NCBI GenBank assembly: GCA_001769195.1 | Contig: MEOK01000004.1 | Location: 124,001 to 188,000, forward strand | From: Bacteroidetes bacterium GWF2_40_14 | GTDB taxonomy: Bacteria; Bacteroidota; Bacteroidia; Bacteroidales; UBA932 | Direction: 5' to 3' | Length of the DNA stretch: 64,000 bases | Shown: one piece after another, positions 1 to 64,000 of the stretch | How positions within the stretch are numbered: position 1 is the first letter of the stretch | How the letters are laid out: each line of letters opens with the position of its first letter | Translations under genes and position numbers: made by a program | Notes under the pieces: generated by a model | What the model was told of the DNA's origin: nothing | The model's database searches: none | What the model saw: only the letters and a program-made list of their open reading frames with translations

Positions 1-1396
1 TAACCGGACCAATTTCAAATGGGCCAAAATCGTGAAAACTGGCAATGGCTATACGGAATATGTCCATCGTCCGCATAAATGCACGGACTTTCTTGAGACT
101 GTCAATTGTTGAATAAATCCCTTTCTCAGACCTGGAGAGCTCTGCATGTCTGTTCTGTTCCCAGAATTCGTCGGACCTTTTTACCGAATCCAACTCCGGT
201 TCTTCAACTGAAACCTTGAAGACGCTGTCCGCTATCGGGATATTTATCTGATGTTTTTTGTAAGAGACACTTCTCTGTCCGAATATGCCCAGCCCTTTAG
301 TAGTGACACCAAGGTCCATGGACAGCTCATCCGTGGAAATTGCCCAACCCTGCTGAGGAAAATGTTCAAACTCCTGTATAATCTTAGCGTCCTTAACCCA
401 GTTCAGGTTAATCTGCCGGTTAAGTTCCATCTCAATCTTCTTTACCGCATAGTTCCCGTCCATTGTTATAAACATGAATCCTTGAAACAGCATGTCGGTT
501 TTGTTGCGGGGAGCAAAGAACATCTTGACGCATTCAATGTTGCTTACTTTAACAGTGTCAATAATGAAATATCGGTAAAACGATGGTGCCGAGGCTGACA
601 CCGGACTCAAAAACTGGTTTGTAAGGAACAGTATGTTATTGTCATATATGTCTATATCCTGATAGAGATACTTCAGGTATCTGGTTATACCCTGATTGTC
701 GAGATATCCCTCGAAGCTTACCATCTTGTCTGCTTTGACAACATCTATGCTTGCTCTGGGTGATTTTCTATAGAATACATCTGTTATTGTCTCTTTAATG
801 TACAATGGAAGAACCTCTTTTCCAGGCTGTTTTGTGCTGTCGATGTTGTCAAAGACAAATTTGAATTTTCCCAGCATCCTGCTCTCTTTAAGACCTTCAA
901 AATTTGTAAGTGCAAACTGGGTCTTGTCGTACTTCTCGTACTGAAGGAAGTCCAGGTTTTCGCTTCGGTTTTTTGTTTTGTTGGCAATAACCTTCTCAAT
1001 AAGCGAAACTGCCGGATTGTTCTTGTTGCGGTATCTTACCTTGTCGGCTTTGACTACTATTTCGTCAAGTGATATTGATGTTGCGGTAAGTTTTATTGTA
1101 ACAGGATTTCTAAAACCCTTTGTAAGATCTATAACCTCTGATTTGTAACTCAGACATGATGCCCTGAGTGTAAGATTCTGTTTGTCAGTAGTAAAACTGA
1201 AGCGACCATCTGAATCGGAAACTGTCCCCTCTGTGGTTCCATCAATAACAACCACTGCAAATGCAACCGGATTGCCGATTTTTGAATCTACTACGACCCC
1301 TTTAATAAATGTTTTGCCCGTTTGTTGTGCGTGTAAGGCAATTGTCCCGAAAAACAGCCAAAAAAAAAGGTACACTCGTGGCACGATAAGTGGCAT
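1..1396 (-). CDS. DUF5686 / carboxypeptidase-regulatory-like domain outer-membrane protein (3' part missing)
   Basis: This reading frame is open for 465 codons from an ATG at 1396 down to the window edge, so the C-terminal half is outside the window. The first 25 residues are a signal peptide ending in LHAQQ. Residues about 28-115 form a CarboxypepD_reg-like beta-sandwich (GVVVDSKIGNPVAFAVVVI, then DGRFSF). A DUF5686 body follows, with the family-typical stretches NPAVSLIEKVIANK and LQYEKYDKTQFAL. Family members are long Bacteroidota outer-membrane proteins of about 800-850 residues predicted to end in a beta-barrel; their role is not established. The frame is uninterrupted. The assignment rests on recognising this N-terminal architecture; the barrel cannot be seen here. 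Confidence 0.85.
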   Translation of the reverse strand, partial: MPLIVPRVYLFFWLFFGTIALHAQQTGKTFIKGVVVDSKIGNPVAFAVVVIDGTTEGTVSDSDGRFSFTTDKQNLTLRASCLSYKSEVIDLTKGFRNPVTIKLTATSISLDEIVVKADKVRYRNKNNPAVSLIEKVIANKTKNRSENLDFLQYEKYDKTQFALTNFEGLKESRMLGKFKFVFDNIDSTKQPGKEVLPLYIKETITDVFYRKSPRASIDVVKADKMVSFEGYLDNQGITRYLKYLYQDIDIYDNNILFLTNQFLSPVSASAPSFYRYFIIDTVKVSNIECVKMFFAPRNKTDMLFQGFMFITMDGNYAVKKIEMELNRQINLNWVKDAKIIQEFEHFPQQGWAISTDELSMDLGVTTKGLGIFGQRSVSYKKHQINIPIADSVFKVSVEEPELDSVKRSDEFWEQNRHAELSRSEKGIYSTIDSLKKVRAFMRTMDIFRIAIASFHDFGPFEIGPV

Positions 1397-1445
1397 TTTG
1401 TTCTTAATCTTGTATGTGCGATTTAATTGCTTGCTTTTCACTATG

Positions 1446-1453
1446 CAAATATA
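1446..1453 (-). promoter_or_regulatory. putative -7 promoter box for the DUF5686 gene
   Basis: On the minus strand the sequence TATATTTG matches the Bacteroidota -7 consensus TAnnTTTG. It lies about 50 bases upstream of the ATG at 1396. No convincing -33 TTTG is seen; that position is occupied by the palindrome at 1462-1493. Confidence 0.4.
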
Positions 1454-1461
1454 GTCAAAAT

Positions 1462-1493
1462 GGTACATGGGGACGGATACGTCCCCATGTACC
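1462..1493. repeat. perfect 14-bp palindrome with 4-nt loop
   Basis: GGTACATGGGGACG at 1462-1475 is the exact reverse complement of 1480-1493, with loop GATA. It could form a very stable hairpin in either strand. There is no T-tract beside it, so it is not an obvious intrinsic terminator. It lies just upstream of the DUF5686 -7 box and may be a REP-like dispersed palindrome. A degenerate half-site (GGTACA followed by GCGTCCCC) appears near 1871-1890. Confidence 0.75.
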
Positions 1494-1502
1494 CGACTTT
1501 TT

Positions 1503-1600
1503 TGCGCCGCAATATGTGGTAATCACTTATCCATCAAGAGATAACAAAGTCAAAACTTTTATATTCTGGCAAATAGTAGTTTGCCACATTTTGCGGCGCA
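1503..1600. repeat. 98-bp element with 17-bp inverted ends
   Basis: TGCGCCGCAATATGTGG at 1503-1519 is matched by its reverse complement at 1584-1600 with a single mismatch. The ends flank 64 bases of AT-rich sequence with no credible gene. The right end abuts the stop codon of the YgaP-like gene. The structure resembles a small non-autonomous palindromic element or MITE; no target-site duplication is evident. Confidence 0.6.
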
Positions 1601-1602
1601 GT

Positions 1603-1806
1603 TTAATTCTTTTTGCAAGTGTTTATACCAAACGGAACATACAAAGGACAGAAGCTGAAGAGACTGGTTAGTAGGAATATTCCGGCAAAAATCAGAAGCA
1701 CAATTGCTAGTGTACCGGTAATTACACTTGTATAATACAATACAAGGACTGCAACAGCGGCCAGTATCCTGACCCACTTGTCAATAGTACCAATGTTTTT
1801 TTTCAT
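1603..1806 (-). CDS. YgaP-like DUF2892 small membrane protein
   Basis: This 67-residue protein begins MKKNIGTIDKWVRI and has two hydrophobic segments (about residues 13-30 and 33-50). It ends in the family-typical FCPLYVPFGINTCKK. This matches the DUF2892 inner-membrane family, the membrane part of E. coli YgaP without the rhodanese domain. The conserved Cys pair in the C-terminal stretch (CPLY and NTCK) is present. The cellular role of free-standing members is not known. It is monocistronic and convergent with nothing nearby. Confidence 0.8.
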   Translation of the reverse strand: MKKNIGTIDKWVRILAAVAVLVLYYTSVITGTLAIVLLIFAGIFLLTSLFSFCPLYVPFGINTCKKN

Positions 1807-1913
1807 TTTTATTTCGTTTTAATTTATTATGATAAACAACTATCAGAAGAAAAGGTTTTGGGAATGTTTTGGGTACACCTGATGCGTCCCCAATTAACAT
1901 TCTAAAAAAAAAG

Positions 1914-1944
1914 TGTTGGATTGTTACTTTTTTTTATACATTTG
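1914..1944 (+). promoter_or_regulatory. promoter of the ilv operon (-33/-7 boxes)
   Basis: The -7 box TACATTTG (1937-1944) matches TAnnTTTG exactly. A TTG core at 1916-1918 lies 18 bases upstream at the -33 position. Transcription should begin near 1951, giving an untranslated leader of about 300 bases before ilvD that contains the leader ORF and attenuator. Confidence 0.65.
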
Positions 1945-1973
1945 CCCCGTAAGAAAACCACAGACACTTAAAA

Positions 1974-2171
1974 GTGATAGAAAAACAGACCATAGGAAAG
2001 TATAACTTCTTGAAAATGATGGGCAATCGTTCAAATAGCTCATTTGGTCTTTCTCTTATAAATACACCTTCAGGCGTTTCAATATGTAAGTTGAACACTA
2101 ACCTGTTGCTCGTCCTCGGATTCAATCTAGTCATTACCTCAGTCATTATTATTATTGTGCACTTGATTTAG
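1974..2171 (+). CDS. ilv leader peptide rich in Leu/Ile/Val
   Basis: This is a 65-codon ORF lying between the ilv promoter and the attenuator. Its last 22 residues hold a dense run of the pathway end products: NLLLVLGFNLVITSVIIIIV, then HLI and the stop TAG at 2169-2171. The stop touches the 5' arm of the antiterminator. In classic attenuation, a ribosome starved for charged Leu/Ile/Val tRNA stalls in this run, whereas one that reaches the stop masks the arm and permits termination. The start is uncertain: ATG codons at 2013 and 2016 (residues 15-16, MMGNRS) could also be used, and there is no Shine-Dalgarno site, as is usual here. The peptide itself is unlikely to have a separate function. 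Confidence 0.75.
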   Translation: MIEKQTIGKYNFLKMMGNRSNSSFGLSLINTPSGVSICKLNTNLLLVLGFNLVITSVIIIIVHLI

Positions 2172-2242
2172 GATCCCGTTTACAGCAAAAATTAATTATT
2201 GCCCGCTTAAACAGGATCCTGTTAAGCGGGCAACTTTTTTTT
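2171..2242 (+). terminator. ilv transcription attenuator with competing antiterminator
   Basis: The terminator arms TTGCCCGCTTAA (2199-2210) and TTAAGCGGGCAA (2222-2233) pair over 12 bp. The loop contains a further CAGG/CCTG pairing, and eight T residues follow (2235-2242). An alternative helix pairs GGATCCCGTTTA (2171-2182) with 2208-2219 at 11 of 12 positions. That helix takes part of the left terminator arm and its loop, so the two cannot coexist as nested structures. The 5' antiterminator arm begins at the last base of the leader-peptide stop codon. Confidence 0.8.
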
Positions 2243-2266
2243 GTATACGTTAAAGAAATTTAAAAC

Positions 2267-4093
2267 ATGAAACCACTAAGAAGCAACCAGACAACTACCG
2301 GACGAAAAATGGCAGGGGCAAGGAGCCTCTGGCGTGCAAACGGAATGAAAGAAGAACAATTTGGAATGCCCGTCATTGCAGTGGTCAACTCGTTTACGCA
2401 ATTTGTTCCAGGACATGTGCATCTCAAGAGCATTGGTCAGGAGATAAAGGCCATAATCGAAAAGGAGGGGTGCTTTGCGGCTGAATTCAATACCATTGCC
2501 ATAGACGACGGTATTGCAATGGGTCACGACGGCATGCTCTACTCACTTCCCTCCCGCGACCTTATAGCAGACAGTGTTGAGTATATGTGCAATGCACACA
2601 AGGTAGATGCGATGATATGCATCTCTAATTGTGACAAAATCACACCGGGGATGCTTATGGCCGCCATGCGACTCAACATCCCGACTGTTTTTGTGTCAGG
2701 TGGACCTATGGAGGCCGGGAACATAGACGGAGTTGACTGTGATCTGGTCGATGTTATGGTAAAGGGAGCGGACGAAAGCACAAGCGAGACAGAGCTTGAA
2801 AAATATGAGATGAATGCCTGTCCCACATGCGGAAGTTGTTCAGGAATGTTTACAGCAAACTCCATGAACTGTCTTACTGAGGCTCTTGGCCTGGCTCTTC
2901 CCGGTAACGGGACAATATTGGCCACGCATACCAACAGAAAACGACTCTTCCAGGATGCCGCAAAACTTATAGCAAGAAATGCAAAAGAGTACTATTTCAA
3001 TGACGATGAGTCGGTTTTGCCTCTGTCAATAGCGACCAGAGAATCCTTCCTGAACGCAATGGCAATGGACATTGCAATGGGCGGGTCGACAAATACTGTT
3101 CTCCATTTGCTGGCAATATCCGGAGAGGCAGGAGTAAATTTCACCCTTGCCGATATTGATGCTCTTTCAAGAAAAATACCTGTCTTATGCAAAGTTGCCC
3201 CCAACGGGAAGTATCATCTTCAGGATGTAAACAGAGCAGGAGGAGTAATCAGGATACTCGGTGAGCTTTTAAGAGGTGGCTTCATAAATCCGGATGTGAC
3301 AAGGGTTGACTATTCAACATTGGGACAGGCAATAGAAAAAAACGACATCATGAGCGGATGCTGGTCATGGGATTGTACCCGCAGGTATCTCTCTGCTCCT
3401 GCCAGAGTTAAGAACCTACTGCTTGGATCTCAGGAGAGCTACTACAGGACAGTTGATAAAGATTTTGAGGGTGGATGCATAAGAGACTGTAAGAATGCAT
3501 ATTCACAAGACGGGGGACTAGCTGTCCTGTATGGAAACCTTGCGCCAGATGGGTGTATTGTCAAGACCGCCGGGGTAGACTCATCAATTCTTAAGTTCGA
3601 AGGTAAGGCAAGGGTATATGAATCGCAGGAAGAGGCTTCTCTGGGTATAACAGAGGGAGAGGTAATGCAGGGCGATGTTGTAATAATACGCTATGAGGGC
3701 CCTAAGGGGGGGCCGGGTATGCAGGAGATGCTCTATCCCACATCTTACCTAAAGTCATGTAAGCTGGACAAGCTCTGCGCACTTATAACAGATGGCCGTT
3801 TTTCAGGAGGAACATCGGGTCTCTCTATCGGACATGTTTCCCCCGAGGCAGCCGCAGGAGGAAACATAGCACTTATCGAAAACGGAGACAGAATAGTAAT
3901 AGATATTCCTGAACGTCTTATATATGTTGATGTAAGTGAAGAGATTCTTAAGCTGCGCAGAGAGAAAATGACCAAAAAGGGCAAGGACGCATTCAAACCG
4001 CAAAAAAGGGAACGCACTGTAAGCAAGGCGCTCAAAGCCTATGCTTCAATGGTTTCATCGGCAGACAGAGGTGCAGTGAGGATAATAGAATAA
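2267..4093 (+). CDS. ilvD: dihydroxy-acid dehydratase
   Basis: IlvD dehydrates 2,3-dihydroxyisovalerate and 2,3-dihydroxy-3-methylvalerate to the keto acids that become Val/Leu and Ile. The 608 residues are close to the E. coli enzyme (616). Visible motifs are [13 protein letters not shown] (about 41-53), [12 protein letters not shown] (118-129, Fe-S ligand Cys122 and Mg-site Lys124), [11 protein letters not shown] (185-195) and [14 protein letters not shown] near residue 515. Asn at position 41, as in E. coli, rather than the Cys of plant-type [2Fe-2S] enzymes, points to an oxygen-sensitive [4Fe-4S] form, fitting an anaerobe. First gene after the attenuator; ilvB follows after 30 bases. Confidence 0.97.
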
Positions 4094-4123
4094 AACGATG
4101 TTGAATTATAAAACAGGAAAAGG

Positions 4124-5812
4124 ATGAAAAATGTAAGAGGAACGGAAGCATTGTTGCTCTCCTTGCTGGAGGAGGGGGTTGATACGATATTTGGTTACCC
4201 GGGAGGTACAATAATGCCACTCTATGACGAGTTGTTCGACTATAAGGATAGGTTCAGACATATACTTGTAAGACACGAACAAGGGGCCGTACACGCTGCG
4301 GAGGGTTATGCAAGAGCAACCGGCAGAGTAGGGGTGTGCTTTGCGACCGCAGGGCCCGGGGCAACAAACCTGGTCACCGGAATTGCCGATGCAATGCTGG
4401 ATTCCACTCCGTTGGTATGCATAACGGCACAGGTTACGCTGGATAAGCTTGGAACAAATTTCTTTCAGGAGGCCGATATGATAAGCATTACCATTCCGGT
4501 AACAAAATGGAGCTATCAGATAACAAAGGCAAGTGAAGTGGCCGGTGTTATGGCCAAGGCATTCTACATTGCAAAGAACGGCAGACCCGGGCCCGTACTT
4601 ATAAGCTTTACCAGAAATGCACAACTGGAAATGACAGATTTTGCATATGCTTTCCACAAGCCTGTAAGATTTATGGAGAGAAGCCAGAACCTCTTTAAAT
4701 TCTCGCTTATAGACAAGGCTTGTGAGATGATAAACCGGTCAGACAGGCCGTTAATGATTATTGGCCAAGGAGTGATACTTTCAGGAGCGGAAAAAGAGGT
4801 TATTGAACTTGCAGAGAAGGGTCACATTCCAATTGCATCAACTCTTATGGGCATCTCTGCTGTTCCCAGTTCGCACCCTCTCTTTACGGGGAACCTTGGG
4901 ATGCACGGCAATCTTGCTCCTAATATGATGACTCAGGCATGTGACCTGATAATAGCGGTTGGAATGCGCTTCAGCGACAGGGTAACAGGAGATGTGACAA
5001 AGTATGCGCCAAATGCCAGGATTATTCACATAGACATAGACAAGGCAGAACTAAATAAGGTGGTAAGGGCCGACCTTCCGATTTTGGGCGACGCTAAAAC
5101 AGTTCTCGAGCAAATGATTACAGGAGTGCTTTTCAAGGATCGTTCTGATTGGATGGATTTTGCCAGAGAAAAATGGGAGATGGAGAACGCCTCGGTAATA
5201 GACAGACTTCTTGAGATAAAGGAGGATACGGTAAGTATGGCACAGGTTGTAGATGAAATTGCCAATGCAGGAGGTGGAGATGCAGTTATTGTAACTGATG
5301 TTGGTCAGAACCAGATGTTCAGTGCCCGATACTCTAAGTTCAACAAAAGCAGGAGCCTCATCACATCGGGGGGACTTGGAACAATGGGTTTCGGGTTGCC
5401 AGCTGCAATGGGGGCAAAGCTTGGCGTTCCGGAACGGCAGGTTGTTGCAATTTTGGGAGATGGTGGTTTCCAGATGTCGGTGCAGGAGCTGGGAACCATA
5501 ATGCAGTCGCAGATTGGTGTCAAAATCGTTATTCTCAACAACTCATTTCTTGGAATGGTCCGGCAGTGGCAGGAGCTCTTTTTTGATAAACGATACTCAT
5601 TTACCAGCATGGTTAACCCCGACTTTTTGAAGATAGCCGAGGCTTATGAAATTCCTGCGAAAAGAGTTGTAAGGCATTGTGAACTAAAGGATGCCGTGAG
5701 AGAGATGTTGGAGTGCCCGGGGCCATACCTTCTTGAGGTGGTCACAGAGAGAGAAGAGAATGTGTTTCCAATGGTTCCTTCGGGAGCCTCGCTGGATGGA
5801 ATTATATATTAA
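4124..5812 (+). CDS. ilvB: acetolactate synthase, large catalytic subunit
   Basis: The enzyme condenses pyruvate with pyruvate or 2-ketobutyrate using thiamine diphosphate, the first common step of Val/Leu/Ile synthesis. The 562 residues show the three expected domains. The N-terminal PYR domain has FGYPGG and catalytic Glu52 in RHEQGAVHAAEGYAR. A central domain follows. The C-terminal PP domain has the ThDP-Mg motif from GDGGFQMS (about 445) to NNSF (about 475). It lacks any N-terminal transit extension. It lies 24 bases before ilvN, which encodes its regulatory partner. Confidence 0.96.
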   Translation: MKNVRGTEALLLSLLEEGVDTIFGYPGGTIMPLYDELFDYKDRFRHILVRHEQGAVHAAEGYARATGRVGVCFATAGPGATNLVTGIADAMLDSTPLVCITAQVTLDKLGTNFFQEADMISITIPVTKWSYQITKASEVAGVMAKAFYIAKNGRPGPVLISFTRNAQLEMTDFAYAFHKPVRFMERSQNLFKFSLIDKACEMINRSDRPLMIIGQGVILSGAEKEVIELAEKGHIPIASTLMGISAVPSSHPLFTGNLGMHGNLAPNMMTQACDLIIAVGMRFSDRVTGDVTKYAPNARIIHIDIDKAELNKVVRADLPILGDAKTVLEQMITGVLFKDRSDWMDFAREKWEMENASVIDRLLEIKEDTVSMAQVVDEIANAGGGDAVIVTDVGQNQMFSARYSKFNKSRSLITSGGLGTMGFGLPAAMGAKLGVPERQVVAILGDGGFQMSVQELGTIMQSQIGVKIVILNNSFLGMVRQWQELFFDKRYSFTSMVNPDFLKIAEAYEIPAKRVVRHCELKDAVREMLECPGPYLLEVVTEREENVFPMVPSGASLDGIIY

Positions 5813-5836
5813 TCTTATAAATGAAAATTTACTATC

Positions 5837-6355
5837 ATGAAAAAAACGGAGTACATAGTAATAGCCTTTGTAAACAATCAGGTATCTGTACTAAACAGAA
5901 TAACGTCGGCATATCTGAAAAGGCATATCAACATAGAATCTCTTAATGTGTCGGAATCATTCGTAAAGGGAATAAGTACAGTAGTAATATCGGCAAATAC
6001 ATCGGCCGACACAATAGAAAAGGTTGTCAATCAGCTGGGAAATATTGTAGATGTTATTTATGTTGACTATTATCTGCAGAGCGACCTCATATGTAAGGAG
6101 CTGGGTTTGTATAAGATAGCATCTGTTATTCTTGATGAAAGGAGCTATTTTGAATATATCCTTAACCGTTCCAATGGTCGTATAATCGAAATCAACAACG
6201 ACTACATAATTATGGAAAAATCGGGCACCAGGAACGAACTGGAAAAACTAAAGGAGGAACTAGAAAAAAGAAATGTCCTTACCAGCTATTCAAGGTCGGG
6301 AATAGTTGTATTGCACAGAGAATCAATAGAAAACATGTTTCAAAAAGTATCATAG
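5837..6355 (+). CDS. ilvN: acetolactate synthase, small regulatory subunit
   Basis: This 172-residue protein starts with an ACT domain (residues about 4-76: IVIAFVNNQVSVLNRITSAY) that normally binds valine for feedback inhibition. A second ALS small-subunit C-terminal domain follows (about 90-165). The length matches IlvH-type subunits of 160-175 residues. It activates IlvB and makes it sensitive to end product. The gene sits between ilvB and ilvC in a five-gene operon. Confidence 0.94.
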   Translation: MKKTEYIVIAFVNNQVSVLNRITSAYLKRHINIESLNVSESFVKGISTVVISANTSADTIEKVVNQLGNIVDVIYVDYYLQSDLICKELGLYKIASVILDERSYFEYILNRSNGRIIEINNDYIIMEKSGTRNELEKLKEELEKRNVLTSYSRSGIVVLHRESIENMFQKVS

Positions 6356-6397
6356 ACATTAATAACAAACACAAACAAACTAAAAAACAAAAAAATT

Positions 6398-7447
6398 ATG
6401 GCACAAATGAATTTTGGAGGATTCCAGGAAAACGTTGTTACAAGAGAGGAATTTCCACTTAAAAAGGCGGTTGAGGGACTAAAGGACGAAACTATCGCAA
6501 TAATAGGATACGGAGTGCAAGGCCCTGGACAGGCACTTAACCTGAGGGATAATGGTTTCAACGTAATTGTGGGTCAGCGTAAGGATTCTAAAACATGGGA
6601 CAAGGCGGTGAGTGACGGATGGGTACCGGGTGTGACACTTTTCGAAATTGATGAGGCCTGCCGTAGAGGAACAATAATCCAGTATCTGCTTTCCGATGCG
6701 GGACAGATATTGCTTTGGCCGGATATCAAAAAACACCTAACTGCAGGCAAGGCTCTCTACTTCTCTCATGGTTTTGCTATCACCTACAGCGAAAGGACAG
6801 GAATCGTCCCTCCAAAGGATGTAGATGTGATTCTGGTTGCACCAAAAGGCTCAGGGACATCGCTCAGGAGACTGTTTCTGGAGGGACGCGGCCTGAACTC
6901 CAGCTATGCAGTTTATCAGGATGCCACAGGAAAGGCATTTGAAAGAGCAGTTGCGCTGGGTGTAGGTATCGGTTCCGGTTATCTTTTTGAAACCACATTC
7001 AAGCGGGAGGTATATTCCGACCTAACCGGAGAGAGAGGGACCCTCATGGGGGCTATTCAGGGGATTTTTGCCGCTCAGTATGAGACGCTACGTGAGAACG
7101 GACACACTCCGTCGGAGGCATTCAACGAGACAGTTGAGGAGCTGACTCAAAGCCTTATGCCTCTTGTAGCGGAAAACGGAATGGACTGGATGTATGCCAA
7201 CTGTTCAACAACAGCACAACGCGGGGCCCTTGACTGGTGGAAAAGGTTCCGTGATGCTTCGCTGCCGGTATTCAGACAACTCTATTCGGAGGTTAAATCG
7301 GGGAATGAGGCTCAGCTTTCAATAGATTCCAACAGTAAACCGGACTACAGAGAGAAGCTGGAGCTGGAACTCAAGGAGATGAGAGAGAGTGAGATGTGGA
7401 GAACCGGTGAAGTGGTCAGGAGCCTCAGACCAGAGAGGAACAAATAA
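6398..7447 (+). CDS. ilvC: ketol-acid reductoisomerase (class I)
   Basis: KARI isomerises and reduces acetolactate or acetohydroxybutyrate with Mg2+ and NAD(P)H. The N-terminal Rossmann fold shows IGYGVQGPGQALNLRDNG (residues about 35-52) followed by VGQR and then KDS in the cofactor-selectivity loop. The C-terminal knotted domain has the metal ligands in VYSDLTGERGTLMG and the ENGMDWMYANCSTTAQRG segment. At 349 residues it is the short class I form. The ATG at 6398 follows an A-rich leader without a Shine-Dalgarno site, typical of this genome. Confidence 0.96.
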   Translation: MAQMNFGGFQENVVTREEFPLKKAVEGLKDETIAIIGYGVQGPGQALNLRDNGFNVIVGQRKDSKTWDKAVSDGWVPGVTLFEIDEACRRGTIIQYLLSDAGQILLWPDIKKHLTAGKALYFSHGFAITYSERTGIVPPKDVDVILVAPKGSGTSLRRLFLEGRGLNSSYAVYQDATGKAFERAVALGVGIGSGYLFETTFKREVYSDLTGERGTLMGAIQGIFAAQYETLRENGHTPSEAFNETVEELTQSLMPLVAENGMDWMYANCSTTAQRGALDWWKRFRDASLPVFRQLYSEVKSGNEAQLSIDSNSKPDYREKLELELKEMRESEMWRTGEVVRSLRPERNK

Positions 7448-7467
7448 TTTCAGATAATAAATATCAT

Positions 7468-8718
7468 ATGTCATACTTTCCCGCACTAAAAGACATCTCA
7501 AGGGCCAGACTCACTCTTAATGGTGTAGTAATATCTACGCCTCTCATGCCCAATCTTAATCTCTCAGAGAGATTCGGGGCAAATGTCTTGCTTAAAAGAG
7601 AGGACTTGCAGACTGTCCGCTCATATAAAATACGAGGGGCATTCAATAAAATAAAGAGCCTTTCAGAAGAGCAGATGAAAAACGGAATTGTTTGCGCAAG
7701 TGCTGGCAACCATGCTCAGGGAGTCGCACTCTCCTGCCAGAAGCTCGGCATAAAGGGAACAATCTTTATGCCGACAACTACTCCTAAACAGAAAATTGAG
7801 CAGGTGAAAATGTTCGGTAAGGAGTACATCGATATTGTAATTGCCGGCGATACATTTGATTGCGCAAACAAGGCAGCCGTAAGGTTCTGTGAAGAATCTC
7901 AGCAGACATTCATCCATCCGTTTGATGATCCTAAGATAATTGAAGGACAGGCAACAATGGGTATCGAGATAATGCAGGACACTCCTCAGAAGATTGATTA
8001 TCTGTTTATTCCTGTGGGAGGTGGTGGACTGGCCGCAGGGCTTGGGTCATATTTCAAGCAGATTAGCCCCGACACAAAGATAATTGGGGTGGAACCGTTG
8101 GGTGCACAGAGCATGAGGGCCTCATTCGACAAAGGAGAGGTGACTGAGCTTGAATATGTGGACAAATTCATTGACGGAGCAGCTGTAAAGAGGGTGGGAA
8201 AGTATACATTTGATATTTGCAGAAAGGTGCTGGACGATATAATTGCAGTACCGGAGGGTGCTGTATGTACCACAATACTGGAGCTTTACAATCAGAATGC
8301 TATTGTAGTGGAACCTGCAGGGGCACTCTCAATATCTGCCCTCTCGTTCTATGCCGACAAGATAAAAGGGAAAACAGTAGTATGCATTGTAAGCGGAAGC
8401 AATAACGATATAACCCGTACAGAGGAAATAAGGGAGAGGTCGCTTCTGTACGAAGGTTACAAGCACTATTTTGTGATCCGCTTTCCTCAGAGGTCGGGAG
8501 CATTGCTCTCGTTTGTCCAGAATGTACTTGGCCCAAAAGATGATATCACTCACTTTTCCTACTCAAAGAAGACAAACCGCGAACAGGGCCCGGCAGTGGT
8601 AGGTATAGAATTGGCCGATTCGGGTGATTTTCAGTCTCTTATTCAGAGAATGGACAAAAATGAGATTGTCTATGAATATATTAACGACAAACAGGATCTT
8701 TTTGGATTTTTGATCTGA
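7468..8718 (+). CDS. ilvA: threonine ammonia-lyase (threonine dehydratase)
   Basis: A PLP enzyme that converts threonine to 2-ketobutyrate, committing carbon to isoleucine. The 416 residues carry the PLP lysine at position 54 (RSYKIRGAFNKI), the phosphate loop GGGGL (184-188), SAGNHAQG (78-85) and one C-terminal ACT-like domain (about 330-416, HYFVIRFPQRSGALLSF). The single ACT-like domain is the short form, shorter than the two-domain E. coli IlvA (514). It is the last clear biosynthetic gene of the operon, 20 bases after ilvC. Presence of the ACT-like domain and the operon context favour the biosynthetic over the catabolic enzyme. Confidence 0.93.
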   Translation: MSYFPALKDISRARLTLNGVVISTPLMPNLNLSERFGANVLLKREDLQTVRSYKIRGAFNKIKSLSEEQMKNGIVCASAGNHAQGVALSCQKLGIKGTIFMPTTTPKQKIEQVKMFGKEYIDIVIAGDTFDCANKAAVRFCEESQQTFIHPFDDPKIIEGQATMGIEIMQDTPQKIDYLFIPVGGGGLAAGLGSYFKQISPDTKIIGVEPLGAQSMRASFDKGEVTELEYVDKFIDGAAVKRVGKYTFDICRKVLDDIIAVPEGAVCTTILELYNQNAIVVEPAGALSISALSFYADKIKGKTVVCIVSGSNNDITRTEEIRERSLLYEGYKHYFVIRFPQRSGALLSFVQNVLGPKDDITHFSYSKKTNREQGPAVVGIELADSGDFQSLIQRMDKNEIVYEYINDKQDLFGFLI

Positions 8719-8770
8719 TTTTTTTATTATATTTGATATTAATATGTACCTGGTAACGAACATGCATGCC

Positions 8771-9136
8771 ATGAAAAAACTGGACATATATCTTGCAACA
8801 CTTACAATAATTGTACTGTTGCTGGTCTGGGTAAGTGATTCAGAGAATCTTTTCAAAATCGTTTTGTATCTGGCTGTTTTTATCGGACTCTTTATCTCTG
8901 CAGCTGCGAGAAGGATCAAGGGGGAACAAAATTTGATTGATGTTAATAAAAAGGGATTGATTGCATTAATTTGCGGTCATGTACTTATAACTATTCTCTT
9001 TATTCTTACAGGAGCTTTAAAGGAGAAGGATGTAGTTGTAACAATCGGAGTATTTCTGGTTTATATCTCCCTGATGGTATTGTATACAATAGTGGTTGTT
9101 TCAAAATGTGCCACAAAAAATGATCATCCTGTATAG
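8771..9136 (+). CDS. small four-helix membrane protein, function unknown
   Basis: About 121 residues from the internal ATG at 8771 (MKKLDIYLATL); an earlier in-frame ATG at 8744 would add nine residues (MYLVTNMHA). Hydrophobic segments are at about residues 5-21, 27-43, 61-79 and 91-109, alternating with short basic loops (AARRIKGEQ). I do not recognise a family. It follows ilvA by 25-52 bases without a visible terminator, so it may be cotranscribed. It converges on pdxH, with a single base between the two stops. Confidence 0.6.
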   Translation: MKKLDIYLATLTIIVLLLVWVSDSENLFKIVLYLAVFIGLFISAAARRIKGEQNLIDVNKKGLIALICGHVLITILFILTGALKEKDVVVTIGVFLVYISLMVLYTIVVVSKCATKNDHPV

Positions 9137-9137
9137 A

Positions 9138-9791
9138 TTATGGATATAATCTTTGGATATCCCATCCACCGCCGGTTGCTATGTATTTAAAACGGTCGTG
9201 AAAACGGTTAGAACCTCCTTGCCAGAATTCAAAAGAATGTGGTTCAACTATGTACCCGCCCCAATGTTCGGGTCTCAATACTGCATCTGACGCATTTTCC
9301 ATTGTCTGGAAGAGTGTCGACATGATTTTCTGTTCAAACTCCTCCATGTCGGGCAGGGGTGAACTTTGAGAGGAGAGTGCTGCAGTTATCTGGCTCTCTA
9401 AAGGGCGGGAGTAAAAATATTCGTCAGACTCCTCCGCTGTTATTTTTTTAACAGTCCCCTCAATCCTTATCTGCCTCAATGATATGGACCAGAAGAATAG
9501 CAGTGATACATTTGGATTCTCTTCTATTTGTCTGCCCTTTTTACTGTTATAGTTGGTGAAGAATACAAAGCCATCGTTGGAGAATTGCTTAAGTAGCACT
9601 ACCCTTGCAGATGGTACCATATCATAACCTACAGTTGCAAGAGTCATTGCATTTGCCTCTATATTCTCTTTTTCAGCCGCTTCCTTAAACCAGCCCTTGA
9701 ACAGCAGAAAAGGATCGTCAGGCATATCCTCCCTTAAAAGGGGAGTCGCATCGTAGTCCTTTCTCAAATGAAATAATTTGTCAGCACTCAT
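9138..9791 (-). CDS. pdxH: pyridoxamine/pyridoxine 5'-phosphate oxidase
   Basis: PdxH is a cytosolic FMN enzyme that oxidises PNP or PMP to pyridoxal phosphate, the cofactor of IlvA among others. The 217-residue length matches the family (210-230). The FMN-binding region shows SARVVLLKQFSNDGFVFF, then NYNSKKGRQIEENP. Substrate-site residues are in YFYSRPLESQI. The C-terminal domain has WGGYIVEPHSFEFWQGG, then NRFHDR, and ends IQRLYP (RLxP is usual). Start codon is ATG at 9791. Confidence 0.95.
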   Translation of the reverse strand: MSADKLFHLRKDYDATPLLREDMPDDPFLLFKGWFKEAAEKENIEANAMTLATVGYDMVPSARVVLLKQFSNDGFVFFTNYNSKKGRQIEENPNVSLLFFWSISLRQIRIEGTVKKITAEESDEYFYSRPLESQITAALSSQSSPLPDMEEFEQKIMSTLFQTMENASDAVLRPEHWGGYIVEPHSFEFWQGGSNRFHDRFKYIATGGGWDIQRLYP

Positions 9792-9863
9792 TTTTCAGTA
9801 ATTTTAATACTATAACAAACAAGTAACACTTTTGATGGATCACAGCAGCCCACAGCAGCTCCG

Positions 9864-9971
9864 CAGCCCTATGCTTTCATGGCCAAACGCTCATTATTAA
9901 GTAGTTAAGCGAAAGAGAACTTTTGGGCAACTATCTCATTATCAGCGTTTGGCCATGAAAGCATAGGGCTG
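9864..9971. repeat. 108-bp element with perfect 28-bp inverted ends
   Basis: Bases 9864-9891 (CAGCCCTATGCTTTCATGGC..., ending AAACGCT) are the exact reverse complement of 9944-9971. The 52-base centre carries a repeated CTCATTAT (9890-9897 and 9935-9942) and no gene. It lies between the divergent pdxH gene and the gene at 10.1 kb. The size and perfect ends suggest a MITE or other palindromic insertion; no clear target duplication is visible. No second copy is present in this window. Confidence 0.8.
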
Positions 9972-9986
9972 ACATCACAAAATTTG

Positions 9987-9994
9987 TATCTTTG
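9987..9994 (+). promoter_or_regulatory. putative -7 box upstream of the 10.1-kb membrane gene
   Basis: TATCTTTG matches TAnnTTTG exactly. It is about 36 bases upstream of the ATG at 10030. No TTTG is present at the expected -33 distance, which falls inside the right arm of the inverted-repeat element. Confidence 0.4.
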
Positions 9995-10091
9995 TTTAAT
10001 ACAATATCTCACCTAATATCAATCGGGTCATGGAAAACAGGAGTACAATCACCATTCTGGTAATTTTGATTTCAATAGTATCGGCATTCCT

Positions 10092-10736
10092 TTGTTGCTG
10101 TTCTCTCTCTGTTCTGCACGAAGAGGCTCATTGAGAGGAAGGTTTCTGCTTGCCGGAACACTCGCCTATTTTTTGGTGACCTTCCTTTTCTATACAACAA
10201 TGGCAATGTATAATATAATGTTCATGGCTTTTGTCTCATTACTAGCATTTTCTTTCTTCGCTCTGCTGACAACCATGTTTTCTTTTGATACGGATAGTTT
10301 ACCCGGGATGTTTTCTGCAAGGACCCCGGTCAGATTTGCGGGAGGTTTTCTGATATTTACCTCAATTTCTATTGCGTTGTTTTGGCTGAGCATAATTGTC
10401 CCTCCATTAATTGACGGGTCGGTCTACCCGGATTCTCTGGACCATTACACCACACTGATTGTTCAGGGGATGGATCTAGGTTTGTTGCTACCCATCGCAT
10501 TTGTGTCGGCATTATTGTTAATAAAAAGAAGACCTCTGGGTTATCTGTTTGCACCCACTTACCTTGTTTTTCTGTCAATTCTCATGACTGCCCTGACGGC
10601 TAAGATAATTGCAATGGCAATAAACGGAGTAAATGTTGTACCTGCAGTATTTATCATACCTCTATTCAACATATTGTCACTAATCTGTGTTATAATGCTG
10701 TTGAAAAACATAAACATAAATATTTCAAATAAGTAA
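10092..10736 (+). CDS. multi-pass membrane protein of unknown function, possible N-terminal frameshift
   Basis: The open frame gives 214 residues from a TTG at 10092 with about six hydrophobic segments; no family is recognised. The start is suspicious. An ATG at 10030 in another frame encodes MENRSTITILVILISIVSAF, a good first membrane helix, and then runs into a stop near 10132. Joining the two frames around 10086-10095 would give a normal N-terminus. This suggests a one-base frameshift (true mutation or sequence error) or use of a non-ATG start. The gene is followed 18 bases later by a DUF4199 gene on the same strand. Confidence 0.6.
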   Translation: MLLFSLCSARRGSLRGRFLLAGTLAYFLVTFLFYTTMAMYNIMFMAFVSLLAFSFFALLTTMFSFDTDSLPGMFSARTPVRFAGGFLIFTSISIALFWLSIIVPPLIDGSVYPDSLDHYTTLIVQGMDLGLLLPIAFVSALLLIKRRPLGYLFAPTYLVFLSILMTALTAKIIAMAINGVNVVPAVFIIPLFNILSLICVIMLLKNININISNK

Positions 10737-10754
10737 ATTTAATTTTTATTGGTT

Positions 10755-11234
10755 ATGAAAAATTACAAATTCGAAATCAAGTGGGCCTCAATCTTTATAT
10801 TGATGAGCCTGCTGTGGATGGTTCTCGAGAGAATTGCCGGACTTCACGACAAGCACATAGATGTTCATATGATCTATACTAACTTTATGGCAATACCTGC
10901 TATTGCTGTATATGTATTTGCTCTTCTCGACAAAAAGAAGAATTTCTACTCGGGCAAGATGACATACTTTCAGGGATTTCTTAGTGGCATAATAATTACA
11001 CTGATTGTTACAATAGTAAGCCCGTTGACACAGCTAATTACATCACTTATAATTACTCCGCACTTCTTTGAGAATGCAATCAGATACACAACAGAACACG
11101 GAAAGATGTCCATGGAAGAAGCCGTTAAATATTTTAGCTTGAATAACTATATAATGCAGGGTTTTATAGGGGCACTTTTAATGGGTCTTATTACAGCAGC
11201 AGCTGTGGCTCTCTTTACCAGGAGCAAACGATGA
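10755..11234 (+). CDS. DUF4199 family membrane protein
   Basis: From ATG 10755 the protein has 159 residues (MKNYKFEIKWASIF). It has four hydrophobic segments, with the family-like layout of a first helix near residues 9-25, FMAIPAIAVYVFALLDKK, a central FLSGIIITLIVTIVSPL and a last helix near the C-terminus before TRSKR. DUF4199 proteins are common in Bacteroidota and have no established function. An upstream in-frame TTG at 10749 exists but ATG is preferred. Likely cotranscribed with the preceding membrane gene. Confidence 0.75.
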   Translation: MKNYKFEIKWASIFILMSLLWMVLERIAGLHDKHIDVHMIYTNFMAIPAIAVYVFALLDKKKNFYSGKMTYFQGFLSGIIITLIVTIVSPLTQLITSLIITPHFFENAIRYTTEHGKMSMEEAVKYFSLNNYIMQGFIGALLMGLITAAAVALFTRSKR

Positions 11235-11389
11235 CCAACTCACCTCAGGTGAGGGTCTGGTAATAGGATCAATAGCAATGACATCATTCAGGATAGGTTG
11301 ATACATGCCATTTTAAGTCGTTTTGGGCACATGTTTGTAAATTGTCATATTATTTGATAAATTTACTCAATCTCAAAACATAAACGTCT

Positions 11390-12640
11390 ATGAATTCTTC
11401 ACTTATCAGAATCAGCATAGCTCTTACCATTATAATAGCTTTATCGGGATGCAGGTTTTTCTCAAAATTAATGGATGAGAAGGAGGTGGTTGAAGATAAA
11501 AAGGAGAGTGTGGTTGCAGAAGATTTTCCCAAAAGATCATCACTGGACACCTTAAAGGTGAGACCACTCTGGATAAGTGAAACATATCCGGAAAAACCGG
11601 CAGGTGCAAAAGAAAAACCTGTTACAGCAAAAAGAGCGACAGCTAAAGAGTCACCAGATGAGACAACTGTAAAAAGAAGCGGATTCAACGGCAGCAGTGT
11701 TTATGTTGAAAAAAGAGGGACCCTCAGGTTCTATTTCTCAAAAGAAGAACTCTCGGCAATAACGGAGTTGAAAATAGAAGGAGAGGTGGACAGTCGCGAT
11801 CTTATGTTCATTTGTCCCAATATGCCAAACCTGTTAAGTCTGGATCTAAAAGATTGCAAAATTGAGAACAGGACCATTCCTGAATACTTCTTTTTTGGCG
11901 ATAAAGAGAACAATAAGCTTGAAACTCTCATTTTACCTGATGACCTTGAGGTCATAGGCAGGAGTGCGTTCTCTATGTGCAAAAAGCTGAAAGGAGAACT
12001 AAAGATTCCACAAGGCGTGAGAGTGATAGGATATGGTGCTTTCTATATATGTTCCGGTTTAACAGGAAATCTTGTATTGCCACAGAATATAAAAGAGATT
12101 GGAAGTTGGGCATTTTTCAGATGTGCAGGATTTACGGGTCAGCTGATTTTGCCGGAAGGATTAGCACAGATTGGAGATCATGCTTTTTCCAACTGTCCGG
12201 GATTTACAGGGAAATTGATAATACCAAACAGTATTACAAGAATCCAGGATGCAACATTTGCTTATTGCAAAGGGTTTGAAGAGGGGCTTAAGCTACCAGA
12301 TAATCTGACTATTATAGAAGATCATGCATTTTCAAACTGTTCAGGCTTGTCTGGGGAGCTGGTAATACCGGGCAGTGTCAAAACCATTGGATTGTTCGCC
12401 TTTAACGGCTGTAGCAGCTTTACAGGAATACTTGATATTCCTGCAGGAGTTAAAACTATTGGATTCAAGGCATTTTCGCAGTGTTCGGGACTAAGAAACA
12501 TAAAGGTAAACTGGAACGAACCAATATCATACAGTTCAGAGATGTTTCCTGTAAAGGTCGGGATACTGGTGCCTGGATCACAAGTTTCCAGATACAGTGC
12601 AACCGAAGGGTGGAAAAACCACAATATTGAAGGCTTTTAA
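11390..12640 (+). CDS. BspA-type leucine-rich-repeat lipoprotein
   Basis: A 416-residue lipoprotein with lipobox ALSGC (Cys21). A low-complexity charged linker (about 25-95) comes before the repeat domain. From about residue 189 there are eight 24-residue repeats of the form IGxxAFxxCxxLTGxLxIPxxVxx (LRR_5/BspA class). Such proteins are surface exposed and in several Bacteroidetes mediate binding to host proteins or other bacteria. The lipid anchor suggests outer-membrane display. It is followed 13 bases later by a histidine kinase; a functional link is possible but unproven. Confidence 0.88.
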   Translation: MNSSLIRISIALTIIIALSGCRFFSKLMDEKEVVEDKKESVVAEDFPKRSSLDTLKVRPLWISETYPEKPAGAKEKPVTAKRATAKESPDETTVKRSGFNGSSVYVEKRGTLRFYFSKEELSAITELKIEGEVDSRDLMFICPNMPNLLSLDLKDCKIENRTIPEYFFFGDKENNKLETLILPDDLEVIGRSAFSMCKKLKGELKIPQGVRVIGYGAFYICSGLTGNLVLPQNIKEIGSWAFFRCAGFTGQLILPEGLAQIGDHAFSNCPGFTGKLIIPNSITRIQDATFAYCKGFEEGLKLPDNLTIIEDHAFSNCSGLSGELVIPGSVKTIGLFAFNGCSSFTGILDIPAGVKTIGFKAFSQCSGLRNIKVNWNEPISYSSEMFPVKVGILVPGSQVSRYSATEGWKNHNIEGF

Positions 12641-12653
12641 ATAATATCACATA

Positions 12654-13577
12654 GTGTTGAAGTTAAAATTTGAGCATAGAATCACAATTGCCTACCTTAT
12701 ACTAGGCGGGGCGTGGATACTTTTTTCAGATAAGTTTCTCTATGCAATGATACCAGATGCACACCTGCAGTCAGATATCCAGACATATAAAGGTTGGCTC
12801 TATGTTGTTGTCACCGCAGTATTCTTTTTTGTATTTATCAAAGGGCACCTGAAAAAACTGAGAAAGGCCGAGCAGAAGGCACTTGAAAGCGACAGGCTCA
12901 AATCGGCGTTTCTCACAAATCTCAGCCATGAGATACGCACACCGATGAATGGAATTCTGGGTTTTTCTGAACTACTTAGGAGCCCGGGGCTCACCGGAGA
13001 ACAACATCAGGAATATCTGAAAATCATTGAATCAAGCGGAGAGAGGATTTTATCACTTTTTGGTGATCTTGTGTTAATGTCTAAAGTTCAATCGGGCCAG
13101 ATTGGGGTTGACAAAAGGGAGGTGAGCATAAATAAAATTTCCGAAGAGTTATACAAACATTTCAAACCCGAAGCAGAGAAAAAGGGACTTAAGCTCTTTT
13201 TTGTAAATTCACTGCCAATGGATGAGGCGACAATAAAAACAGACAGTGAGAAGGTAACGGCAATTCTCTCTCACCTTATAAAAAATGCCATAAAATACAC
13301 ATCGAGCGGAGATATTGAATTCGGATACCTCAAAAAAGATAATTTTCTTGAGTTCTTTGTTAGTGATACAGGAATAGGTATACCAAAAGATAAAACGGAA
13401 TTGATTTTCAATAAGTTTGTTCAGGCAGAAACCAACTTGTCAAAACTACACGATGGAGCAGGACTTGGTCTATCCATAGCAAAAGCATTTGTTGAGATGC
13501 TGGGGGGTAAAATATGGGTAGAATCTGAAGAACATTCAGGTGCTACATTCTACTTTACAATTCCATATCATCTCTGA
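12654..13577 (+). CDS. membrane-bound sensor histidine kinase (orphan)
   Basis: The 307-residue protein has two membrane helices (about 10-25 and 47-63) around a very short loop of roughly 20 residues, so no real extracytoplasmic sensor domain is present. The HisKA domain has the H-box NLSHEIRTPMNG with His92. The HATPase_c domain has HLIKNAIKY, DTGIGIP and GAGLGLSIAK. No receiver domain or response regulator is adjacent. The start is non-ATG: GTG at 12654 or TTG at 12657. The 3' end overlaps the convergent ROK gene by 10 bases. Confidence 0.9.
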   Translation: MLKLKFEHRITIAYLILGGAWILFSDKFLYAMIPDAHLQSDIQTYKGWLYVVVTAVFFFVFIKGHLKKLRKAEQKALESDRLKSAFLTNLSHEIRTPMNGILGFSELLRSPGLTGEQHQEYLKIIESSGERILSLFGDLVLMSKVQSGQIGVDKREVSINKISEELYKHFKPEAEKKGLKLFFVNSLPMDEATIKTDSEKVTAILSHLIKNAIKYTSSGDIEFGYLKKDNFLEFFVSDTGIGIPKDKTELIFNKFVQAETNLSKLHDGAGLGLSIAKAFVEMLGGKIWVESEEHSGATFYFTIPYHL

Positions 13578-14671
13578 TCTATCTTGTTCAGTGCAAAAGC
13601 GTAGGCTCCCAAAGCGATGGCTCGGCTGGCCCCAATTTTTGACGTAACAACTCCAATTCTTTTAAACGGATCATAGCTGACTTTTTTTGTTGTTCCGTAT
13701 ATATCAATGAGTACCTCATTGTCTTTAGCAAACAGGTCAAATCCCTCAGGATCATCAAGATCGAAAACCTCTGTCTGTACCCTGTTTACGAGTTCACCTC
13801 CAAAAGTGCAGATCTTGCTTCTCATCTCATTTAAAAGGGAAGGATAGATATATTTTCTTGCTCCTGTCAAACCTCCACCTATTACAACAAGACCATCAAT
13901 AAGGCTCGCAGATGTTGCCATTGCATCTCCAGCCGCTTCACCTAACCGGGCAAAAGAGGCTATTGCCGCATCCCTGTCGCCCATTTTAATTCCCTCGGCA
14001 ATTTCAAAAATATCCTTTGGTTCCAGTCCGTGATTCGCATCTGAAGCAAGTTCACCGTATACCCTCTTGATTGCAGCAATACTTACACTTGCCTCCATTA
14101 TTACGTTTGGATGGAATTTGTTTCTCAGGCAGAATATCTCAACACAAGAGTTGTCGCCTATATGTAATTTCCCGTCAACGGCAAATCCGAATCCGAATCC
14201 TGTTCCTAAAGTGTAACCTAATAAGTTATGATATTGTTTTTTACTGCCTTTTTCAGTTAGCCTTGCATTGATTTCGGGCAATACTCCCGACATCGCCTCG
14301 CCATATACAAAAAGGTCCCCATCGTTGTTTATAAAAACAGGAATTCCGAATTTTTCCTGTAAGAACGGACCAAGCGCAACACCATCGCGAAAAGAGGGAA
14401 AGTTCGGAAGGTAACCTCCGATAATTCCGTTCGGATAATCGGCAGGACCGGGAAATGCAAAACTGATAGCAACAGGTTTTTCATCAAGCTTTTCAATGAC
14501 TATAGAGAATCCCTTGACAAGGTTTGCAAGGCAATCATCCAGTTTGTCGGATAAAGATGGAAGGGTAATTGGTGCTACTTTGTATTCGTTGCCCTGAATG
14601 GCAGAAAATACGAAATTTGTACCACCGGCATCAAGTGTTATTACAGTACGTCTGTCAGTATTGTATATCAT
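13568..14671 (-). CDS. ROK-family sugar kinase-like protein
   Basis: The 367 residues begin with the ASKHA phosphate-1 motif TLDAGGTNFVF (about 12-22). A central catalytic-type segment FINNDGDLFVYGEA and LGTGFGFGFAVDGKLHIG follow, and then the adenosine motif VVIGGGLTGARKYIYP. This matches ROK kinases, which phosphorylate hexoses or N-acetylhexosamines in the cytoplasm. The usual ROK zinc cluster CxCGxxGC is not seen (EIFCLRNKF is at that place), so it is a divergent member and its substrate is uncertain. It lies 21 bases downstream of the LruC gene on the same strand. Confidence 0.82.
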   Translation of the reverse strand: MIYNTDRRTVITLDAGGTNFVFSAIQGNEYKVAPITLPSLSDKLDDCLANLVKGFSIVIEKLDEKPVAISFAFPGPADYPNGIIGGYLPNFPSFRDGVALGPFLQEKFGIPVFINNDGDLFVYGEAMSGVLPEINARLTEKGSKKQYHNLLGYTLGTGFGFGFAVDGKLHIGDNSCVEIFCLRNKFHPNVIMEASVSIAAIKRVYGELASDANHGLEPKDIFEIAEGIKMGDRDAAIASFARLGEAAGDAMATSASLIDGLVVIGGGLTGARKYIYPSLLNEMRSKICTFGGELVNRVQTEVFDLDDPEGFDLFAKDNEVLIDIYGTTKKVSYDPFKRIGVVTSKIGASRAIALGAYAFALNKIDQR

Positions 14672-14692
14672 AGTTCAGTAATTAGATTAGTG

Positions 14693-16705
14693 TCATTTCT
14701 TATAGAGGTACCAGTCCGGGCAATCTACCCCAAGCGACTTAGCCCAAACCAGGAACTTGGGATAATATATTCCGATACTTACAGACTCTGTGGGATAATC
14801 AAAATCTCCGGGAATGAGAATCCCAAAAGGCATACCGTCGTCAGAAATGTAATAACGATTTTGTTTAGGGTCAGACTTGTCGTTGGAACTTCCCAGAAGT
14901 TTGCTATCTGCAAGGTCGGTAGGCAAATAATTCGGCATATGCACCTCCCTGCCACGACCTGCATTATTGACTACAATAAATGGGTTGTATGGAGGTGTCG
15001 TGACCAGATCAAGAGTAACAGGTGATGAGAAATCAATCTGAATGCTGAACTCCGGCTTGTCCCCTACAACCTTGATTCCCAGAGCTGTAATATTGTCAAA
15101 TACCATAACCACAGCTTTGTTTTGTTGCTGTTCAGTGCCGTTGGGCGACAACTGATACGAGAAATTGCCATCTACAAAAGTGCTGGTACTCTTTACACTG
15201 CTCACTGCCGATGCCGACAGGCCAAGCTGATATCCAAAACCTACATCGAGTATTCCTCCGGACCATACCGGTTTGATTCTGTCAATTATCTTAATGATCT
15301 GGTTTTTGTTATTAAGGTAGTGAGTGGAGTTGTAAGAGACAACAACATCGTTCATGTCATAGTCACCCCTGCTTGGCCATAAATCTTCGAAGGCCAGAGT
15401 GTGATAGGAGTTAATTGACGGGTAATGTGTAGAATATGCAATGTTTGCATCATTTGGGAACTCGTCGCGGTCGTCGGGTATTCCATCCTTATCCTTGTCG
15501 TTAGTCTTGATAACCAAAGGAAGGTCTTTGTATTGAATTGCCGTTTCAGGTGTTGCGGCAGCATAAAAAAGAGCATCATTAAAGTCGTTGTCTGAACTCA
15601 GCGATCTGTTTACATCTTCAAACCCTATTAAGACGATATCTCTCTCAGGGTCATATAGCAGTACATTGTGAGGCTTTAGAAGAGGGTCACTTTCTGGGTT
15701 GAACTGCTCAAGAGAGTAGTAAATAGGGTTATTCTGACTTATCGTGCCATTACTTTGATAGCTATAAGCAGCAATAAACCATCCAATGCTTGTCCCGGCA
15801 GGGAAAATGTCTGTTAAGGCACTTCCGTTCCAGTATTGGAGTTGCACCCGGTTTCCTGTTAAAAGACCTCCTCCACTACCTAAAAAGGAAGCGTTGGGAA
15901 AAGCTATGATTTTACTGATTTCGCTCAGCTTTGTTGGAGGGTTATCAGTAGGGTAGTGGAAATAGCCAAGAACATTCTTGTAGCTGGCCCCCTCATGTAT
16001 GAATACTACCTCTATTTTTGCATTTTCAATTATATGCAGCGCTGAGTTAACCCCATTTGCAATAAATTCCGGATGTAAGATTGGTACCTTTTTGCTTTCG
16101 GGCAAAGTGGCATTTATATCATTCATAAATTCTGCAGAAACAGAAATGTCGGGAGAGAGAAGGTAGAAAGGAACTCCTGTGCTGCTCCATGTTCCTAAAG
16201 TTGTATATCCGGGGATAGAAGCATTAAGCTCAAGAACATTGCTGCTTTTGACAAGCATTTGTGCTGCCATAAAGCTGGCAGGACTATTGGCATCTACAGT
16301 AAACTTATTATTTGCAAATGACGACTTGAGAAGTTGTGGAACTCCAAGCGTGGGGCTGTATACATAGAGCTTCTTGACAGATTTTTTAATATTTACAATA
16401 CCGTTATATATTCCATAATTCTCAGTTAGACCTTTTAGAATTGGATTGAGTCCTACCCTAAGAACTTCCAGCTCAGGATCTCCTTCAACCGCAACGAAAG
16501 GATATTCGTCATATACATAGAACTCTATGGGTGAAATGAATTTCAATTTGTAATCGACCGATAAAGTATAATTGCCTACCGTGGCAAAGTCAAAATAGGT
16601 TTTTTCCTCCACTGGAAGGTTTTTTGGTGTTAATTTTAAACACGAGGGAAAAACTAACCCTAAAAAGACTATGACTAAAAAAAACGCCGATATGTGCCGT
16701 TTCAT
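14693..16705 (-). CDS. LruC domain-containing lipoprotein
   Basis: A 670-residue exported lipoprotein (Cys22 in VFPSCLKL). The middle carries a DUF4114-like part (ERDIVLIGFEDVNR, then SDNDFNDALFYA). Next come an Asp-rich calcium-binding-type stretch DKDKDGIPDDRDEFPND and the LruC signature FEDLWPSRGDYDMNDVVVSY. The C-terminal DUF4842-like domain ends SVSIGIYYPKFLVWAKSLG. Such proteins are found in Bacteroidales and Vibrio/Leptospira relatives and are thought to be surface proteins; function is unknown. It has its own promoter and a downstream ROK kinase gene. Confidence 0.88.
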   Translation of the reverse strand: MKRHISAFFLVIVFLGLVFPSCLKLTPKNLPVEEKTYFDFATVGNYTLSVDYKLKFISPIEFYVYDEYPFVAVEGDPELEVLRVGLNPILKGLTENYGIYNGIVNIKKSVKKLYVYSPTLGVPQLLKSSFANNKFTVDANSPASFMAAQMLVKSSNVLELNASIPGYTTLGTWSSTGVPFYLLSPDISVSAEFMNDINATLPESKKVPILHPEFIANGVNSALHIIENAKIEVVFIHEGASYKNVLGYFHYPTDNPPTKLSEISKIIAFPNASFLGSGGGLLTGNRVQLQYWNGSALTDIFPAGTSIGWFIAAYSYQSNGTISQNNPIYYSLEQFNPESDPLLKPHNVLLYDPERDIVLIGFEDVNRSLSSDNDFNDALFYAAATPETAIQYKDLPLVIKTNDKDKDGIPDDRDEFPNDANIAYSTHYPSINSYHTLAFEDLWPSRGDYDMNDVVVSYNSTHYLNNKNQIIKIIDRIKPVWSGGILDVGFGYQLGLSASAVSSVKSTSTFVDGNFSYQLSPNGTEQQQNKAVVMVFDNITALGIKVVGDKPEFSIQIDFSSPVTLDLVTTPPYNPFIVVNNAGRGREVHMPNYLPTDLADSKLLGSSNDKSDPKQNRYYISDDGMPFGILIPGDFDYPTESVSIGIYYPKFLVWAKSLGVDCPDWYLYKK

Positions 16706-16746
16706 AGATATTGCTTATAATACTCTTAAATAACTTGTTGAAAAAA

Positions 16747-16776
16747 CAAATGTATCAATATTTAAATTTATATCAA
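16747..16776 (-). promoter_or_regulatory. promoter of the LruC-ROK operon
   Basis: On the minus strand TACATTTG (16754-16747) is a perfect -7 box. A TTG (16776-16774) lies 19 bases upstream, the expected -33 spacing. The LruC ATG follows about 40 bases downstream. Confidence 0.6.
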
Positions 16777-16804
16777 TGGGGAGAGATAATATGTTTGACT
16801 CTCA

Positions 16805-16836
16805 TTTGCTATTCGGATGATTTTTGTTGTAATTTG
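16805..16836 (+). promoter_or_regulatory. promoter of the LmtA-like gene
   Basis: TTTG at 16805-16808 and TAATTTG at 16830-16836 resemble the -33 and -7 boxes with a 21-base spacer; the -7 box is one base short of TAnnTTTG. The ATG is at 16867. Confidence 0.4.
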
Positions 16837-16866
16837 CAGATATAATCAAATTTCAGGAATCAAATC

Positions 16867-17619
16867 ATGGCATTACAGGAAACATTAGAAAAGCAGGGGC
16901 AGTGGCTATTCAGATACAGGAGCAATATCCCGCTGATCATATTACTAATAGGAACAATGTTATTCCTGTGGACAGAATTGCATCCGGAAACCTCTGTTTA
17001 CAAGGGAACACCATATGAGATTTATTACGAGTCATTTTGTCTCTTTATCAGTCTTTTCGGGTTGTTTATACGTGTTTACACAGTTGGACACACACCGGCC
17101 AATACCTCAGGCAGAAACGTTGCCACACAGGTTGCAGATTCACTCAATACCACGGGGATTTATTCTATTGTGAGGCACCCTTTGTATCTGGGCAATTTCT
17201 TCATGTGGTTCGGTCCGGCTTTGCTAACGGGTCATTTCTGGTTTCTGATATCGTTCTGTTTTTTTTACTGGGTTTATTATGAAAGGATAATGTTTGCAGA
17301 AGAGCAATTCCTGAGAGGTAAATTCGGGAAAACATATCTTGATTGGGCAGAAAGAGTTCCTGCCTTTGTGCCTAAATTCAAGAATTTTGTCAAACCGGGA
17401 TTCCCTTTCAGCTGGAGAAAGGTTCTGAAAAAGGAGAAAAACGGGCTGGCAGCAGTGTTTCTGATTTTCTTTACATTTGATGTTGTGGGAGAGTTGATAA
17501 ACAAAGGGCACAATTATAACTACTTTCTTGTGGCTATGTGTATTCTGACAATGCTCATGTATGCTGTTCTCAAGTATCTGAAGTATAATACAAAAGTTCT
17601 TGATGAAACCGGCAGGTAG
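16867..17619 (+). CDS. isoprenylcysteine methyltransferase-like membrane enzyme (LmtA-type lipid A 1-phosphate methyltransferase)
   Basis: The 250-residue protein has about five to six membrane helices. The catalytic motif of the ICMT/PEMT fold is present: STGIYSIVRHPLY-type sequence (NTTGIYSIVRHPLYLGNF, about residues 96-113) and the second cofactor motif EEQFLRGKFG then YLDW (about 145-158). These enzymes use S-adenosylmethionine at the membrane. Bacteroidota homologues are commonly assigned as lipid A Kdo2 1-phosphate O-methyltransferase after Leptospira LmtA. The exact substrate is inferred, not shown. The gene is monocistronic. Confidence 0.78.
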   Translation: MALQETLEKQGQWLFRYRSNIPLIILLIGTMLFLWTELHPETSVYKGTPYEIYYESFCLFISLFGLFIRVYTVGHTPANTSGRNVATQVADSLNTTGIYSIVRHPLYLGNFFMWFGPALLTGHFWFLISFCFFYWVYYERIMFAEEQFLRGKFGKTYLDWAERVPAFVPKFKNFVKPGFPFSWRKVLKKEKNGLAAVFLIFFTFDVVGELINKGHNYNYFLVAMCILTMLMYAVLKYLKYNTKVLDETGR

Positions 17620-17690
17620 GTAATTGAAAAGGATGCCCGAATAACTTCAGACATCCTCCCCCAAAATGATCAACTATGAATTAAACGCAA

Positions 17691-18512
17691 CTATTTCTTT
17701 AGAGTTATAGTCCAGGTCTTTGTGCCGTTAGACACAGTAGCTTTATTGTCGGCAGTTCCGTCACCGTAATCTATCGTAATTATCTTTCCGTCTCCGAATG
17801 TAGTTGTTGCTATACCCTTGACAATTTCGCCTGGAACAGCTTTGAAAAGCAGTGGTGTGGCCTCTGCAATCTTCTTAGTCTGGGTAGCACTCTTCTCGTT
17901 AGTCAGTGTTACAGTCCCGAATGTCTGGATAGTGTTGTCATCGAGGGTTTTAGGATCACCAAATTTATAAAGGCGAGTCATGCTGGCTACCCTTTGATTA
18001 AATTTTACACCGTCAGGGAAAGTCACTTTAAAATCTTCTGTAATTACAGCCTGCTGAGAATTTGAATCTATCTGTCTAGTTATATTTTTTGTCATCTGAC
18101 CATTATAGAGATAGCCTTCAACTTTAAAATTCTGATACTTTAATTTTTGGTCCGTATTAAGTTTAGTGTTTGCAAAAATGTACGCTACCAGAACACCCGA
18201 TCTGGTTTTTCCGTCTATACCTTTATTTCCGGTTCCAAAATCGACAGTGACTATTCTTACCGATGATGAGTCACGCATAGAAATTGTAACTGTACCAGTC
18301 AGAAACTGTTCTCCCCAGAAACCCTTTGTAACAGGGAAAAACGAAGTCAGTTGCATAATTTCACCTAGTATTCCGTCAGATTCTGCACTTACCTGTTCAA
18401 GGAAGGCATCATGTATGATCAAATCGTTGTTTTCTGCAGGCTGGTCGCTCTTGGTGCAGGAAGATGCAGATATCATAAGTACTGCCGTAACCAAAAAAAG
18501 AACTCGTTTCAT
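17691..18512 (-). CDS. exported lipoprotein of unknown function
   Basis: From ATG 18512 (MKRVLFLVTAVLM) the protein has 273 residues; an upstream in-frame ATG at 18548 would spoil the signal peptide. The lipobox is SASSC at about Cys20. Two similar stretches follow, each with a VDFGTGN or IDYGDGT motif: VRIVTVDFGTGNKGIDGK near residue 95 and KIITIDYGDGTADNKA near 255. This suggests two copies of a beta-rich domain. I do not recognise a named family. It is divergent from the ECF sigma gene at 18.65 kb. Confidence 0.8.
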   Translation of the reverse strand: MKRVLFLVTAVLMISASSCTKSDQPAENNDLIIHDAFLEQVSAESDGILGEIMQLTSFFPVTKGFWGEQFLTGTVTISMRDSSSVRIVTVDFGTGNKGIDGKTRSGVLVAYIFANTKLNTDQKLKYQNFKVEGYLYNGQMTKNITRQIDSNSQQAVITEDFKVTFPDGVKFNQRVASMTRLYKFGDPKTLDDNTIQTFGTVTLTNEKSATQTKKIAEATPLLFKAVPGEIVKGIATTTFGDGKIITIDYGDGTADNKATVSNGTKTWTITLKK

Positions 18513-18651
18513 ATTTTCAATTATTAAAGGTTTATTAAGATTAATCATTTATCTTTAAGAAGCAGATTTGCATAAAAAGTTAAATCAAATGAAAATATTT
18601 TTAACTTTTTTGACTTTTATGCTTCATATATTGAGATAACAACTATTGCCG

Positions 18652-19197
18652 ATGACGGAACCCGAGGACGAGTACATCTTGTCACTGATAAAGGAGGATA
18701 ATACTAAAGAGAAAGGGTTAGCCCTGCTGATAAACAAATATAAAGAGAGAATCTACTGGCATATAAGAAGATTGGTAGTAAGCCATGAAGACGCCCAGGA
18801 TGTAATGCAGGAGACTTTTTTAAATGTTTACAGGTTTATTGACACATTTGGACAGGAGAGCAAGCTTTACACCTGGCTGTACAGGATTGCGACAAATGAG
18901 TGCATAAAGTTATTCAGAAAGCGAAAACATATTTTTACATCTTATGATGAGATAAGTGAACAGTTGATAAACAAATTATATTATAATACTGTAGATGAGG
19001 GAGATAAAATAATTGTGACGTTTCAGGAAGCTATTCTTAGATTGCCGGAAAAGCAGAGGTTGGTGTTTAATTTAAGGTACTATGATGAACTGAGTTACGA
19101 TGAAATTTCAAGAATCCTAAGCATAAGTACAAGTTCGGCAAAAACAAATTATCATTATGCTGCAGAGAAAGTTAAAGAGTTTATGTTAAATAGTTAG
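18652..19197 (+). CDS. ECF RNA polymerase sigma factor
   Basis: The 181 residues from ATG 18652 contain region 2 (EDAQDVMQETFLNVYRFI, then YTWLYRIATNECIKLFRKRK) and region 4 (RLPEKQRLVFNLRYYDELSY, with helix-turn-helix EISRILSISTSSAKTNYHYA). A TTG at 18646 is an alternative start two codons earlier. It heads a trio with a small single-helix membrane protein and an exported helical protein. That layout fits a sigma, anti-sigma and envelope-stress sensor set. The sigma factor may autoregulate; no promoter was identified with confidence. Confidence 0.9.
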   Translation: MTEPEDEYILSLIKEDNTKEKGLALLINKYKERIYWHIRRLVVSHEDAQDVMQETFLNVYRFIDTFGQESKLYTWLYRIATNECIKLFRKRKHIFTSYDEISEQLINKLYYNTVDEGDKIIVTFQEAILRLPEKQRLVFNLRYYDELSYDEISRILSISTSSAKTNYHYAAEKVKEFMLNS

Positions 19198-19204
19198 AAA
19201 ATAA

Positions 19205-19564
19205 ATGAATAAAGAATTTGATTTCAATAAAGTAGGAAAGAAAATGCCCTACAAAATTCCCGGGACGTTTCTGGAAGGGTTCTCCGTTAACAGCGTAAGT
19301 AAGATAAAAAAAGAAAAAAGGGGAAGACACATCAGAATGCATTTGTGGAAAATTTCGTTTGCCGCAGCATCTGTTGTACTTATCCTTATTACGGGCATAT
19401 TCCTGAAGAAGGGAAGTGAGGCGCCAGTAATTAATTTCAATGACACAATTAAGAACGCAACTATTTCAGAAAGTACAGAAGTCGAAAGAATAATAAGAGA
19501 ACTCTCAGATGATGAGTTGACTCTTATCTCTTTGATGCTTGATTCCGATATGTTTAACGAATAA
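19205..19564 (+). CDS. probable anti-sigma factor-like membrane protein
   Basis: This 119-residue protein starts 7 bases after the sigma gene. A basic N-terminal cytosolic part (KIKKEKRGRHIRMHLWK) is followed by one membrane helix (about 49-66, ISFAAASVVLILITGIFL) and an acidic extracytoplasmic tail ending in ELSDDELTLISLMLDSDMF. No zinc-binding HxxxCxxC motif is present. Size, topology and position match small anti-sigma factors; no sequence family was recognised, so the role is inferred from context. Confidence 0.7.
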   Translation: MNKEFDFNKVGKKMPYKIPGTFLEGFSVNSVSKIKKEKRGRHIRMHLWKISFAAASVVLILITGIFLKKGSEAPVINFNDTIKNATISESTEVERIIRELSDDELTLISLMLDSDMFNE

Positions 19565-19575
19565 ATAAATATGAT

Positions 19576-20034
19576 ATGAAGACAATTTTCAGAAGCATGG
19601 TTTTGTTTTTACTGATGGCCTCTGTTGTAAAGCTTGATGCTCAGGAGATAAAGAATTTTCCCAGAGTAAGAATGCTTCTCATGGAGACTCAGCTGGCAGA
19701 AATCAAAAAGAATATAGTTATCGACAACAGGAACATACAGAAATTTGACCAGATATACAGAGATTATATTTTGGAAATAGCAGAGCTTAACTCCAGATAC
19801 AAGGGATTAGTTTCTATGGAGGCAAATCTGGGAAACATGTCTGATCCTGAAATTGAGGACAACTTTGTAAGACAGACAGAAAAGACGAAAAGACTTCTCA
19901 TTGTGAGAGAAAAATACTTTTACGAGTTTAAAATGGTAATGAAACCCGGAGAGATCATCAAGATGTACAGGATTGAGCGGGAAATTGTGAAAAAGGTACA
20001 GCAGGAGATGAAAAACAGGGCGAAAACCAGGTAG
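19576..20034 (+). CDS. exported helical protein, Spy/CpxP-like in layout
   Basis: A 152-residue protein with a signal peptide ending VVKLDAQE (cleavage near residue 23). The remainder is almost entirely charged helix (for example QIYRDYILEIAELNSRYKGL and YRIEREIVKKVQQEMKN), like the Bacteroidota periplasmic proteins that follow ECF sigma/anti-sigma pairs. Homology to Spy or CpxP is suggested by size and helical content only. The gene follows the anti-sigma-like gene by 11 bases and probably belongs to the same transcript. Confidence 0.7.
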   Translation: MKTIFRSMVLFLLMASVVKLDAQEIKNFPRVRMLLMETQLAEIKKNIVIDNRNIQKFDQIYRDYILEIAELNSRYKGLVSMEANLGNMSDPEIEDNFVRQTEKTKRLLIVREKYFYEFKMVMKPGEIIKMYRIEREIVKKVQQEMKNRAKTR

Positions 20035-20089
20035 AGGAATTTGTTCAGGAGATGAACACCATTTTTTCATATATTTGTCAAAACAATGT

Positions 20090-22024
20090 ATGGAAATATC
20101 TGGATTACTGAACAAGAGAACAGGTATAATAATATCAGGATCTGTCATATTGATTCTTTTGCTGTTTCTGCTGCTTAGAGGACCGGTATTGAGGATATAT
20201 GTAGCCCATAAAACCAAAGAAGCAGAAGCGCGATATTCTCTGGTGGTCAGTTATGATAAACTTAAAATGTCAGGACTGGCAGGTATCAAAATCACCGGTC
20301 TGAGAATATGGCCCAGCAATGGAGACACACTTTTTTCTGCGGATTACATAAGAATGGAAATGAATCCGTTGAAGCTTCTTTTTCTTACTCCCGATCTCAG
20401 AAGGCTTGATGCAGACAATATCAAAATCAACTTTGTTAAAATTGACTCACTTTCCAACTTTGATTTTCTTTTTAAAACAGGGAACAAGCCTGTATCAGCT
20501 TCCCGAGGCAGTCAAACGGTAGTTGGTCGGTTTAACTATGCCAGAAATACCAACAATCTGCTCTCTCTGGTTTTGGGGGCATTGCCGGCAAATGCAAATA
20601 TCAGCAGACTGAATATTGGCTATCGTAACGAACCCTACAGCCTCTCAATTGATGTACCTGAACTTAAGGTGCAAGATGACGCATTCAATACAGTAATCAC
20701 ATCTGTTGATGATGGCTTGATAACGGTACTTTCTGCCGAAGGGATATTGGATGATTCTGAGAGAAAAATTACAGCACGTCTGTTTGCAAGAGACGGCGCC
20801 AAGGTTTCTGTACCATTCCTTGACTTTAAATGGGGAGCCGAGGTTCAGTTTGACACCCTTGCTTTTGAACTATCCGCCTCATCAAGAAAGAGTGACAAGA
20901 TTACCCTGACAGGAAAAGCTATGGCAAAAGGAATTTCTGTGTTCCACGAAAGAATATCTCCGGTAAATGTAATTCTCGAAAAGGGAGAGTTTGACTATAA
21001 AATAAACATAGGCAGAAACTATCTGGAACTAGACTCTAGCTCAACTGCAATCATTAACAATTTTTCATTCTCACCCTATTTACGGACAGAAAAAAATATG
21101 GAATGGAAAATTGTCGCCTCGGTTAATAAGAATGATTTTGAGGCTGATGAATTATTCTCATCCCTTCCCAAAGGGCTGTTTTATAATCTGGAGGGAATCA
21201 GGACAGAGGGTAGACTTAATTATCATTTCTATCTTAATCTGGATTTTTCCAGGATTGACAGTCTTAAACTGGAATCATCGCTTGTGCCGGAGAAATTCAG
21301 AATTATCAGTTCCGGCAAAACCGATCTTAGAAAAATGAACTCCGACTTTGAGTATTCGGCCTGCGAAAACGGATATCCTGTCAGGAGCTTTATTGTGGGC
21401 CCTGTAAACAGCAATTTCAGGACATTGGACAGGATTTCGCCTTATCTTCAGATGGCTGTCCTGCAGTCCGAAGATGGAGGATTTTTCTACCATGATGGAT
21501 TTTTGATGGAGAGTCTTCGAGAAGCACTGGCAGAGGATATTAAAGAGAGAAAATTCAGAAGGGGCGGGAGTACAATAAGCATGCAGCTTGTTAAAAATGT
21601 ATTTCTCAGCAGAAACAAGACCCTTGCCAGGAAGTTTGAAGAGGTTATGATCGTCTGGCTCATAGAGACCAACCGGTTGAGCAGCAAGGAGAGGATGTTT
21701 GAGGTATATATGAATATAATAGAGTGGGGTCCTATGGTTTACGGGGCAAATGAAGCTGCTCGTTTCTATTTTGACAAGGATGTAAAAGATATCAATATTA
21801 ATGAAGCAATATTTCTTGCAAGCATAATTCCATCACCTAAACGCTCCCTTAATTCCTTTACAGCCGATTTTCAACTGAAGCCCGGAATGGAAGGTTATTA
21901 CAAACTCCTGGCGCAAAGATTAAGGATAAAGGGATTGATATCTGAACAGGAGGAGGCCGGAATCAAACCGGAGGTAAAGCTAGCAGGTGAGGCAAAGAGG
22001 CAGATTCAAAGCAGAGAAAAGTAG
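20090..22024 (+). CDS. AsmA-like / peptidoglycan glycosyltransferase (GT51) fusion
   Basis: From ATG 20090 the protein has 644 residues: one N-terminal membrane helix (about 13-31), about 400 residues of AsmA-like beta-rich sequence and a C-terminal GT51 domain. GT51 motifs are present: LQSEDGGFFYHDGF (first catalytic Glu near residue 460), RRGGSTISMQLVKNVFLS, and EVYMNIIEWGPMVYGANEAA (second Glu). No transpeptidase domain follows, so it would polymerise glycan chains or act on related lipid-linked glycans. A TTG at 20075 is an alternative start. Confidence 0.85.
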   Translation: MEISGLLNKRTGIIISGSVILILLLFLLLRGPVLRIYVAHKTKEAEARYSLVVSYDKLKMSGLAGIKITGLRIWPSNGDTLFSADYIRMEMNPLKLLFLTPDLRRLDADNIKINFVKIDSLSNFDFLFKTGNKPVSASRGSQTVVGRFNYARNTNNLLSLVLGALPANANISRLNIGYRNEPYSLSIDVPELKVQDDAFNTVITSVDDGLITVLSAEGILDDSERKITARLFARDGAKVSVPFLDFKWGAEVQFDTLAFELSASSRKSDKITLTGKAMAKGISVFHERISPVNVILEKGEFDYKINIGRNYLELDSSSTAIINNFSFSPYLRTEKNMEWKIVASVNKNDFEADELFSSLPKGLFYNLEGIRTEGRLNYHFYLNLDFSRIDSLKLESSLVPEKFRIISSGKTDLRKMNSDFEYSACENGYPVRSFIVGPVNSNFRTLDRISPYLQMAVLQSEDGGFFYHDGFLMESLREALAEDIKERKFRRGGSTISMQLVKNVFLSRNKTLARKFEEVMIVWLIETNRLSSKERMFEVYMNIIEWGPMVYGANEAARFYFDKDVKDININEAIFLASIIPSPKRSLNSFTADFQLKPGMEGYYKLLAQRLRIKGLISEQEEAGIKPEVKLAGEAKRQIQSREK

Positions 22025-22030
22025 ATAAAA

Positions 22031-23104
22031 CTAATTCTTAGTAGATAATTTCATCTCTGCCATTAGAGTCTTTATTGTCTCTTTAACGCTGATTATCTTT
22101 TCTGCCCTGAATGCATTGCTTCCGGCAAAAGCATAGCCTTTGTTGAAGTTTCCCTTGAATGCATTATACAGAGCTATAATTATACAATATGGACTCTTTG
22201 TGTAATCACATGTACGGATGCAATGGAACGGGCAGCTTTTTGGTTTTTCAGTTCCCTCTTTGACCCTCTCTATGAACTTGCTTAATATTGCCCTTCCTGG
22301 CATTCCAACAGGACTTTTGATTATCTCAATATCAGACTCTTTGGCGTTTATGTAGGTCTCCTTGAAGGCAAGAGAGGCATCGCATTCGGTTGTTGTGACA
22401 AATTTTGTTCCTATCTGAACAGCAGAGGCACCAAGGTCGAGAATCTTTCTCATCTCTTCGCCATTGTAGATGCCGCCTCCTGCAATTATCGGAATTTTGC
22501 AATTATTCTGCTCTTCAACAATCTTTATGTTTTTAACAAGATCTGGCAGCAGCTCCTCGAGTGAATAGTTGTTGTCAGATATCTGATCTTCCTTATAACC
22601 AAGATGCCCCCCTGCTTTTGGCCCTTCAAGGACAATGGCATCAGGCACATAGTTATAGTTTTTTATCCACTTTTCGCAAATAATCAGAGCAGCCCTTGTA
22701 GAAGATACAATAGGAACAAGCTTGGTAATGCTGTCCTTCTGCAGGTAAGAGGGAAGATCCAGTGGAAGTCCGGCACCTGCAAAAATAATATCTGCTTTGC
22801 TTGAAATGGAAGTTTTAACCATGTCGGCAAAATTTGTAAGTGCAACCATAATGTTTACACCTATCACGCCTTTAGCAAGTTCCCTTGCTTTTCTCAACTC
22901 CTCTTTTAACCCGAATATAGAAGCCTCGTTATAATTACCAGACGAATTCTTATACAACAGGCCTATACCGGCACATGAAATCACACCAACGCCACCCTCG
23001 TTTGCAACAGCCGAAGCCAGACCCGATAAGGAGATACCTACACCCATTCCTCCTTGCACAATTGGAACAGTAAGCTTTAGGTTACCAATAGAAAAATTAC
23101 TCAT
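22031..23104 (-). CDS. nitronate monooxygenase-like FMN enzyme (NPD/FabK fold)
   Basis: The 357 residues form a TIM-barrel flavoprotein: FMN-binding PIVQGGMGVGISLSGLASAV near the N-terminus, DAIVLEGPKAGGHLGY in the middle and IPIIAGGGIYNGEEMRKILD then AVQIGTKFVTTTECDAS. This matches the nitronate monooxygenase/2-nitropropane dioxygenase superfamily, which also includes FabK enoyl-ACP reductases. The C-terminal Cys-rich extension (CPFHCIRTCDYTKSPYC) is common in anaerobe members. Substrate is uncertain. ATG 23104 was chosen over a TTG one codon upstream. The 3' end is 7 bases from the convergent transglycosylase gene. Confidence 0.85.
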   Translation of the reverse strand: MSNFSIGNLKLTVPIVQGGMGVGISLSGLASAVANEGGVGVISCAGIGLLYKNSSGNYNEASIFGLKEELRKARELAKGVIGVNIMVALTNFADMVKTSISSKADIIFAGAGLPLDLPSYLQKDSITKLVPIVSSTRAALIICEKWIKNYNYVPDAIVLEGPKAGGHLGYKEDQISDNNYSLEELLPDLVKNIKIVEEQNNCKIPIIAGGGIYNGEEMRKILDLGASAVQIGTKFVTTTECDASLAFKETYINAKESDIEIIKSPVGMPGRAILSKFIERVKEGTEKPKSCPFHCIRTCDYTKSPYCIIIALYNAFKGNFNKGYAFAGSNAFRAEKIISVKETIKTLMAEMKLSTKN

Positions 23105-23257
23105 CAATTCTTTTTTGTCCGCAAGATAGTTATAATGGGTTATAAAATATGGATATTGTCTGGTAAAATTTAATCTGACCTGTAAATTTCTATCAATGTG
23201 TATTTAAGGGAATATAGATAATTACACTATACATAAAGAAGACAGAGTAATTATATT

Positions 23258-23265
23258 TATCTTTG
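23258..23265 (+). promoter_or_regulatory. putative -7 box of the creatininase-family gene
   Basis: TATCTTTG matches TAnnTTTG and lies 25 bases upstream of the ATG at 23290. No clear -33 TTTG is seen. Confidence 0.45.
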
Positions 23266-23289
23266 ATAATAATTCAATAATAAACAACT

Positions 23290-24177
23290 ATGAATGTGAA
23301 AAAATTACTTACACTACTTGCTTTTTTTGTTGTGACATTTGCCGTAAACGGACAAGCAAGACAATCACCTGGTGAATCGGTGAAACTGTCGGTAAGCTGG
23401 GAAGAGCTTACTGCTCCTGATTTCTCACAGGCTCTATCTCTTTCAGAAAGAGTATGCATAATCCCTATGGGTGTAATTGAAAAGCATGGTAATCATCTTC
23501 CTCTTGGAACCGATGTGTTCACTTCAAGAGAAATCAGTAAAAGGGCAGCTTCTAAGGAGTATTGTGTTGTGTTTCCGTTCTATTTTGCAGGCCAGATATT
23601 CGAAGCCATGCACCAACCCGGGACAATAGCATACAGTCAGGAACTCTTATACAAGATTCTGGATGAAACATGTCAGGAGATTTCCAGAAACGGATTCAAG
23701 AAGATACTAATTGTAAACGGTCATGGAGGAAACAACAATTTTGTGACATATTTTTGCCAGACACAACTGGCTAAGCAAAGGGACTATGCCGTATACATCT
23801 TTACTCCGGAGGTTGACAAGGATACCCAGAAGAAGATTGCTTCTATACGTAAAACAACCACTGGAGGGCATGCCGACGAAGCAGAGTCAAGTGTAATGAT
23901 ATTCTTCAGTCCAGAACTTGTAAAGATTGATCAGGCCCAGACCCAGAGCGGGGAGGACCAAATGCGTCTCAAACTCAGTAATGCATACACTCCAATCTGG
24001 TGGTATGCAAAATATCCGAATCATTATGCCGGTGATGCCAGAGATGCCAACTCTGCATTGGGAGAAGTAATTGTGAATCAGAAGGTACAACAGTTATCGG
24101 AAGTCATCAGGGCCATAAAGACCGACAAAGAGACGCTTAGGTTGCAAAACGAATTCTATAAGGAGTGTGTGAATTGA
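23290..24177 (+). CDS. exported creatininase-family amidohydrolase
   Basis: The 295-residue protein has a signal peptide ending VNGQARQ (about residue 22). The creatininase fold motifs are PMGVIEKHGNHLPLGTD (metal ligands Glu64, His66, Asp75), VNGHGGNNN (His145) and GGHADEAESS (further His and Glu ligands near 198-202). Family enzymes hydrolyse cyclic or linear amides with two metal ions. Most are cytosolic, so the export signal is notable. The substrate is unknown; creatinine is only one possibility. Confidence 0.87.
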   Translation: MNVKKLLTLLAFFVVTFAVNGQARQSPGESVKLSVSWEELTAPDFSQALSLSERVCIIPMGVIEKHGNHLPLGTDVFTSREISKRAASKEYCVVFPFYFAGQIFEAMHQPGTIAYSQELLYKILDETCQEISRNGFKKILIVNGHGGNNNFVTYFCQTQLAKQRDYAVYIFTPEVDKDTQKKIASIRKTTTGGHADEAESSVMIFFSPELVKIDQAQTQSGEDQMRLKLSNAYTPIWWYAKYPNHYAGDARDANSALGEVIVNQKVQQLSEVIRAIKTDKETLRLQNEFYKECVN

Positions 24178-24183
24178 TTTATA

Positions 24184-24191
24184 TATCTTTG
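24184..24191 (+). promoter_or_regulatory. putative -7 box of the TPR-HTH regulator gene
   Basis: TATCTTTG matches TAnnTTTG and lies 33 bases upstream of the ATG at 24224. No TTTG at -33 is evident. Confidence 0.4.
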
Positions 24192-24223
24192 TCTATCTTT
24201 ATCTCGTTGTAAATATTTTTCGT

Positions 24224-25909
24224 ATGAAATTATCAGGAGGCTGGCTTTTAAACAGTACTTTAGTTTTTGCTTTGGCAGCATTGCTCTTTTCATGTAAGTC
24301 CATCATGAATGAACAACAAAACATGAAGGAGAAGCTGGAAGCATTGGATAGTATCATTAGAGATAATCCAAAAGTTGCTATTGACAGCCTTGAAAAAATA
24401 AATAAAAAGAGACTATCTAAAAGCAATACAGCTTATTACAGCCTTTTGACAACAATTGCCAGACAAAAAAATTATGAAAGTTTCAAGAATGACTCTGTAA
24501 TTTCTGAAGCGGTCAATTGGTACAGAGGCGTTAAGGATTACCGTAATTATTGCAGGTCATTACTATACAAAGGAATAGTAATCTATAACATTAGTCAGGC
24601 CGATTCTTCTGCATATATGTTCGTGAAACAGGCCGAGGAGACATATATCTCCAGGGGAATTGATGATAAAGCCCTGGAAAGCACCATATACCTTTACCTT
24701 GGAAGAATAAGCAGCTTAAAGGAAAAGTACTCAGACGCCGAAAGCTATTTCAGGAAATGCATGGATATAAGTAAAGAGATAGACTATCTGGAAAATTTAC
24801 AAAATGCGAGAATAGACCTTTTCTGGACATTTCTTTCTCAAAAAAGATACTCAGATGCGCTTTCAAACATAATTGTATTTGCGGACGAAGATACGCTGTC
24901 TCCGCACATACAATATAAATTTTATAACGCTCTGGCAGGTTACTATTCGTCGAAACAAGATTTCAGAATCTCAACAGAATATGTGAAGAAGATGCTTGCC
25001 ATGAAGTGTACCGATAACCTGGAGATTAACTACCCCAAGCTCTATCATTCACTTGCCAATTTTTACATAAAATACAACCGGCCAGATAGCGCTCTTTTCT
25101 ATGGCAAACTCGCTGTGAAGACCCTTAAAAAGGCAAATGCCGATAATCATTTCTATTACAGATATCTGGCAGATCTTTACTCTCAGAGAGGCGAGTACAA
25201 ACAAGCCTTCGAAAACTGCCGCCTGGCCTATCTTTCTTACATTTCGGTTTACTCTAAGATTTCACAAAACAGATATATGGAGATCGAAAAGAGATATGAC
25301 CTTTCTCAAAAAGAGGCTCAACTGAGGAAGTCGGAGGCAGACAAGACATTTCTCTTTAGTGTGGTAATATCATTATCGCTACTGGTGGTGCTCACGATTC
25401 TTTTCTTTAGTAAATTTGTAAACAAGTATAACCGAAAGCGTGAGAGTTCGGAGGAGAAATTCTGTACAGCTGAAAATGAGTTGAAACGTTCATGGTTTAT
25501 CAATGAAGTACAGAAAATATCTGCAGATCTTTTGCCAAGGTTCATAGAAGATGTGAACAGGCAGGCAACCCGGAGCAGAAAACACTCAAAAGAGATCTCC
25601 GATGAACTTAATAAATCAATTGAAGATGTAAAATCATCGGCCAGAAACAAACTTACTGCAATTGTCCGTAACGAGACATTTATGACCCTTAATCCAAGTC
25701 TTAAGTACCTGCAGGATCTGTCCGACCTGGAGAAAACAATTGTTACATTAATAGAATACGGTTACACTACCCAGGATATGGCAGACCTTCTTAATACATC
25801 CACATCCAACATCAGGGCAACCAAAACAAAAATCAGAGACAAGATTTCAGCTTTGGAAAACCTCTCAAATGACACTAAAACGGCATTGAAAATCTTCGAA
25901 AAAGAGTGA
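24224..25909 (+). CDS. TPR lipoprotein-like membrane regulator with C-terminal LuxR-type HTH
   Basis: The 561 residues show an export signal with potential lipobox LLFSC (Cys24). Tetratricopeptide repeats fill about residues 60-350 (for example YLYLGRISSLKEKYSDAESY). One membrane helix lies at about 375-398, followed by a coiled-coil linker. A C-terminal helix-turn-helix (about 500-561) reads DLEKTIVTLIEYGYTTQDMA then DLLNTSTSNIRATKTKIRDK. This is a known Bacteroidota one-component layout in which periplasmic TPRs sense a ligand and the cytoplasmic HTH acts on DNA. A similar gene occurs at 47.5 kb. Target genes are unknown. Confidence 0.85.
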   Translation: MKLSGGWLLNSTLVFALAALLFSCKSIMNEQQNMKEKLEALDSIIRDNPKVAIDSLEKINKKRLSKSNTAYYSLLTTIARQKNYESFKNDSVISEAVNWYRGVKDYRNYCRSLLYKGIVIYNISQADSSAYMFVKQAEETYISRGIDDKALESTIYLYLGRISSLKEKYSDAESYFRKCMDISKEIDYLENLQNARIDLFWTFLSQKRYSDALSNIIVFADEDTLSPHIQYKFYNALAGYYSSKQDFRISTEYVKKMLAMKCTDNLEINYPKLYHSLANFYIKYNRPDSALFYGKLAVKTLKKANADNHFYYRYLADLYSQRGEYKQAFENCRLAYLSYISVYSKISQNRYMEIEKRYDLSQKEAQLRKSEADKTFLFSVVISLSLLVVLTILFFSKFVNKYNRKRESSEEKFCTAENELKRSWFINEVQKISADLLPRFIEDVNRQATRSRKHSKEISDELNKSIEDVKSSARNKLTAIVRNETFMTLNPSLKYLQDLSDLEKTIVTLIEYGYTTQDMADLLNTSTSNIRATKTKIRDKISALENLSNDTKTALKIFEKE

Positions 25910-25924
25910 TTCTAAAATACTCAA

Positions 25925-26008
25925 GCGCAACTTTGCGCTGCATTGGCTTTTAGATGTTATTGATTAATAGATTAATAAGTAGGCATTTGGCGCAACTTTG
26001 CGCTGCAT
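25925..26008. repeat. two direct copies of a 19-base palindromic unit
   Basis: GCGCAACTTTGCGCTGCAT occurs at 25925-25943 and again at 25990-26008, 65 bases apart. Each copy contains the short inverted repeat GCGCAA/TTGCGC. They lie in the 326-base gene-free stretch 25910-26235 after the regulator gene. That stretch also has a GCCGGG/CCCGGC hairpin near 26090-26131 and the terminator at 26180, and no gene. Function is unknown. Confidence 0.6.
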
Positions 26009-26179
26009 CCGTATTTCTCCTTTGCAATATTGATATTAGAAACTAAATTTGGGCAAGATCTAGTTCTTACAAACGGTACCCGCCGGGGATTGGCTTTGAG
26101 TTAGCCCGGCACTTTTGTCAGAGTCCTTGCAACGGGATTTATATTTATTAGGGTAGTTATAAATAGAAAAGGGGCCGTT

Positions 26180-26221
26180 AATGGTCACATGAAATAACCA
26201 CGAATGTTTCATGTGACCATT
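26180..26221. terminator. bidirectional terminator between convergent genes
   Basis: AATGGTCACATGAAA (26180-26194) pairs perfectly with 26207-26221 around a 12-base loop. Short T-rich runs lie on both sides (GTTGTTTTA on the plus strand, CCCCTTTT on the minus strand). It sits between the end of the regulator gene and the 3' end of the hexosaminidase gene, so it can serve both. Confidence 0.7.
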
Positions 26222-26235
26222 GTTGTTTTATTCCT

Positions 26236-27849
26236 TTATTCAAAAGCTGCCTTACAATAGTTTATTCTGTATATATCATACCTTTTTGTCTGCTCTTTCA
26301 TACGCAGCATAAAATCAGTATAGTTTCTGGACTCTTTTGGCGACCAGACAACTTCTGCAAGGGCTGCAGCTCTGGGATATACCATATATTCAACATGCTT
26401 CTCGGTTGCCATATATTCTGTCCATACATTCCCTTGTGCACCCATAATATATGCAGATTCCTCCAGTGTCAGAGCAGATGGGACGGGTTCATAACTGTAA
26501 ATTTTCTCCAGAGGGGTGAACCCTCCTATAGCAAATGGCTGAGTCTTTGGATCTGCCTGATAATGGTCAAGATAACAGTGAGTTCCCGGAGACATTACAA
26601 CAAAGTGGTGCTGTTTTGCCGCTGCAATACCACCATCTTCGCCCCGCCATGACATTACCGCAGCATTAGGGGCAAGCCCTCCTTCGAGTATCTCGTCCCA
26701 GCCTATAATCTTGCGACCCTTGCTGTTGATATACTTTTCTATTCTTTGGATAAAGTAGCTCTGAAGTTCATGCTCATCCTTAAGTCCTTCGTCAACAATC
26801 CTTTGCTGGCAAACAGGGCACTGCTTCCAGCTATCCTTGGGACACTCGTCGCCGCCAATATGAATATATTCAGACGGGAACAGAGTCAGAACCTCATCAA
26901 GGACATCCTGCAAAAAAGCAAATGTACTCTCCCTGCCTGCACACATCACATCTTTCCATACACCCCATCTTGTGCAAACCTCATAAGGTCCGCCTGTGCA
27001 GCCAAGATGCGGATATGAAGCAAGTGCAGCAAGTGCATGGCCAGGCATCTCTATCTCAGGTACTACGGTCACATATCTTTTAGCTGCGTATTCCACAATT
27101 TCGCGAATATCATCCTGCGTATAGAACCCACCATGAGGAGTCCCGTCAAACTCTTTGGAAAGCTTGTTGCTTCCTACGATTGTCTCCTTGCGTACCGAAC
27201 CGATTTTTGTAAGGAGCGGATATTTTTTAATCTCGATTCTCCAGCCTTGGTCTTCGGTCAGATGAAAGTGAAATATGTTGAACTTGTGCATAGCCATATA
27301 GTCTATGTACTTAAGGACAAATTCCTTAGGCATAAAATGGCGGCATACGTCAAGGTGAAGACCCCGCCACTTAAAGCGTGGATAATCTTCTATATGTGCA
27401 AGAGGTACAGATGCTTTTTTCAAGGTTGCCTTAGAAGCAGGCATCATTTGTATCAAAGTCTGTATGCCGTAGAAGAGTCCGTTTGGAGTTGATGCTTCAA
27501 GAGTAATTCCCTCTCGTGTGACATCAAGTCTGTATCCCTCTTTTTTAATGCCGGAAGCAGGGTTTAGTGATATATAAACTGAATGTTTTTCTGACCTTGC
27601 TGAATATTTGACAGGGAGAGCTTCAATTCCGTAAAAGTTTTTGAGATGATTCAGAAGAGGAGCTGTAATATTCTCAATCCCCTTTTCTTTGAAATTGTAA
27701 ATTATTGGTGTTTTACCGCTTATAGAAAACGTTCCTTTCTCAATGGTAATGGATACAGGTTTAGGAACGATATTTATACCATAGGTATAAGTATTTGGCG
27801 AAAAAGCAAGAGCACCAAGTGCTAATGTCATAATTTTAAGATATTTCAT
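26236..27849 (-). CDS. beta-N-acetylhexosaminidase (GH20)
   Basis: An exported 537-residue glycosidase that removes terminal GlcNAc or GalNAc from glycans. After a signal peptide comes the GH20b domain (about 25-150), then the GH20 barrel with RFKWRGLHLDVCRHFMP, HFHLTEDQGWRIEI and the catalytic pair Asp334-Glu335 in HIGGDECPKDSW. Later MSWRGEDGG and NVWTEYM complete the active site. At 537 residues it lacks extra carbohydrate-binding modules. It has no lipobox, so it is probably periplasmic. It stands alone, divergent from the beta-barrel gene. Confidence 0.95.
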   Translation of the reverse strand: MKYLKIMTLALGALAFSPNTYTYGINIVPKPVSITIEKGTFSISGKTPIIYNFKEKGIENITAPLLNHLKNFYGIEALPVKYSARSEKHSVYISLNPASGIKKEGYRLDVTREGITLEASTPNGLFYGIQTLIQMMPASKATLKKASVPLAHIEDYPRFKWRGLHLDVCRHFMPKEFVLKYIDYMAMHKFNIFHFHLTEDQGWRIEIKKYPLLTKIGSVRKETIVGSNKLSKEFDGTPHGGFYTQDDIREIVEYAAKRYVTVVPEIEMPGHALAALASYPHLGCTGGPYEVCTRWGVWKDVMCAGRESTFAFLQDVLDEVLTLFPSEYIHIGGDECPKDSWKQCPVCQQRIVDEGLKDEHELQSYFIQRIEKYINSKGRKIIGWDEILEGGLAPNAAVMSWRGEDGGIAAAKQHHFVVMSPGTHCYLDHYQADPKTQPFAIGGFTPLEKIYSYEPVPSALTLEESAYIMGAQGNVWTEYMATEKHVEYMVYPRAAALAEVVWSPKESRNYTDFMLRMKEQTKRYDIYRINYCKAAFE

Positions 27850-27957
27850 GGGTTTAGGATTAAAATTCTGTCGTACAATTTAGAAAAAATTTCAATTCCA
27901 AAGAATTGTTTTAACTTTATATAGATTTCCGGGGATAATTAATTAAAAAACGTTGCT

Positions 27958-28746
27958 ATGAAAAAATTATTATTAATCACAGGATTACTTCTTTTTTGTA
28001 CTTTGTCAAACATCTTTGCACAGGAACAACAATCTTCTACCTCAGAAAACAAAGTGAGGGTGCCCAAAAACTACGTGAAGTTCAATATCACTTCAATTGC
28101 ATTGAAAAACTACTCGATACAATATGAGAGGGCACTCACAAAAACCATATCACTGGCTTTCACTTTTAGAGACATGCCATCTTCAACACTCCCTTTCAAA
28201 AGCATGATTTTAAAGCAGGTAGGTGATAATGAAGATGCAAGTGATGTAATTGAAAAACTCAAAATAGGCAACATGGCATTTACTCCCGAAATAAGATTTT
28301 ATTTAGGAAAGAAAGGCTATGGAAGAGGATTCTATATTGCCCCTTTTTACCGGTATGCAAAATATGATGCCAGCAACTTTGTGAAAAACTACGAATATCA
28401 GGACGAGAACGACGAGCAGGTTAATGCCAGTATAACAATGTCGGGTAATATAACAGCAAATACAGTAGGTTTAATGTTTGGTGCACAGTGGGCATTGGGG
28501 AAATTTGTGTGTCTGGATTGGTGGCTACTTGGTCCGCATTATGGCAAGAGCAAGGGCGATCTTACAGGTATTCCTTCACAACCAATTCCGGAAGAGGGGC
28601 AGACAGAGATAAGACAAACTCTGGAAGATCTTGAGATACCTTTGGTTAAACAAACAGTTGAGGTTTCGGCCAACAGGGTGAACATGAAAATTGACGGTCC
28701 TTGGGCAGGTATAAGAGCTGGTATCTCATTAGGTATAAGATTTTAA
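27958..28746 (+). CDS. outer-membrane beta-barrel protein, DUF3575-like
   Basis: The 262-residue protein has a signal peptide ending NIFAQEQQ. The mature part has alternating beta-strand patterns such as YVKFNITSIALKNYSIQYER, FTPEIRFYLG, GFYIAPFYRYAKYD and a final strand AGIRAGISLGIRF ending in Phe, a hallmark of BAM-inserted barrels. The first strands resemble DUF3575-type small barrels of Bacteroidota. Function unknown. The antiporter gene follows 18 bases later. Confidence 0.75.
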   Translation: MKKLLLITGLLLFCTLSNIFAQEQQSSTSENKVRVPKNYVKFNITSIALKNYSIQYERALTKTISLAFTFRDMPSSTLPFKSMILKQVGDNEDASDVIEKLKIGNMAFTPEIRFYLGKKGYGRGFYIAPFYRYAKYDASNFVKNYEYQDENDEQVNASITMSGNITANTVGLMFGAQWALGKFVCLDWWLLGPHYGKSKGDLTGIPSQPIPEEGQTEIRQTLEDLEIPLVKQTVEVSANRVNMKIDGPWAGIRAGISLGIRF

Positions 28747-28764
28747 ATAACCGGAGCGCGGACA

Positions 28765-29949
28765 ATGACATTGACCATTATTATAATATTTTGCTCACTG
28801 CTCCTTTTTGCATATCTGTTTGACATTACATCTTCAAAGACTAAGATTCCGGCTGTAATACTTCTTCTGTTACTAGGATGGATAGTTAAGCAGTTGACGC
28901 TTCTCTTCGAATTTGATGTACCTGAACTTACGTCGGTGTTGCCGGTCTTTGGTACAATTGGGCTTATACTTATTGTTCTGGAGGGCTCCCTTGAACTTGA
29001 ACTTGACAGGTCCAAATTAGCACTAATCAGAAAATCTTTTATTGGAGCTGTAATCTCGTTGCTGGTATTGTCTTTTTTATTAGCCGGCATGTTCCATTTT
29101 TTCGGAAATTTCTCTTTCAGGGACAGTCTGGTCAATGCAATTCCATTCTGTGTTATAAGTAGTGCCATAGCCATTCCCAGTGTCAGGAACCTTAGCTCTT
29201 CTCACAGAGAATTTGTTATTTACGAAAGCAGTTTGTCGGATATTGCGGGAGTGTTATTCTTTAACTTTGTGGCTCTAAATGCTACATATAGCCTTAGTCT
29301 TCTGGGAACCTTTGGATTACAGCTGCTTGGCATAGCTCTGGTTTCAGTTGTGGCTATTTTGGGACTCTCGTTTTTATTGCACAGGATTGAGCACCATATA
29401 AAGTATATACCTATAATCCTTCTGGTGATATTAATCTATTCTGTGTCGGAATACTATCACTTGCCAGCTCTGATATTTATATTACTTTTCGGACTGTTTC
29501 TGGGAAACCTCAATAAGTTGAGAAATTTTAAATTGGTGGAAAGATTCAACCCGGAAGAGCTCGAAAGAGAGGTTTCAAAATTCAGGGAGCTTACAATAGA
29601 AGGAGCATTTATGGTGAGAGCAATATTCTTCCTGCTGTTTGGCTACCTTATAGAGACAGCCGAGATACTTAATACAGATACATTAATATGGTCCTCTGTA
29701 ATTGTTTTTGCGATATTTGCCATACGCGCCTTACAACTTAAATTGTCCGGGATACCTTTTAAACCCCTCTTTTTTGTTGCTCCAAGGGGGCTTATTACAA
29801 TTGTCCTTTTTTTAATGATTCTCCCGGAACAAAACATATTACATGTGAATAAATCGCTGATTGTTCAGGTAATATTACTGACCACCGTTATAATGATGTT
29901 CGGGCTGATGGCAACAAAAAAAGAAAAGAAGAAGTCAGTAAATAATTGA
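28765..29949 (+). CDS. cation:proton antiporter (CPA family)
   Basis: The 394 residues are almost entirely hydrophobic helices, about eleven to twelve, without a C-terminal TrkA domain. Conserved-looking segments are KIPAVILLLLLGWIVKQL (N-terminal helix pair), VLEGSLELELDRSKL, and CVISSAIAIPSV followed by ESSLSDIAGVLFFNFV (with a conserved acidic residue in the ion-binding region). This is the general layout of Na+/H+ exchangers of the CPA1/CPA2 type. Ion specificity cannot be read from sequence. It lies between the beta-barrel gene and the cyclophilin gene. Confidence 0.82.
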   Translation: MTLTIIIIFCSLLLFAYLFDITSSKTKIPAVILLLLLGWIVKQLTLLFEFDVPELTSVLPVFGTIGLILIVLEGSLELELDRSKLALIRKSFIGAVISLLVLSFLLAGMFHFFGNFSFRDSLVNAIPFCVISSAIAIPSVRNLSSSHREFVIYESSLSDIAGVLFFNFVALNATYSLSLLGTFGLQLLGIALVSVVAILGLSFLLHRIEHHIKYIPIILLVILIYSVSEYYHLPALIFILLFGLFLGNLNKLRNFKLVERFNPEELEREVSKFRELTIEGAFMVRAIFFLLFGYLIETAEILNTDTLIWSSVIVFAIFAIRALQLKLSGIPFKPLFFVAPRGLITIVLFLMILPEQNILHVNKSLIVQVILLTTVIMMFGLMATKKEKKKSVNN

Positions 29950-29965
29950 TAAACAATAAGTATAT

Positions 29966-30688
29966 ATGCTAAAAAAACTAAATTATCTGCTCGTTGCACT
30001 TTTGCTTTTGCCTGTAATTTCAGCAGCAAAGACCCCAAAGTTTTATGTGGTTAGTATTAAAACGACAGTCGGAGAGATTGTCGTGAGGTTGTATAATGAA
30101 ACACCTATCCATAGAGATAATTTTGTAAAACTTTGTAATGCAAAAAACTATGATAGCGTATTGTTCCATAGAGTAATAAAGGAGTTTATGGTACAGTCCG
30201 GCGACCCTGACAGCAAAGCCCATGAGCCTGGCAAGTTGTACGGCGAAGGCGACTTGGGTTATACCTTACCCGCTGAAATCTTGACTGACATATTTCATAA
30301 AAAGGGAGTATTGGCTGCTGCCAGAGAGGGAGATAAGGAAAACCCGGAACGCAAGTCATCTGCTTCTCAGTTTTACATTGTAGTTGGTAAAAAACTTACC
30401 GATCAGGATCTCGACAAGGTAGAATTAAGAATAAGCAAATCTAATAAAACAGATAATTTCAAATTCACCCCGGAACGAAGGGTGTTCTACAAAACTTATG
30501 GGGGAACACCGCATCTCGACCTGCAATACACTATATTTGGAGAAGTAGTTAAGGGCCAGGATGTAGCAGACAAAATCTCATTAGTGGAAACAAATGAACA
30601 TGACAGGCCAGTCAAGGATATCTGGATAATCTCTACAAAAGTATCACTGTTGAAAGAGCGAAAAATCAAGAAGCTAGCCGAGAAGTAA
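29966..30688 (+). CDS. exported cyclophilin-type peptidylprolyl isomerase
   Basis: The 240-residue protein has a signal peptide ending PVISAAKTP. The cyclophilin core shows TTVGEIVVRLYNETPIHRDN, then LFHRVIKEFMVQSGDP (catalytic Arg in FHRVI), SSASQFYIVVGKKL and YTIFGEVVKGQDVADKI. It catalyses cis-trans isomerisation of prolyl bonds in periplasmic or surface proteins. An insertion around residues 145-180 is usual for Bacteroidota homologues. It ends 21 bases before a strong terminator. Confidence 0.92.
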   Translation: MLKKLNYLLVALLLLPVISAAKTPKFYVVSIKTTVGEIVVRLYNETPIHRDNFVKLCNAKNYDSVLFHRVIKEFMVQSGDPDSKAHEPGKLYGEGDLGYTLPAEILTDIFHKKGVLAAAREGDKENPERKSSASQFYIVVGKKLTDQDLDKVELRISKSNKTDNFKFTPERRVFYKTYGGTPHLDLQYTIFGEVVKGQDVADKISLVETNEHDRPVKDIWIISTKVSLLKERKIKKLAEK

Positions 30689-30709
30689 ATGAGCAAGAGC
30701 TAAGAAAAA

Positions 30710-30750
30710 GAGGCCGACTAATAGTGATTTAGTCGGCCTCCTTAATTTTT
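30710..30750 (+). terminator. intrinsic terminator after the cyclophilin gene
   Basis: GAGGCCGACTAA (30710-30721) pairs perfectly with 30729-30740 around a 7-base loop and is followed by CTTAATTTTT. Confidence 0.85.
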
Positions 30751-30780
30751 CTCAGGGTGTTCAAATCTGTATTTTTGTAA

Positions 30781-30860
30781 GTAAAATAATCATATTGGGC
30801 ATACTCGGCCGGAAGGAGCTGCGCGACTGAGGACGGACAATGCCCAATGTGATTATTTAC
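30781..30860. repeat. 80-bp imperfect inverted-repeat element
   Basis: The 22 bases at 30781-30802 (GTAAAATAATCATATTGGGC then AT) match the reverse complement of 30840-30860 with one extra base and one mismatch. The 37-base centre is GC-rich compared with the surroundings. It lies between the cyclophilin terminator and the promoter of the first SusC/SusD locus, and could be a small mobile palindrome or a regulatory structure. Confidence 0.65.
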
Positions 30861-30889
30861 TATATATAAATAAGATTGAAAGTTTAGGG

Positions 30890-30918
30890 TTGGGCACTTT
30901 GAGCGTGTACTATAATTG
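30890..30918 (+). promoter_or_regulatory. putative promoter of the first thioredoxin-SusC/D locus
   Basis: TTG at 30890-30892 and TATAATTG at 30911-30918 resemble the -33 and -7 boxes with an 18-base spacer; the -7 box differs at one position from TAnnTTTG. The thioredoxin ATG is at 30943. Confidence 0.4.
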
Positions 30919-30942
30919 TAAGTCTAACTAACTAAATTTTAT

Positions 30943-32019
30943 ATGAAAAAAATTTCGATTCTATTTTTGTGTCTGTTCTTTACGATAGGACTGATTGCCC
31001 AGGAGGCTAAAGGGGTTATCTTTGAGCATGGTACATTCGCCGAAGCTCTCGCCAAGGCAAAGAAAAACAAAAAGGGGCCAAACATCATCTTTATGGATTG
31101 CTACACAACATGGTGCGGTCCGTGCAAGCAGATGGCCAATGTTATCTTCCCTATGGAACATGTTGGGAAATATTTCAACGCCAATTTTGTAAATGTTAAA
31201 ATTGACATGGAAAAGGGAGAAGGTATAGACCTTGCCAAGAAATATGGCATAAGAGCCTATCCTACATTTCTGATTCTCGACTCTGACGGCAACGAAATTA
31301 ACAGAATTCTAGGAAGCGCCGATGCAGATTCTTTTATTGAAAAGGTTAAAAAAGCATTAGATCCTTCAACTAGTCCTAAAGCGAAAAGAGCAGCTTTTGA
31401 TGCAAATAAGAGTACGGAAAACGCAATTGCTTATCTGGAGGTTCTTAAAGCTTCATACATGAACGCAGAAGCAGCAGCTTTTGTTGTTGAGATCTTTCCA
31501 ACACTTTCTCCAAGAGAAAAATATTCCGACAAAATGTGGCCTTTTGTTTCGCAAATACTTCAAAACCCAGATTCTGAGGTATTCGGCCTTGTAATGGAAG
31601 AGAAGATGACAGCAGACAAGATCGTTTCCAAAGAGAAGGTTGATGCAGCTATATGCGGTGGCCTGAAAAATTATGCCGGCACCTTTGTAACTGGCAGAAT
31701 GGCTAATGCAAACAACGAAAAGGTTCTTGCAAAAATTAATTATCTGACCCTGCTTTCAGGCAAAGACGAAACAGCTTCGTATTTTGTAAAGGTAGCACAG
31801 CTTTATGCTAAAAATGACATTGATGCAATTGCAGCAATGTTGAAAGTTCAGGATATGATGAAACTCAGCGAGAATGACAGAAATTCTGCCGAGAAACTTA
31901 TCACTGGTGTAAAAGGTCTGCCAAAGGAGAAGGTGGTTGAATATCTTAAAGCCAAGCAGGATTATTATAAGAAAATGGCAGAACAAACTACAGCTGCCAT
32001 TGAGAGGTATTCCAAGTAA
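30943..32019 (+). CDS. exported thioredoxin-fold protein, first gene of a SusC/D locus
   Basis: The 358-residue protein has a signal peptide ending IGLIAQEAKG (about residue 20). The thioredoxin domain (about 27-145) carries the active site TTWCGPCKQM (Cys58, Cys61), the family motif VKIDMEKGEGIDLAKKYGIR and cis-Pro in AYPTFLIL. The rest is a helical domain of about 200 residues. The same fold order, with the shared IDMEKGEGID motif, recurs in the last domain of the protein at 55530. It probably acts in the periplasm as a disulfide reductase. It is 33 bases before SusC. Confidence 0.9.
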   Translation: MKKISILFLCLFFTIGLIAQEAKGVIFEHGTFAEALAKAKKNKKGPNIIFMDCYTTWCGPCKQMANVIFPMEHVGKYFNANFVNVKIDMEKGEGIDLAKKYGIRAYPTFLILDSDGNEINRILGSADADSFIEKVKKALDPSTSPKAKRAAFDANKSTENAIAYLEVLKASYMNAEAAAFVVEIFPTLSPREKYSDKMWPFVSQILQNPDSEVFGLVMEEKMTADKIVSKEKVDAAICGGLKNYAGTFVTGRMANANNEKVLAKINYLTLLSGKDETASYFVKVAQLYAKNDIDAIAAMLKVQDMMKLSENDRNSAEKLITGVKGLPKEKVVEYLKAKQDYYKKMAEQTTAAIERYSK

Positions 32020-32052
32020 TGAATAGTTTCTTCACAACCAATAACTTAAATT

Positions 32053-35000
32053 ATGAATATAAAACAAATGCCAAAACGGCATAAATACCTTACAGCCTTT
32101 GTAGTGGTGTTTATGTCAATGTTTGCGACCCTAAACGCGCAACAGTTGAATTTTGATTTTAAGAACACCTCTTTAAAAGAGGTTCTTAAAAAGGTTACTG
32201 AGCAGACAGGATACGATTTTGTCTATTCCGATGCTCTAAAGGCAATTAACAGCAAGGTAAGTGTCTCTTCAAAAAACGAGAAGGTAGAACTTTTCTTTGC
32301 AAGATTTTTTCCAACAATAGGAATTAGTTACAAAATTCAGGGAAAACAAGTTGTAATCAGCCCAAAAGAGGTGGCAAACAGAGATGAGGCTGCTTTGACC
32401 ACGACAGTAAAACCTAATCAGAACACAGATGGTAAGTTTAAAATCAAAGGAAAGATTACTGACCAGAACGGTCTATCTCTTCCAGGTGTGTCAATCCAGA
32501 ACCTTACAGGAAAAACAGGAGCATATAGTGACATGGATGGAAACTATACTCTTGATGTAAAGTTTGGTGACAGACTTCTTTTAACTTTCATTGGCTTTAA
32601 GAGCAAAGAGCAACAAATATTTCCGTCAGTCAGTGCTCAACACGGTGTTCTGAATATTGTCCTTGAAGAAGATGCAATCGCTCTTGAGAGCGTTGCTATT
32701 ATCGGTTATGGTAATACCCAAAAAATAAAGGATATAACAGGTTCTATCGCCCACATGGGAAAGAAAGAACTAGCCACTGCACCAATGGGTTCTACCGTTC
32801 AGTCTATGCTTCAGGGCAGGGCAGCAGGGGTAAACGTACAGATTCAGTCTGCATCACCTACCTCTCCTATATCTGTAATTATCCGCGGTCAGTCATCGTT
32901 GAGTGGTGACAACCAACCATTATGGGTAATTGATGGTATTCCTGAATACAACTCAGGAATTTCTGGTAGTATATCTAATGTGCTCTATTCACTAAACCTT
33001 GCCGATGTTGAGAGTATTGACATCCTTAAGGATGCCTCTTCAACAGCTATTTACGGTTCCAGGGCTGCAAACGGCGTTATAGTTGTTACTACAAAAGGTG
33101 GTAAAGAGGGGATGAAACCAACACTGGAACTTTCGACACGTTGGGGTTACCAACAGATGAACTTCAATGGTTATGATTATTTTAAAGGACCGGAGTATCT
33201 GACTTTCACAAAGGCTGCTACCAGAAAGGAGTTGTACAACAGAGGTACATTTGACTACTTTACAAGGCTCTATCTTAGTGAGGCAGAGTTCTGGAAACAA
33301 AATACCAGTGAGGTTGACGTTCGTAAAATTGTAGAGCTTCCTGGAGCCTATTACAACAGTGATACATACTGGATGGGCGAGATGACCCAGAATCCATGGC
33401 AACAGCAGTATGACCTTACACTAAAAGGTGGAACCAAGGAGGTAAGCTACCTTGCAGCTATGTATTACAGTGGTATGCAGGGTGTTGTAAAAACCGGTTT
33501 TAGCAAAAACGTTGGCGGGAGAATCAGACTTGAGGCAAGAATCAACAAGGATCTTAAGTTCAGGGTAAATGCAAACGGATCTACCCGTAATGCCTCTGAC
33601 AAGGACTACATGCTTGATGTATTAAAGAAAGTAAGACCGGACATACCTGTTTATAATGCGGACGGAACACTGTTCACAAGGGATGCCTATACGGAAAATC
33701 CATACACTACTCTTAAAAACACAGCCTATGGCACAGGTGAGAACATAACAGCATCTGCCGAACTGGAGTGGACCATACTGAAGGGGCTTATCTTCACCTC
33801 AAGGGGAAGCGTAAACTATTCAAATACAGAGAGTCTTACATATAAGAGAAGAGGTTCAACATTTAATTATGATGGTACAAGGACATGGAGCAGAACAAAA
33901 TCAGACACTAAAATCTTCGATAATACTTTGGTATATGCAAACACATTTGGCAAACATGATGTAAGCGCAAGTTTGACAGCTTCTGTTGAGCGTTTTCAAA
34001 GTTTATTGTATGGTATGTCTGCAAGTAATTTCCCTGATGATGATGTTTTGAACAGCTTTGCAAATGCAGCTACAAAAGGAACTCTTTCTGAATCATATCA
34101 GATGAGTTCAATGGTATCTCAGATTGCCCGTGCACAGTACAAGTATAACGACAGGTACCTTGCAACATTTACTATCAGACATGACGGTTCATCAAAATTT
34201 GGTCCGGACAGCAGGTGGGGATGGTTCCCTTCAGGTGGTCTTGGATGGATCATAAGCAACGAGGACTTTATGAAAAACGGATGGTTAGGGAGAAACCTTA
34301 CACATATGAAACTGCGTGCCAGCTATGGTAAGTCAGGGTCGCAAAACCTTCAGAACTATCAGTGGATGACAATGGTAGGATCAGTAAACTATATGGAACA
34401 ACCTGGTATTTACCCAAGCAATATAGGAAATCTCGGACTTCAGTGGGAGGAGACCCTTATGACAGACATAGCGCTGGAGATGGAGTTCTGGAATTCAAGG
34501 ATAAGGACCACTCTGGGCTACTATGACAAGCAATCGAAGAACCTCATCTATACCCAGACGCTAGCACCAAGTTCTGCATTCTCGTCGATGTATGCGAACA
34601 TTGCATCTACAGCGGCAAACGGATTTGAATTTTCATTTGATTTGGATGTTGTAAAGAATTCAACATGGCAACTGACCCTGAACGCAAATGGCTCGAGCAA
34701 TAAATCTAAGGTGATAAGCTTCAATAACACAGTAAAAGAGTTGTTTCCAACTTACTCAAGAATAATAGCAGGTCAGCCGATTGGTGACTGGTTTGGATTC
34801 CCTACCTATAAAAGACTTTTCGGATCTTCTGAAGAGGCTGTTGCATTAAAGACAAGAACAACCACAGGAGGAATTACAATGTTCAGAAACGCAATGGAGA
34901 GTGCCGGGGATATTTATTTTAAGGATACTGATGGCAACGGAACAATCAATAACGATGACAAAGTAGTACTTGGAACAAGTATTCCTAAATTATTTGGAGG

Positions 35001-35514
35001 ATTTGGCCTTCAATTGTATATAGGCAGCTCCTTCAACGTTGGTGCAACATTTACATATGCATATGGTAACAAGAGGTTATGGGCCATGGCTATGAGCGAT
35101 GTGGGATACACCGGAAACTACAATCAATCTAACAAAATAGCAGGTATGAGTGCAATACTTAAGTCTCCTTTTGACAGAGCCACGCTACCAAATGCAACTC
35201 CATATGGTGATGGTGGGAATGGAGTTTCAACTCAATTCTCCGACTATTGGCTCTATGATGCCTCGTTTATAAGACTTAATGCTTTAAATATGAGCTATCG
35301 TTTTGGTAAACAGTACTTCAAGAACACATTGGTAGACAATATCGAGGTGACATTCCAGGCTACTAATTTGTTCACGTTAACTAAATATCCGGGGTTTGAC
35401 CCACAGGGTAACTTCTCAACAGCAACAGGAATGTCTGCTACACAAGGCGTGGACAACAGCTACTATCCTTCTGCCAGAACATTTAATCTAGGGTTTAAAT
35501 TCACTTTTAAATAG
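32053..35514 (+). CDS. SusC/RagA-family TonB-dependent receptor with STN domain
   Basis: This 1153-residue outer-membrane transporter has a signal peptide ending TLNAQQ. An STN (secretin/TonB N-terminal) domain follows (about 32-108, LNFDFKNTSLKEVLKKVTEQ), then a carboxypeptidase-like domain (about 135-215), the plug with DITGSIAHMGKKEL and the SusC signature ILKDASSTAIYGSRAANGVI, and a beta-barrel ending in FKFTFK. The STN domain normally contacts a FecR anti-sigma factor, and a FecR/ECF pair lies 5 kb downstream. With SusD it should import a substrate driven by TonB; the substrate is unknown. Confidence 0.95.
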   Translation: MNIKQMPKRHKYLTAFVVVFMSMFATLNAQQLNFDFKNTSLKEVLKKVTEQTGYDFVYSDALKAINSKVSVSSKNEKVELFFARFFPTIGISYKIQGKQVVISPKEVANRDEAALTTTVKPNQNTDGKFKIKGKITDQNGLSLPGVSIQNLTGKTGAYSDMDGNYTLDVKFGDRLLLTFIGFKSKEQQIFPSVSAQHGVLNIVLEEDAIALESVAIIGYGNTQKIKDITGSIAHMGKKELATAPMGSTVQSMLQGRAAGVNVQIQSASPTSPISVIIRGQSSLSGDNQPLWVIDGIPEYNSGISGSISNVLYSLNLADVESIDILKDASSTAIYGSRAANGVIVVTTKGGKEGMKPTLELSTRWGYQQMNFNGYDYFKGPEYLTFTKAATRKELYNRGTFDYFTRLYLSEAEFWKQNTSEVDVRKIVELPGAYYNSDTYWMGEMTQNPWQQQYDLTLKGGTKEVSYLAAMYYSGMQGVVKTGFSKNVGGRIRLEARINKDLKFRVNANGSTRNASDKDYMLDVLKKVRPDIPVYNADGTLFTRDAYTENPYTTLKNTAYGTGENITASAELEWTILKGLIFTSRGSVNYSNTESLTYKRRGSTFNYDGTRTWSRTKSDTKIFDNTLVYANTFGKHDVSASLTASVERFQSLLYGMSASNFPDDDVLNSFANAATKGTLSESYQMSSMVSQIARAQYKYNDRYLATFTIRHDGSSKFGPDSRWGWFPSGGLGWIISNEDFMKNGWLGRNLTHMKLRASYGKSGSQNLQNYQWMTMVGSVNYMEQPGIYPSNIGNLGLQWEETLMTDIALEMEFWNSRIRTTLGYYDKQSKNLIYTQTLAPSSAFSSMYANIASTAANGFEFSFDLDVVKNSTWQLTLNANGSSNKSKVISFNNTVKELFPTYSRIIAGQPIGDWFGFPTYKRLFGSSEEAVALKTRTTTGGITMFRNAMESAGDIYFKDTDGNGTINNDDKVVLGTSIPKLFGGFGLQLYIGSSFNVGATFTYAYGNKRLWAMAMSDVGYTGNYNQSNKIAGMSAILKSPFDRATLPNATPYGDGGNGVSTQFSDYWLYDASFIRLNALNMSYRFGKQYFKNTLVDNIEVTFQATNLFTLTKYPGFDPQGNFSTATGMSATQGVDNSYYPSARTFNLGFKFTFK

Positions 35515-35523
35515 ATCTGAGAT

Positions 35524-37035
35524 ATGAAAAATATAAAAATTATAATACTATCGGTTTTAACCCCTCTTCTATTGTTATCTTGTGAAGACTTCCTGAACAA
35601 TGTTCCAAGAAACCAATGGCCCGTTGAGGAGGCTATGACAACATACGACAAAGCCAAACAATCTGTAAACGGAATATATGGCCGTTTCATGCAGGGCGAT
35701 AATGTCAATCAGGATTATTATGCCAGACTAACTACAAGGTCGGGCTTAATACAGGTAACAGGTCTGATGGATTTCAGTGAAAATCAATCTAATAGCCCCA
35801 CAAACGTTTGGACAACTTCGTATTATGCAATTAATGCTTGTAATCTTGCAATCAATGGCATACCAAAGGTACCAGACAGTGCCTTCCCAACTACTACAGC
35901 AAAAAACGAATTGCTTGGTGAGGCAAGGTTCTTGAGAGGTTATTTTAACTCGCTGTTACTGTTGAGTTACAGCTGTTGGTGGGATACCGACGACAGTAAA
36001 TTCGGGATAATTTACAGGGATCAGACATCTGACGTTTCAAACATAACCCAACCAAGAATCACCGTTGGTGAGAGTTGGAAAAAGGTAATGGAAGATATTG
36101 ACTTTGGAATTGCAAACATGCCTTCTGCATTTGCTACACCAAAAAAGGTATCCAAGGTATTTGCAAAGGCATATAAAGCCAAGCTTCTTCTTATAAGAGG
36201 TACCCAGAGAAACGCAGCTAAGGACCTTACCGATGCTAAAACAATTATTGATGAGGTTATAAGCACATTGCCTGCAACCATCAAGATGGAGACAGACATG
36301 AAACAGACTTTCCTTAAGTCATGGGATTCTCAGGAGCATATCTTTGTAAGGTACCTGGAAGATGTTGCCAACAGAACAAGCAACGCAGGTTACTGGTCAA
36401 ACTATGGTTTCTCATATACCGCCGCTACAAAATATCTGACAGCAGCAAACACTCCCCTTCCTCAAAGCGAGGCTGTGTGCGGTATAAGATATGGTCTGGA
36501 CTGGATAAGGACAGATCCGCGTTGGTATATTCATACAGGCAGAGCAAGAAATGCAGAGACATGGGACACAGCTGAGTCGTGGATATGGACAAAAATCTAC
36601 AGGATGGGATCATACGCAGGAGCAAACTCAACTCCTAAAGATGAAAAATATGGCGTTTACCACATGCGTCTTCCTGAATTGTACATAATGCAGGCAGAAC
36701 TTATTGCACGCACAGGCGGTTCAGCAGCTCTGGCAATAGCACCAATTAACCTGATGAGGTCAAAAAGGACAAACCCTGTTCTTGCCCAAATACCTGTTCC
36801 GGCATCAAACGAAGAGCTTTTGGATATTATATTCAAAGAATATATCAACGAGCTTATTCTTGAAAACGGCTCGGAATTCTATGCATCTTTCCGTTTTATG
36901 AAGGAGGGAAAGACATACATGGAGGTAATGAAGGCCGGTAGCTTTGTTTTTGATAAGACCAAACTTCAGTGGCCGATCCCTAATAATGAGATGATAAACA
37001 ATCCTTTAATTGAACAAAACCCTGGTCAAAAGTAA
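35524..37035 (+). CDS. SusD/RagB-family outer-membrane lipoprotein
   Basis: The 503-residue lipoprotein (Cys20 in LLLLSCED) is the substrate-binding lid of the SusC partner 9 bases upstream. Typical SusD features are DFLNNVPRNQWPVEE near the N-terminus, the TPR-like helical core with GEARFLRGYFNSLLLLSYSC, RLPELYIMQAELIART, and the C-terminal NELILENGSEFYASFRFMKE and WPIPNNEMINNPLIEQNPG. Ligand unknown. Confidence 0.94.
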   Translation: MKNIKIIILSVLTPLLLLSCEDFLNNVPRNQWPVEEAMTTYDKAKQSVNGIYGRFMQGDNVNQDYYARLTTRSGLIQVTGLMDFSENQSNSPTNVWTTSYYAINACNLAINGIPKVPDSAFPTTTAKNELLGEARFLRGYFNSLLLLSYSCWWDTDDSKFGIIYRDQTSDVSNITQPRITVGESWKKVMEDIDFGIANMPSAFATPKKVSKVFAKAYKAKLLLIRGTQRNAAKDLTDAKTIIDEVISTLPATIKMETDMKQTFLKSWDSQEHIFVRYLEDVANRTSNAGYWSNYGFSYTAATKYLTAANTPLPQSEAVCGIRYGLDWIRTDPRWYIHTGRARNAETWDTAESWIWTKIYRMGSYAGANSTPKDEKYGVYHMRLPELYIMQAELIARTGGSAALAIAPINLMRSKRTNPVLAQIPVPASNEELLDIIFKEYINELILENGSEFYASFRFMKEGKTYMEVMKAGSFVFDKTKLQWPIPNNEMINNPLIEQNPGQK

Positions 37036-37039
37036 GATT

Positions 37040-38131
37040 ATGAAAAAGTTGAAAAAATATTTTACGATAACACTGTTAATTTCAGGGATACTCTTTGTTT
37101 CTTCCTGTTCTGATGAGATAAAAGAAAAAGAGATAGATTTCCCTAATGATGTAACCTTCAATGCGGGGGAAGGTCTGGCAATAGATGTCCCTTGGCTTAC
37201 CTATCTTGTGCCCGATGCAGCTTATAAGGTGACAGCCTATAAGTATGGCGAAGTAACTATGAATGTAAAGAAAAACGCTAACGGCACCCATACAGGGTTT
37301 GCACTTTCAAGTAAGAACTACCGTTCATACCCATGGATAACAAGCAAACCAAGGGCCACTACCCCTTCAGCTGCCCAGATTCAAGCTGCAGTAGACAGTT
37401 CAATTTACTCTGTCTATTCAGGTACTTATCCAAATCAGCTTAAAAACTTCACAGTAGTAAGAGTAGAAGGTGACGATGCATTCTTTACAATTGACCAACC
37501 GAGAATAGTTGAGCATGTTTTGGTTGCAAACACAAACTACAACTTCCAGCTTTTAAACTATGGATCGAGGTACTCTTCAAAGTTAAATGCCTTAACACAG
37601 GTATATGACGAATACACAAGTGGAACTACCTATGCTACTGTAAGAAATCCAAATATCCCAGATGCTGCCCCGGCAAAATTTGGTGTATGGTATATGTCGG
37701 ATGTCTATAATTTTGGAGGTGGGCAAGACTATATAAGACTTGCAGGTCAGCAGATTCTTTCTAAAATTGCAGCAGGAAGGGCAGCCGGAATTGCAGCCAG
37801 AGCTGCAGGCAAGACAAAAGCTGAAGCCACAGCCGACTCTACAGCAGCATATACTGCAAAGGTACAAGGCTATGTAAAGCTTATTGCTAAAGGCTACCTT
37901 AACTCAACTCAAACCGGTACATCTGAGTACTACCTTGCTCTTTTCCCAGGAGTGGCACCAGCTCCACTTGACCTTTGGAACACAATACAAGGTGCATGGG
38001 CAAAATGGGACCTGAGTGGTCTTGGAACTGTAAACAAGGTTATCTTCTACATGGACTCTTCCGATAAGGATGCCAATGGAAAGATGAGAACACCGCCTTA
38101 CTTCTGTCTCGACGGAATAAGGTTAAAATAA
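37040..38131 (+). CDS. surface lipoprotein, DUF4465-like
   Basis: From ATG 37040 the protein has 363 residues with lipobox FVSSC (Cys23). Motifs include WYMSDVYNFGGGQDYIRLAG in the middle and, at the end, WDLSGLGTVNKVIFYMDSS then TPPYFCLDGIRL. That ending is the DUF4465 pattern of a jelly-roll domain often seen behind SusC/SusD genes. An Ala/Lys-rich helical insert (about 245-285) interrupts it, so the match is partial. It probably binds substrate at the surface. It follows SusD by 4 bases and is closed by a terminator. Confidence 0.72.
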   Translation: MKKLKKYFTITLLISGILFVSSCSDEIKEKEIDFPNDVTFNAGEGLAIDVPWLTYLVPDAAYKVTAYKYGEVTMNVKKNANGTHTGFALSSKNYRSYPWITSKPRATTPSAAQIQAAVDSSIYSVYSGTYPNQLKNFTVVRVEGDDAFFTIDQPRIVEHVLVANTNYNFQLLNYGSRYSSKLNALTQVYDEYTSGTTYATVRNPNIPDAAPAKFGVWYMSDVYNFGGGQDYIRLAGQQILSKIAAGRAAGIAARAAGKTKAEATADSTAAYTAKVQGYVKLIAKGYLNSTQTGTSEYYLALFPGVAPAPLDLWNTIQGAWAKWDLSGLGTVNKVIFYMDSSDKDANGKMRTPPYFCLDGIRLK

Positions 38132-38144
38132 CATACATAATTGT

Positions 38145-38176
38145 ACAGAGGGGTGTAAAAGCCCCTCTGTTTTTAA
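38145..38176 (+). terminator. intrinsic terminator of the first SusC/D operon
   Basis: ACAGAGGGG (38145-38153) pairs with CCCCTCTGT (38162-38170) around an 8-base loop and is followed by a TTTTTAATTATT run. Confidence 0.85.
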
Positions 38177-38237
38177 TTATTATTAAAAAAACTCGTATAT
38201 TGCTGTCAAATAATCATATAAACACTTTAGGGCCGAT

Positions 38238-39974
38238 ATGAAATATTTTTTAAACATGATTTTTGCCACATTTCTGGTTGTCATGTTCACATTCAGTATA
38301 GCCTCTTCTCAAAATTCAGGCAAAATCAAAAAAGAGACACTTAAAGTACTCTATATCGGTGGCTCTGCGGAGATATCGTCTTATGCTGCCAAAAAACCTA
38401 CCCCGGAGGAGAAAAATGCGTCGGTTCTTAAAAGGATGAAATCGTTTGAGACCCTTCTAAAAAGCTATTTTACCCATGTCACAGTTATCAGGGATAAAGA
38501 CTATAAAGAGGCTCTGTCAAAGAATTTCGATGTGACAATACTGGATGGAACTCCTCCGGTCAGAGTCCCGCTCTATACAGAGAAAGATGAGAAGGGAAAC
38601 TATACCGTATACAAAAATGCCGGCTACATTAGCGAGGATTTTGACAGTCCGATGATTACAATTGCTGAGGCTTCAGACAGAATAGGGAGGAGAATAGGTC
38701 TTAAGCTAGACTGGTATTGCCTGTGTCTTGATGCCCAGGCCTATAATTTTGACATTAAACATCCAATCTTCAATTATCCATTTAAGGTTAAACTCACCAC
38801 AGAGGTATTGCCTACTCCAAAACCAGCAATGGAGTTTCAGAAATACTACAAAGAGACCATCCCTCCTACACAAAAAATGTGGAGGGTGCAGACGCAAGGT
38901 TGCATGACAAATCAGGATTTCAGGATAGGAATGGTCTGCCGCCCATGGGGTTTTGAAGATTCGCCAGAAACAGAGGTTATCTCCGGGGGTGTCAGTCTCA
39001 AATCACCGGATGCAATTGCAATAGGACGGCATGGGAACTTCTTTCATTGGGGATTTGCAGCATCGCCCGAATTTATGACAGAGGAGGCCAGAATTGTTTT
39101 TGCAAATGCTGTTGCATATACAGCAACTCTTAAAAATGAGAGAGTTATCTCAAGAAAGTATGATGACAGAAAAACCACCAGGTACGAAATGGTTTTTGTC
39201 TATGCCAGGGCACATGAAGATTCAGCAATGCTGACAGCAAATCTTCCATACCTCTATAAAGATGAAAAATCGAGAGCAGGCCTGACAGTAGATGCAGATG
39301 CAAAATATCTGGGCATTGCGAACAATAATCATGCAATACTAGACAAGGCAATCTCAATGCTTGAGAAGGGAGAAAACAAAGACCTTGCCCAAAGAATCCT
39401 GGACAGATACACCCTGGCCACATTCAAGACTCCCGGCCAGTGGCGAGAGTGGTATGAAAAATACAAGAATATAATGTTCTTCTCTGAATCGGGAGGGTTT
39501 TATTTTCTTATAAATTCGAATCAGAAAGGCGTATACGGAAACGACTACTCACATATGCAGATAGAACGTGCCGGCAGAGACATAGTTGTAGAAGCCACAA
39601 ATAACAGAAATCCTGTAAATGTGGCAACCAAACTTGTACGCTTAGAGAACGGAGAGCTTGCAGCTATAGCCAGAGTGAAAATTGAAAAGGGGTTCCATAT
39701 CTATGCAAAGGTGTCAGAAAAGGAGCCATACATCAATACCGAAGTGGCGTTTGAGCCAACAGAAGGATTTGTTAAGTGTTCAGAAATCAACATACCGGCA
39801 AGTTCAAAGTATGGAGAAAACGGCACATTCATCTATGAGGGGGAGCTTCTGTTTTATCAGAAGTTCGTTGGTACGGGCAAGGAGGAGTTTAAGTTAAAAT
39901 TCTCGTATCAATGCTGCGACGACCAGATATGTTTTCCTCCGGTAGAGAAGGAATTATCAGTAATGTTTAAATAA
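38238..39974 (+). CDS. exported ThuA-like / DsbD-alpha-like two-domain protein
   Basis: The 578-residue protein has a signal peptide ending IASSQNSG. The N-terminal part (about 35-300) resembles ThuA/glutamine-amidotransferase-like folds: LKVLYIGGSAEI, FDVTILDGTPPV and IGRHGNFFHWGFAASPEFMT. A helical linker with TPGQWREWYEKYKNIMFFSE follows. The last 120 residues match the N-terminal (alpha) domain of DsbD, with KIEKGFHIYAKVSEKEPYI and the Cys motif YQCCDDQICFPPVEK (the DsbD-alpha pattern is YQGC...CYPP). It may pass electrons to or from the thioredoxin-like proteins of the two SusC/D loci. The N-terminal call is tentative. Confidence 0.7.
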   Translation: MKYFLNMIFATFLVVMFTFSIASSQNSGKIKKETLKVLYIGGSAEISSYAAKKPTPEEKNASVLKRMKSFETLLKSYFTHVTVIRDKDYKEALSKNFDVTILDGTPPVRVPLYTEKDEKGNYTVYKNAGYISEDFDSPMITIAEASDRIGRRIGLKLDWYCLCLDAQAYNFDIKHPIFNYPFKVKLTTEVLPTPKPAMEFQKYYKETIPPTQKMWRVQTQGCMTNQDFRIGMVCRPWGFEDSPETEVISGGVSLKSPDAIAIGRHGNFFHWGFAASPEFMTEEARIVFANAVAYTATLKNERVISRKYDDRKTTRYEMVFVYARAHEDSAMLTANLPYLYKDEKSRAGLTVDADAKYLGIANNNHAILDKAISMLEKGENKDLAQRILDRYTLATFKTPGQWREWYEKYKNIMFFSESGGFYFLINSNQKGVYGNDYSHMQIERAGRDIVVEATNNRNPVNVATKLVRLENGELAAIARVKIEKGFHIYAKVSEKEPYINTEVAFEPTEGFVKCSEINIPASSKYGENGTFIYEGELLFYQKFVGTGKEEFKLKFSYQCCDDQICFPPVEKELSVMFK

Positions 39975-39982
39975 AAAATGAG

Positions 39983-39990
39983 TATATTTG
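39983..39990 (+). promoter_or_regulatory. putative -7 box of the ECF sigma-FecR operon
   Basis: TATATTTG matches TAnnTTTG exactly and lies 39 bases before the sigma ATG at 40029. The -33 region has only TGTTTA (39964-39969). Confidence 0.45.
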
Positions 39991-40028
39991 AAGCTTAAGC
40001 TGAAAAACCATTTTTCTGACAAGTTTCA

Positions 40029-40583
40029 ATGCAAGTCAATACAAACAAAGAAGATCTTGAAGTAACCTTTAGAGAAGTTTATGCGTCTTATTTACATAAG
40101 GTAAGATTCTTCGCCTTTAATTATCTTCAGGATCAACAGGCAGCAAAGTGTGTAGCGCAGGAGGTGTTTATAACAGTATGGGAAAACAGGGATTCTGTCA
40201 TTTTTGACGAGAATATTATGGGTTACCTGCTGACTGTAACAAAAAACAAGTGTCTGAACTTACTCAGGAGAAAGAAAACAGAGAGTTCATTCAACAATTT
40301 TAAGAAGGAACAATATGACAGGGACTCGTTAAATTATATGGCACTTAAAGACTCTTCTTCTACGGATTTATACGCCAAAGAGGTGGAAAAAATATTCAGG
40401 GCTTCTGTGGACCAGATGCCTGAAAAAATAAAAGAGGCATTTTTAATGAACCGGTTCAATAATTTTAAATATACAGAAATAGCAGAAAAACAAAGAGTTA
40501 ATATAAAGACAATAGAATACAGAATGATGTGTGCACTAAAAATTCTCAGAAACAACCTGAAAGATTATTTACCTTTGCTTTAG
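40029..40583 (+). CDS. ECF sigma-70 factor, Bacteroides expansion type
   Basis: The 184 residues hold region 2 (FREVYASYLHKVRFFAFNYL, then CVAQEVFITVWENRD and TKNKCLNLLRRKK) and region 4 (EAFLMNRFNNFKYTEIAEKQ, with RVNIKTIEYRMMCALKIL as recognition helix). It is the usual partner of FecR in iron/sugar-type surface signalling of Bacteroidota. The FecR gene follows after 7 bases, so the pair most likely controls the STN-containing SusC locus upstream. Confidence 0.93.
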   Translation: MQVNTNKEDLEVTFREVYASYLHKVRFFAFNYLQDQQAAKCVAQEVFITVWENRDSVIFDENIMGYLLTVTKNKCLNLLRRKKTESSFNNFKKEQYDRDSLNYMALKDSSSTDLYAKEVEKIFRASVDQMPEKIKEAFLMNRFNNFKYTEIAEKQRVNIKTIEYRMMCALKILRNNLKDYLPLL

Positions 40584-40590
40584 TTTAGTT

Positions 40591-41610
40591 ATGACGAAGA
40601 AATTATTATTAAAGTACATAGAAGGAAAAGCCAGCAGGAGTGAAGAGCAGGATATAATGTCGTGGGTTGGCAAATCTGAAGATAACCTTAAGTACTATAT
40701 AGGACTTAAGAATCTCTGGATACGCAATAACATGCCTGACACTGTTGCAAGCAAGCAAGAGTTGGCGGACCTTCAAAGTATAGTAAAGAAAAGGGAATTC
40801 AAGGGTTATCTGAAATTTATTTTATATGCAGCCTCATTAGTATTGCTGATTTCACTCTCTCTGAATATCTATATGATATCCGGCAGGGAAACTATAAGTG
40901 AAATCCCTGTTGATCAAAGAATCAGGCTTTCAGATGTTCCTCGCAAGATTACACATACCATATACACAAACAAGGGAGTAAAGGGATACGTTGTATTGCC
41001 TGATGGCTCAAAGGTGAGCCTGAACTCAGACACAAAAATTACTTTTCCTGACCAGTTTTTTGGTTCAACCAGAGAGGTTGCCGTTTCTGGTGAAGCTTAT
41101 TTCGATGTTGTGAAAGATTCGACAAAACCAATGATTGTGAGCACAAACAGAAATTTTGTCATTAAGGTTATGGGTACTAAGTTCAATATCCGTTCATATG
41201 AGAACGACAGTGAGGCGCAGACAACCCTATATTCCGGTTCAATAAAACTTATCAGAAGATATCCCGATAGTGACAAGGAGTTTATTACAGAACTTAAACC
41301 TAAGGAATCTTTTTTATACAGGGATAATGACCGTCCTGTATTAATAAAGCAGGCAGATACAGTTAGACAGGACGCATGGAGAAGAGGAGAACTTATGTTT
41401 GATTTTACACCAATCAGCGAAGTTATCAAGAAACTTGAACGATGGCACGGTGCTGAGTTTTTAATAGAGAACAAAGATATTCTCAAGTACAGACTAACTG
41501 CTAATTTTAAATCAGAGTCGCTGGTTCAGATTATGGAGATGATAAAATATTGTTCTTTTATAGATTATTCAATAAAGGATAATGTAGTTACATTGTCAAA
41601 ATCACATTAA
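40591..41610 (+). CDS. FecR-family anti-sigma factor
   Basis: The 339-residue protein has a cytosolic N-terminal segment (EGKASRSEEQDIMSWVGKSE), one membrane helix (about 73-94) and a periplasmic FecR domain with VVLPDGSKVSLNSDTKI, FGSTREVAVSGEAYFDV and VMGTKFNIRSY. The C-terminal STN-like/DUF4974 domain has DAWRRGELMFDFTPISEVIK then LERWHGAEF. It holds the ECF factor until the STN domain of a loaded SusC signals through it. Confidence 0.94.
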   Translation: MTKKLLLKYIEGKASRSEEQDIMSWVGKSEDNLKYYIGLKNLWIRNNMPDTVASKQELADLQSIVKKREFKGYLKFILYAASLVLLISLSLNIYMISGRETISEIPVDQRIRLSDVPRKITHTIYTNKGVKGYVVLPDGSKVSLNSDTKITFPDQFFGSTREVAVSGEAYFDVVKDSTKPMIVSTNRNFVIKVMGTKFNIRSYENDSEAQTTLYSGSIKLIRRYPDSDKEFITELKPKESFLYRDNDRPVLIKQADTVRQDAWRRGELMFDFTPISEVIKKLERWHGAEFLIENKDILKYRLTANFKSESLVQIMEMIKYCSFIDYSIKDNVVTLSKSH

Positions 41611-41621
41611 AGGATAAACAC

Positions 41622-41804
41622 ATGAAAAAGGAAATTCAACAAAGTGCTCCATCTGGTGCTGTTTACGGACTTGGTCTTATTGGCGCAGCAATCTATTTCA
41701 TTTCTCACGCTACAACCTTTTGGTTAGGTGTACTAGGGTTATTAAAGGCTATTGTATGGCCTGCTTATCTTGTCTACGAAGCCTTAAAATCATTGGGTGC
41801 ATAG
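41622..41804 (+). CDS. small two-helix membrane protein
   Basis: The 60-residue protein (MKKEIQQSAPSGAVYGLGLI at its start) has two hydrophobic stretches, about 12-27 and 32-50, ending AYLVYEALKSLGA. Similar short proteins with SGAVYG and HATTFW-type segments occur in many anaerobes; no function is known. It starts 11 bases after FecR, so it may share that transcript. The next gene has its own promoter. Confidence 0.7.
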   Translation: MKKEIQQSAPSGAVYGLGLIGAAIYFISHATTFWLGVLGLLKAIVWPAYLVYEALKSLGA

Positions 41805-41852
41805 AAAATTCTCATAAGTATAATAATATTTGATTGAAAATGGCAAGTAGAC

Positions 41853-41885
41853 TTTGATGTAAAAGCATCAATTATCTTATCTTTA
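41853..41885 (+). promoter_or_regulatory. promoter of the phosphatase / uncharacterised operon
   Basis: TTTG at 41853-41856 and TATCTTTA at 41878-41885 fit the -33/-7 layout with a 21-base spacer; the -7 box differs from TAnnTTTG only in its last base. The ATG is at 41907 and no further promoter-sized gap occurs until 49166, so it may drive six genes. Confidence 0.55.
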
Positions 41886-41906
41886 CACCCGAAAACATAT
41901 TTTAGG

Positions 41907-42710
41907 ATGAAAAGAGCGTTTTTAATTTTTTCTTTATTTCTGTTCGTATCAAATCTGCAGTCGCAGGACACTTCCAAAAACAATCCCCCAACCTCGCGAG
42001 AGGTTGATTTCATAACCTATCCTGTTCTGTGGCACCAGACCTCTGCTGAGTACAGGGCTCTGTGCTATCAGGCATTCAACGTGGCACGTACATACCTGGA
42101 AACAATAATACCTGCAAGGTTGTCCAATGAGCAGTATGCAATAATAACAGATCTGGACGAGACAATTATTGACAACAGTTTTCTTGAGGCAAAGAATATA
42201 AAGGAGGGAAAGGTATATGATGCCGAGGGATGGAAAAAATGGGTAAATTCAGCAACTGCAACAGGAATCCCTGGAGCGGTTGATTTTCTGAGGTGGGCCG
42301 CTGTACAGAATATTACAATATTTTACATTAGCAACAGGACAGTTTCAGACGTAAATGCAACTATTGAAAATCTAAAAAAGCTCCAATTGCCGTACGCAGA
42401 CAGGGAGCATATGCTGTTTCTTGCAGACGGTGCAACTAAGGAACCTAGGAGAAAGAAGGTGGCAGAAAATCACAAGATTGTAATGTTGTTGGGTGACAAC
42501 CTCAACGATTTTTCAAATGTTTTCGAAAGGAGGTCCATTCAGGATAGAAAAGCTGAAACAGACAAATTACATGACGAGTGGGGGAAGAGGTTCATTGTCC
42601 TGCCAAACGCTATTTACGGTGAATGGGAAAGTGCTATATATGACTATAACCGCAAACTGACACCTCAGCAAAAAGAGGAAAAAAGAAAAGAAAATCTAAC
42701 GGGATATTAA
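41907..42710 (+). CDS. HAD-family acid phosphatase / 5'-nucleotidase, lipoprotein e(P4) type
   Basis: The 267-residue protein has a signal peptide ending NLQSQDTS; no lipobox Cys is present, unlike Haemophilus P4. HAD motifs are clear: motif I ITDLDETIIDNS (nucleophile and acid Asp), motif II FYISNR, Lys in RRKKVAENHK, and motif IV LLGDNLNDF. Family members are periplasmic or surface class C phosphatases that remove phosphate from nucleotides such as NMN or AMP. The next gene starts 17 bases downstream. Confidence 0.88.
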   Translation: MKRAFLIFSLFLFVSNLQSQDTSKNNPPTSREVDFITYPVLWHQTSAEYRALCYQAFNVARTYLETIIPARLSNEQYAIITDLDETIIDNSFLEAKNIKEGKVYDAEGWKKWVNSATATGIPGAVDFLRWAAVQNITIFYISNRTVSDVNATIENLKKLQLPYADREHMLFLADGATKEPRRKKVAENHKIVMLLGDNLNDFSNVFERRSIQDRKAETDKLHDEWGKRFIVLPNAIYGEWESAIYDYNRKLTPQQKEEKRKENLTGY

Positions 42711-42727
42711 AATCAGACTATAAGACT

Positions 42728-44614
42728 ATGAAAGGGAAAATTTTTAAGGAATCCAGCAATATCTATCAGGATCAGGCAAAGATACTGCTTAATTACTACC
42801 AGCAGGCGGCAGAGAAAATTGTTCAGGAGGAGGAGAAAATAGAAAAAAACATAGCTTCTTTAGAGGAAGAGAAGAAGCCCTTCAAGGGTGAGTTGTCAAA
42901 AGTTGGTATATGGAAATGGGTGACTATGATACTTGTGATTCCGTTCATTTACTTCCTGCTTAAAGAGAAAGGGTTAAAAAAGACTGTTAATGAGATTGAT
43001 GGCAAAATTGCTGAATTGCAAAAACAGCACAAAGATATCTTCCGTGATTACAGGGTTAGCAAGCTGGGAGTGGCATACGTGCCCGTAGCCAGTCAGGTCA
43101 AGTATGATAACAGGAGTTTTATTGTGGACCACACAGGTGTTACAAAAGAGGCCGAATTCAAACTCCAGCTTTCAAGACAGAACGACTTGCTTGTGGAAAA
43201 AATAGATGAACTGGAAAAACTTTCAAAAGAGGCTCCGATTGTTGAAAGTTCAAACAATACGGAAGAGATAGATACGGAGCAGTACTCACAATCGATGCAG
43301 CATCTGAGTCAACACGATTACTTTGGCAATCTTGAGAGAGCTTTAAGGTCCATCTCTTTTTGTATGGACGACTTGGACATTACATCAGTCTCGCTCCCGT
43401 TGGTTGCAAATAACAGCTCATATCACGATTTTATCCGTGAGTTTTCCACTTCCGAAGTGCCGGAAGGTTCCCCTGTAATTGAGATATTCGACACTGCAAA
43501 GTATAACAAACATATAGCAAAGTTTCAGGAACTGAACAAGCTAAAGGACTCATTGTCTAAGCACACCGAGCAGTTCGAAGATGTGCTCAAAGGATTGATG
43601 GTAACCATGGCAAACTCTGTTCAGGCAATTTCTGCTCTTAAGGTTGCTTCCACAGACAAGCTTGTATTTGATTCCAATAAAGTTCTTTTCAAAATATTAA
43701 GATCGCCATATAACCATTACTCGCCGGTGCTCGAAAGTGCGGAAATTGAGAGAATCAGAAGCGAAAGCTTCAATTATGGAGAGTCTTTCACAGAGTACGT
43801 TCCATTTCAGCTGAAAAGCAGTTCTCGTGTGAGATACAACCTCTTTGCCGACACATGGGCAGCAGAGGATGGCAGTACAACAAATCTTCCATTTGGGATA
43901 CATCAGATTCACGAAGAGATTGTTGCCCCCATTGTCCTGAACCTTATGAGGGAAACCAGAATTGAGAGGCTTAAAATTTACAATCATATAAAGGACCAGA
44001 AAATCAATTACCTGAACCAATGGCATCAGGACACAGAGGATTTTTATGGCAGAAACAGGGCTGAGAGTGCAGATCTTGTAAATCTGATGCGTTCCACACT
44101 TGGGGAATACATTGCTGCCTACAACACAATGATATCTCTTCAGAAAACGGAAGAGACAATGAAACAGTCCAACGGATCACTTGATTCTACAGTTGTTGAA
44201 CTTAAGGGGAATTCTGTTGAAGTTCTGGCTGCTTTTGAAATGCAATCGAAAGAGTTTCAAAAAGTTCAGAACGAGTTCGAAAGCTATATGGATCAGTTGA
44301 AAGAAGACATCGACCTTAAGGCAGAGAAATTTGAACACATAGATTACTACGACGCTATGCTCAGGGACGGGACATCAAGAGATACAGCAATAGCAGCAAG
44401 CGAAATGCATAATCTGGATGATCGCCGTAAACCTCTCATTGCAGTGAACCCGCTCTTTGCAAAGATATCGGAAATACCTCCGGCCCCTAGTGTAGAGGAT
44501 ATTACATTTGAACACTTCTCAATCAACCTGCCTCAAGTAGCAAAGGATGCTCTTGCAGAGCTGGAAGAGGTAGCAGAACTGGAAGAAAAAGAGGACGATT
44601 ATGGCAACATTTAA
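42728..44614 (+). CDS. membrane-anchored coiled-coil protein, unknown (gene A of a four-gene set)
   Basis: I do not recognise this 628-residue protein. It has no signal peptide. A coiled coil (about 26-50, VQEEEKIEKNIASLEEEKK) is followed by one hydrophobic helix (62-78, WKWVTMILVIPFIYFLL) and a second coiled coil (84-103). The long C-terminal region is mostly helical and charged. It includes a predicted coil around residues 475-545 (VVELKGNSVEVLAAFEMQSK) and a Glu-rich end (LAELEEVAELEEKEDD). It contains no nucleotide-binding or catalytic motif that I can see. Its last 14 bases overlap the next gene, implying translational coupling and co-function. Confidence 0.82.
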   Translation: MKGKIFKESSNIYQDQAKILLNYYQQAAEKIVQEEEKIEKNIASLEEEKKPFKGELSKVGIWKWVTMILVIPFIYFLLKEKGLKKTVNEIDGKIAELQKQHKDIFRDYRVSKLGVAYVPVASQVKYDNRSFIVDHTGVTKEAEFKLQLSRQNDLLVEKIDELEKLSKEAPIVESSNNTEEIDTEQYSQSMQHLSQHDYFGNLERALRSISFCMDDLDITSVSLPLVANNSSYHDFIREFSTSEVPEGSPVIEIFDTAKYNKHIAKFQELNKLKDSLSKHTEQFEDVLKGLMVTMANSVQAISALKVASTDKLVFDSNKVLFKILRSPYNHYSPVLESAEIERIRSESFNYGESFTEYVPFQLKSSSRVRYNLFADTWAAEDGSTTNLPFGIHQIHEEIVAPIVLNLMRETRIERLKIYNHIKDQKINYLNQWHQDTEDFYGRNRAESADLVNLMRSTLGEYIAAYNTMISLQKTEETMKQSNGSLDSTVVELKGNSVEVLAAFEMQSKEFQKVQNEFESYMDQLKEDIDLKAEKFEHIDYYDAMLRDGTSRDTAIAASEMHNLDDRRKPLIAVNPLFAKISEIPPAPSVEDITFEHFSINLPQVAKDALAELEEVAELEEKEDDYGNI

Positions 44615-45518
44615 TTACAGGATAGATACACAACCGCTCGCGAATGAATTGGGAAATGTTTCCAATAATGTGAGCCTTACAACCGGCGCAATGGTTTCAA
44701 TGCAGGAGGCAGTCATTGCAGCAGAGGAGAGAGCGTCGGATTATGTATGTGACAATGTAAATACAGGATTTTATGCACTTATAAGGGCACAGATATCACA
44801 GAAACTAGCCAAGTATAAGAGTGACGTGGATTCTCAGACAATGCTTCTTTCGCAGCAAAAAAGAGCCCTGCAAAGCATAAAGGGCAGGATGGAGCGTGAC
44901 TATAACATGATATCACGCAGATATACAAAGTTGTTCGACGGACTTAATGCCAATTTGAGGACAAGAGTGTTCGAACTGGACAAACCATCGGTAGATTTTG
45001 CATGTAAGGAAATAGGGCGGATTTCAAACAGAACCAAGTACCTTACTGCAACTATTCCGGTAACCCAACTGGAATCTATTGCCGTTAGTCAGAAGATAAT
45101 AGCATCCAACTTAAAACAAAGGGGTTTTAAGGTAATTGACTCTATGACAAGTTTTATTCATGAGATAAATATTCAGAAAAAGCTGACAGATAAGATTCTG
45201 GTGGATGATTACCCGCAAAGGCTTGGGGAAGCATATATTCCAGTGATTGTGTACCAGTTTAACAGAGACAGGTCGGGTAAGGAGAATATGGAGATTGTAA
45301 TGACTGACACCGAGCTTAACGAGGCAGCAAAAAGTACAATTTCAGAAGCCCTGTATTCAGGACTTGACAATATTGAGTGGAGACAGGAAGATAGGTCTGA
45401 AAAGGAGATTTACGACGAGTTCTGCAGACAACTTTCTGAGTCGGGGAAAACGCCGAGGGAAAAAGAGGTGGCTTTAAAATTATTCAAGGCAAACAGTTAT
45501 TTAACTGCTAAAGTGTAG
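44601..45518 (+). CDS. helical cytosolic protein, unknown (gene B, paralogue of gene C)
   Basis: This 305-residue protein lacks signal and membrane segments. Its central part aligns with the next gene: NTGFYALIRAQISQKLAKYK, then KGRMERDYNMISRRYTKLFD and RVFELDKPSVDF correspond to INGFFRYIRSEISQQV, KGQMEQDFLRISGRYRKIFE and RIFAIDKPAFEF. The helices are rich in Gln, Arg and Lys, suggesting a coiled-coil bundle. The C-terminal 100 residues, with RQEDRSEKEIYDEF, are less alike. No known family recognised. It overlaps gene A by 14 bases and gene C starts 4 bases after its stop. Confidence 0.82.
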   Translation: MATFNYRIDTQPLANELGNVSNNVSLTTGAMVSMQEAVIAAEERASDYVCDNVNTGFYALIRAQISQKLAKYKSDVDSQTMLLSQQKRALQSIKGRMERDYNMISRRYTKLFDGLNANLRTRVFELDKPSVDFACKEIGRISNRTKYLTATIPVTQLESIAVSQKIIASNLKQRGFKVIDSMTSFIHEINIQKKLTDKILVDDYPQRLGEAYIPVIVYQFNRDRSGKENMEIVMTDTELNEAAKSTISEALYSGLDNIEWRQEDRSEKEIYDEFCRQLSESGKTPREKEVALKLFKANSYLTAKV

Positions 45519-45522
45519 CGAT

Positions 45523-46557
45523 ATGGGTTATAAGCAAAGCTATACAGAGACGGTAAGCAAGACAGTGGAGATTTCGTACGACCCTTCGAAAAAGGGTGGA
45601 AGCAAATCTGTGCTTGTCACTATTCCTGTGCAGATCAATATTGAGTTGGACACAGATCAGTTTGAATCGAGTGTAAGAATCTGTGAACGGAACGTAGACC
45701 TTCTTACAGCAGCAGTTGTGGCAACTGAGGTTGCGGAGGTGGAATCGAGAGAACGCAACTCCATTAAAGTTGCAGACTCAATAATCAACGGATTCTTCAG
45801 ATACATTCGTTCAGAAATAAGTCAGCAGGTAACAGAACTTTCACAAAAAGCTGAATCTCAGCTTATGTTGCTCAGGGAGCTTATGAAAACAGCCTTATCC
45901 AAAAAGGGGCAGATGGAGCAGGATTTCCTCAGAATCTCAGGCCGCTACCGTAAGATTTTTGAAGACCTGGACAGAGAACTATCCAACAGGATTTTTGCTA
46001 TTGACAAGCCTGCATTTGAATTCAAGATGGAATCGGACAACCATATAGTGAGGACGCTTAACAACGACCTTATAAGCACCATATCGGTTTTTGGCGCTGA
46101 GAACAGCAATCTGATTGCAAGTTTAAGCACATCGGTCACAAAGAAAAGGACATTGGACACTATTGACAAGGCTAAGCTTTTTCTGATGCATCAGAAGAGG
46201 TTTGCACTCTCTATTCAGGACAGTATGCTCAATGAATACATAGAAGGGACATTATACTCTCCTGTATGTTATGTGGAGTCTTCAAATATCAGGAGGCAGA
46301 CAGACAAAAACCTTTATATATCCAGCTTTCTTGAAGGTCTGGAAGAGAAGCTTCCCGGCGACGAACTTTTCCAGAGGTTGTCGTCTGATGATTACAATTG
46401 GGAAAAGATGTCAAAGGAGGAAGAGAATTACCTTCGCCTATACTTCGACTCCGAACTCGACAAAAAATATTATTCAAATTACGAACACTCTGTGAGAGTA
46501 CGCGAGACAATCCGTAAAATGGCAGATTTAAGTTCAATTAATGTTATCCAGCTATGA
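45523..46557 (+). CDS. helical cytosolic protein, unknown (gene C, paralogue of gene B)
   Basis: The 344-residue product is paralogous to gene B over about 150 central residues. An N-terminal beta-like stretch (SYTETVSKTVEISYDPSKKG, then SVLVTIPVQINIELD) precedes the helical region. The shared motif is a long helix, then RYRKIFEDLDRELSNRIF, then DKPAFEF. No signal peptide, membrane helix or catalytic motif is visible. Duplicate genes kept side by side suggest that the two proteins form a hetero-oligomer. Its stop codon overlaps the start of gene D (ATGA at 46554). Confidence 0.82.
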   Translation: MGYKQSYTETVSKTVEISYDPSKKGGSKSVLVTIPVQINIELDTDQFESSVRICERNVDLLTAAVVATEVAEVESRERNSIKVADSIINGFFRYIRSEISQQVTELSQKAESQLMLLRELMKTALSKKGQMEQDFLRISGRYRKIFEDLDRELSNRIFAIDKPAFEFKMESDNHIVRTLNNDLISTISVFGAENSNLIASLSTSVTKKRTLDTIDKAKLFLMHQKRFALSIQDSMLNEYIEGTLYSPVCYVESSNIRRQTDKNLYISSFLEGLEEKLPGDELFQRLSSDDYNWEKMSKEEENYLRLYFDSELDKKYYSNYEHSVRVRETIRKMADLSSINVIQL

Positions 46558-47534
46558 AAGAAATAAATGAAATAAGGTTTAACGAAACAAATATCCAGCT
46601 TAAAGACAATTTAGTGAAGGGCTCAATTCTGCCTGAAAAAATTGCAGATCTGGACCGTAACATTACTGTTCAGAAGGATACCATAATTGAAGGCGCAGTA
46701 TATTCCTATAAGCTTGAAATACAGCAGGGAAATGCAGATTTTCAGGGAGCTGTCTTTACACAACTTGAAATGTATATAAACACAGAAGCTGAGGGAGATA
46801 TAATTTTCAGAAAGAGTGTCGGATCGGCAAACTCAATTGTTTCTAGATCTACTACATGCACCCTTACTTTCTGCTCAGATATAAATGCAAAGAGGGTTAC
46901 ACTCTGTAATGCGTTTGTTGCAGGAAGTATTTATGCAGATGAAATAACCCTCATAAACTGCGTTGTAATAGGGGGCGTATTTGCAACACAGAGCGTAGAC
47001 TTCACAAACTCAATGGTTGGCACCTTTAACAGCCCTTCAGTAAAGGTTGCAGATCAGATAACAATACTTCTGCCGAGCGCATTTTCCATTGAAAAGATCA
47101 ACACGGTTCCGGGAACAAAATTCTACAACCTTTGCCTGGCAGACCTGGGGTCTCTTTATAAAGGGAATCCACAGTCGCCAAGTTCTGGACGTATAGAGAT
47201 GAGCGTAGATTCTGACGAGGTTAAAACAACTCTTACAAGCGAAGAGACACAGAAAACACTTCGTAGTTATACAGTTGTAGGCAAGGTTCTTGCTGCAGAT
47301 TTACTGGATGTTGACAAATTTCAGAATCACTTCCTTCTAACTGCGGCAAGCCTTGGATCTCAATTGCTTAAGGAGTTCGAACTTGGTGCCGATGCAAAGA
47401 GAGGTCCAGCACCTCTTACATTTGAAAAACTGAGGGAGTTTTTCTTTAATATCCTGTATGGGAAAATAGAGATTCAATCAATTGGTGGTAAATTCAATAT
47501 ATCTGAGATTACAGGGAAGTTCGGTCAAAACTAA
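46554..47534 (+). CDS. beta-helix / bactofilin-like protein, unknown (gene D)
   Basis: The 326 residues start with an apparent beta-solenoid (about 20-180) of short, regularly spaced hydrophobic strands: ITVQKDTIIEGAVYSYKLEI, GNADFQGAVFTQLEMYI, INAKRVTLCNAFVAGSIYAD, ITLINCVVIGGVFATQSVDF. This is like bactofilins and polymer-forming cytoskeletal proteins. The C-terminal part is helical (KNFLLTAASLGSQLL-like) and ends with a short strand-rich tail. No signal peptide. The family assignment is by fold impression only. It overlaps gene C by 4 bases and is 5 bases before the regulator. Confidence 0.8.
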   Translation: MKEINEIRFNETNIQLKDNLVKGSILPEKIADLDRNITVQKDTIIEGAVYSYKLEIQQGNADFQGAVFTQLEMYINTEAEGDIIFRKSVGSANSIVSRSTTCTLTFCSDINAKRVTLCNAFVAGSIYADEITLINCVVIGGVFATQSVDFTNSMVGTFNSPSVKVADQITILLPSAFSIEKINTVPGTKFYNLCLADLGSLYKGNPQSPSSGRIEMSVDSDEVKTTLTSEETQKTLRSYTVVGKVLAADLLDVDKFQNHFLLTAASLGSQLLKEFELGADAKRGPAPLTFEKLREFFFNILYGKIEIQSIGGKFNISEITGKFGQN

Positions 47535-47539
47535 GTATT

Positions 47540-49165
47540 ATGTGCGTCTCCTTTAGAAGATATTCAGTTTTGTGTATTTATTGTGTGATTTTTTTTTCGA
47601 CCTGTACCATTAAGCTGACGGCTCAGGATACAACAGAAACAGAGAGATCATGGAGTAAGCTAAATCCTGCAAGAAATGACATAAATGCTAATTACCTGAA
47701 TGTTTTAAAGGAAGACACTACTAAAAAATTTGTGTTGGCCTACAGGATTCAGCCTACAATAATTAATGCAGCTAAAAATGAGGAAGATAGCATAAATTTT
47801 GCACAGAAAGCAATTTCCAGGGCTATAAATTTTCTGGGAGAGGGTAAATATCAAATGGCACTGGCCGGTATTTATGAAGCTCTTAATATTTGTCCCGATA
47901 ACCAAAAGAAAATATCAGCAATAGCTAATTCTTATTATGCAATAATCCAGTTAAAAATTGGAAATTATTCAAAAGCTGTTTTGTCGTTGAACAAATGCGA
48001 CTCAATTATCAGGAAACTTGGAAATCTTAATCTGCTGGCATTTCATTATAACAATCAGGGTCTATACTACCAAAAAATTGAAAACCAGTTAATGGCTGAA
48101 AACCTTTTTAAAAAGTCACTCTCATTAAGCCGTACCCTGGGAGACGAGGAGAGTATAGCTATCAGTCTCAATAATCTGTCAAAAAATGCAGGAAATACAG
48201 AAGAAAAAATTGATTTTCTGAATGAAGCCATAAGCATAAACACAAAGCGAAACAGACAATTGTCACTTGCCGAAAATTTTAATAACCTTGCTTTTCAATA
48301 TGGTACTTTGAGCAGATATGAGGAGGCGGTTAAATATCTGGATAAAGCCCGCATTATTGCAGAAATGCTCAAAGCTCCGGATATTCTTTATGATAATTAT
48401 AAGATAAGATCTGATATTTATGGCAGACGAAGTATGTACAAACAAGCATATGAGTCGGTGCTGGAAATGCAGGAAATCAAGAAAGAACAGGAAAGAAAGG
48501 AGAATGAATTCGATGTTGAGCAGATGATTCAGAACAGGATTCTTGCTAAAAAACAGTACGAACTTAACCTGACAAAAAAGGAGATAGACATTAAGAGACT
48601 GAACACATCATTGATTGTAGCCATATCCTTATTTCTGTTCACTCTAATGCTCGCTTTTTATATCTACTATTATATCAACAGCAGAAGAAAGATTCAAAAC
48701 ATCGAGTCTAAACAGAAGATGGCAGAACAGGAGGCAGAGCATGCACAGACAGAATTGGTTAACGTAGCCACTTATCTAAATACAAGGAACGAAATTCTGG
48801 ATAATATCCAAAGCGCTTTGAGTAAGTCATGCAAGTTGCCGGAAAAGGATATTTGTTCTGAGATAAGGAAGATCAATATCTATATAAAAAGCCTGCAGAC
48901 AAAAAATGATGAGGTCGATTCTGTGCTAGCCAGAATTACAAGAATTAATGAAGGTTTTATTGCAAGACTCTCTGAAAAGCATCCGGAATTGACAAAGAAC
49001 GATAAAAACATAGCCCTTTTCCTGAGAGCAAGGCTATCGTCAAAGCAAATAGCAACTCTTATGGACTGTTCTCCCAAAAGTGTGAATATGGCCAGATACA
49101 GAATGAGGACACATCTTAATTTAAACAGTGACACAAATCTTGTGTCTTATCTTAACTCGCTGTAA
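47540..49165 (+). CDS. TPR membrane regulator with C-terminal HTH, last gene of the uncharacterised operon
   Basis: The 541-residue protein has an N-terminal signal or anchor (about 8-30, SVLCIYCVIFFSTCTIKL), then tetratricopeptide repeats (about 80-300: FLGEGKYQMALAGIYEALNI; NNQGLYYQKIENQLMAENLF; YGTLSRYEEAVKYLDKARII). A membrane helix (357-380), a coiled coil and a C-terminal LuxR-type HTH (about 475-541, TKNDKNIALFLRARLSSKQI then ATLMDCSPKSVNMARYRMRT) follow. Same architecture as the gene at 24224. Its position 5 bases after gene D suggests that it controls this operon. Confidence 0.85.
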   Translation: MCVSFRRYSVLCIYCVIFFSTCTIKLTAQDTTETERSWSKLNPARNDINANYLNVLKEDTTKKFVLAYRIQPTIINAAKNEEDSINFAQKAISRAINFLGEGKYQMALAGIYEALNICPDNQKKISAIANSYYAIIQLKIGNYSKAVLSLNKCDSIIRKLGNLNLLAFHYNNQGLYYQKIENQLMAENLFKKSLSLSRTLGDEESIAISLNNLSKNAGNTEEKIDFLNEAISINTKRNRQLSLAENFNNLAFQYGTLSRYEEAVKYLDKARIIAEMLKAPDILYDNYKIRSDIYGRRSMYKQAYESVLEMQEIKKEQERKENEFDVEQMIQNRILAKKQYELNLTKKEIDIKRLNTSLIVAISLFLFTLMLAFYIYYYINSRRKIQNIESKQKMAEQEAEHAQTELVNVATYLNTRNEILDNIQSALSKSCKLPEKDICSEIRKINIYIKSLQTKNDEVDSVLARITRINEGFIARLSEKHPELTKNDKNIALFLRARLSSKQIATLMDCSPKSVNMARYRMRTHLNLNSDTNLVSYLNSL

Positions 49166-49387
49166 CCTTTGTCAAAGTTTAGTGCCGTGTAGGTATGCTT
49201 TCATTTATCAAAGCTTGATAGATAGATAATTAATTATATATATGTAGACTCTATTTATCTCTTATATGGTGTTTTGTAGATATTATTATGCCCGAAATAT
49301 AGTGATGTGACAAGTTTTATTTAGAAATTTGATTAATAATTTTTAAATGGCAACTTCATTAACTAACATCTTATTATTATTTAAACT

Positions 49388-50839
49388 ATGAAAAGAAAAA
49401 CTACATTTAGTTTAGCCTTGGGAACACTTTTTCTTTGGGTACTGCTTTTCACCGGGAATTCCTGTACCAAGAATGAAATCTTCTATGAAGATGCTTCTGG
49501 AATTCTCTCGTGCAGATTTCAATTAAACGACGGACGAGTATTTGACTGTGTGGTTGATCAGGCCACCCTGAAAATCTCCAACACTCAGGACAGCATTCTT
49601 TATGGAACAACGCAAACTGTGATGAGTAAAATCAAACCGATCTTTACAACAACTATTGGAGCAAAAGTACTTGTAGATGGTAAGGAGGTAAAGAGTGGTG
49701 TGACTGAAATAGACCTCACAAAAGCACTAAAAATTGAAACAGAATACAAAGGAGCAAAAAGAGACTACTCAGTAACTGCTTTTGTAGAAAAACAGGACCA
49801 CAGTCAGGTATCGGGAGCAAAAATAAACACCGACATGAGATTAACTGGGCTTCCTGCTTTCAACGCCTACAGTGGAGCGTTCTTTAAAGGTAAACTTTAC
49901 CTTCTCGGAGCTTACTATCCTAATGGTACCTCTGCAAGTGGAACTGCCACATACGAGCTTTACAGTTCAGATGATGGTGGGTTGTGGACGAAAGTTACTA
50001 CAAATCCAAATGTTGTAGGAGGTTTTGGAGCTATTCTTACAGTCTTAGGTGACAAGATGTTTGCAATTGGCGGGGCACGACTCTATGGCAAAGACGTAAA
50101 TGGTACAGCACCTGAATCTTCGATTCTATGGAGGATAATGTCTACAACAAACGGTACTGACTGGACCGACTGTACGGCAGGGCAGGTAAACGCTCCATCT
50201 GGCAGGGCATTTCCACAGGTCTGTGTCCATAACGGCAAGATTATTCTCCGAAGAGGTAAAATGGTTGGATTTGGTATGTGGCAAAACTCAAATCACTCGG
50301 ACACTTATCAGACAACTGACGGAACCAACTGGACAAGGATTAATCCTAACACAACAACCGCTACAAACAGAAGTGAAGATGCTATGTTCTCATTCAACAA
50401 CAAACTATGGATTGTTGGTGGATTTGCAAGTTATATTAGTGAAACAAACATAAGGGACGATGTCTGGTCTTCTGCAGACGACGGAGCCACATGGGTGCAG
50501 GAGACTGGAGTTTCAGGTACAGATATGAAGAGATTTGGTCATAGTGTGGTATCATATAATGGAAAACTGTATATGATTGGAGGAGAAAAACTGGCAGGAA
50601 CAACAAGAACAGGTATAACAAACGTTCTCTCATCTTCAAACGCAATCAACTGGACCTCACTTCCGGCAGCACAACAGTTGCCTGTTGCTTTTACATCAAG
50701 GGTACGTTCCAATATTTTTATGGGAACAAATGATCTTATATGGATTATCGGTGGTTTTGCCTACTCCGGAGGAAACTACACTATAAACGGTATCACTCTC
50801 CCATACAGATATGATGTCTGGACAAAGAGGTTAAAATAG
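49388..50839 (+). CDS. Kelch-like / DUF6242 surface lipoprotein
   Basis: The 483-residue lipoprotein has lipobox TGNSC (Cys26). An N-terminal beta domain of about 120 residues follows (DUF6242-like), then about six Kelch-type blades with the repeated pattern of a strand, a YMIGG or WIVGG turn and a DGTNWTRI or DDGATWVQE strand (about 150-475). Such beta-propellers bind ligands at the cell surface. The gene is 24 bases before the second SusC and is its likely first operon partner. The 222-base gap upstream (49166-49387) holds no gene and no clear promoter match. Confidence 0.78.
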   Translation: MKRKTTFSLALGTLFLWVLLFTGNSCTKNEIFYEDASGILSCRFQLNDGRVFDCVVDQATLKISNTQDSILYGTTQTVMSKIKPIFTTTIGAKVLVDGKEVKSGVTEIDLTKALKIETEYKGAKRDYSVTAFVEKQDHSQVSGAKINTDMRLTGLPAFNAYSGAFFKGKLYLLGAYYPNGTSASGTATYELYSSDDGGLWTKVTTNPNVVGGFGAILTVLGDKMFAIGGARLYGKDVNGTAPESSILWRIMSTTNGTDWTDCTAGQVNAPSGRAFPQVCVHNGKIILRRGKMVGFGMWQNSNHSDTYQTTDGTNWTRINPNTTTATNRSEDAMFSFNNKLWIVGGFASYISETNIRDDVWSSADDGATWVQETGVSGTDMKRFGHSVVSYNGKLYMIGGEKLAGTTRTGITNVLSSSNAINWTSLPAAQQLPVAFTSRVRSNIFMGTNDLIWIIGGFAYSGGNYTINGITLPYRYDVWTKRLK

Positions 50840-50863
50840 CAGGAATTTTTAAAAAGACTTTTT

Positions 50864-53800
50864 ATGAAAAAATATATATTATTATTCTTTATGCTTGTTG
50901 CAACCACTTTGACGTTTGCACAAGAGAAAGTGAAAGTTTCCGGAACTATAAAGGATGCATCTGGTCGCACAATGCCCGGAGTTTTCGTTATTGTCAAAGG
51001 AACTAACCAGGCAACAGATACCGATTTAAATGGTAACTACGTAATAGACATTAAGAAAGGATCAACCATTAAATTCACTATGATAGGTTACATTTCCCAG
51101 GAGGTTAATGTTGGTAGCAATAACAAAATAAATGTAGTAATGCAGGAGGATAAAATGAACCTGCAGGAGTTGATCTTTACAGGATATTCAAAGCAGGAGA
51201 GGAGAGACATAACCGGCTCCGTTTCGACTATCCGTGCAGAAAGCATGAAATCTGCCCTTACTGTGGACAAAATGCTTGTTGGACAGGCTGCCGGGGTATT
51301 CGTTTCAGGTTCGTCCGGAGCACTTGGAGCTGCAAATCTACTGACAATAAGGGGCATAAGCTCTATCATGGGTGATAATAATCCATTATATGTAATTGAT
51401 GGTGTTCCTATTTACGGAACAAGCAGAAACGACAACTCAGCATCAACATCAGGAGGGTCGTTTCCTGCCTATTCATTTTCGGGGACCAATGTGTCAAGCA
51501 GTCTGGTGAATAATCCTACTCTTTCCTATACATTTGAAAAGAATCCTCTTACAACGCTTAATCCGGACGACATCGAATCTATTGAGATATTAAAAGATGC
51601 ATTTGCAACTGCAATCTATGGATCAAGAGGTTCTGCGGGAGTTATTCTGATAACCACAAAAAAAGGGTCCAGAGACAGGACAAAGATAGATGTATCATAC
51701 AACATGTCTATTGAAAATCCAATGGGTAAGCTTAACCTGCTTAACGGCGAGCAGTATAATATGATATATTCTATGTATTACCCGGGTAGTCCTTTCATCT
51801 CAAACAGCAATACAGACTGGATAGATGCTGTGACAAGACAAGCAGTGAGCAACAACTTTTCAGCTTCGGTTTCTGGAGGAACAGAAAAGACAAACTATTT
51901 TGTGAGCGTCGCCTCAAGCACCAATCAGTCTTATATTATAAACAACGACCTTAGCAGATTTTCATCGAGGGTTAACCTTGATTCCAAGCTTAACAAAATA
52001 ACCGTTATCGGAACCAATATCTCAATTTCGCAGGTTCAGAACAATGCTTTGTCGGCACCAAATATTTATGCTATGGCAGCCAAGAAGTCACCAAATCTTC
52101 CGATATATGCAGAAAACGGAAAGTACTTCTATGGTCAGGGAACAAACCCTTACGGAAATCCGCAGGCATACAACCCGGTTGCTATGGCATACGAGAACCA
52201 GGAGGGAACACAGGACAACAGGGTCACAGGTAACATATTTCTTGAAATCAAGCCTTTTAACTGGCTTACTTTAAGGAGTGACCTTGGTACCGACCTTTAT
52301 AATGTAAAGACATCTGTAAGGAAGGCCGATGTTCCAATCAGCGAAGTGGTATCAAAAAATCAGGCACAGGAAACCGTAAGCATGAACTCCAAATTTGTCA
52401 TAAACAATACAGCAAACATAACCAAAGAGTTCAAAAACCATTTTATCCAAGGTATTATAGGCCAGAGTTATGAAACATCCACTGTATATGTAAACTCAAT
52501 TTACGGATCTAACTTCTTTAGTCCTTATCTGGTTGGAGTTGGAGCTGCTCAGAACAAGAGCGTTTCGGCAGGTGGGGAACAAAAGTGGGCACTGTTTTCT
52601 GCTTTTGCACGACTAAATTATCAGTTCAAGAGAAGATACATGGCCGGTGTGACATACCGGATAGACGGTTCCTCAAGGTACAACAGAGATAACAGATACC
52701 TTGGCACACCATCCTTCTCTCTCGGTTGGAGACTAAGCGAGGAGAAATTCATTAAGGATAATGCCGGTTGGATAGACGACTTTAAACTAAGAGGATCTGT
52801 GGGTTGGTCAAGCAAGGATGCAAATTCAGGGTATTATGGTGCCCAGGCTATATACACTCTTGTAACAGGTACAAGTTATGCCGGCAATTCATTCCTGCAG
52901 ATGTCTCAACCCGGCAATACAAATCTGGGTTGGGAGAAAACAGTTACATATGATGCAGGTTTTGATGCAACACTTTTCAAAAGAAAGCTAGACATCACTC
53001 TTGACTACTATTACAAAAGAACCACAGATATGCTGTTCGGGTCCGATGTCCCTGCTTATACAGGTTATACAAAACAGGATCAGAATATTGGTGATATGTC
53101 TAATCAGGGTGTTGAACTGAGATTGAACTCATTCAATATTTCAGGAAAGAATTTTCAGTGGTTGACCACACTTACAATTTCAAGAAACACAAATAAAATT
53201 CTGAAACTCAATTTTGAGGGTAATCAGATGGACCAGCTGAACAGCTCGTTTAAGTACTATGCAGTAGGATATCCGGCAGGACAATTCTATCTGCACGACT
53301 GGGCAGGGGTGGACCCTAAAACAGGTAATCCTCTCTGGCGTTACAAGGATGGTACCATAAGCAGTGTTGCACCTGCAGCAAACACATCAACCTCAGATGC
53401 AAACAAGTTTATTATGGGTGTTGCAAATCCCGATTTCTATGGTGGTCTTAACAACTCTCTGGTTTATAAAGGGATTGAACTTAACTTCCTGTTCACATTC
53501 TCATCAGGTGGTAAGATGATAAACAACACAAAGGCACAGTTGATGACATATTCTACAAAAGATGCAAATAACCTGGATGTTGACATTCTCAAATTCTGGC
53601 AGATTTATGGCCATAACACAGGTGTGCCAAGTCTTGTAAATAATTCCATCACAGGAAATTACGATTATACAGCATCAAGTACAACCACCCGCTTTCTTGA
53701 GGACAACTCCTTCATAAGGCTAAAGAACATAGAAGTGGCTTACAATGTTCCGTCAGAAATCCTTTCGAGGACAAAACTTTTCAAACAGGTAAGGATATTT

Positions 53801-53953
53801 GCCATTGCAACTAACCTCTTTACTCTAACCCGCTATTCCGGAATTGACCCGGAGGTGAGTGCATTTGGTTCATCTGCAACAGCATCCGGTTATGACAACC
53901 TTACAATGCCACAGACCAGAGCATATCAGTTTGGTATAAAACTAGGTTTTTAA
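50864..53953 (+). CDS. SusC/RagA-family TonB-dependent receptor (no STN domain)
   Basis: This 1029-residue receptor has a signal peptide ending LTFAQEKV, a carboxypeptidase-like domain (about 24-100), the plug with DITGSVSTIRAESMK and the SusC signature ILKDAFATAIYGSRGSAGVI, and a barrel ending in FGIKLGF. The STN domain is missing, so it should not signal through FecR, unlike the receptors at 32053 and 60812. SusD follows 19 bases later. Confidence 0.95.
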   Translation: MKKYILLFFMLVATTLTFAQEKVKVSGTIKDASGRTMPGVFVIVKGTNQATDTDLNGNYVIDIKKGSTIKFTMIGYISQEVNVGSNNKINVVMQEDKMNLQELIFTGYSKQERRDITGSVSTIRAESMKSALTVDKMLVGQAAGVFVSGSSGALGAANLLTIRGISSIMGDNNPLYVIDGVPIYGTSRNDNSASTSGGSFPAYSFSGTNVSSSLVNNPTLSYTFEKNPLTTLNPDDIESIEILKDAFATAIYGSRGSAGVILITTKKGSRDRTKIDVSYNMSIENPMGKLNLLNGEQYNMIYSMYYPGSPFISNSNTDWIDAVTRQAVSNNFSASVSGGTEKTNYFVSVASSTNQSYIINNDLSRFSSRVNLDSKLNKITVIGTNISISQVQNNALSAPNIYAMAAKKSPNLPIYAENGKYFYGQGTNPYGNPQAYNPVAMAYENQEGTQDNRVTGNIFLEIKPFNWLTLRSDLGTDLYNVKTSVRKADVPISEVVSKNQAQETVSMNSKFVINNTANITKEFKNHFIQGIIGQSYETSTVYVNSIYGSNFFSPYLVGVGAAQNKSVSAGGEQKWALFSAFARLNYQFKRRYMAGVTYRIDGSSRYNRDNRYLGTPSFSLGWRLSEEKFIKDNAGWIDDFKLRGSVGWSSKDANSGYYGAQAIYTLVTGTSYAGNSFLQMSQPGNTNLGWEKTVTYDAGFDATLFKRKLDITLDYYYKRTTDMLFGSDVPAYTGYTKQDQNIGDMSNQGVELRLNSFNISGKNFQWLTTLTISRNTNKILKLNFEGNQMDQLNSSFKYYAVGYPAGQFYLHDWAGVDPKTGNPLWRYKDGTISSVAPAANTSTSDANKFIMGVANPDFYGGLNNSLVYKGIELNFLFTFSSGGKMINNTKAQLMTYSTKDANNLDVDILKFWQIYGHNTGVPSLVNNSITGNYDYTASSTTTRFLEDNSFIRLKNIEVAYNVPSEILSRTKLFKQVRIFAIATNLFTLTRYSGIDPEVSAFGSSATASGYDNLTMPQTRAYQFGIKLGF

Positions 53954-53972
53954 TATTAAAAAATTGAAGAAT

Positions 53973-55490
53973 ATGAAAAAGATAATAAAATCATCATTAA
54001 TATTATTCACTGCGGCGTTTCTCTTTTCCTGTAACCTCGACCTGGCGCCGGAGAATATAATGGTAGATGAGACTACCTACAAAGATTCAAAAACAGCTGA
54101 GGCTACACTTATTGGAGCCTATACCAGGATGAATGCTGCATTTTCCGGGGCACCCACAGGTGTGAACAATTATGCAAATACGGGTTATATGCTTCTTTTC
54201 GGCGAGATTGGAACTCCTACACTCAAACTCAGAAGCAACTCATCTATGGTAAACATGGAGACATCGCAGTATAATTCATCCGATCATGACGGATTTATTC
54301 TGGAAATGTGGAGAGTCACCTATAACGCAATTGATTATGCTAACAATATAATTTACAACATCCAGAAGTTCGGTGACTATGAAAAGCCGCTCATGGATAG
54401 GCATATAGCCGAGGCTAAATTTATAAGGGCTTATGAATACATGGTACTTTTGCAGGTATTCGGCGATGGTGCTCTTACCGGTGATAATGCAGGACTTGGT
54501 GCTGTTCTGAGACTTAAACCATATGATGGTTACAAACCTGAGGATATCGCTACACGGGCTACAGTAGGTGAGACATACACACAGATTCTAACCGATCTCA
54601 AAGAGGCACTTCCTAACCTGCCAAATGACGCAGCTACCAGCTTAAATGTAAGGACAAGGGCATCCAAAGTGGCCGCTTATGCACTTCTTTCAAGAATCTA
54701 CCTATATAGAGGAACATTCAAGAATGACAATGCAGACATTAAGCTTGCAGCAGATTACGCTGACTCTGTTATCAGCAACACAAAGGGATATTCCTTCTCC
54801 ACTTCAAGTACTCACCACACAAGTTGGCTGTTCCCGCTCAATTCAACTGGTGCAGAGACAAACACAGCAAACTACAGTGACGAAGTTATTCTTATGGCTC
54901 CGTGCTATTCAAGCGTGTCAAAATATGCCAACGGATTGGGAAGTTCATATTACAACAAGTCCAGCTTCTATGTAGATCCCAATTTCACCACACTTTATGA
55001 GAGTGGCGACAGAAGAGGTTATATAGATCCCGCAACTGCCACTGTTTCTCTTATATGGCAGGGTAGTCCGACCAGTTTTCCGACTGATTACACATCATAT
55101 AAGTTCAACAATGGGAGTGGCTATAATAATGTAATATATCTGAGAGTTTCAGAGGCAAAACTTACAAAAGCAGAAGCATTTGCCAGACTCAATGGTATAA
55201 ATGACGAGTCAATCAAACAACTTAATGACATCAGGAAAAAACCATTCGGAACCAAACCCGCAGACTATACTACAGCAAGTTTTGCCACAGCAGGCGAGCT
55301 TATTGACAAAATATTGCAGGAAAGGATTAAGGAACTGGCATTTGAAGGACACACAAGGTACGACCTTATAAGGACAAACAAACCTTTAAGGGATGCAACT
55401 GTGACAAATGACCGAAAGATCATGCCTATACCTGCATATGACGTACGGATTTCATATGGTACAATAATCCAGAACAAAGGTTATCGCTAG
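53973..55490 (+). CDS. SusD/RagB-family outer-membrane lipoprotein
   Basis: From ATG 53973 the protein has 505 residues with lipobox LFSC (Cys20); a TTG at 53964 is a weaker start. Typical SusD features include APENIMVDETTYKDSKTAEA, EAKFIRAYEYMVLLQVFGDG, YLRVSEAKLTKAEAFARLNG and the C-terminal ERIKELAFEGHTRYDLIRTN followed by KIMPIPAYDVRISYG. It pairs with the SusC upstream. Ligand unknown. Confidence 0.94.
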   Translation: MKKIIKSSLILFTAAFLFSCNLDLAPENIMVDETTYKDSKTAEATLIGAYTRMNAAFSGAPTGVNNYANTGYMLLFGEIGTPTLKLRSNSSMVNMETSQYNSSDHDGFILEMWRVTYNAIDYANNIIYNIQKFGDYEKPLMDRHIAEAKFIRAYEYMVLLQVFGDGALTGDNAGLGAVLRLKPYDGYKPEDIATRATVGETYTQILTDLKEALPNLPNDAATSLNVRTRASKVAAYALLSRIYLYRGTFKNDNADIKLAADYADSVISNTKGYSFSTSSTHHTSWLFPLNSTGAETNTANYSDEVILMAPCYSSVSKYANGLGSSYYNKSSFYVDPNFTTLYESGDRRGYIDPATATVSLIWQGSPTSFPTDYTSYKFNNGSGYNNVIYLRVSEAKLTKAEAFARLNGINDESIKQLNDIRKKPFGTKPADYTTASFATAGELIDKILQERIKELAFEGHTRYDLIRTNKPLRDATVTNDRKIMPIPAYDVRISYGTIIQNKGYR

Positions 55491-55529
55491 TCTTTTGAAT
55501 GATAAAAAAATATTTTTAATAAAAATCGA

Positions 55530-57416
55530 ATGAAAAAATTATTGACAATCGCTCTTTCTGTCTTGCCCCTTATATGCACAGCGCAGAATTTCACGGGATT
55601 AACGCTCCAGGAGGCACAAAAGAAGGCGCAGAGTGAGAAGAAAATTATTCTGGTAGATGTGATGAACATTAAGCAACAGAATGATACCAAGACAAAACAG
55701 GAGAAAGAGGTATATGCTCTTCCCGGAGTTGCAGAGTTTGCAGACAAGCATATAGTTTCAATACGGATAGATATGGGAACCGAGGCAGGTAAGGAATTTG
55801 CTCCTTTGCTTCAGATGAATATGTATCCTACATATGCATTCCTTATGCCAAACGGAGATTTGCTGAATATAGTCAGTCCGTATTTTATAGGAAAAACACC
55901 ATCTCTTTTTTTGGAGAAGGCTAAAGAGGCTTATGACAAAGCAAATGAAAAGTGGAAAAACAGCCGCAATATAACATTTGAGGATGCTACTTTTGAACAG
56001 GCACTTGAAATGGCAGCTAAAGAGAACAAGCTAATCTTTATCGATGCATATACAGAGAGCTGCCAACCTTGTATGAAGATGGTCAAGGATGTTTTCTCTC
56101 AGGACAAGGTTGCAGATTATTTCAATGCAAATTTCATAAACCTTACAATCAACCTGGGAATAGTACGCACAGATCTGGCAAAAAAATACAACACAAGCGG
56201 ATATCCAACATATCTGTTCGTCAATTCTAAAGGAGATCTTGTGTATACTGCCAACGGTTTTATGGAGGCAGATAAATTCATGGAGCATGGAAAAGCAGCA
56301 TTATCAAAAAATGGTATTCAATTCACACATGGTACCTGGAGCGAAATCCTGGAACTGGCTAAGAAAGAGAACAAACCGATTTTTGTTGACTGTTTCACTG
56401 TATGGTGTGGCCCTTGCAAGATGATGTCCAGTACCGTATTTATGGAGCAAACTGTAGCCGATTACTTTAACTCGACATTTATCAATGCAAAAATTGATAT
56501 GGAGAAGGGTGAAGGTATAGACATCAAAAACAAGTATGAGGTGAAAGCATACCCGACTTTCTTGTATTTAGATAAAAATGGCAAGGAACTTAATCGCCTT
56601 GTGGGGAGCATGCCAGCTGCAGAATTTATTGCAGAATCGAAACTTGGTATGAGCGGTAATGGCTTGACAAAGATGCAGGCTAAATATGCCGCTGGTGATA
56701 GAACGCCGGCATTTGTGCTTGAATATCTTGCAGTTCTGGACAAAGCATATTTACAGAAAGATGCACAGGTTGTTGGCACAGAGTTTTTCAAAAGCCTTAA
56801 ACCGGCAGATTACCCTCTATTAAAGACAAAACCATATTGGACACTTTTTGTAAAACACGTAAACGATTATAGTTCAGATGTTTTCAAATATGTCTATGCA
56901 AACAAAGCCGATTTCTATACTCTGTTCCCTCAGGACATGGTGGACAGAAAGTTTCTGGATGTATGGACAGCCGGTTCGCAAAGTTTTGTAACCAAAGAGG
57001 GCGATGTTGTTAAGTTTGACGTGAAAGGGTTTAACGAATATGCAAAATTGATGAAGAAAGAGGGTGTAAAGGGTTGGGAAGAGATTGTGATTAATGCAAA
57101 AATAAGCAATGCCGAACAGCAAAAAGACTGGAATGAGTTTGTAACGCTTGTAGATGCAAAGATTAAATCCAAAACACTCGAAAATATTCCCGCTTATGAG
57201 TTATTCAATTGGGGAATGCGTATAGACAAGAACTGCACAGATAAAAAATACAGAAACCAGGCAGCAGAATGGTTTGCTAAAATGATTCCGATTTTTGCAG
57301 AAAACGAGGCAAGAAGAAATGAGGAAGCCAAAAAGGCCGGAGCTATGCTTGCTATGAGCATGATTAATTATGGAAAAGAGTTCCAGAGACTATATGATTC
57401 ATTATCTGCAAAATAA
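55530..57416 (+). CDS. exported protein with three tandem thioredoxin folds
   Basis: The 628-residue protein has a signal peptide ending LICTAQN. Domain 1 (about 23-135) keeps the fold, with cis-Pro in MYPTYAFLMPNGD, but has lost the active Cys pair (VDVMNIKQQND at that place). Domain 2 (about 148-258) has TESCQPCMKM (Cys178, Cys181). Domain 3 (about 265-370) has TVWCGPCKMM (Cys293, Cys296) and IDMEKGEGIDIKNKYEVKAY. A helical C-terminal domain of about 250 residues resembles that of the thioredoxin at 30943. It likely relays electrons in the periplasm between two CxxC sites. Confidence 0.9.
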   Translation: MKKLLTIALSVLPLICTAQNFTGLTLQEAQKKAQSEKKIILVDVMNIKQQNDTKTKQEKEVYALPGVAEFADKHIVSIRIDMGTEAGKEFAPLLQMNMYPTYAFLMPNGDLLNIVSPYFIGKTPSLFLEKAKEAYDKANEKWKNSRNITFEDATFEQALEMAAKENKLIFIDAYTESCQPCMKMVKDVFSQDKVADYFNANFINLTINLGIVRTDLAKKYNTSGYPTYLFVNSKGDLVYTANGFMEADKFMEHGKAALSKNGIQFTHGTWSEILELAKKENKPIFVDCFTVWCGPCKMMSSTVFMEQTVADYFNSTFINAKIDMEKGEGIDIKNKYEVKAYPTFLYLDKNGKELNRLVGSMPAAEFIAESKLGMSGNGLTKMQAKYAAGDRTPAFVLEYLAVLDKAYLQKDAQVVGTEFFKSLKPADYPLLKTKPYWTLFVKHVNDYSSDVFKYVYANKADFYTLFPQDMVDRKFLDVWTAGSQSFVTKEGDVVKFDVKGFNEYAKLMKKEGVKGWEEIVINAKISNAEQQKDWNEFVTLVDAKIKSKTLENIPAYELFNWGMRIDKNCTDKKYRNQAAEWFAKMIPIFAENEARRNEEAKKAGAMLAMSMINYGKEFQRLYDSLSAK

Positions 57417-57487
57417 TTCTAAACTAAAAACCAAGAGGAACTTCATAAAAATTTAGTTTAATAAATAAAATTCAAAAATTAATTAAA

Positions 57488-58645
57488 ATGCAGAAAAACA
57501 AAATGTTAAATATTGGCAGAATGTTGGTGATTTTATGCGCCTTTCTTACTCCTGCTCTATTATTCTCTCAGCCAAAGAAAATTGTGGTAAGCGGTAATGT
57601 GAAATTCAACGAACCAAAGTTTAAAATGCAGGTTTACAAAACTGATGGTCCGGAAAAAATTATAATAGCCGAGTTTGATGTAGATGCTAACAACAACTTC
57701 AAACAGGAGATTACAGTAGATGAGCCGGGACTTTATTATATCGACTGTAAAAAATGGGAAAGCATTGGTTTTTGGGCCGAAGACGAGAACGTTGAGGTGA
57801 ACTTCAGAGGGCAGGATACTGCAAAAATGAAGATTAAAAATCCACCTTTTCACATAATAAAGGGTGGTCCAAAGAATGAAGTCATCAATCATCTGAATTT
57901 CATTAATTTCAGGAATTATCAGTCAATGATAGCTACATCTCAGATCGCATACAGAGCTTCCTTTACCAGTGATGCGGAAAAACAAAAAGCAACAAGCAGC
58001 TTGTATGATGCTTCCTATGAGGACCAAAACGCGAGGATTAAATTTCTTGCTGAATTATATGCAGACAGAACTAGTGTTGTTGCATTGCTCAAACATCTAA
58101 ATTATGAGAAAGACAGGGAGCTGATAAAGAAAATCAGCGATAAGATCAATTCCATCCATCCTAACTATGCTCCGCTTGCAAAATTTGTCAGGGAGAAAGA
58201 AGATGCAATGGAGAAAGCCAAAAAGATGGCAGACGGCTCACCAGCTCCATTTTTTGAGTACCCTACTCCCAACGGCAAAATGGTTGGTCCTAAGAACTAT
58301 AAAGGCAAAGTTCTTCTGATAGACTTCTGGGCTTCGTGGTGTGGTCCGTGTATTGCTGAGATACCTAATGTGAAGAAGGTATACGAACAGTATAAGGACA
58401 AAGGACTAGAGGTGCTTAGCGTTTCAATAGATAAGGGTAGTGCGGAATGGTTGCTGGCATTGGAGAAGATAAACATGCCATGGAAGCAGGTTCTTGCAAC
58501 AAACGCAGGTAAAGAAATCACAAGCCTTTACCAGTTCTCGGGAATTCCGTTTATTGTGCTTATAGACAAGGAGGGAAAGATTGTGAAGAAAAACCTGAGA
58601 GGTGCAGCAATGGAGGCTGCAATAAAAGAGCTATTGGAGAAATAA
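57488..58645 (+). CDS. TlpA-type thioredoxin with DUF4369-like domain
   Basis: The 385-residue exported protein has a signal peptide ending LLFSQPK, an N-terminal DUF4369-like beta domain (about 31-125, with IVVSGNVKF and GLYYIDCKKW), a helical linker and a TlpA/AhpC-TSA thioredoxin domain (about 250-385). The active site is WASWCGPCIAEIPNV (Cys285, Cys288), with cis-Pro in SGIPFIVLID. It would reduce periplasmic or surface thiols. It ends the second SusC/D operon. Confidence 0.92.
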   Translation: MQKNKMLNIGRMLVILCAFLTPALLFSQPKKIVVSGNVKFNEPKFKMQVYKTDGPEKIIIAEFDVDANNNFKQEITVDEPGLYYIDCKKWESIGFWAEDENVEVNFRGQDTAKMKIKNPPFHIIKGGPKNEVINHLNFINFRNYQSMIATSQIAYRASFTSDAEKQKATSSLYDASYEDQNARIKFLAELYADRTSVVALLKHLNYEKDRELIKKISDKINSIHPNYAPLAKFVREKEDAMEKAKKMADGSPAPFFEYPTPNGKMVGPKNYKGKVLLIDFWASWCGPCIAEIPNVKKVYEQYKDKGLEVLSVSIDKGSAEWLLALEKINMPWKQVLATNAGKEITSLYQFSGIPFIVLIDKEGKIVKKNLRGAAMEAAIKELLEK

Positions 58646-58708
58646 AAAAAGTTCGCACTAATAGGTACGCACAAATAGGTTAAGTTTTTAGATATAGTTG
58701 AGTGCGGA

Positions 58709-58748
58709 AAGAGGGATGTCCAAGAAGTAATTTGTGGGCATCCCTCTT
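58709..58748 (+). terminator. terminator-like hairpin after the second SusC/D operon
   Basis: AAGAGGGATGTCC (58709-58721) pairs with 58736-58748 over 13 bp with one G-T wobble, around a 14-base loop. Only a weak T run follows, so termination may be partial. Confidence 0.6.
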
Positions 58749-58756
58749 CAATTGCG

Positions 58757-58788
58757 TTGGCAGCCCACGATTTTATTTACTAAATTTG
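58757..58788 (+). promoter_or_regulatory. promoter of the 58.8-kb CxxC protein gene
   Basis: TTG at 58757-58759 and TAAATTTG at 58781-58788 (exact TAnnTTTG) are 21 bases apart. The ATG is at 58821. Confidence 0.6.
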
Positions 58789-58810
58789 GCTAGATTAAAT
58801 CTTTAAAACA

Positions 58811-58816
58811 GGAGGT
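58811..58816 (+). promoter_or_regulatory. strong Shine-Dalgarno site (unusual for this genome)
   Basis: AGGAGGT, with core GGAGGT at 58811-58816, lies four bases upstream of the ATG at 58821. Most other genes in the window have A-rich leaders with no such site. Confidence 0.6.
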
Positions 58817-58820
58817 CGCT

Positions 58821-59306
58821 ATGAAAAATCAATCAGAAAACGAGCCAATCTGCTGTCCTACGTTTGACCCGGCACCATGGGATGATAAAACATTCGAGTG
58901 GGACAACAAAAAATTCATTAAGGACCATGTCTTTACAATCTTTTATATGCCAGTGAATTTTGGCGGCGTAATAAAAAGAATGGATAAGAAAATAACTTCT
59001 GTGGGGGCCACCATGCCTGACTGGCTCTGCCTCTCGGACCACACCTCGCAATGGAACATGGATCTCTATCTTGCCGTTGACCAGGAGATACCCGGAGCAG
59101 ACAACAGAACCCTTAATGGGAAATTTTATAGCAAGGTATACGAGGGAGACTTCAGAGAGACAGGCAAGTGGTGTAAGGATTATGACGAGATCCTAAAGGC
59201 GAAAGGGCTTACATGCAAGAAGATGTACATGTGGTACACTACCTGTCCCAAATGTGCAAAGAAGTATGGCAAGAACTATGTTGCAATTATCTCTCTGGTA
59301 GAGTAA
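58821..59306 (+). CDS. conserved cytosolic protein with C-terminal CxxC (often labelled hydrolase)
   Basis: The 161-residue protein has no signal peptide. It begins with a Cys pair (NEPICCPTFDPAPWDDKTFE) and has a YTTCPKCAKKYGKNYV motif near its end (CPKC). It matches a family seen widely in clostridia and other anaerobes, commonly annotated only as hydrolase; no activity has been shown that I know of. The paired cysteines could bind metal or be redox active. The strong Shine-Dalgarno site and the wide spread in other phyla hint at lateral transfer. Confidence 0.72.
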   Translation: MKNQSENEPICCPTFDPAPWDDKTFEWDNKKFIKDHVFTIFYMPVNFGGVIKRMDKKITSVGATMPDWLCLSDHTSQWNMDLYLAVDQEIPGADNRTLNGKFYSKVYEGDFRETGKWCKDYDEILKAKGLTCKKMYMWYTTCPKCAKKYGKNYVAIISLVE

Positions 59307-59376
59307 CATATCAGTCACTATCCTCAAGAAAGAACAGTAGAGGGGACATATTTATTTGCCTCCATTGCATTTATTG

Positions 59377-59402
59377 TCTGTCTGCTGACAGATACCCTTT
59401 TT
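59377..59402 (+). terminator. possible weak terminator after the CxxC protein gene
   Basis: TCTGTC and GACAGA form a 6-bp stem (59377-59382 with 59387-59392) around loop TGCT; CCCTTTTT follows. The stem is short, so the call is tentative. Confidence 0.35.
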
Positions 59403-59639
59403 ATATTATTTTTCATCGGGAACCTTTTTAGAGTTTTTAAACAATATAAACATAAGTTAAAGAAAGAAGCAATAAGGCATAATTCACCCATACTGCCCAA
59501 AGTTTGAAAAACCGACTAACATTGCGCCAACAATAAACCTCAAGACAGAAAAGTTTACATCAATTACTAAAATTGGTATACGATAGAACATAGGTTTGTT
59601 AACCTTTTTCATTAGAGAATCATCATAGTATAAAATTTG
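59403..59639. other. gene-free stretch before the second FecR
   Basis: Together with 59307-59376 this gap of about 330 bases holds no credible gene, and in particular no sigma factor in any frame. It is AT-rich. I see no convincing -33/-7 pair; TAAAATTTG (59631-59639) overlaps the FecR start and has one spacer base too many. Confidence 0.5.
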
Positions 59640-60794
59640 ATGACAATGAACCATAAAGAGTATATTGACTGGACACTTATTGAGAAAAGCTTCAACAGCA
59701 AACTATCTGAAGAGGAAGATGCACAATTGTCGGAGTGGCTGTCAGAATCCTCTAAGCATAGAGAATTTTATTTAAATGCTGTTAAAGAGAGCAATGAAGA
59801 TTTTGAGGAAGGACTATCTGCGCTGAAGCTAAGTGATCTTAAAGCAGATCTTTTCCACAAAATTAAAATAAGGTCTCGTAAAGCAATTTATAAAAAAGTA
59901 TTGTTAAGCGCAGCAGCAGTGATTCCTCCTGTAATTCTTCTGTTCTCCCTTTTCTTTTTTAGTAGGACCAATACAAATCAAAATATAATAGCCGATTTTT
60001 CTCCCGGTATCAGTAAGGCTGTATTGGTTATAGATAATGAGAAGAAGATAGATCTGGGCGATTCTATATGTAATATTGATATTGGATATGCAACAATTCA
60101 AAGTAGCGATAATCAGGTTACGTATAATTACAAAAATCAGTTTACTGAGTCACCAAAAATCAATAATTTAATAGTTCCAAGGGGAGCCGAATACAGTATA
60201 GTGCTACCAGATGGAACTAAGGTGTGGCTCAATTCAGAATCTAACCTTGAATTCCCTGCCAAATTCATCGGAGAGACAAGAGAGGTATCAGTTTCAGGAG
60301 AAGCATATTTTGAAGTTGCATCAAACGAGAAGCTTCCGTTTATTATAAAAACAGATGATTTTTCAGTGAGAGTAACAGGCACATCGTTTAACATTAATTC
60401 ATATGCAGACTCAAAATATTCAAACATTACCGTCGAGTCGGGAAACGTAATTGTTTCATTCCCTGAGGGAGGGCAAAATCAAATTGGTATTGGACAGAAG
60501 CTTTCTATTGACAGGGACACGAAATCAGTAGATATACAATATGTTGAACTTGGTATCTCATCTATCTGGAAAGACGGGATTTTCTATTTCGATAAAGAGA
60601 CCCTGGAAAGTATAATGACCAGAATTTCCAGATGGTACGATTTTATGCCAATAGTCATATCTGATGATTTGAAACAGTTACGTTTTGTTGGCAAGGTAAT
60701 AAAATATGATAAGGCTAGTAAAGTTCTGGATATGCTCAAATCAACAGAGTACATAAATTATACGATTGATGGACAAAGAATTATAATATATTGA
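59640..60794 (+). CDS. FecR-family anti-sigma factor without adjacent sigma gene
   Basis: The 384 residues from ATG 59640 (or 59646) show an N-terminal cytosolic part (NSKLSEEEDAQLSEWLSESS), one membrane helix (about 85-105), the periplasmic FecR domain (VLPDGTKVWLNSESNLEFPA, then VSVSGEAYFEVASNE, VTGTSFNINSY) and a C-terminal DUF4974 domain (FYFDKETLESIMTRISRWYD). FecR genes normally follow an ECF sigma gene directly; none is present here. It is 17 bases before an STN-containing SusC gene. Confidence 0.93.
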   Translation: MTMNHKEYIDWTLIEKSFNSKLSEEEDAQLSEWLSESSKHREFYLNAVKESNEDFEEGLSALKLSDLKADLFHKIKIRSRKAIYKKVLLSAAAVIPPVILLFSLFFFSRTNTNQNIIADFSPGISKAVLVIDNEKKIDLGDSICNIDIGYATIQSSDNQVTYNYKNQFTESPKINNLIVPRGAEYSIVLPDGTKVWLNSESNLEFPAKFIGETREVSVSGEAYFEVASNEKLPFIIKTDDFSVRVTGTSFNINSYADSKYSNITVESGNVIVSFPEGGQNQIGIGQKLSIDRDTKSVDIQYVELGISSIWKDGIFYFDKETLESIMTRISRWYDFMPIVISDDLKQLRFVGKVIKYDKASKVLDMLKSTEYINYTIDGQRIIIY

Positions 60795-60811
60795 TTATTA
60801 ACTTAACCTTA

Positions 60812-63800
60812 ATGACTATGAGAATTTTTTTAAAAATTGGAGTTCTTCTGTTCTTTTGTTTCTCTTTCATATCTGTAACGATGAAAGGGACCGGACAGAA
60901 TTTACTTACAATCAAAGCAGACAAAGCATCACTTGAGTCTATACTTAAGAAGATTGAAATTGCGAGTAAATACTCATTACTTTACAACTTTGAGGATGTT
61001 TCAAAGTTTAGTGGAATAACTATAAACGCCATTAATAAAACACTTCCGGAAATTTTAGATATAGCACTTAAAAACACAGGTTTAGGTTATAAAATAAGCG
61101 AAAATACAATTATTATCAGTAAACCTGTGCCGCAAAAAAACACACCCCAAAGTAAGGTTTCCGGAAAAATCATGTTAAATAACGGAGAGCCCCTTGCAGG
61201 TGCCCATGTAAGGCTAAAAGGGAAAGAGTCAGGTGTAATTTCTGACCGGAATGGTTCGTATGAGCTGAATGTCACTGATAGTAACGGTAGTATTATTATT
61301 TCATTTATAGGGTATCGTACAAAAGAGGTGGCAATTCAGAACAGGGATATGATTAACGTTGAGCTTGAGGAGGCAATTAATGAGCTAAAAGAGCTTGTTG
61401 TACAAACTGGATATCAAACATTATCCAAAAGAGAGACAACAAGTGCCATTACTCAGGTTAATTTCGAAAAAATCGAACTTGCCTCAAAATCTTCCATTGA
61501 CCAAATGCTTGCAGGACAAATTCCCGGAATGATGGTGTTACAGACATCGGGAGAGCCTGGAGCAACTCCCACAATCAGAATCCGAGGAACGTCTTCAATA
61601 ATTGGAACCAGGGCACCTTTATGGGTCCTCGATGGAATGATATTAGAAGACCCTGTAAATGTAAGTGTTACAAATCTCAATTCTCCGGATGTTGCCTATC
61701 TAATTGGTAATGCTATAGCCGGGGTAAATCCAAAAGATATTGAAACAATAACAGTGTTAAAGGACGCATCCGCAACTGCTATATATGGATCAAGGGCAGC
61801 AAACGGTGTTATAGTATTGACTACAAAAAACGGGAAAGTTGGAAGCCCAAGAGTGGGGTATTCCGGGAATGTCGTTTTCAATAACAGAATTGGGTACAAC
61901 AACCTGCAACTAATGAACGCCGGAGAGAGGGTACAGTTGTCACAGGAGATAATTGCTGATAATATTAAATACAGCCGCTCCCCATTGAATTTAGGCTATG
62001 AGGGCTTGTTATTGGGTTATTACAATAACAAATATACCTATGAGGAGTTCTCTGCTGCAGTGGAGAAAATGATTGCTACAAACACTGACTGGTATGATTT
62101 GCTATTTAGAAATTCTGTCACGAACAACCATACAGTTAATGTTAGTGGAGGTTCCGGCAGGACAACATATTACATCTCATTAGGATATTTAAAGAATCTC
62201 GGAACAGCTAAAGGAAGTGATTATGAGAGATATTCAGCTCTAACGAAGGTTAATACATGGATCAATAATAAATTATATGTTGGATTTCAAATAAATGCAT
62301 CAAAAACAAAAGGCAACGGATTTCACAGTTCTGTAAACCCAAACACCTATGCTTTTGAAACATCAAGAACAATACCCTGCTATAACGACGATGGCACCTA
62401 TTTTAAGTATTTAACCCAGCAAAAATCTCAGACAGCAGTTCTTTCTGCCCCTAAAGAGGAGTTGAAATATAATATCCTTAACGAAATGGATCTTACCGGA
62501 TCGAGCAGTAACATAACAAATATTACTGCGCAGTTAAACCTTCAGTATAATTTCTCCTCTTCTTTCCGGTATAAATTATTAGGTGGATTCGATCAGTCTA
62601 GGACAAACAATTTAAGCTGGGCTGGTGAGGAGTCTAACTATGTTTCAATGATAAGGGGTTGGAATGCAGGAACATTAGTGCAGGGAACAACGGATTTTGA
62701 TGCCTCATCTATTCCATGGGGCGGAATTTTAACAAATAATGATCAAAAAAAGGATTCATACTCATTAAGAAACACTTTGGAATATAGTCATCTTTTTAAT
62801 GATATCCATCTGGTAAACTTTATGGGTGCTTTAGAACTCAGGAGTGTAAAATACAACGGGCTTTCATCTAAGTTTTACGGTTGGCAACCGGAAAGAGGAC
62901 AGTCTATTTCCCCGGCTCTCACAACAGGGTACTATGGAGTATTAAATTCTCTGAGACCAACATTAACAGACAATATTGTCAATAATATGTCTTGGATTGG
63001 CAGTGCCACCTATTCTTACAAGGATAAAGTAACTGTAAACGGTAATATCAGAGCAGATGGTTCAAATAACTTTGGTGATAACCCGGCCTACAGATTTCTT
63101 CCGATTTGGTCATTGGCTGCAAGGTATACAATAAGTAATGAAAAGTTTCTGAAGAACCGTGACTTTCTGGAGTATCTTGCAATCAGGGCATCATATGGTA
63201 TTCAGGGGAATATTGACAAAGCTACATCACCTGATTTAATTATACAGGTGGGTTCTAAAAATTCCCTGACAGGACTAAACGAATCGTTCTTTAAATACTT
63301 GCCAAACCCAGACTTAAGATGGGAGAGGACAAGTTCTTATAATTTCGGTCTGGACTACTCCTTTTTTAAACCAAAGGGGTTCAGGAGTGAGAGTATATTA
63401 TCCGGGACTATAGATGTCTATAACAAATATGGCGATCAAATAATTGTCAGCAGAAGTGTTTCTCAGATTATTGGAATGGATATGGTAAAAATCAACGGGG
63501 GAAAACTAAGAAATTATGGTATTGAAGGGAGTATAAATATTGTTCCCTATCAAAACAAGGATTTTTCTTCTTCCTTCCGTTTTATTTTCTCATACAACAA
63601 AAATATTCTTCTAGAGGCAAATAAAGAGATGAATATCACAAGCTCCGATAAAATAAACGGGAATGCTCTTGTAGAGAACCTGCCGATTGGCGCATTTTAT
63701 TCATATGAGTTTGCTGGGCTAAATGAGAAATATGGTTTCCCTATGTTCTATAACAATAACGGAGAGAAGAGATACGCTCTATATCCAGAAGAGATGAATC

Positions 63801-64000
63801 TTGTATACTCGGGAAAAAGCACGCCGGACTTTAATGGAGGCTTGGACCTGTCTGCAAGATATAAGCGATTTTATCTAAGTGTAGGGCTTCAATACTCAAT
63901 GGGGGGTGCTGGAAGATTGCCAAATTTATACAGAGCTAATTATTATGCTGTTTTTGACCCTTTGGCAAATGTGTCAAAAGATTTCAACAACCGTTGGAGA
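60812..64000 (+). CDS. SusC/RagA-family TonB-dependent receptor with STN domain (3' end missing)
   Basis: The frame is open for 1063 codons from ATG 60812 (or 60818, MRIFLKIGVLLFFCFSF) to the window edge, so the barrel end is not seen. After the signal peptide is an STN domain (about 30-105, LLTIKADKASLESILKKIEI), a carboxypeptidase-like domain (about 115-195, KVSGKIMLNNGEPLAGAHVR), the plug (TTSAITQVNFEKIELASKSS) and the SusC signature TVLKDASATAIYGSRAANGV. The STN domain pairs logically with the FecR just upstream. Its SusD partner should lie beyond the window. Confidence 0.93.
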   Translation, partial: MTMRIFLKIGVLLFFCFSFISVTMKGTGQNLLTIKADKASLESILKKIEIASKYSLLYNFEDVSKFSGITINAINKTLPEILDIALKNTGLGYKISENTIIISKPVPQKNTPQSKVSGKIMLNNGEPLAGAHVRLKGKESGVISDRNGSYELNVTDSNGSIIISFIGYRTKEVAIQNRDMINVELEEAINELKELVVQTGYQTLSKRETTSAITQVNFEKIELASKSSIDQMLAGQIPGMMVLQTSGEPGATPTIRIRGTSSIIGTRAPLWVLDGMILEDPVNVSVTNLNSPDVAYLIGNAIAGVNPKDIETITVLKDASATAIYGSRAANGVIVLTTKNGKVGSPRVGYSGNVVFNNRIGYNNLQLMNAGERVQLSQEIIADNIKYSRSPLNLGYEGLLLGYYNNKYTYEEFSAAVEKMIATNTDWYDLLFRNSVTNNHTVNVSGGSGRTTYYISLGYLKNLGTAKGSDYERYSALTKVNTWINNKLYVGFQINASKTKGNGFHSSVNPNTYAFETSRTIPCYNDDGTYFKYLTQQKSQTAVLSAPKEELKYNILNEMDLTGSSSNITNITAQLNLQYNFSSSFRYKLLGGFDQSRTNNLSWAGEESNYVSMIRGWNAGTLVQGTTDFDASSIPWGGILTNNDQKKDSYSLRNTLEYSHLFNDIHLVNFMGALELRSVKYNGLSSKFYGWQPERGQSISPALTTGYYGVLNSLRPTLTDNIVNNMSWIGSATYSYKDKVTVNGNIRADGSNNFGDNPAYRFLPIWSLAARYTISNEKFLKNRDFLEYLAIRASYGIQGNIDKATSPDLIIQVGSKNSLTGLNESFFKYLPNPDLRWERTSSYNFGLDYSFFKPKGFRSESILSGTIDVYNKYGDQIIVSRSVSQIIGMDMVKINGGKLRNYGIEGSINIVPYQNKDFSSSFRFIFSYNKNILLEANKEMNITSSDKINGNALVENLPIGAFYSYEFAGLNEKYGFPMFYNNNGEKRYALYPEEMNLVYSGKSTPDFNGGLDLSARYKRFYLSVGLQYSMGGAGRLPNLYRANYYAVFDPLANVSKDFNNRWR

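What the first reader, a model, noticed from the sequence alone, without database searches (positions are those of the whole stretch)
42728..49165. Unassigned four-gene membrane/cytoskeleton-like operon with its own TPR-HTH regulator
Seen: genes A-D are on one strand with spacings of -14, +4 and -4 bases, and the regulator starts 5 bases later. A is a membrane-anchored coiled-coil protein, B and C are paralogues, and D looks like a beta-solenoid (bactofilin-like). None has a signal peptide or an enzyme motif. Inference: the tight coupling and the B/C duplication suggest a structural assembly on the inner face of the membrane, made under control of a transmembrane sensor that binds DNA. I cannot match it to any described system, so it is my best candidate for an undescribed one.
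Basis: partly seen in the sequence, partly recalled or inferred. Interest (0 to 1): 0.85.

Follow-up and report, generated by a model that had tools for sequence, protein, structure and literature searches.

The report
Undescribed membrane-scaffold gene cassette
Four tightly packed genes of unknown family turn out to be the core of a gene cassette shared by distantly related bacteria, where it usually travels with a flotillin-like membrane protein; it probably builds a scaffold on the inner face of the cell membrane, but its job is untested.

Summary
Genes A-D (42728-47534) are real; no library family above cut-off names any of them, and B and C are paralogues. The order A-B-C-D recurs in Bacteroidales, Prevotella, Treponema and a Firestonebacteria bin while the flanking genes change, so A-D is a self-contained cassette. 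In 27 of 35 cassettes with DNA upstream of A, two more genes precede it: X, an SPFH (flotillin-like) protein with zinc ribbons (PF13421), and Y, a small membrane protein. The window lies in a branch where X and Y were not found, and its genome has no PF13421 match. The 'own regulator' is not part of it: in 5 of 5 relatives fetched it heads the SusC-SusD locus that also follows it here, away from A-D. 'Bactofilin' for D is not supported by profile comparison; a solenoid is plausible. Best explanation: a membrane-anchored scaffold (A in the membrane, long-helix B/C, solenoid D) tied to an SPFH microdomain in the full version. That is inferred from anatomy and gene context and untested. My paper searches found no description of it.

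The parts
42728..44614 (+). Gene A, 628 aa, membrane-anchored coiled-coil protein with a conserved core of about 614 residues
   Evidence: relatives
42902..42964 (+). Hydrophobic stretch of A (residues 59-79), likely membrane segment; doubled or longer in Treponema, Prevotella and Firestonebacteria relatives
44601..45518 (+). Gene B, 305 aa, paralogue of C
44631..45044 (+). Predicted single long helix of B (residues 11-148)
   Evidence: mean pLDDT 76.6, pTM 0.28
45523..46557 (+). Gene C, 344 aa, paralogue of B with an extra N-terminal part
46554..47534 (+). Gene D, 326 aa, the most conserved member
46584..47123 (+). Repeat region of D (residues 11-190) with a period near 16, possible beta-solenoid
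   Evidence: not modelled

Best explanation
A-D is the core of a cassette, in its usual form X-Y-A-B-C-D, that builds a protein scaffold on the cytoplasmic face of the inner membrane. Shown by sequence: gene order and conservation, paralogy of B and C, SPFH plus zinc ribbons in X, several hydrophobic segments in Y, one in A, and no X or Y found in the window's branch. Inferred: A is the membrane anchor; B and C pair through long helices into rods or a lattice; D is a stacked solenoid scaffold; in the full cassette Y recruits the SPFH protein X, which organises a membrane site around the assembly, by analogy with YdjG/H, YdjI and PspA of Bacillus subtilis. The window carries a reduced form in which A alone would tether the scaffold. 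The likely role is organising or protecting the membrane, perhaps under envelope stress. The adjacent TPR-HTH gene belongs to the neighbouring SusC-SusD locus.
For: A-B-C-D order across phyla with changing flanks (among 118 mechanically picked neighbour ORFs no Pfam family hit more than 2). X-Y directly upstream in 27 cassettes; X matches PF13421 and zinc ribbons in 3 of 3 scanned; Y has 3-5 hydrophobic stretches in each of 9 rows. B/C homology; B residues 11-148 predicted as one helix. D periodicity. Window and seven relatives form one branch, SH-aLRT 100, with no X or Y in the seven of its eight rows that have DNA upstream of A; no PF13421 in the own genome while 4 of 14 control genomes ring. 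Purifying selection. Precedent for SPFH, membrane proteins and a helical partner: PMC8581546 (abstract and Discussion).
Against: No direct evidence of function, localisation or interaction. The A model is poor (mean pLDDT 57.1) and the B model extended (pTM 0.28); neither matched a fold at E 0.001. C, D, X and Y were not modelled. No PspA or ESCRT family is listed for A, B or C of the window at E up to 1. The SPFH link rests on gene context in other genomes; the window's own genome has no PF13421 protein.
Confidence: 0.45

Rival explanations
1. A-D is a shape or cell-wall cytoskeleton: D polymerises like a bactofilin and, through A-C, positions wall synthesis or another machine, with no role in membrane stress.
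For: D has a repeat near 16 residues, and its hydropathy offset of 6 (z 2.6) is also the strongest in the bactofilin yardstick (z 3.5); sub-threshold Bactofilin hits in 12 of 16 D proteins; tethering by a membrane protein fits.
Against: hhalign gives no support for bactofilin kinship; the own genome already has a true bactofilin; no wall enzyme recurs beside the cassette (Peptidase_M23 in 2 of 118); distribution is patchy, unlike a core shape gene.
Confidence: 0.2
2. A-D (or X-Y-A-B-C-D) is a defence or conflict system acting at the membrane, for example against phages.
For: Patchy distribution within a genus (11 of 60 relatives, own included) and occurrence in distant phyla resemble mobile accessory systems; single PADLOC hits to Cas4, ThsB-like and KwaA-like models among 118 neighbours (which does not name the members).
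Against: A-D match no PADLOC model at E up to 1; no enzyme or toxin domain in A-D; only single defence hits among neighbours; strong purifying selection.
Confidence: 0.12
3. A-D is part of a secretion, injection or phage-derived apparatus.
For: Tight operon of structural-looking genes.
Against: A: no relative in phage records or viral contigs; D: none in viral contigs or plasmids; no PHROG above noise for A-D; no tail, baseplate or ATPase gene in the cassette.
Confidence: 0.04
4. A-D is an operon controlled by the adjacent transmembrane TPR-HTH protein R.
For: R starts 5 bases after D on the same strand, so co-transcription in this genome is possible.
Against: R relatives sit beside SusC-SusD and away from A-D in 5 of 5 regions fetched; no R relative in the other cassette loci.
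Confidence: 0.05

Closest known systems
Bacillus subtilis pspA-ydjGHI (SPFH protein YdjI with PspA)
   Same: In the full cassette an SPFH protein with C-terminal zinc ribbons (PF13421) is encoded with a membrane protein and soluble helical proteins; PF13421 also rings in B. subtilis (that the ringing protein is YdjI is my inference).
   Different: None of A-D of the window lists PspA at E up to 1; Y matched no shared Pfam family and was not compared with YdjG or YdjH; the window has no SPFH gene; D has no counterpart there.
Bactofilins (PF04519)
   Same: D looks like a repeat protein; sub-threshold Pfam hits in 12 of 16 members.
   Different: 326 aa with a conserved C-terminal part, against 126 aa for the genome's own bactofilin; profile comparison gives no support; fixed neighbours A-C.
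PSP operons with band-7 proteins (PMC11237479; PMC9239133)
   Same: Recurrent theme of band-7 (SPFH) proteins with membrane proteins and helical proteins; PMC9239133 names Bacteroidota among phyla with band-7 genes next to pspA (passages).
   Different: No PspA listed for A-C; the word bactofilin does not occur in the main text of PMC11237479; only passages of both papers were seen.

Membership tests
Bactofilin (PF04519) | Match to the Bactofilin profile above the gathering score | tested here: not met
   16.0 bits against cut-off 27.9 for the window's D; best of 16 members E 0.0011; hhalign probability 4.3, reversed control 5.5
Bactofilin (PF04519) | Beta-helical core that polymerises | not testable with these tools
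PSP / ESCRT-III (PspA, Snf7) | Pfam match to PspA/IM30 or Snf7 in A, B or C | tested here: not met
   None at E up to 1 for the window's A, B and C. Scans of relatives list none either, but searches show only the first 25 of 53 and of 33 families; one search shows all 24
SPFH zinc-ribbon (YdjI-type) system | PF13421 SPFH protein with zinc ribbons encoded with the cassette | tested here: not met
   Not met in the window, whose genome has no PF13421 match at E 0.001; met in the full cassettes scanned, 3 of 3 X proteins
SPFH zinc-ribbon (YdjI-type) system | SPFH protein needed to bring partner proteins to the membrane | not testable with these tools
   Needs localisation in cells
Known anti-phage defence systems | A-D match a PADLOC model | tested here: not met
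   0 families for each of A, B, C and D at E up to 1
Phage or injection apparatus | Relatives in phage or viral records | tested here: not met
   A: none in viral contigs or phage records; D: none in viral contigs; B and C were not searched there

The most novel reading that the evidence does not exclude
X-Y-A-B-C-D is a so far unnamed class of membrane-attached scaffold, built from protein families without characterised relatives (A, B/C, D, Y) around an SPFH membrane-organising protein, spread over Bacteroidota, Spirochaetota and at least one Firestonebacteria bin, and stripped to an SPFH-free core in the branch of the window.
Probability: 0.4. Interest if true: 0.8.

Novelty: new variant of a known kind. 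Interest (0 to 1): 0.6.

Why it matters
A fixed gene order across Bacteroidota, Spirochaetota and a Firestonebacteria bin, under purifying selection where tested, points to a real machine that current annotation cannot name. It would link flotillin-type membrane organisation with a long-helix and solenoid scaffold in anaerobes whose cell biology is little studied. The natural X-Y-less version in the window's branch offers a ready comparison of what the SPFH part contributes.

Full report
What is there. One search confirms five ORFs on the + strand at the stated places: A 42728-44614, B 44601-45518, C 45523-46557, D 46554-47534 and R 47540-49165, with the stated spacings. A-D match no family above cut-off in Pfam, NCBIfam, PHROGs or PADLOC. 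R has TPR repeats and a LuxR-type HTH. B and C are paralogues: 30% identity, E 1.8e-25, hhalign probability 100 over 294 columns.

Conservation. A scan of genome contigs with A found 23 loci: Bacteroidales and other Bacteroidetes bins, bins labelled Chitinophagaceae and Ignavibacteriae, Prevotella, Treponema, a Spirochaetia record and a Firestonebacteria bin; by title all but the Spirochaetia record (MS499-44) are MAG or uncultured records. B follows A in 22 of 23; in the other (L025) the contig ends 320 bases after A and no B was seen. C follows B in 18 of the 18 that extend past B, and D follows C in 16 of the 17 that extend past C, one of them cut by the contig end. The exception is L042, where C is followed by an ORF that I read by eye as Cas4-like and another as Cas1-like; one of 118 neighbour proteins hit Cas4 models (which does not name it). 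Mean column identity is 73% for D, 56% for B, 52% for A with its variable tail, and 50% for C. Between L031 and L037 dN/dS is 0.039, 0.046, 0.077 and 0.026 for A, B, C and D. Of 118 neighbour ORFs picked mechanically from 27 loci (up to three a side, 100-700 aa; at least one, L057:7316-8332, is a shadow of D), no Pfam family at E 1e-5 hit more than two. The cassette therefore looks like a unit of its own.

The two other genes. Directly upstream of A most loci carry X (about 380-435 aa) and Y (226-239 aa in nine aligned rows). X matches SPFH family PF13421 at E 4.8e-37, 3.9e-35 and 1.5e-21 in the three scanned, plus C-terminal zinc ribbons; its mean column identity is 59% over ten rows from three phyla. 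Y has 3-5 hydrophobic stretches per row and no shared Pfam family. X and Y were found in 18 loci (14 plus L055-L058; L054 is the genome of L027 and is not counted again) and in 9 of 9 further Treponema-family regions (L117-L125): 27. They were not found in 8 cassettes with sequence upstream of A: the window, L028, L029, L030, L031, L034, L037 and L060. L028 has only 775 bases upstream, and in L060 A itself lacks its first part. L035, L036 and L040 begin inside A and cannot be judged. Dropped before these counts: repeat fetches of the same genomes, and L061 and L063, which came from fragmentary or marginal D matches.

The reduced form. On a tree of concatenated A-D (26 rows; L021, L025, L043 and L117-L125 not included) the window, L028, L029, L036, L030, L031, L034 and L037 form one branch (SH-aLRT 100; 1.000 in FastTree). 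The fewest changes of X-Y state on it is 2, the second being L060. The own genome (97.5% complete, 42 contigs) has no PF13421 match at E 0.001, while 4 of 14 control genomes ring, B. subtilis among them. In that branch A is 615-628 aa in the seven rows with a whole A; in the 13 X-Y-bearing loci it is 623-851 aa, and 638 or more in 12 of 13.

Distribution. B matches 11 of 60 relatives, own genome included. D matches 9 of 295 genomes of the order, own included, 7 of them full-length, and 1 of 395 of the phylum sample, the own genome. A matches 25 of 195 genomes of the family of a Treponema bin, that bin included, one of them by a 43-residue fragment only. The genus of the window holds both versions: G010 has X-Y and lies in another branch (L058). 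Horizontal transfer or repeated loss could explain this; I did not test which.

The regulator. R has relatives at E 1e-30 in 6 of the 59 other relatives searched. Three of these (G004, G006, G018) had no B match. In the three that have both, R and the cassette are on different contigs (G016, G017) or about 1.5 Mb apart (G010). In five regions fetched, R (49-52% identity) is followed by SusC and SusD relatives in 5 of 5 and by the kelch gene in 4 of 5, as at 49388-55490 in the window, and none holds A-D. No R relative was found in the other cassette loci. R thus belongs with the downstream locus.

Structure. The AlphaFold2 model of B (20 rows) has mean pLDDT 76.6 and pTM 0.28: a 138-residue helix (11-148), a second helix and a small alpha/beta part. 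The A model is poor (57.1). No fold match was found, which does not show a new fold. D: among offsets 2-39 the profile self-similarity is highest at 16 (z 3.4) and nearly so at 34 (z 3.3); hydropathy peaks at 6 (z 2.6) with z 2.0 at 16, none corrected for the number tried. Against 29 bactofilins from relatives hhalign gives probability 4.3, and 5.5 against the reversed alignment, so kinship is not supported. The single hydrophobic stretch of A is doubled or longer in Treponema, Prevotella and Firestonebacteria relatives, and one relative (L032) has none above the threshold; a membrane hairpin that keeps both flanks in the cytoplasm is possible but inferred.

How it may work. In B. subtilis the SPFH protein YdjI, with the membrane proteins YdjG and YdjH, is required to bring PspA to the membrane, and its loss changes membrane fluidity (PMC8581546, abstract and Discussion). 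PSP surveys report recurrent band-7 neighbours (PMC9239133, PMC11237479, passages), and an ESCRT survey draws the same link (PMC10936438, passages). By analogy X-Y would mark a membrane site and A-B-C-D would be the scaffold. This step is inference from gene context; in the window's genome A-D must work without X. Nothing has been tested in cells.

Novelty. The paper searches (open-licence PMC papers only) showed no description of the cassette. The SPFH protein places the full cassette near a known kind of membrane-organising operon; A-D and Y have no characterised relatives in the libraries used. Hence 'new variant of a known kind', with the bolder reading kept in the section on the most novel reading.

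Noticed in passing
window 47540-55490: R (TPR-HTH), a kelch-repeat gene, SusC and SusD recur as a unit in relatives (R-SusC-SusD in 5 of 5, kelch in 4 of 5), so R looks like the regulator of this SusC-SusD locus.
   Followed up: yes
window 41907-42710: Acid phosphatase of the lipoprotein e(P4) family (TIGR01533, E 1e-81) ends 17 bases before A and may share its transcript; a 70% identical gene lies about 3.3 kb after D in L029.
   Followed up: partly
L042 11097-12621: In a Treponema bin D is missing after C, and ORFs that I read as Cas4-like and Cas1-like follow; no D was found in that genome.
   Followed up: partly
L043 10001-12170; G785, G843, G777: A is split or holds an in-frame stop in 4 of the 25 genomes with an A match, which may be decay or sequencing error.
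   Followed up: no
L024 10001-12412: The variable tail of A carries its own zinc ribbons, the kind also found in X, hinting at a shared partner.
   Followed up: no
window 41623-41805: Possible small membrane protein of about 60 residues between the FecR-like gene and the P4 phosphatase gene, seen by eye.
   Followed up: no
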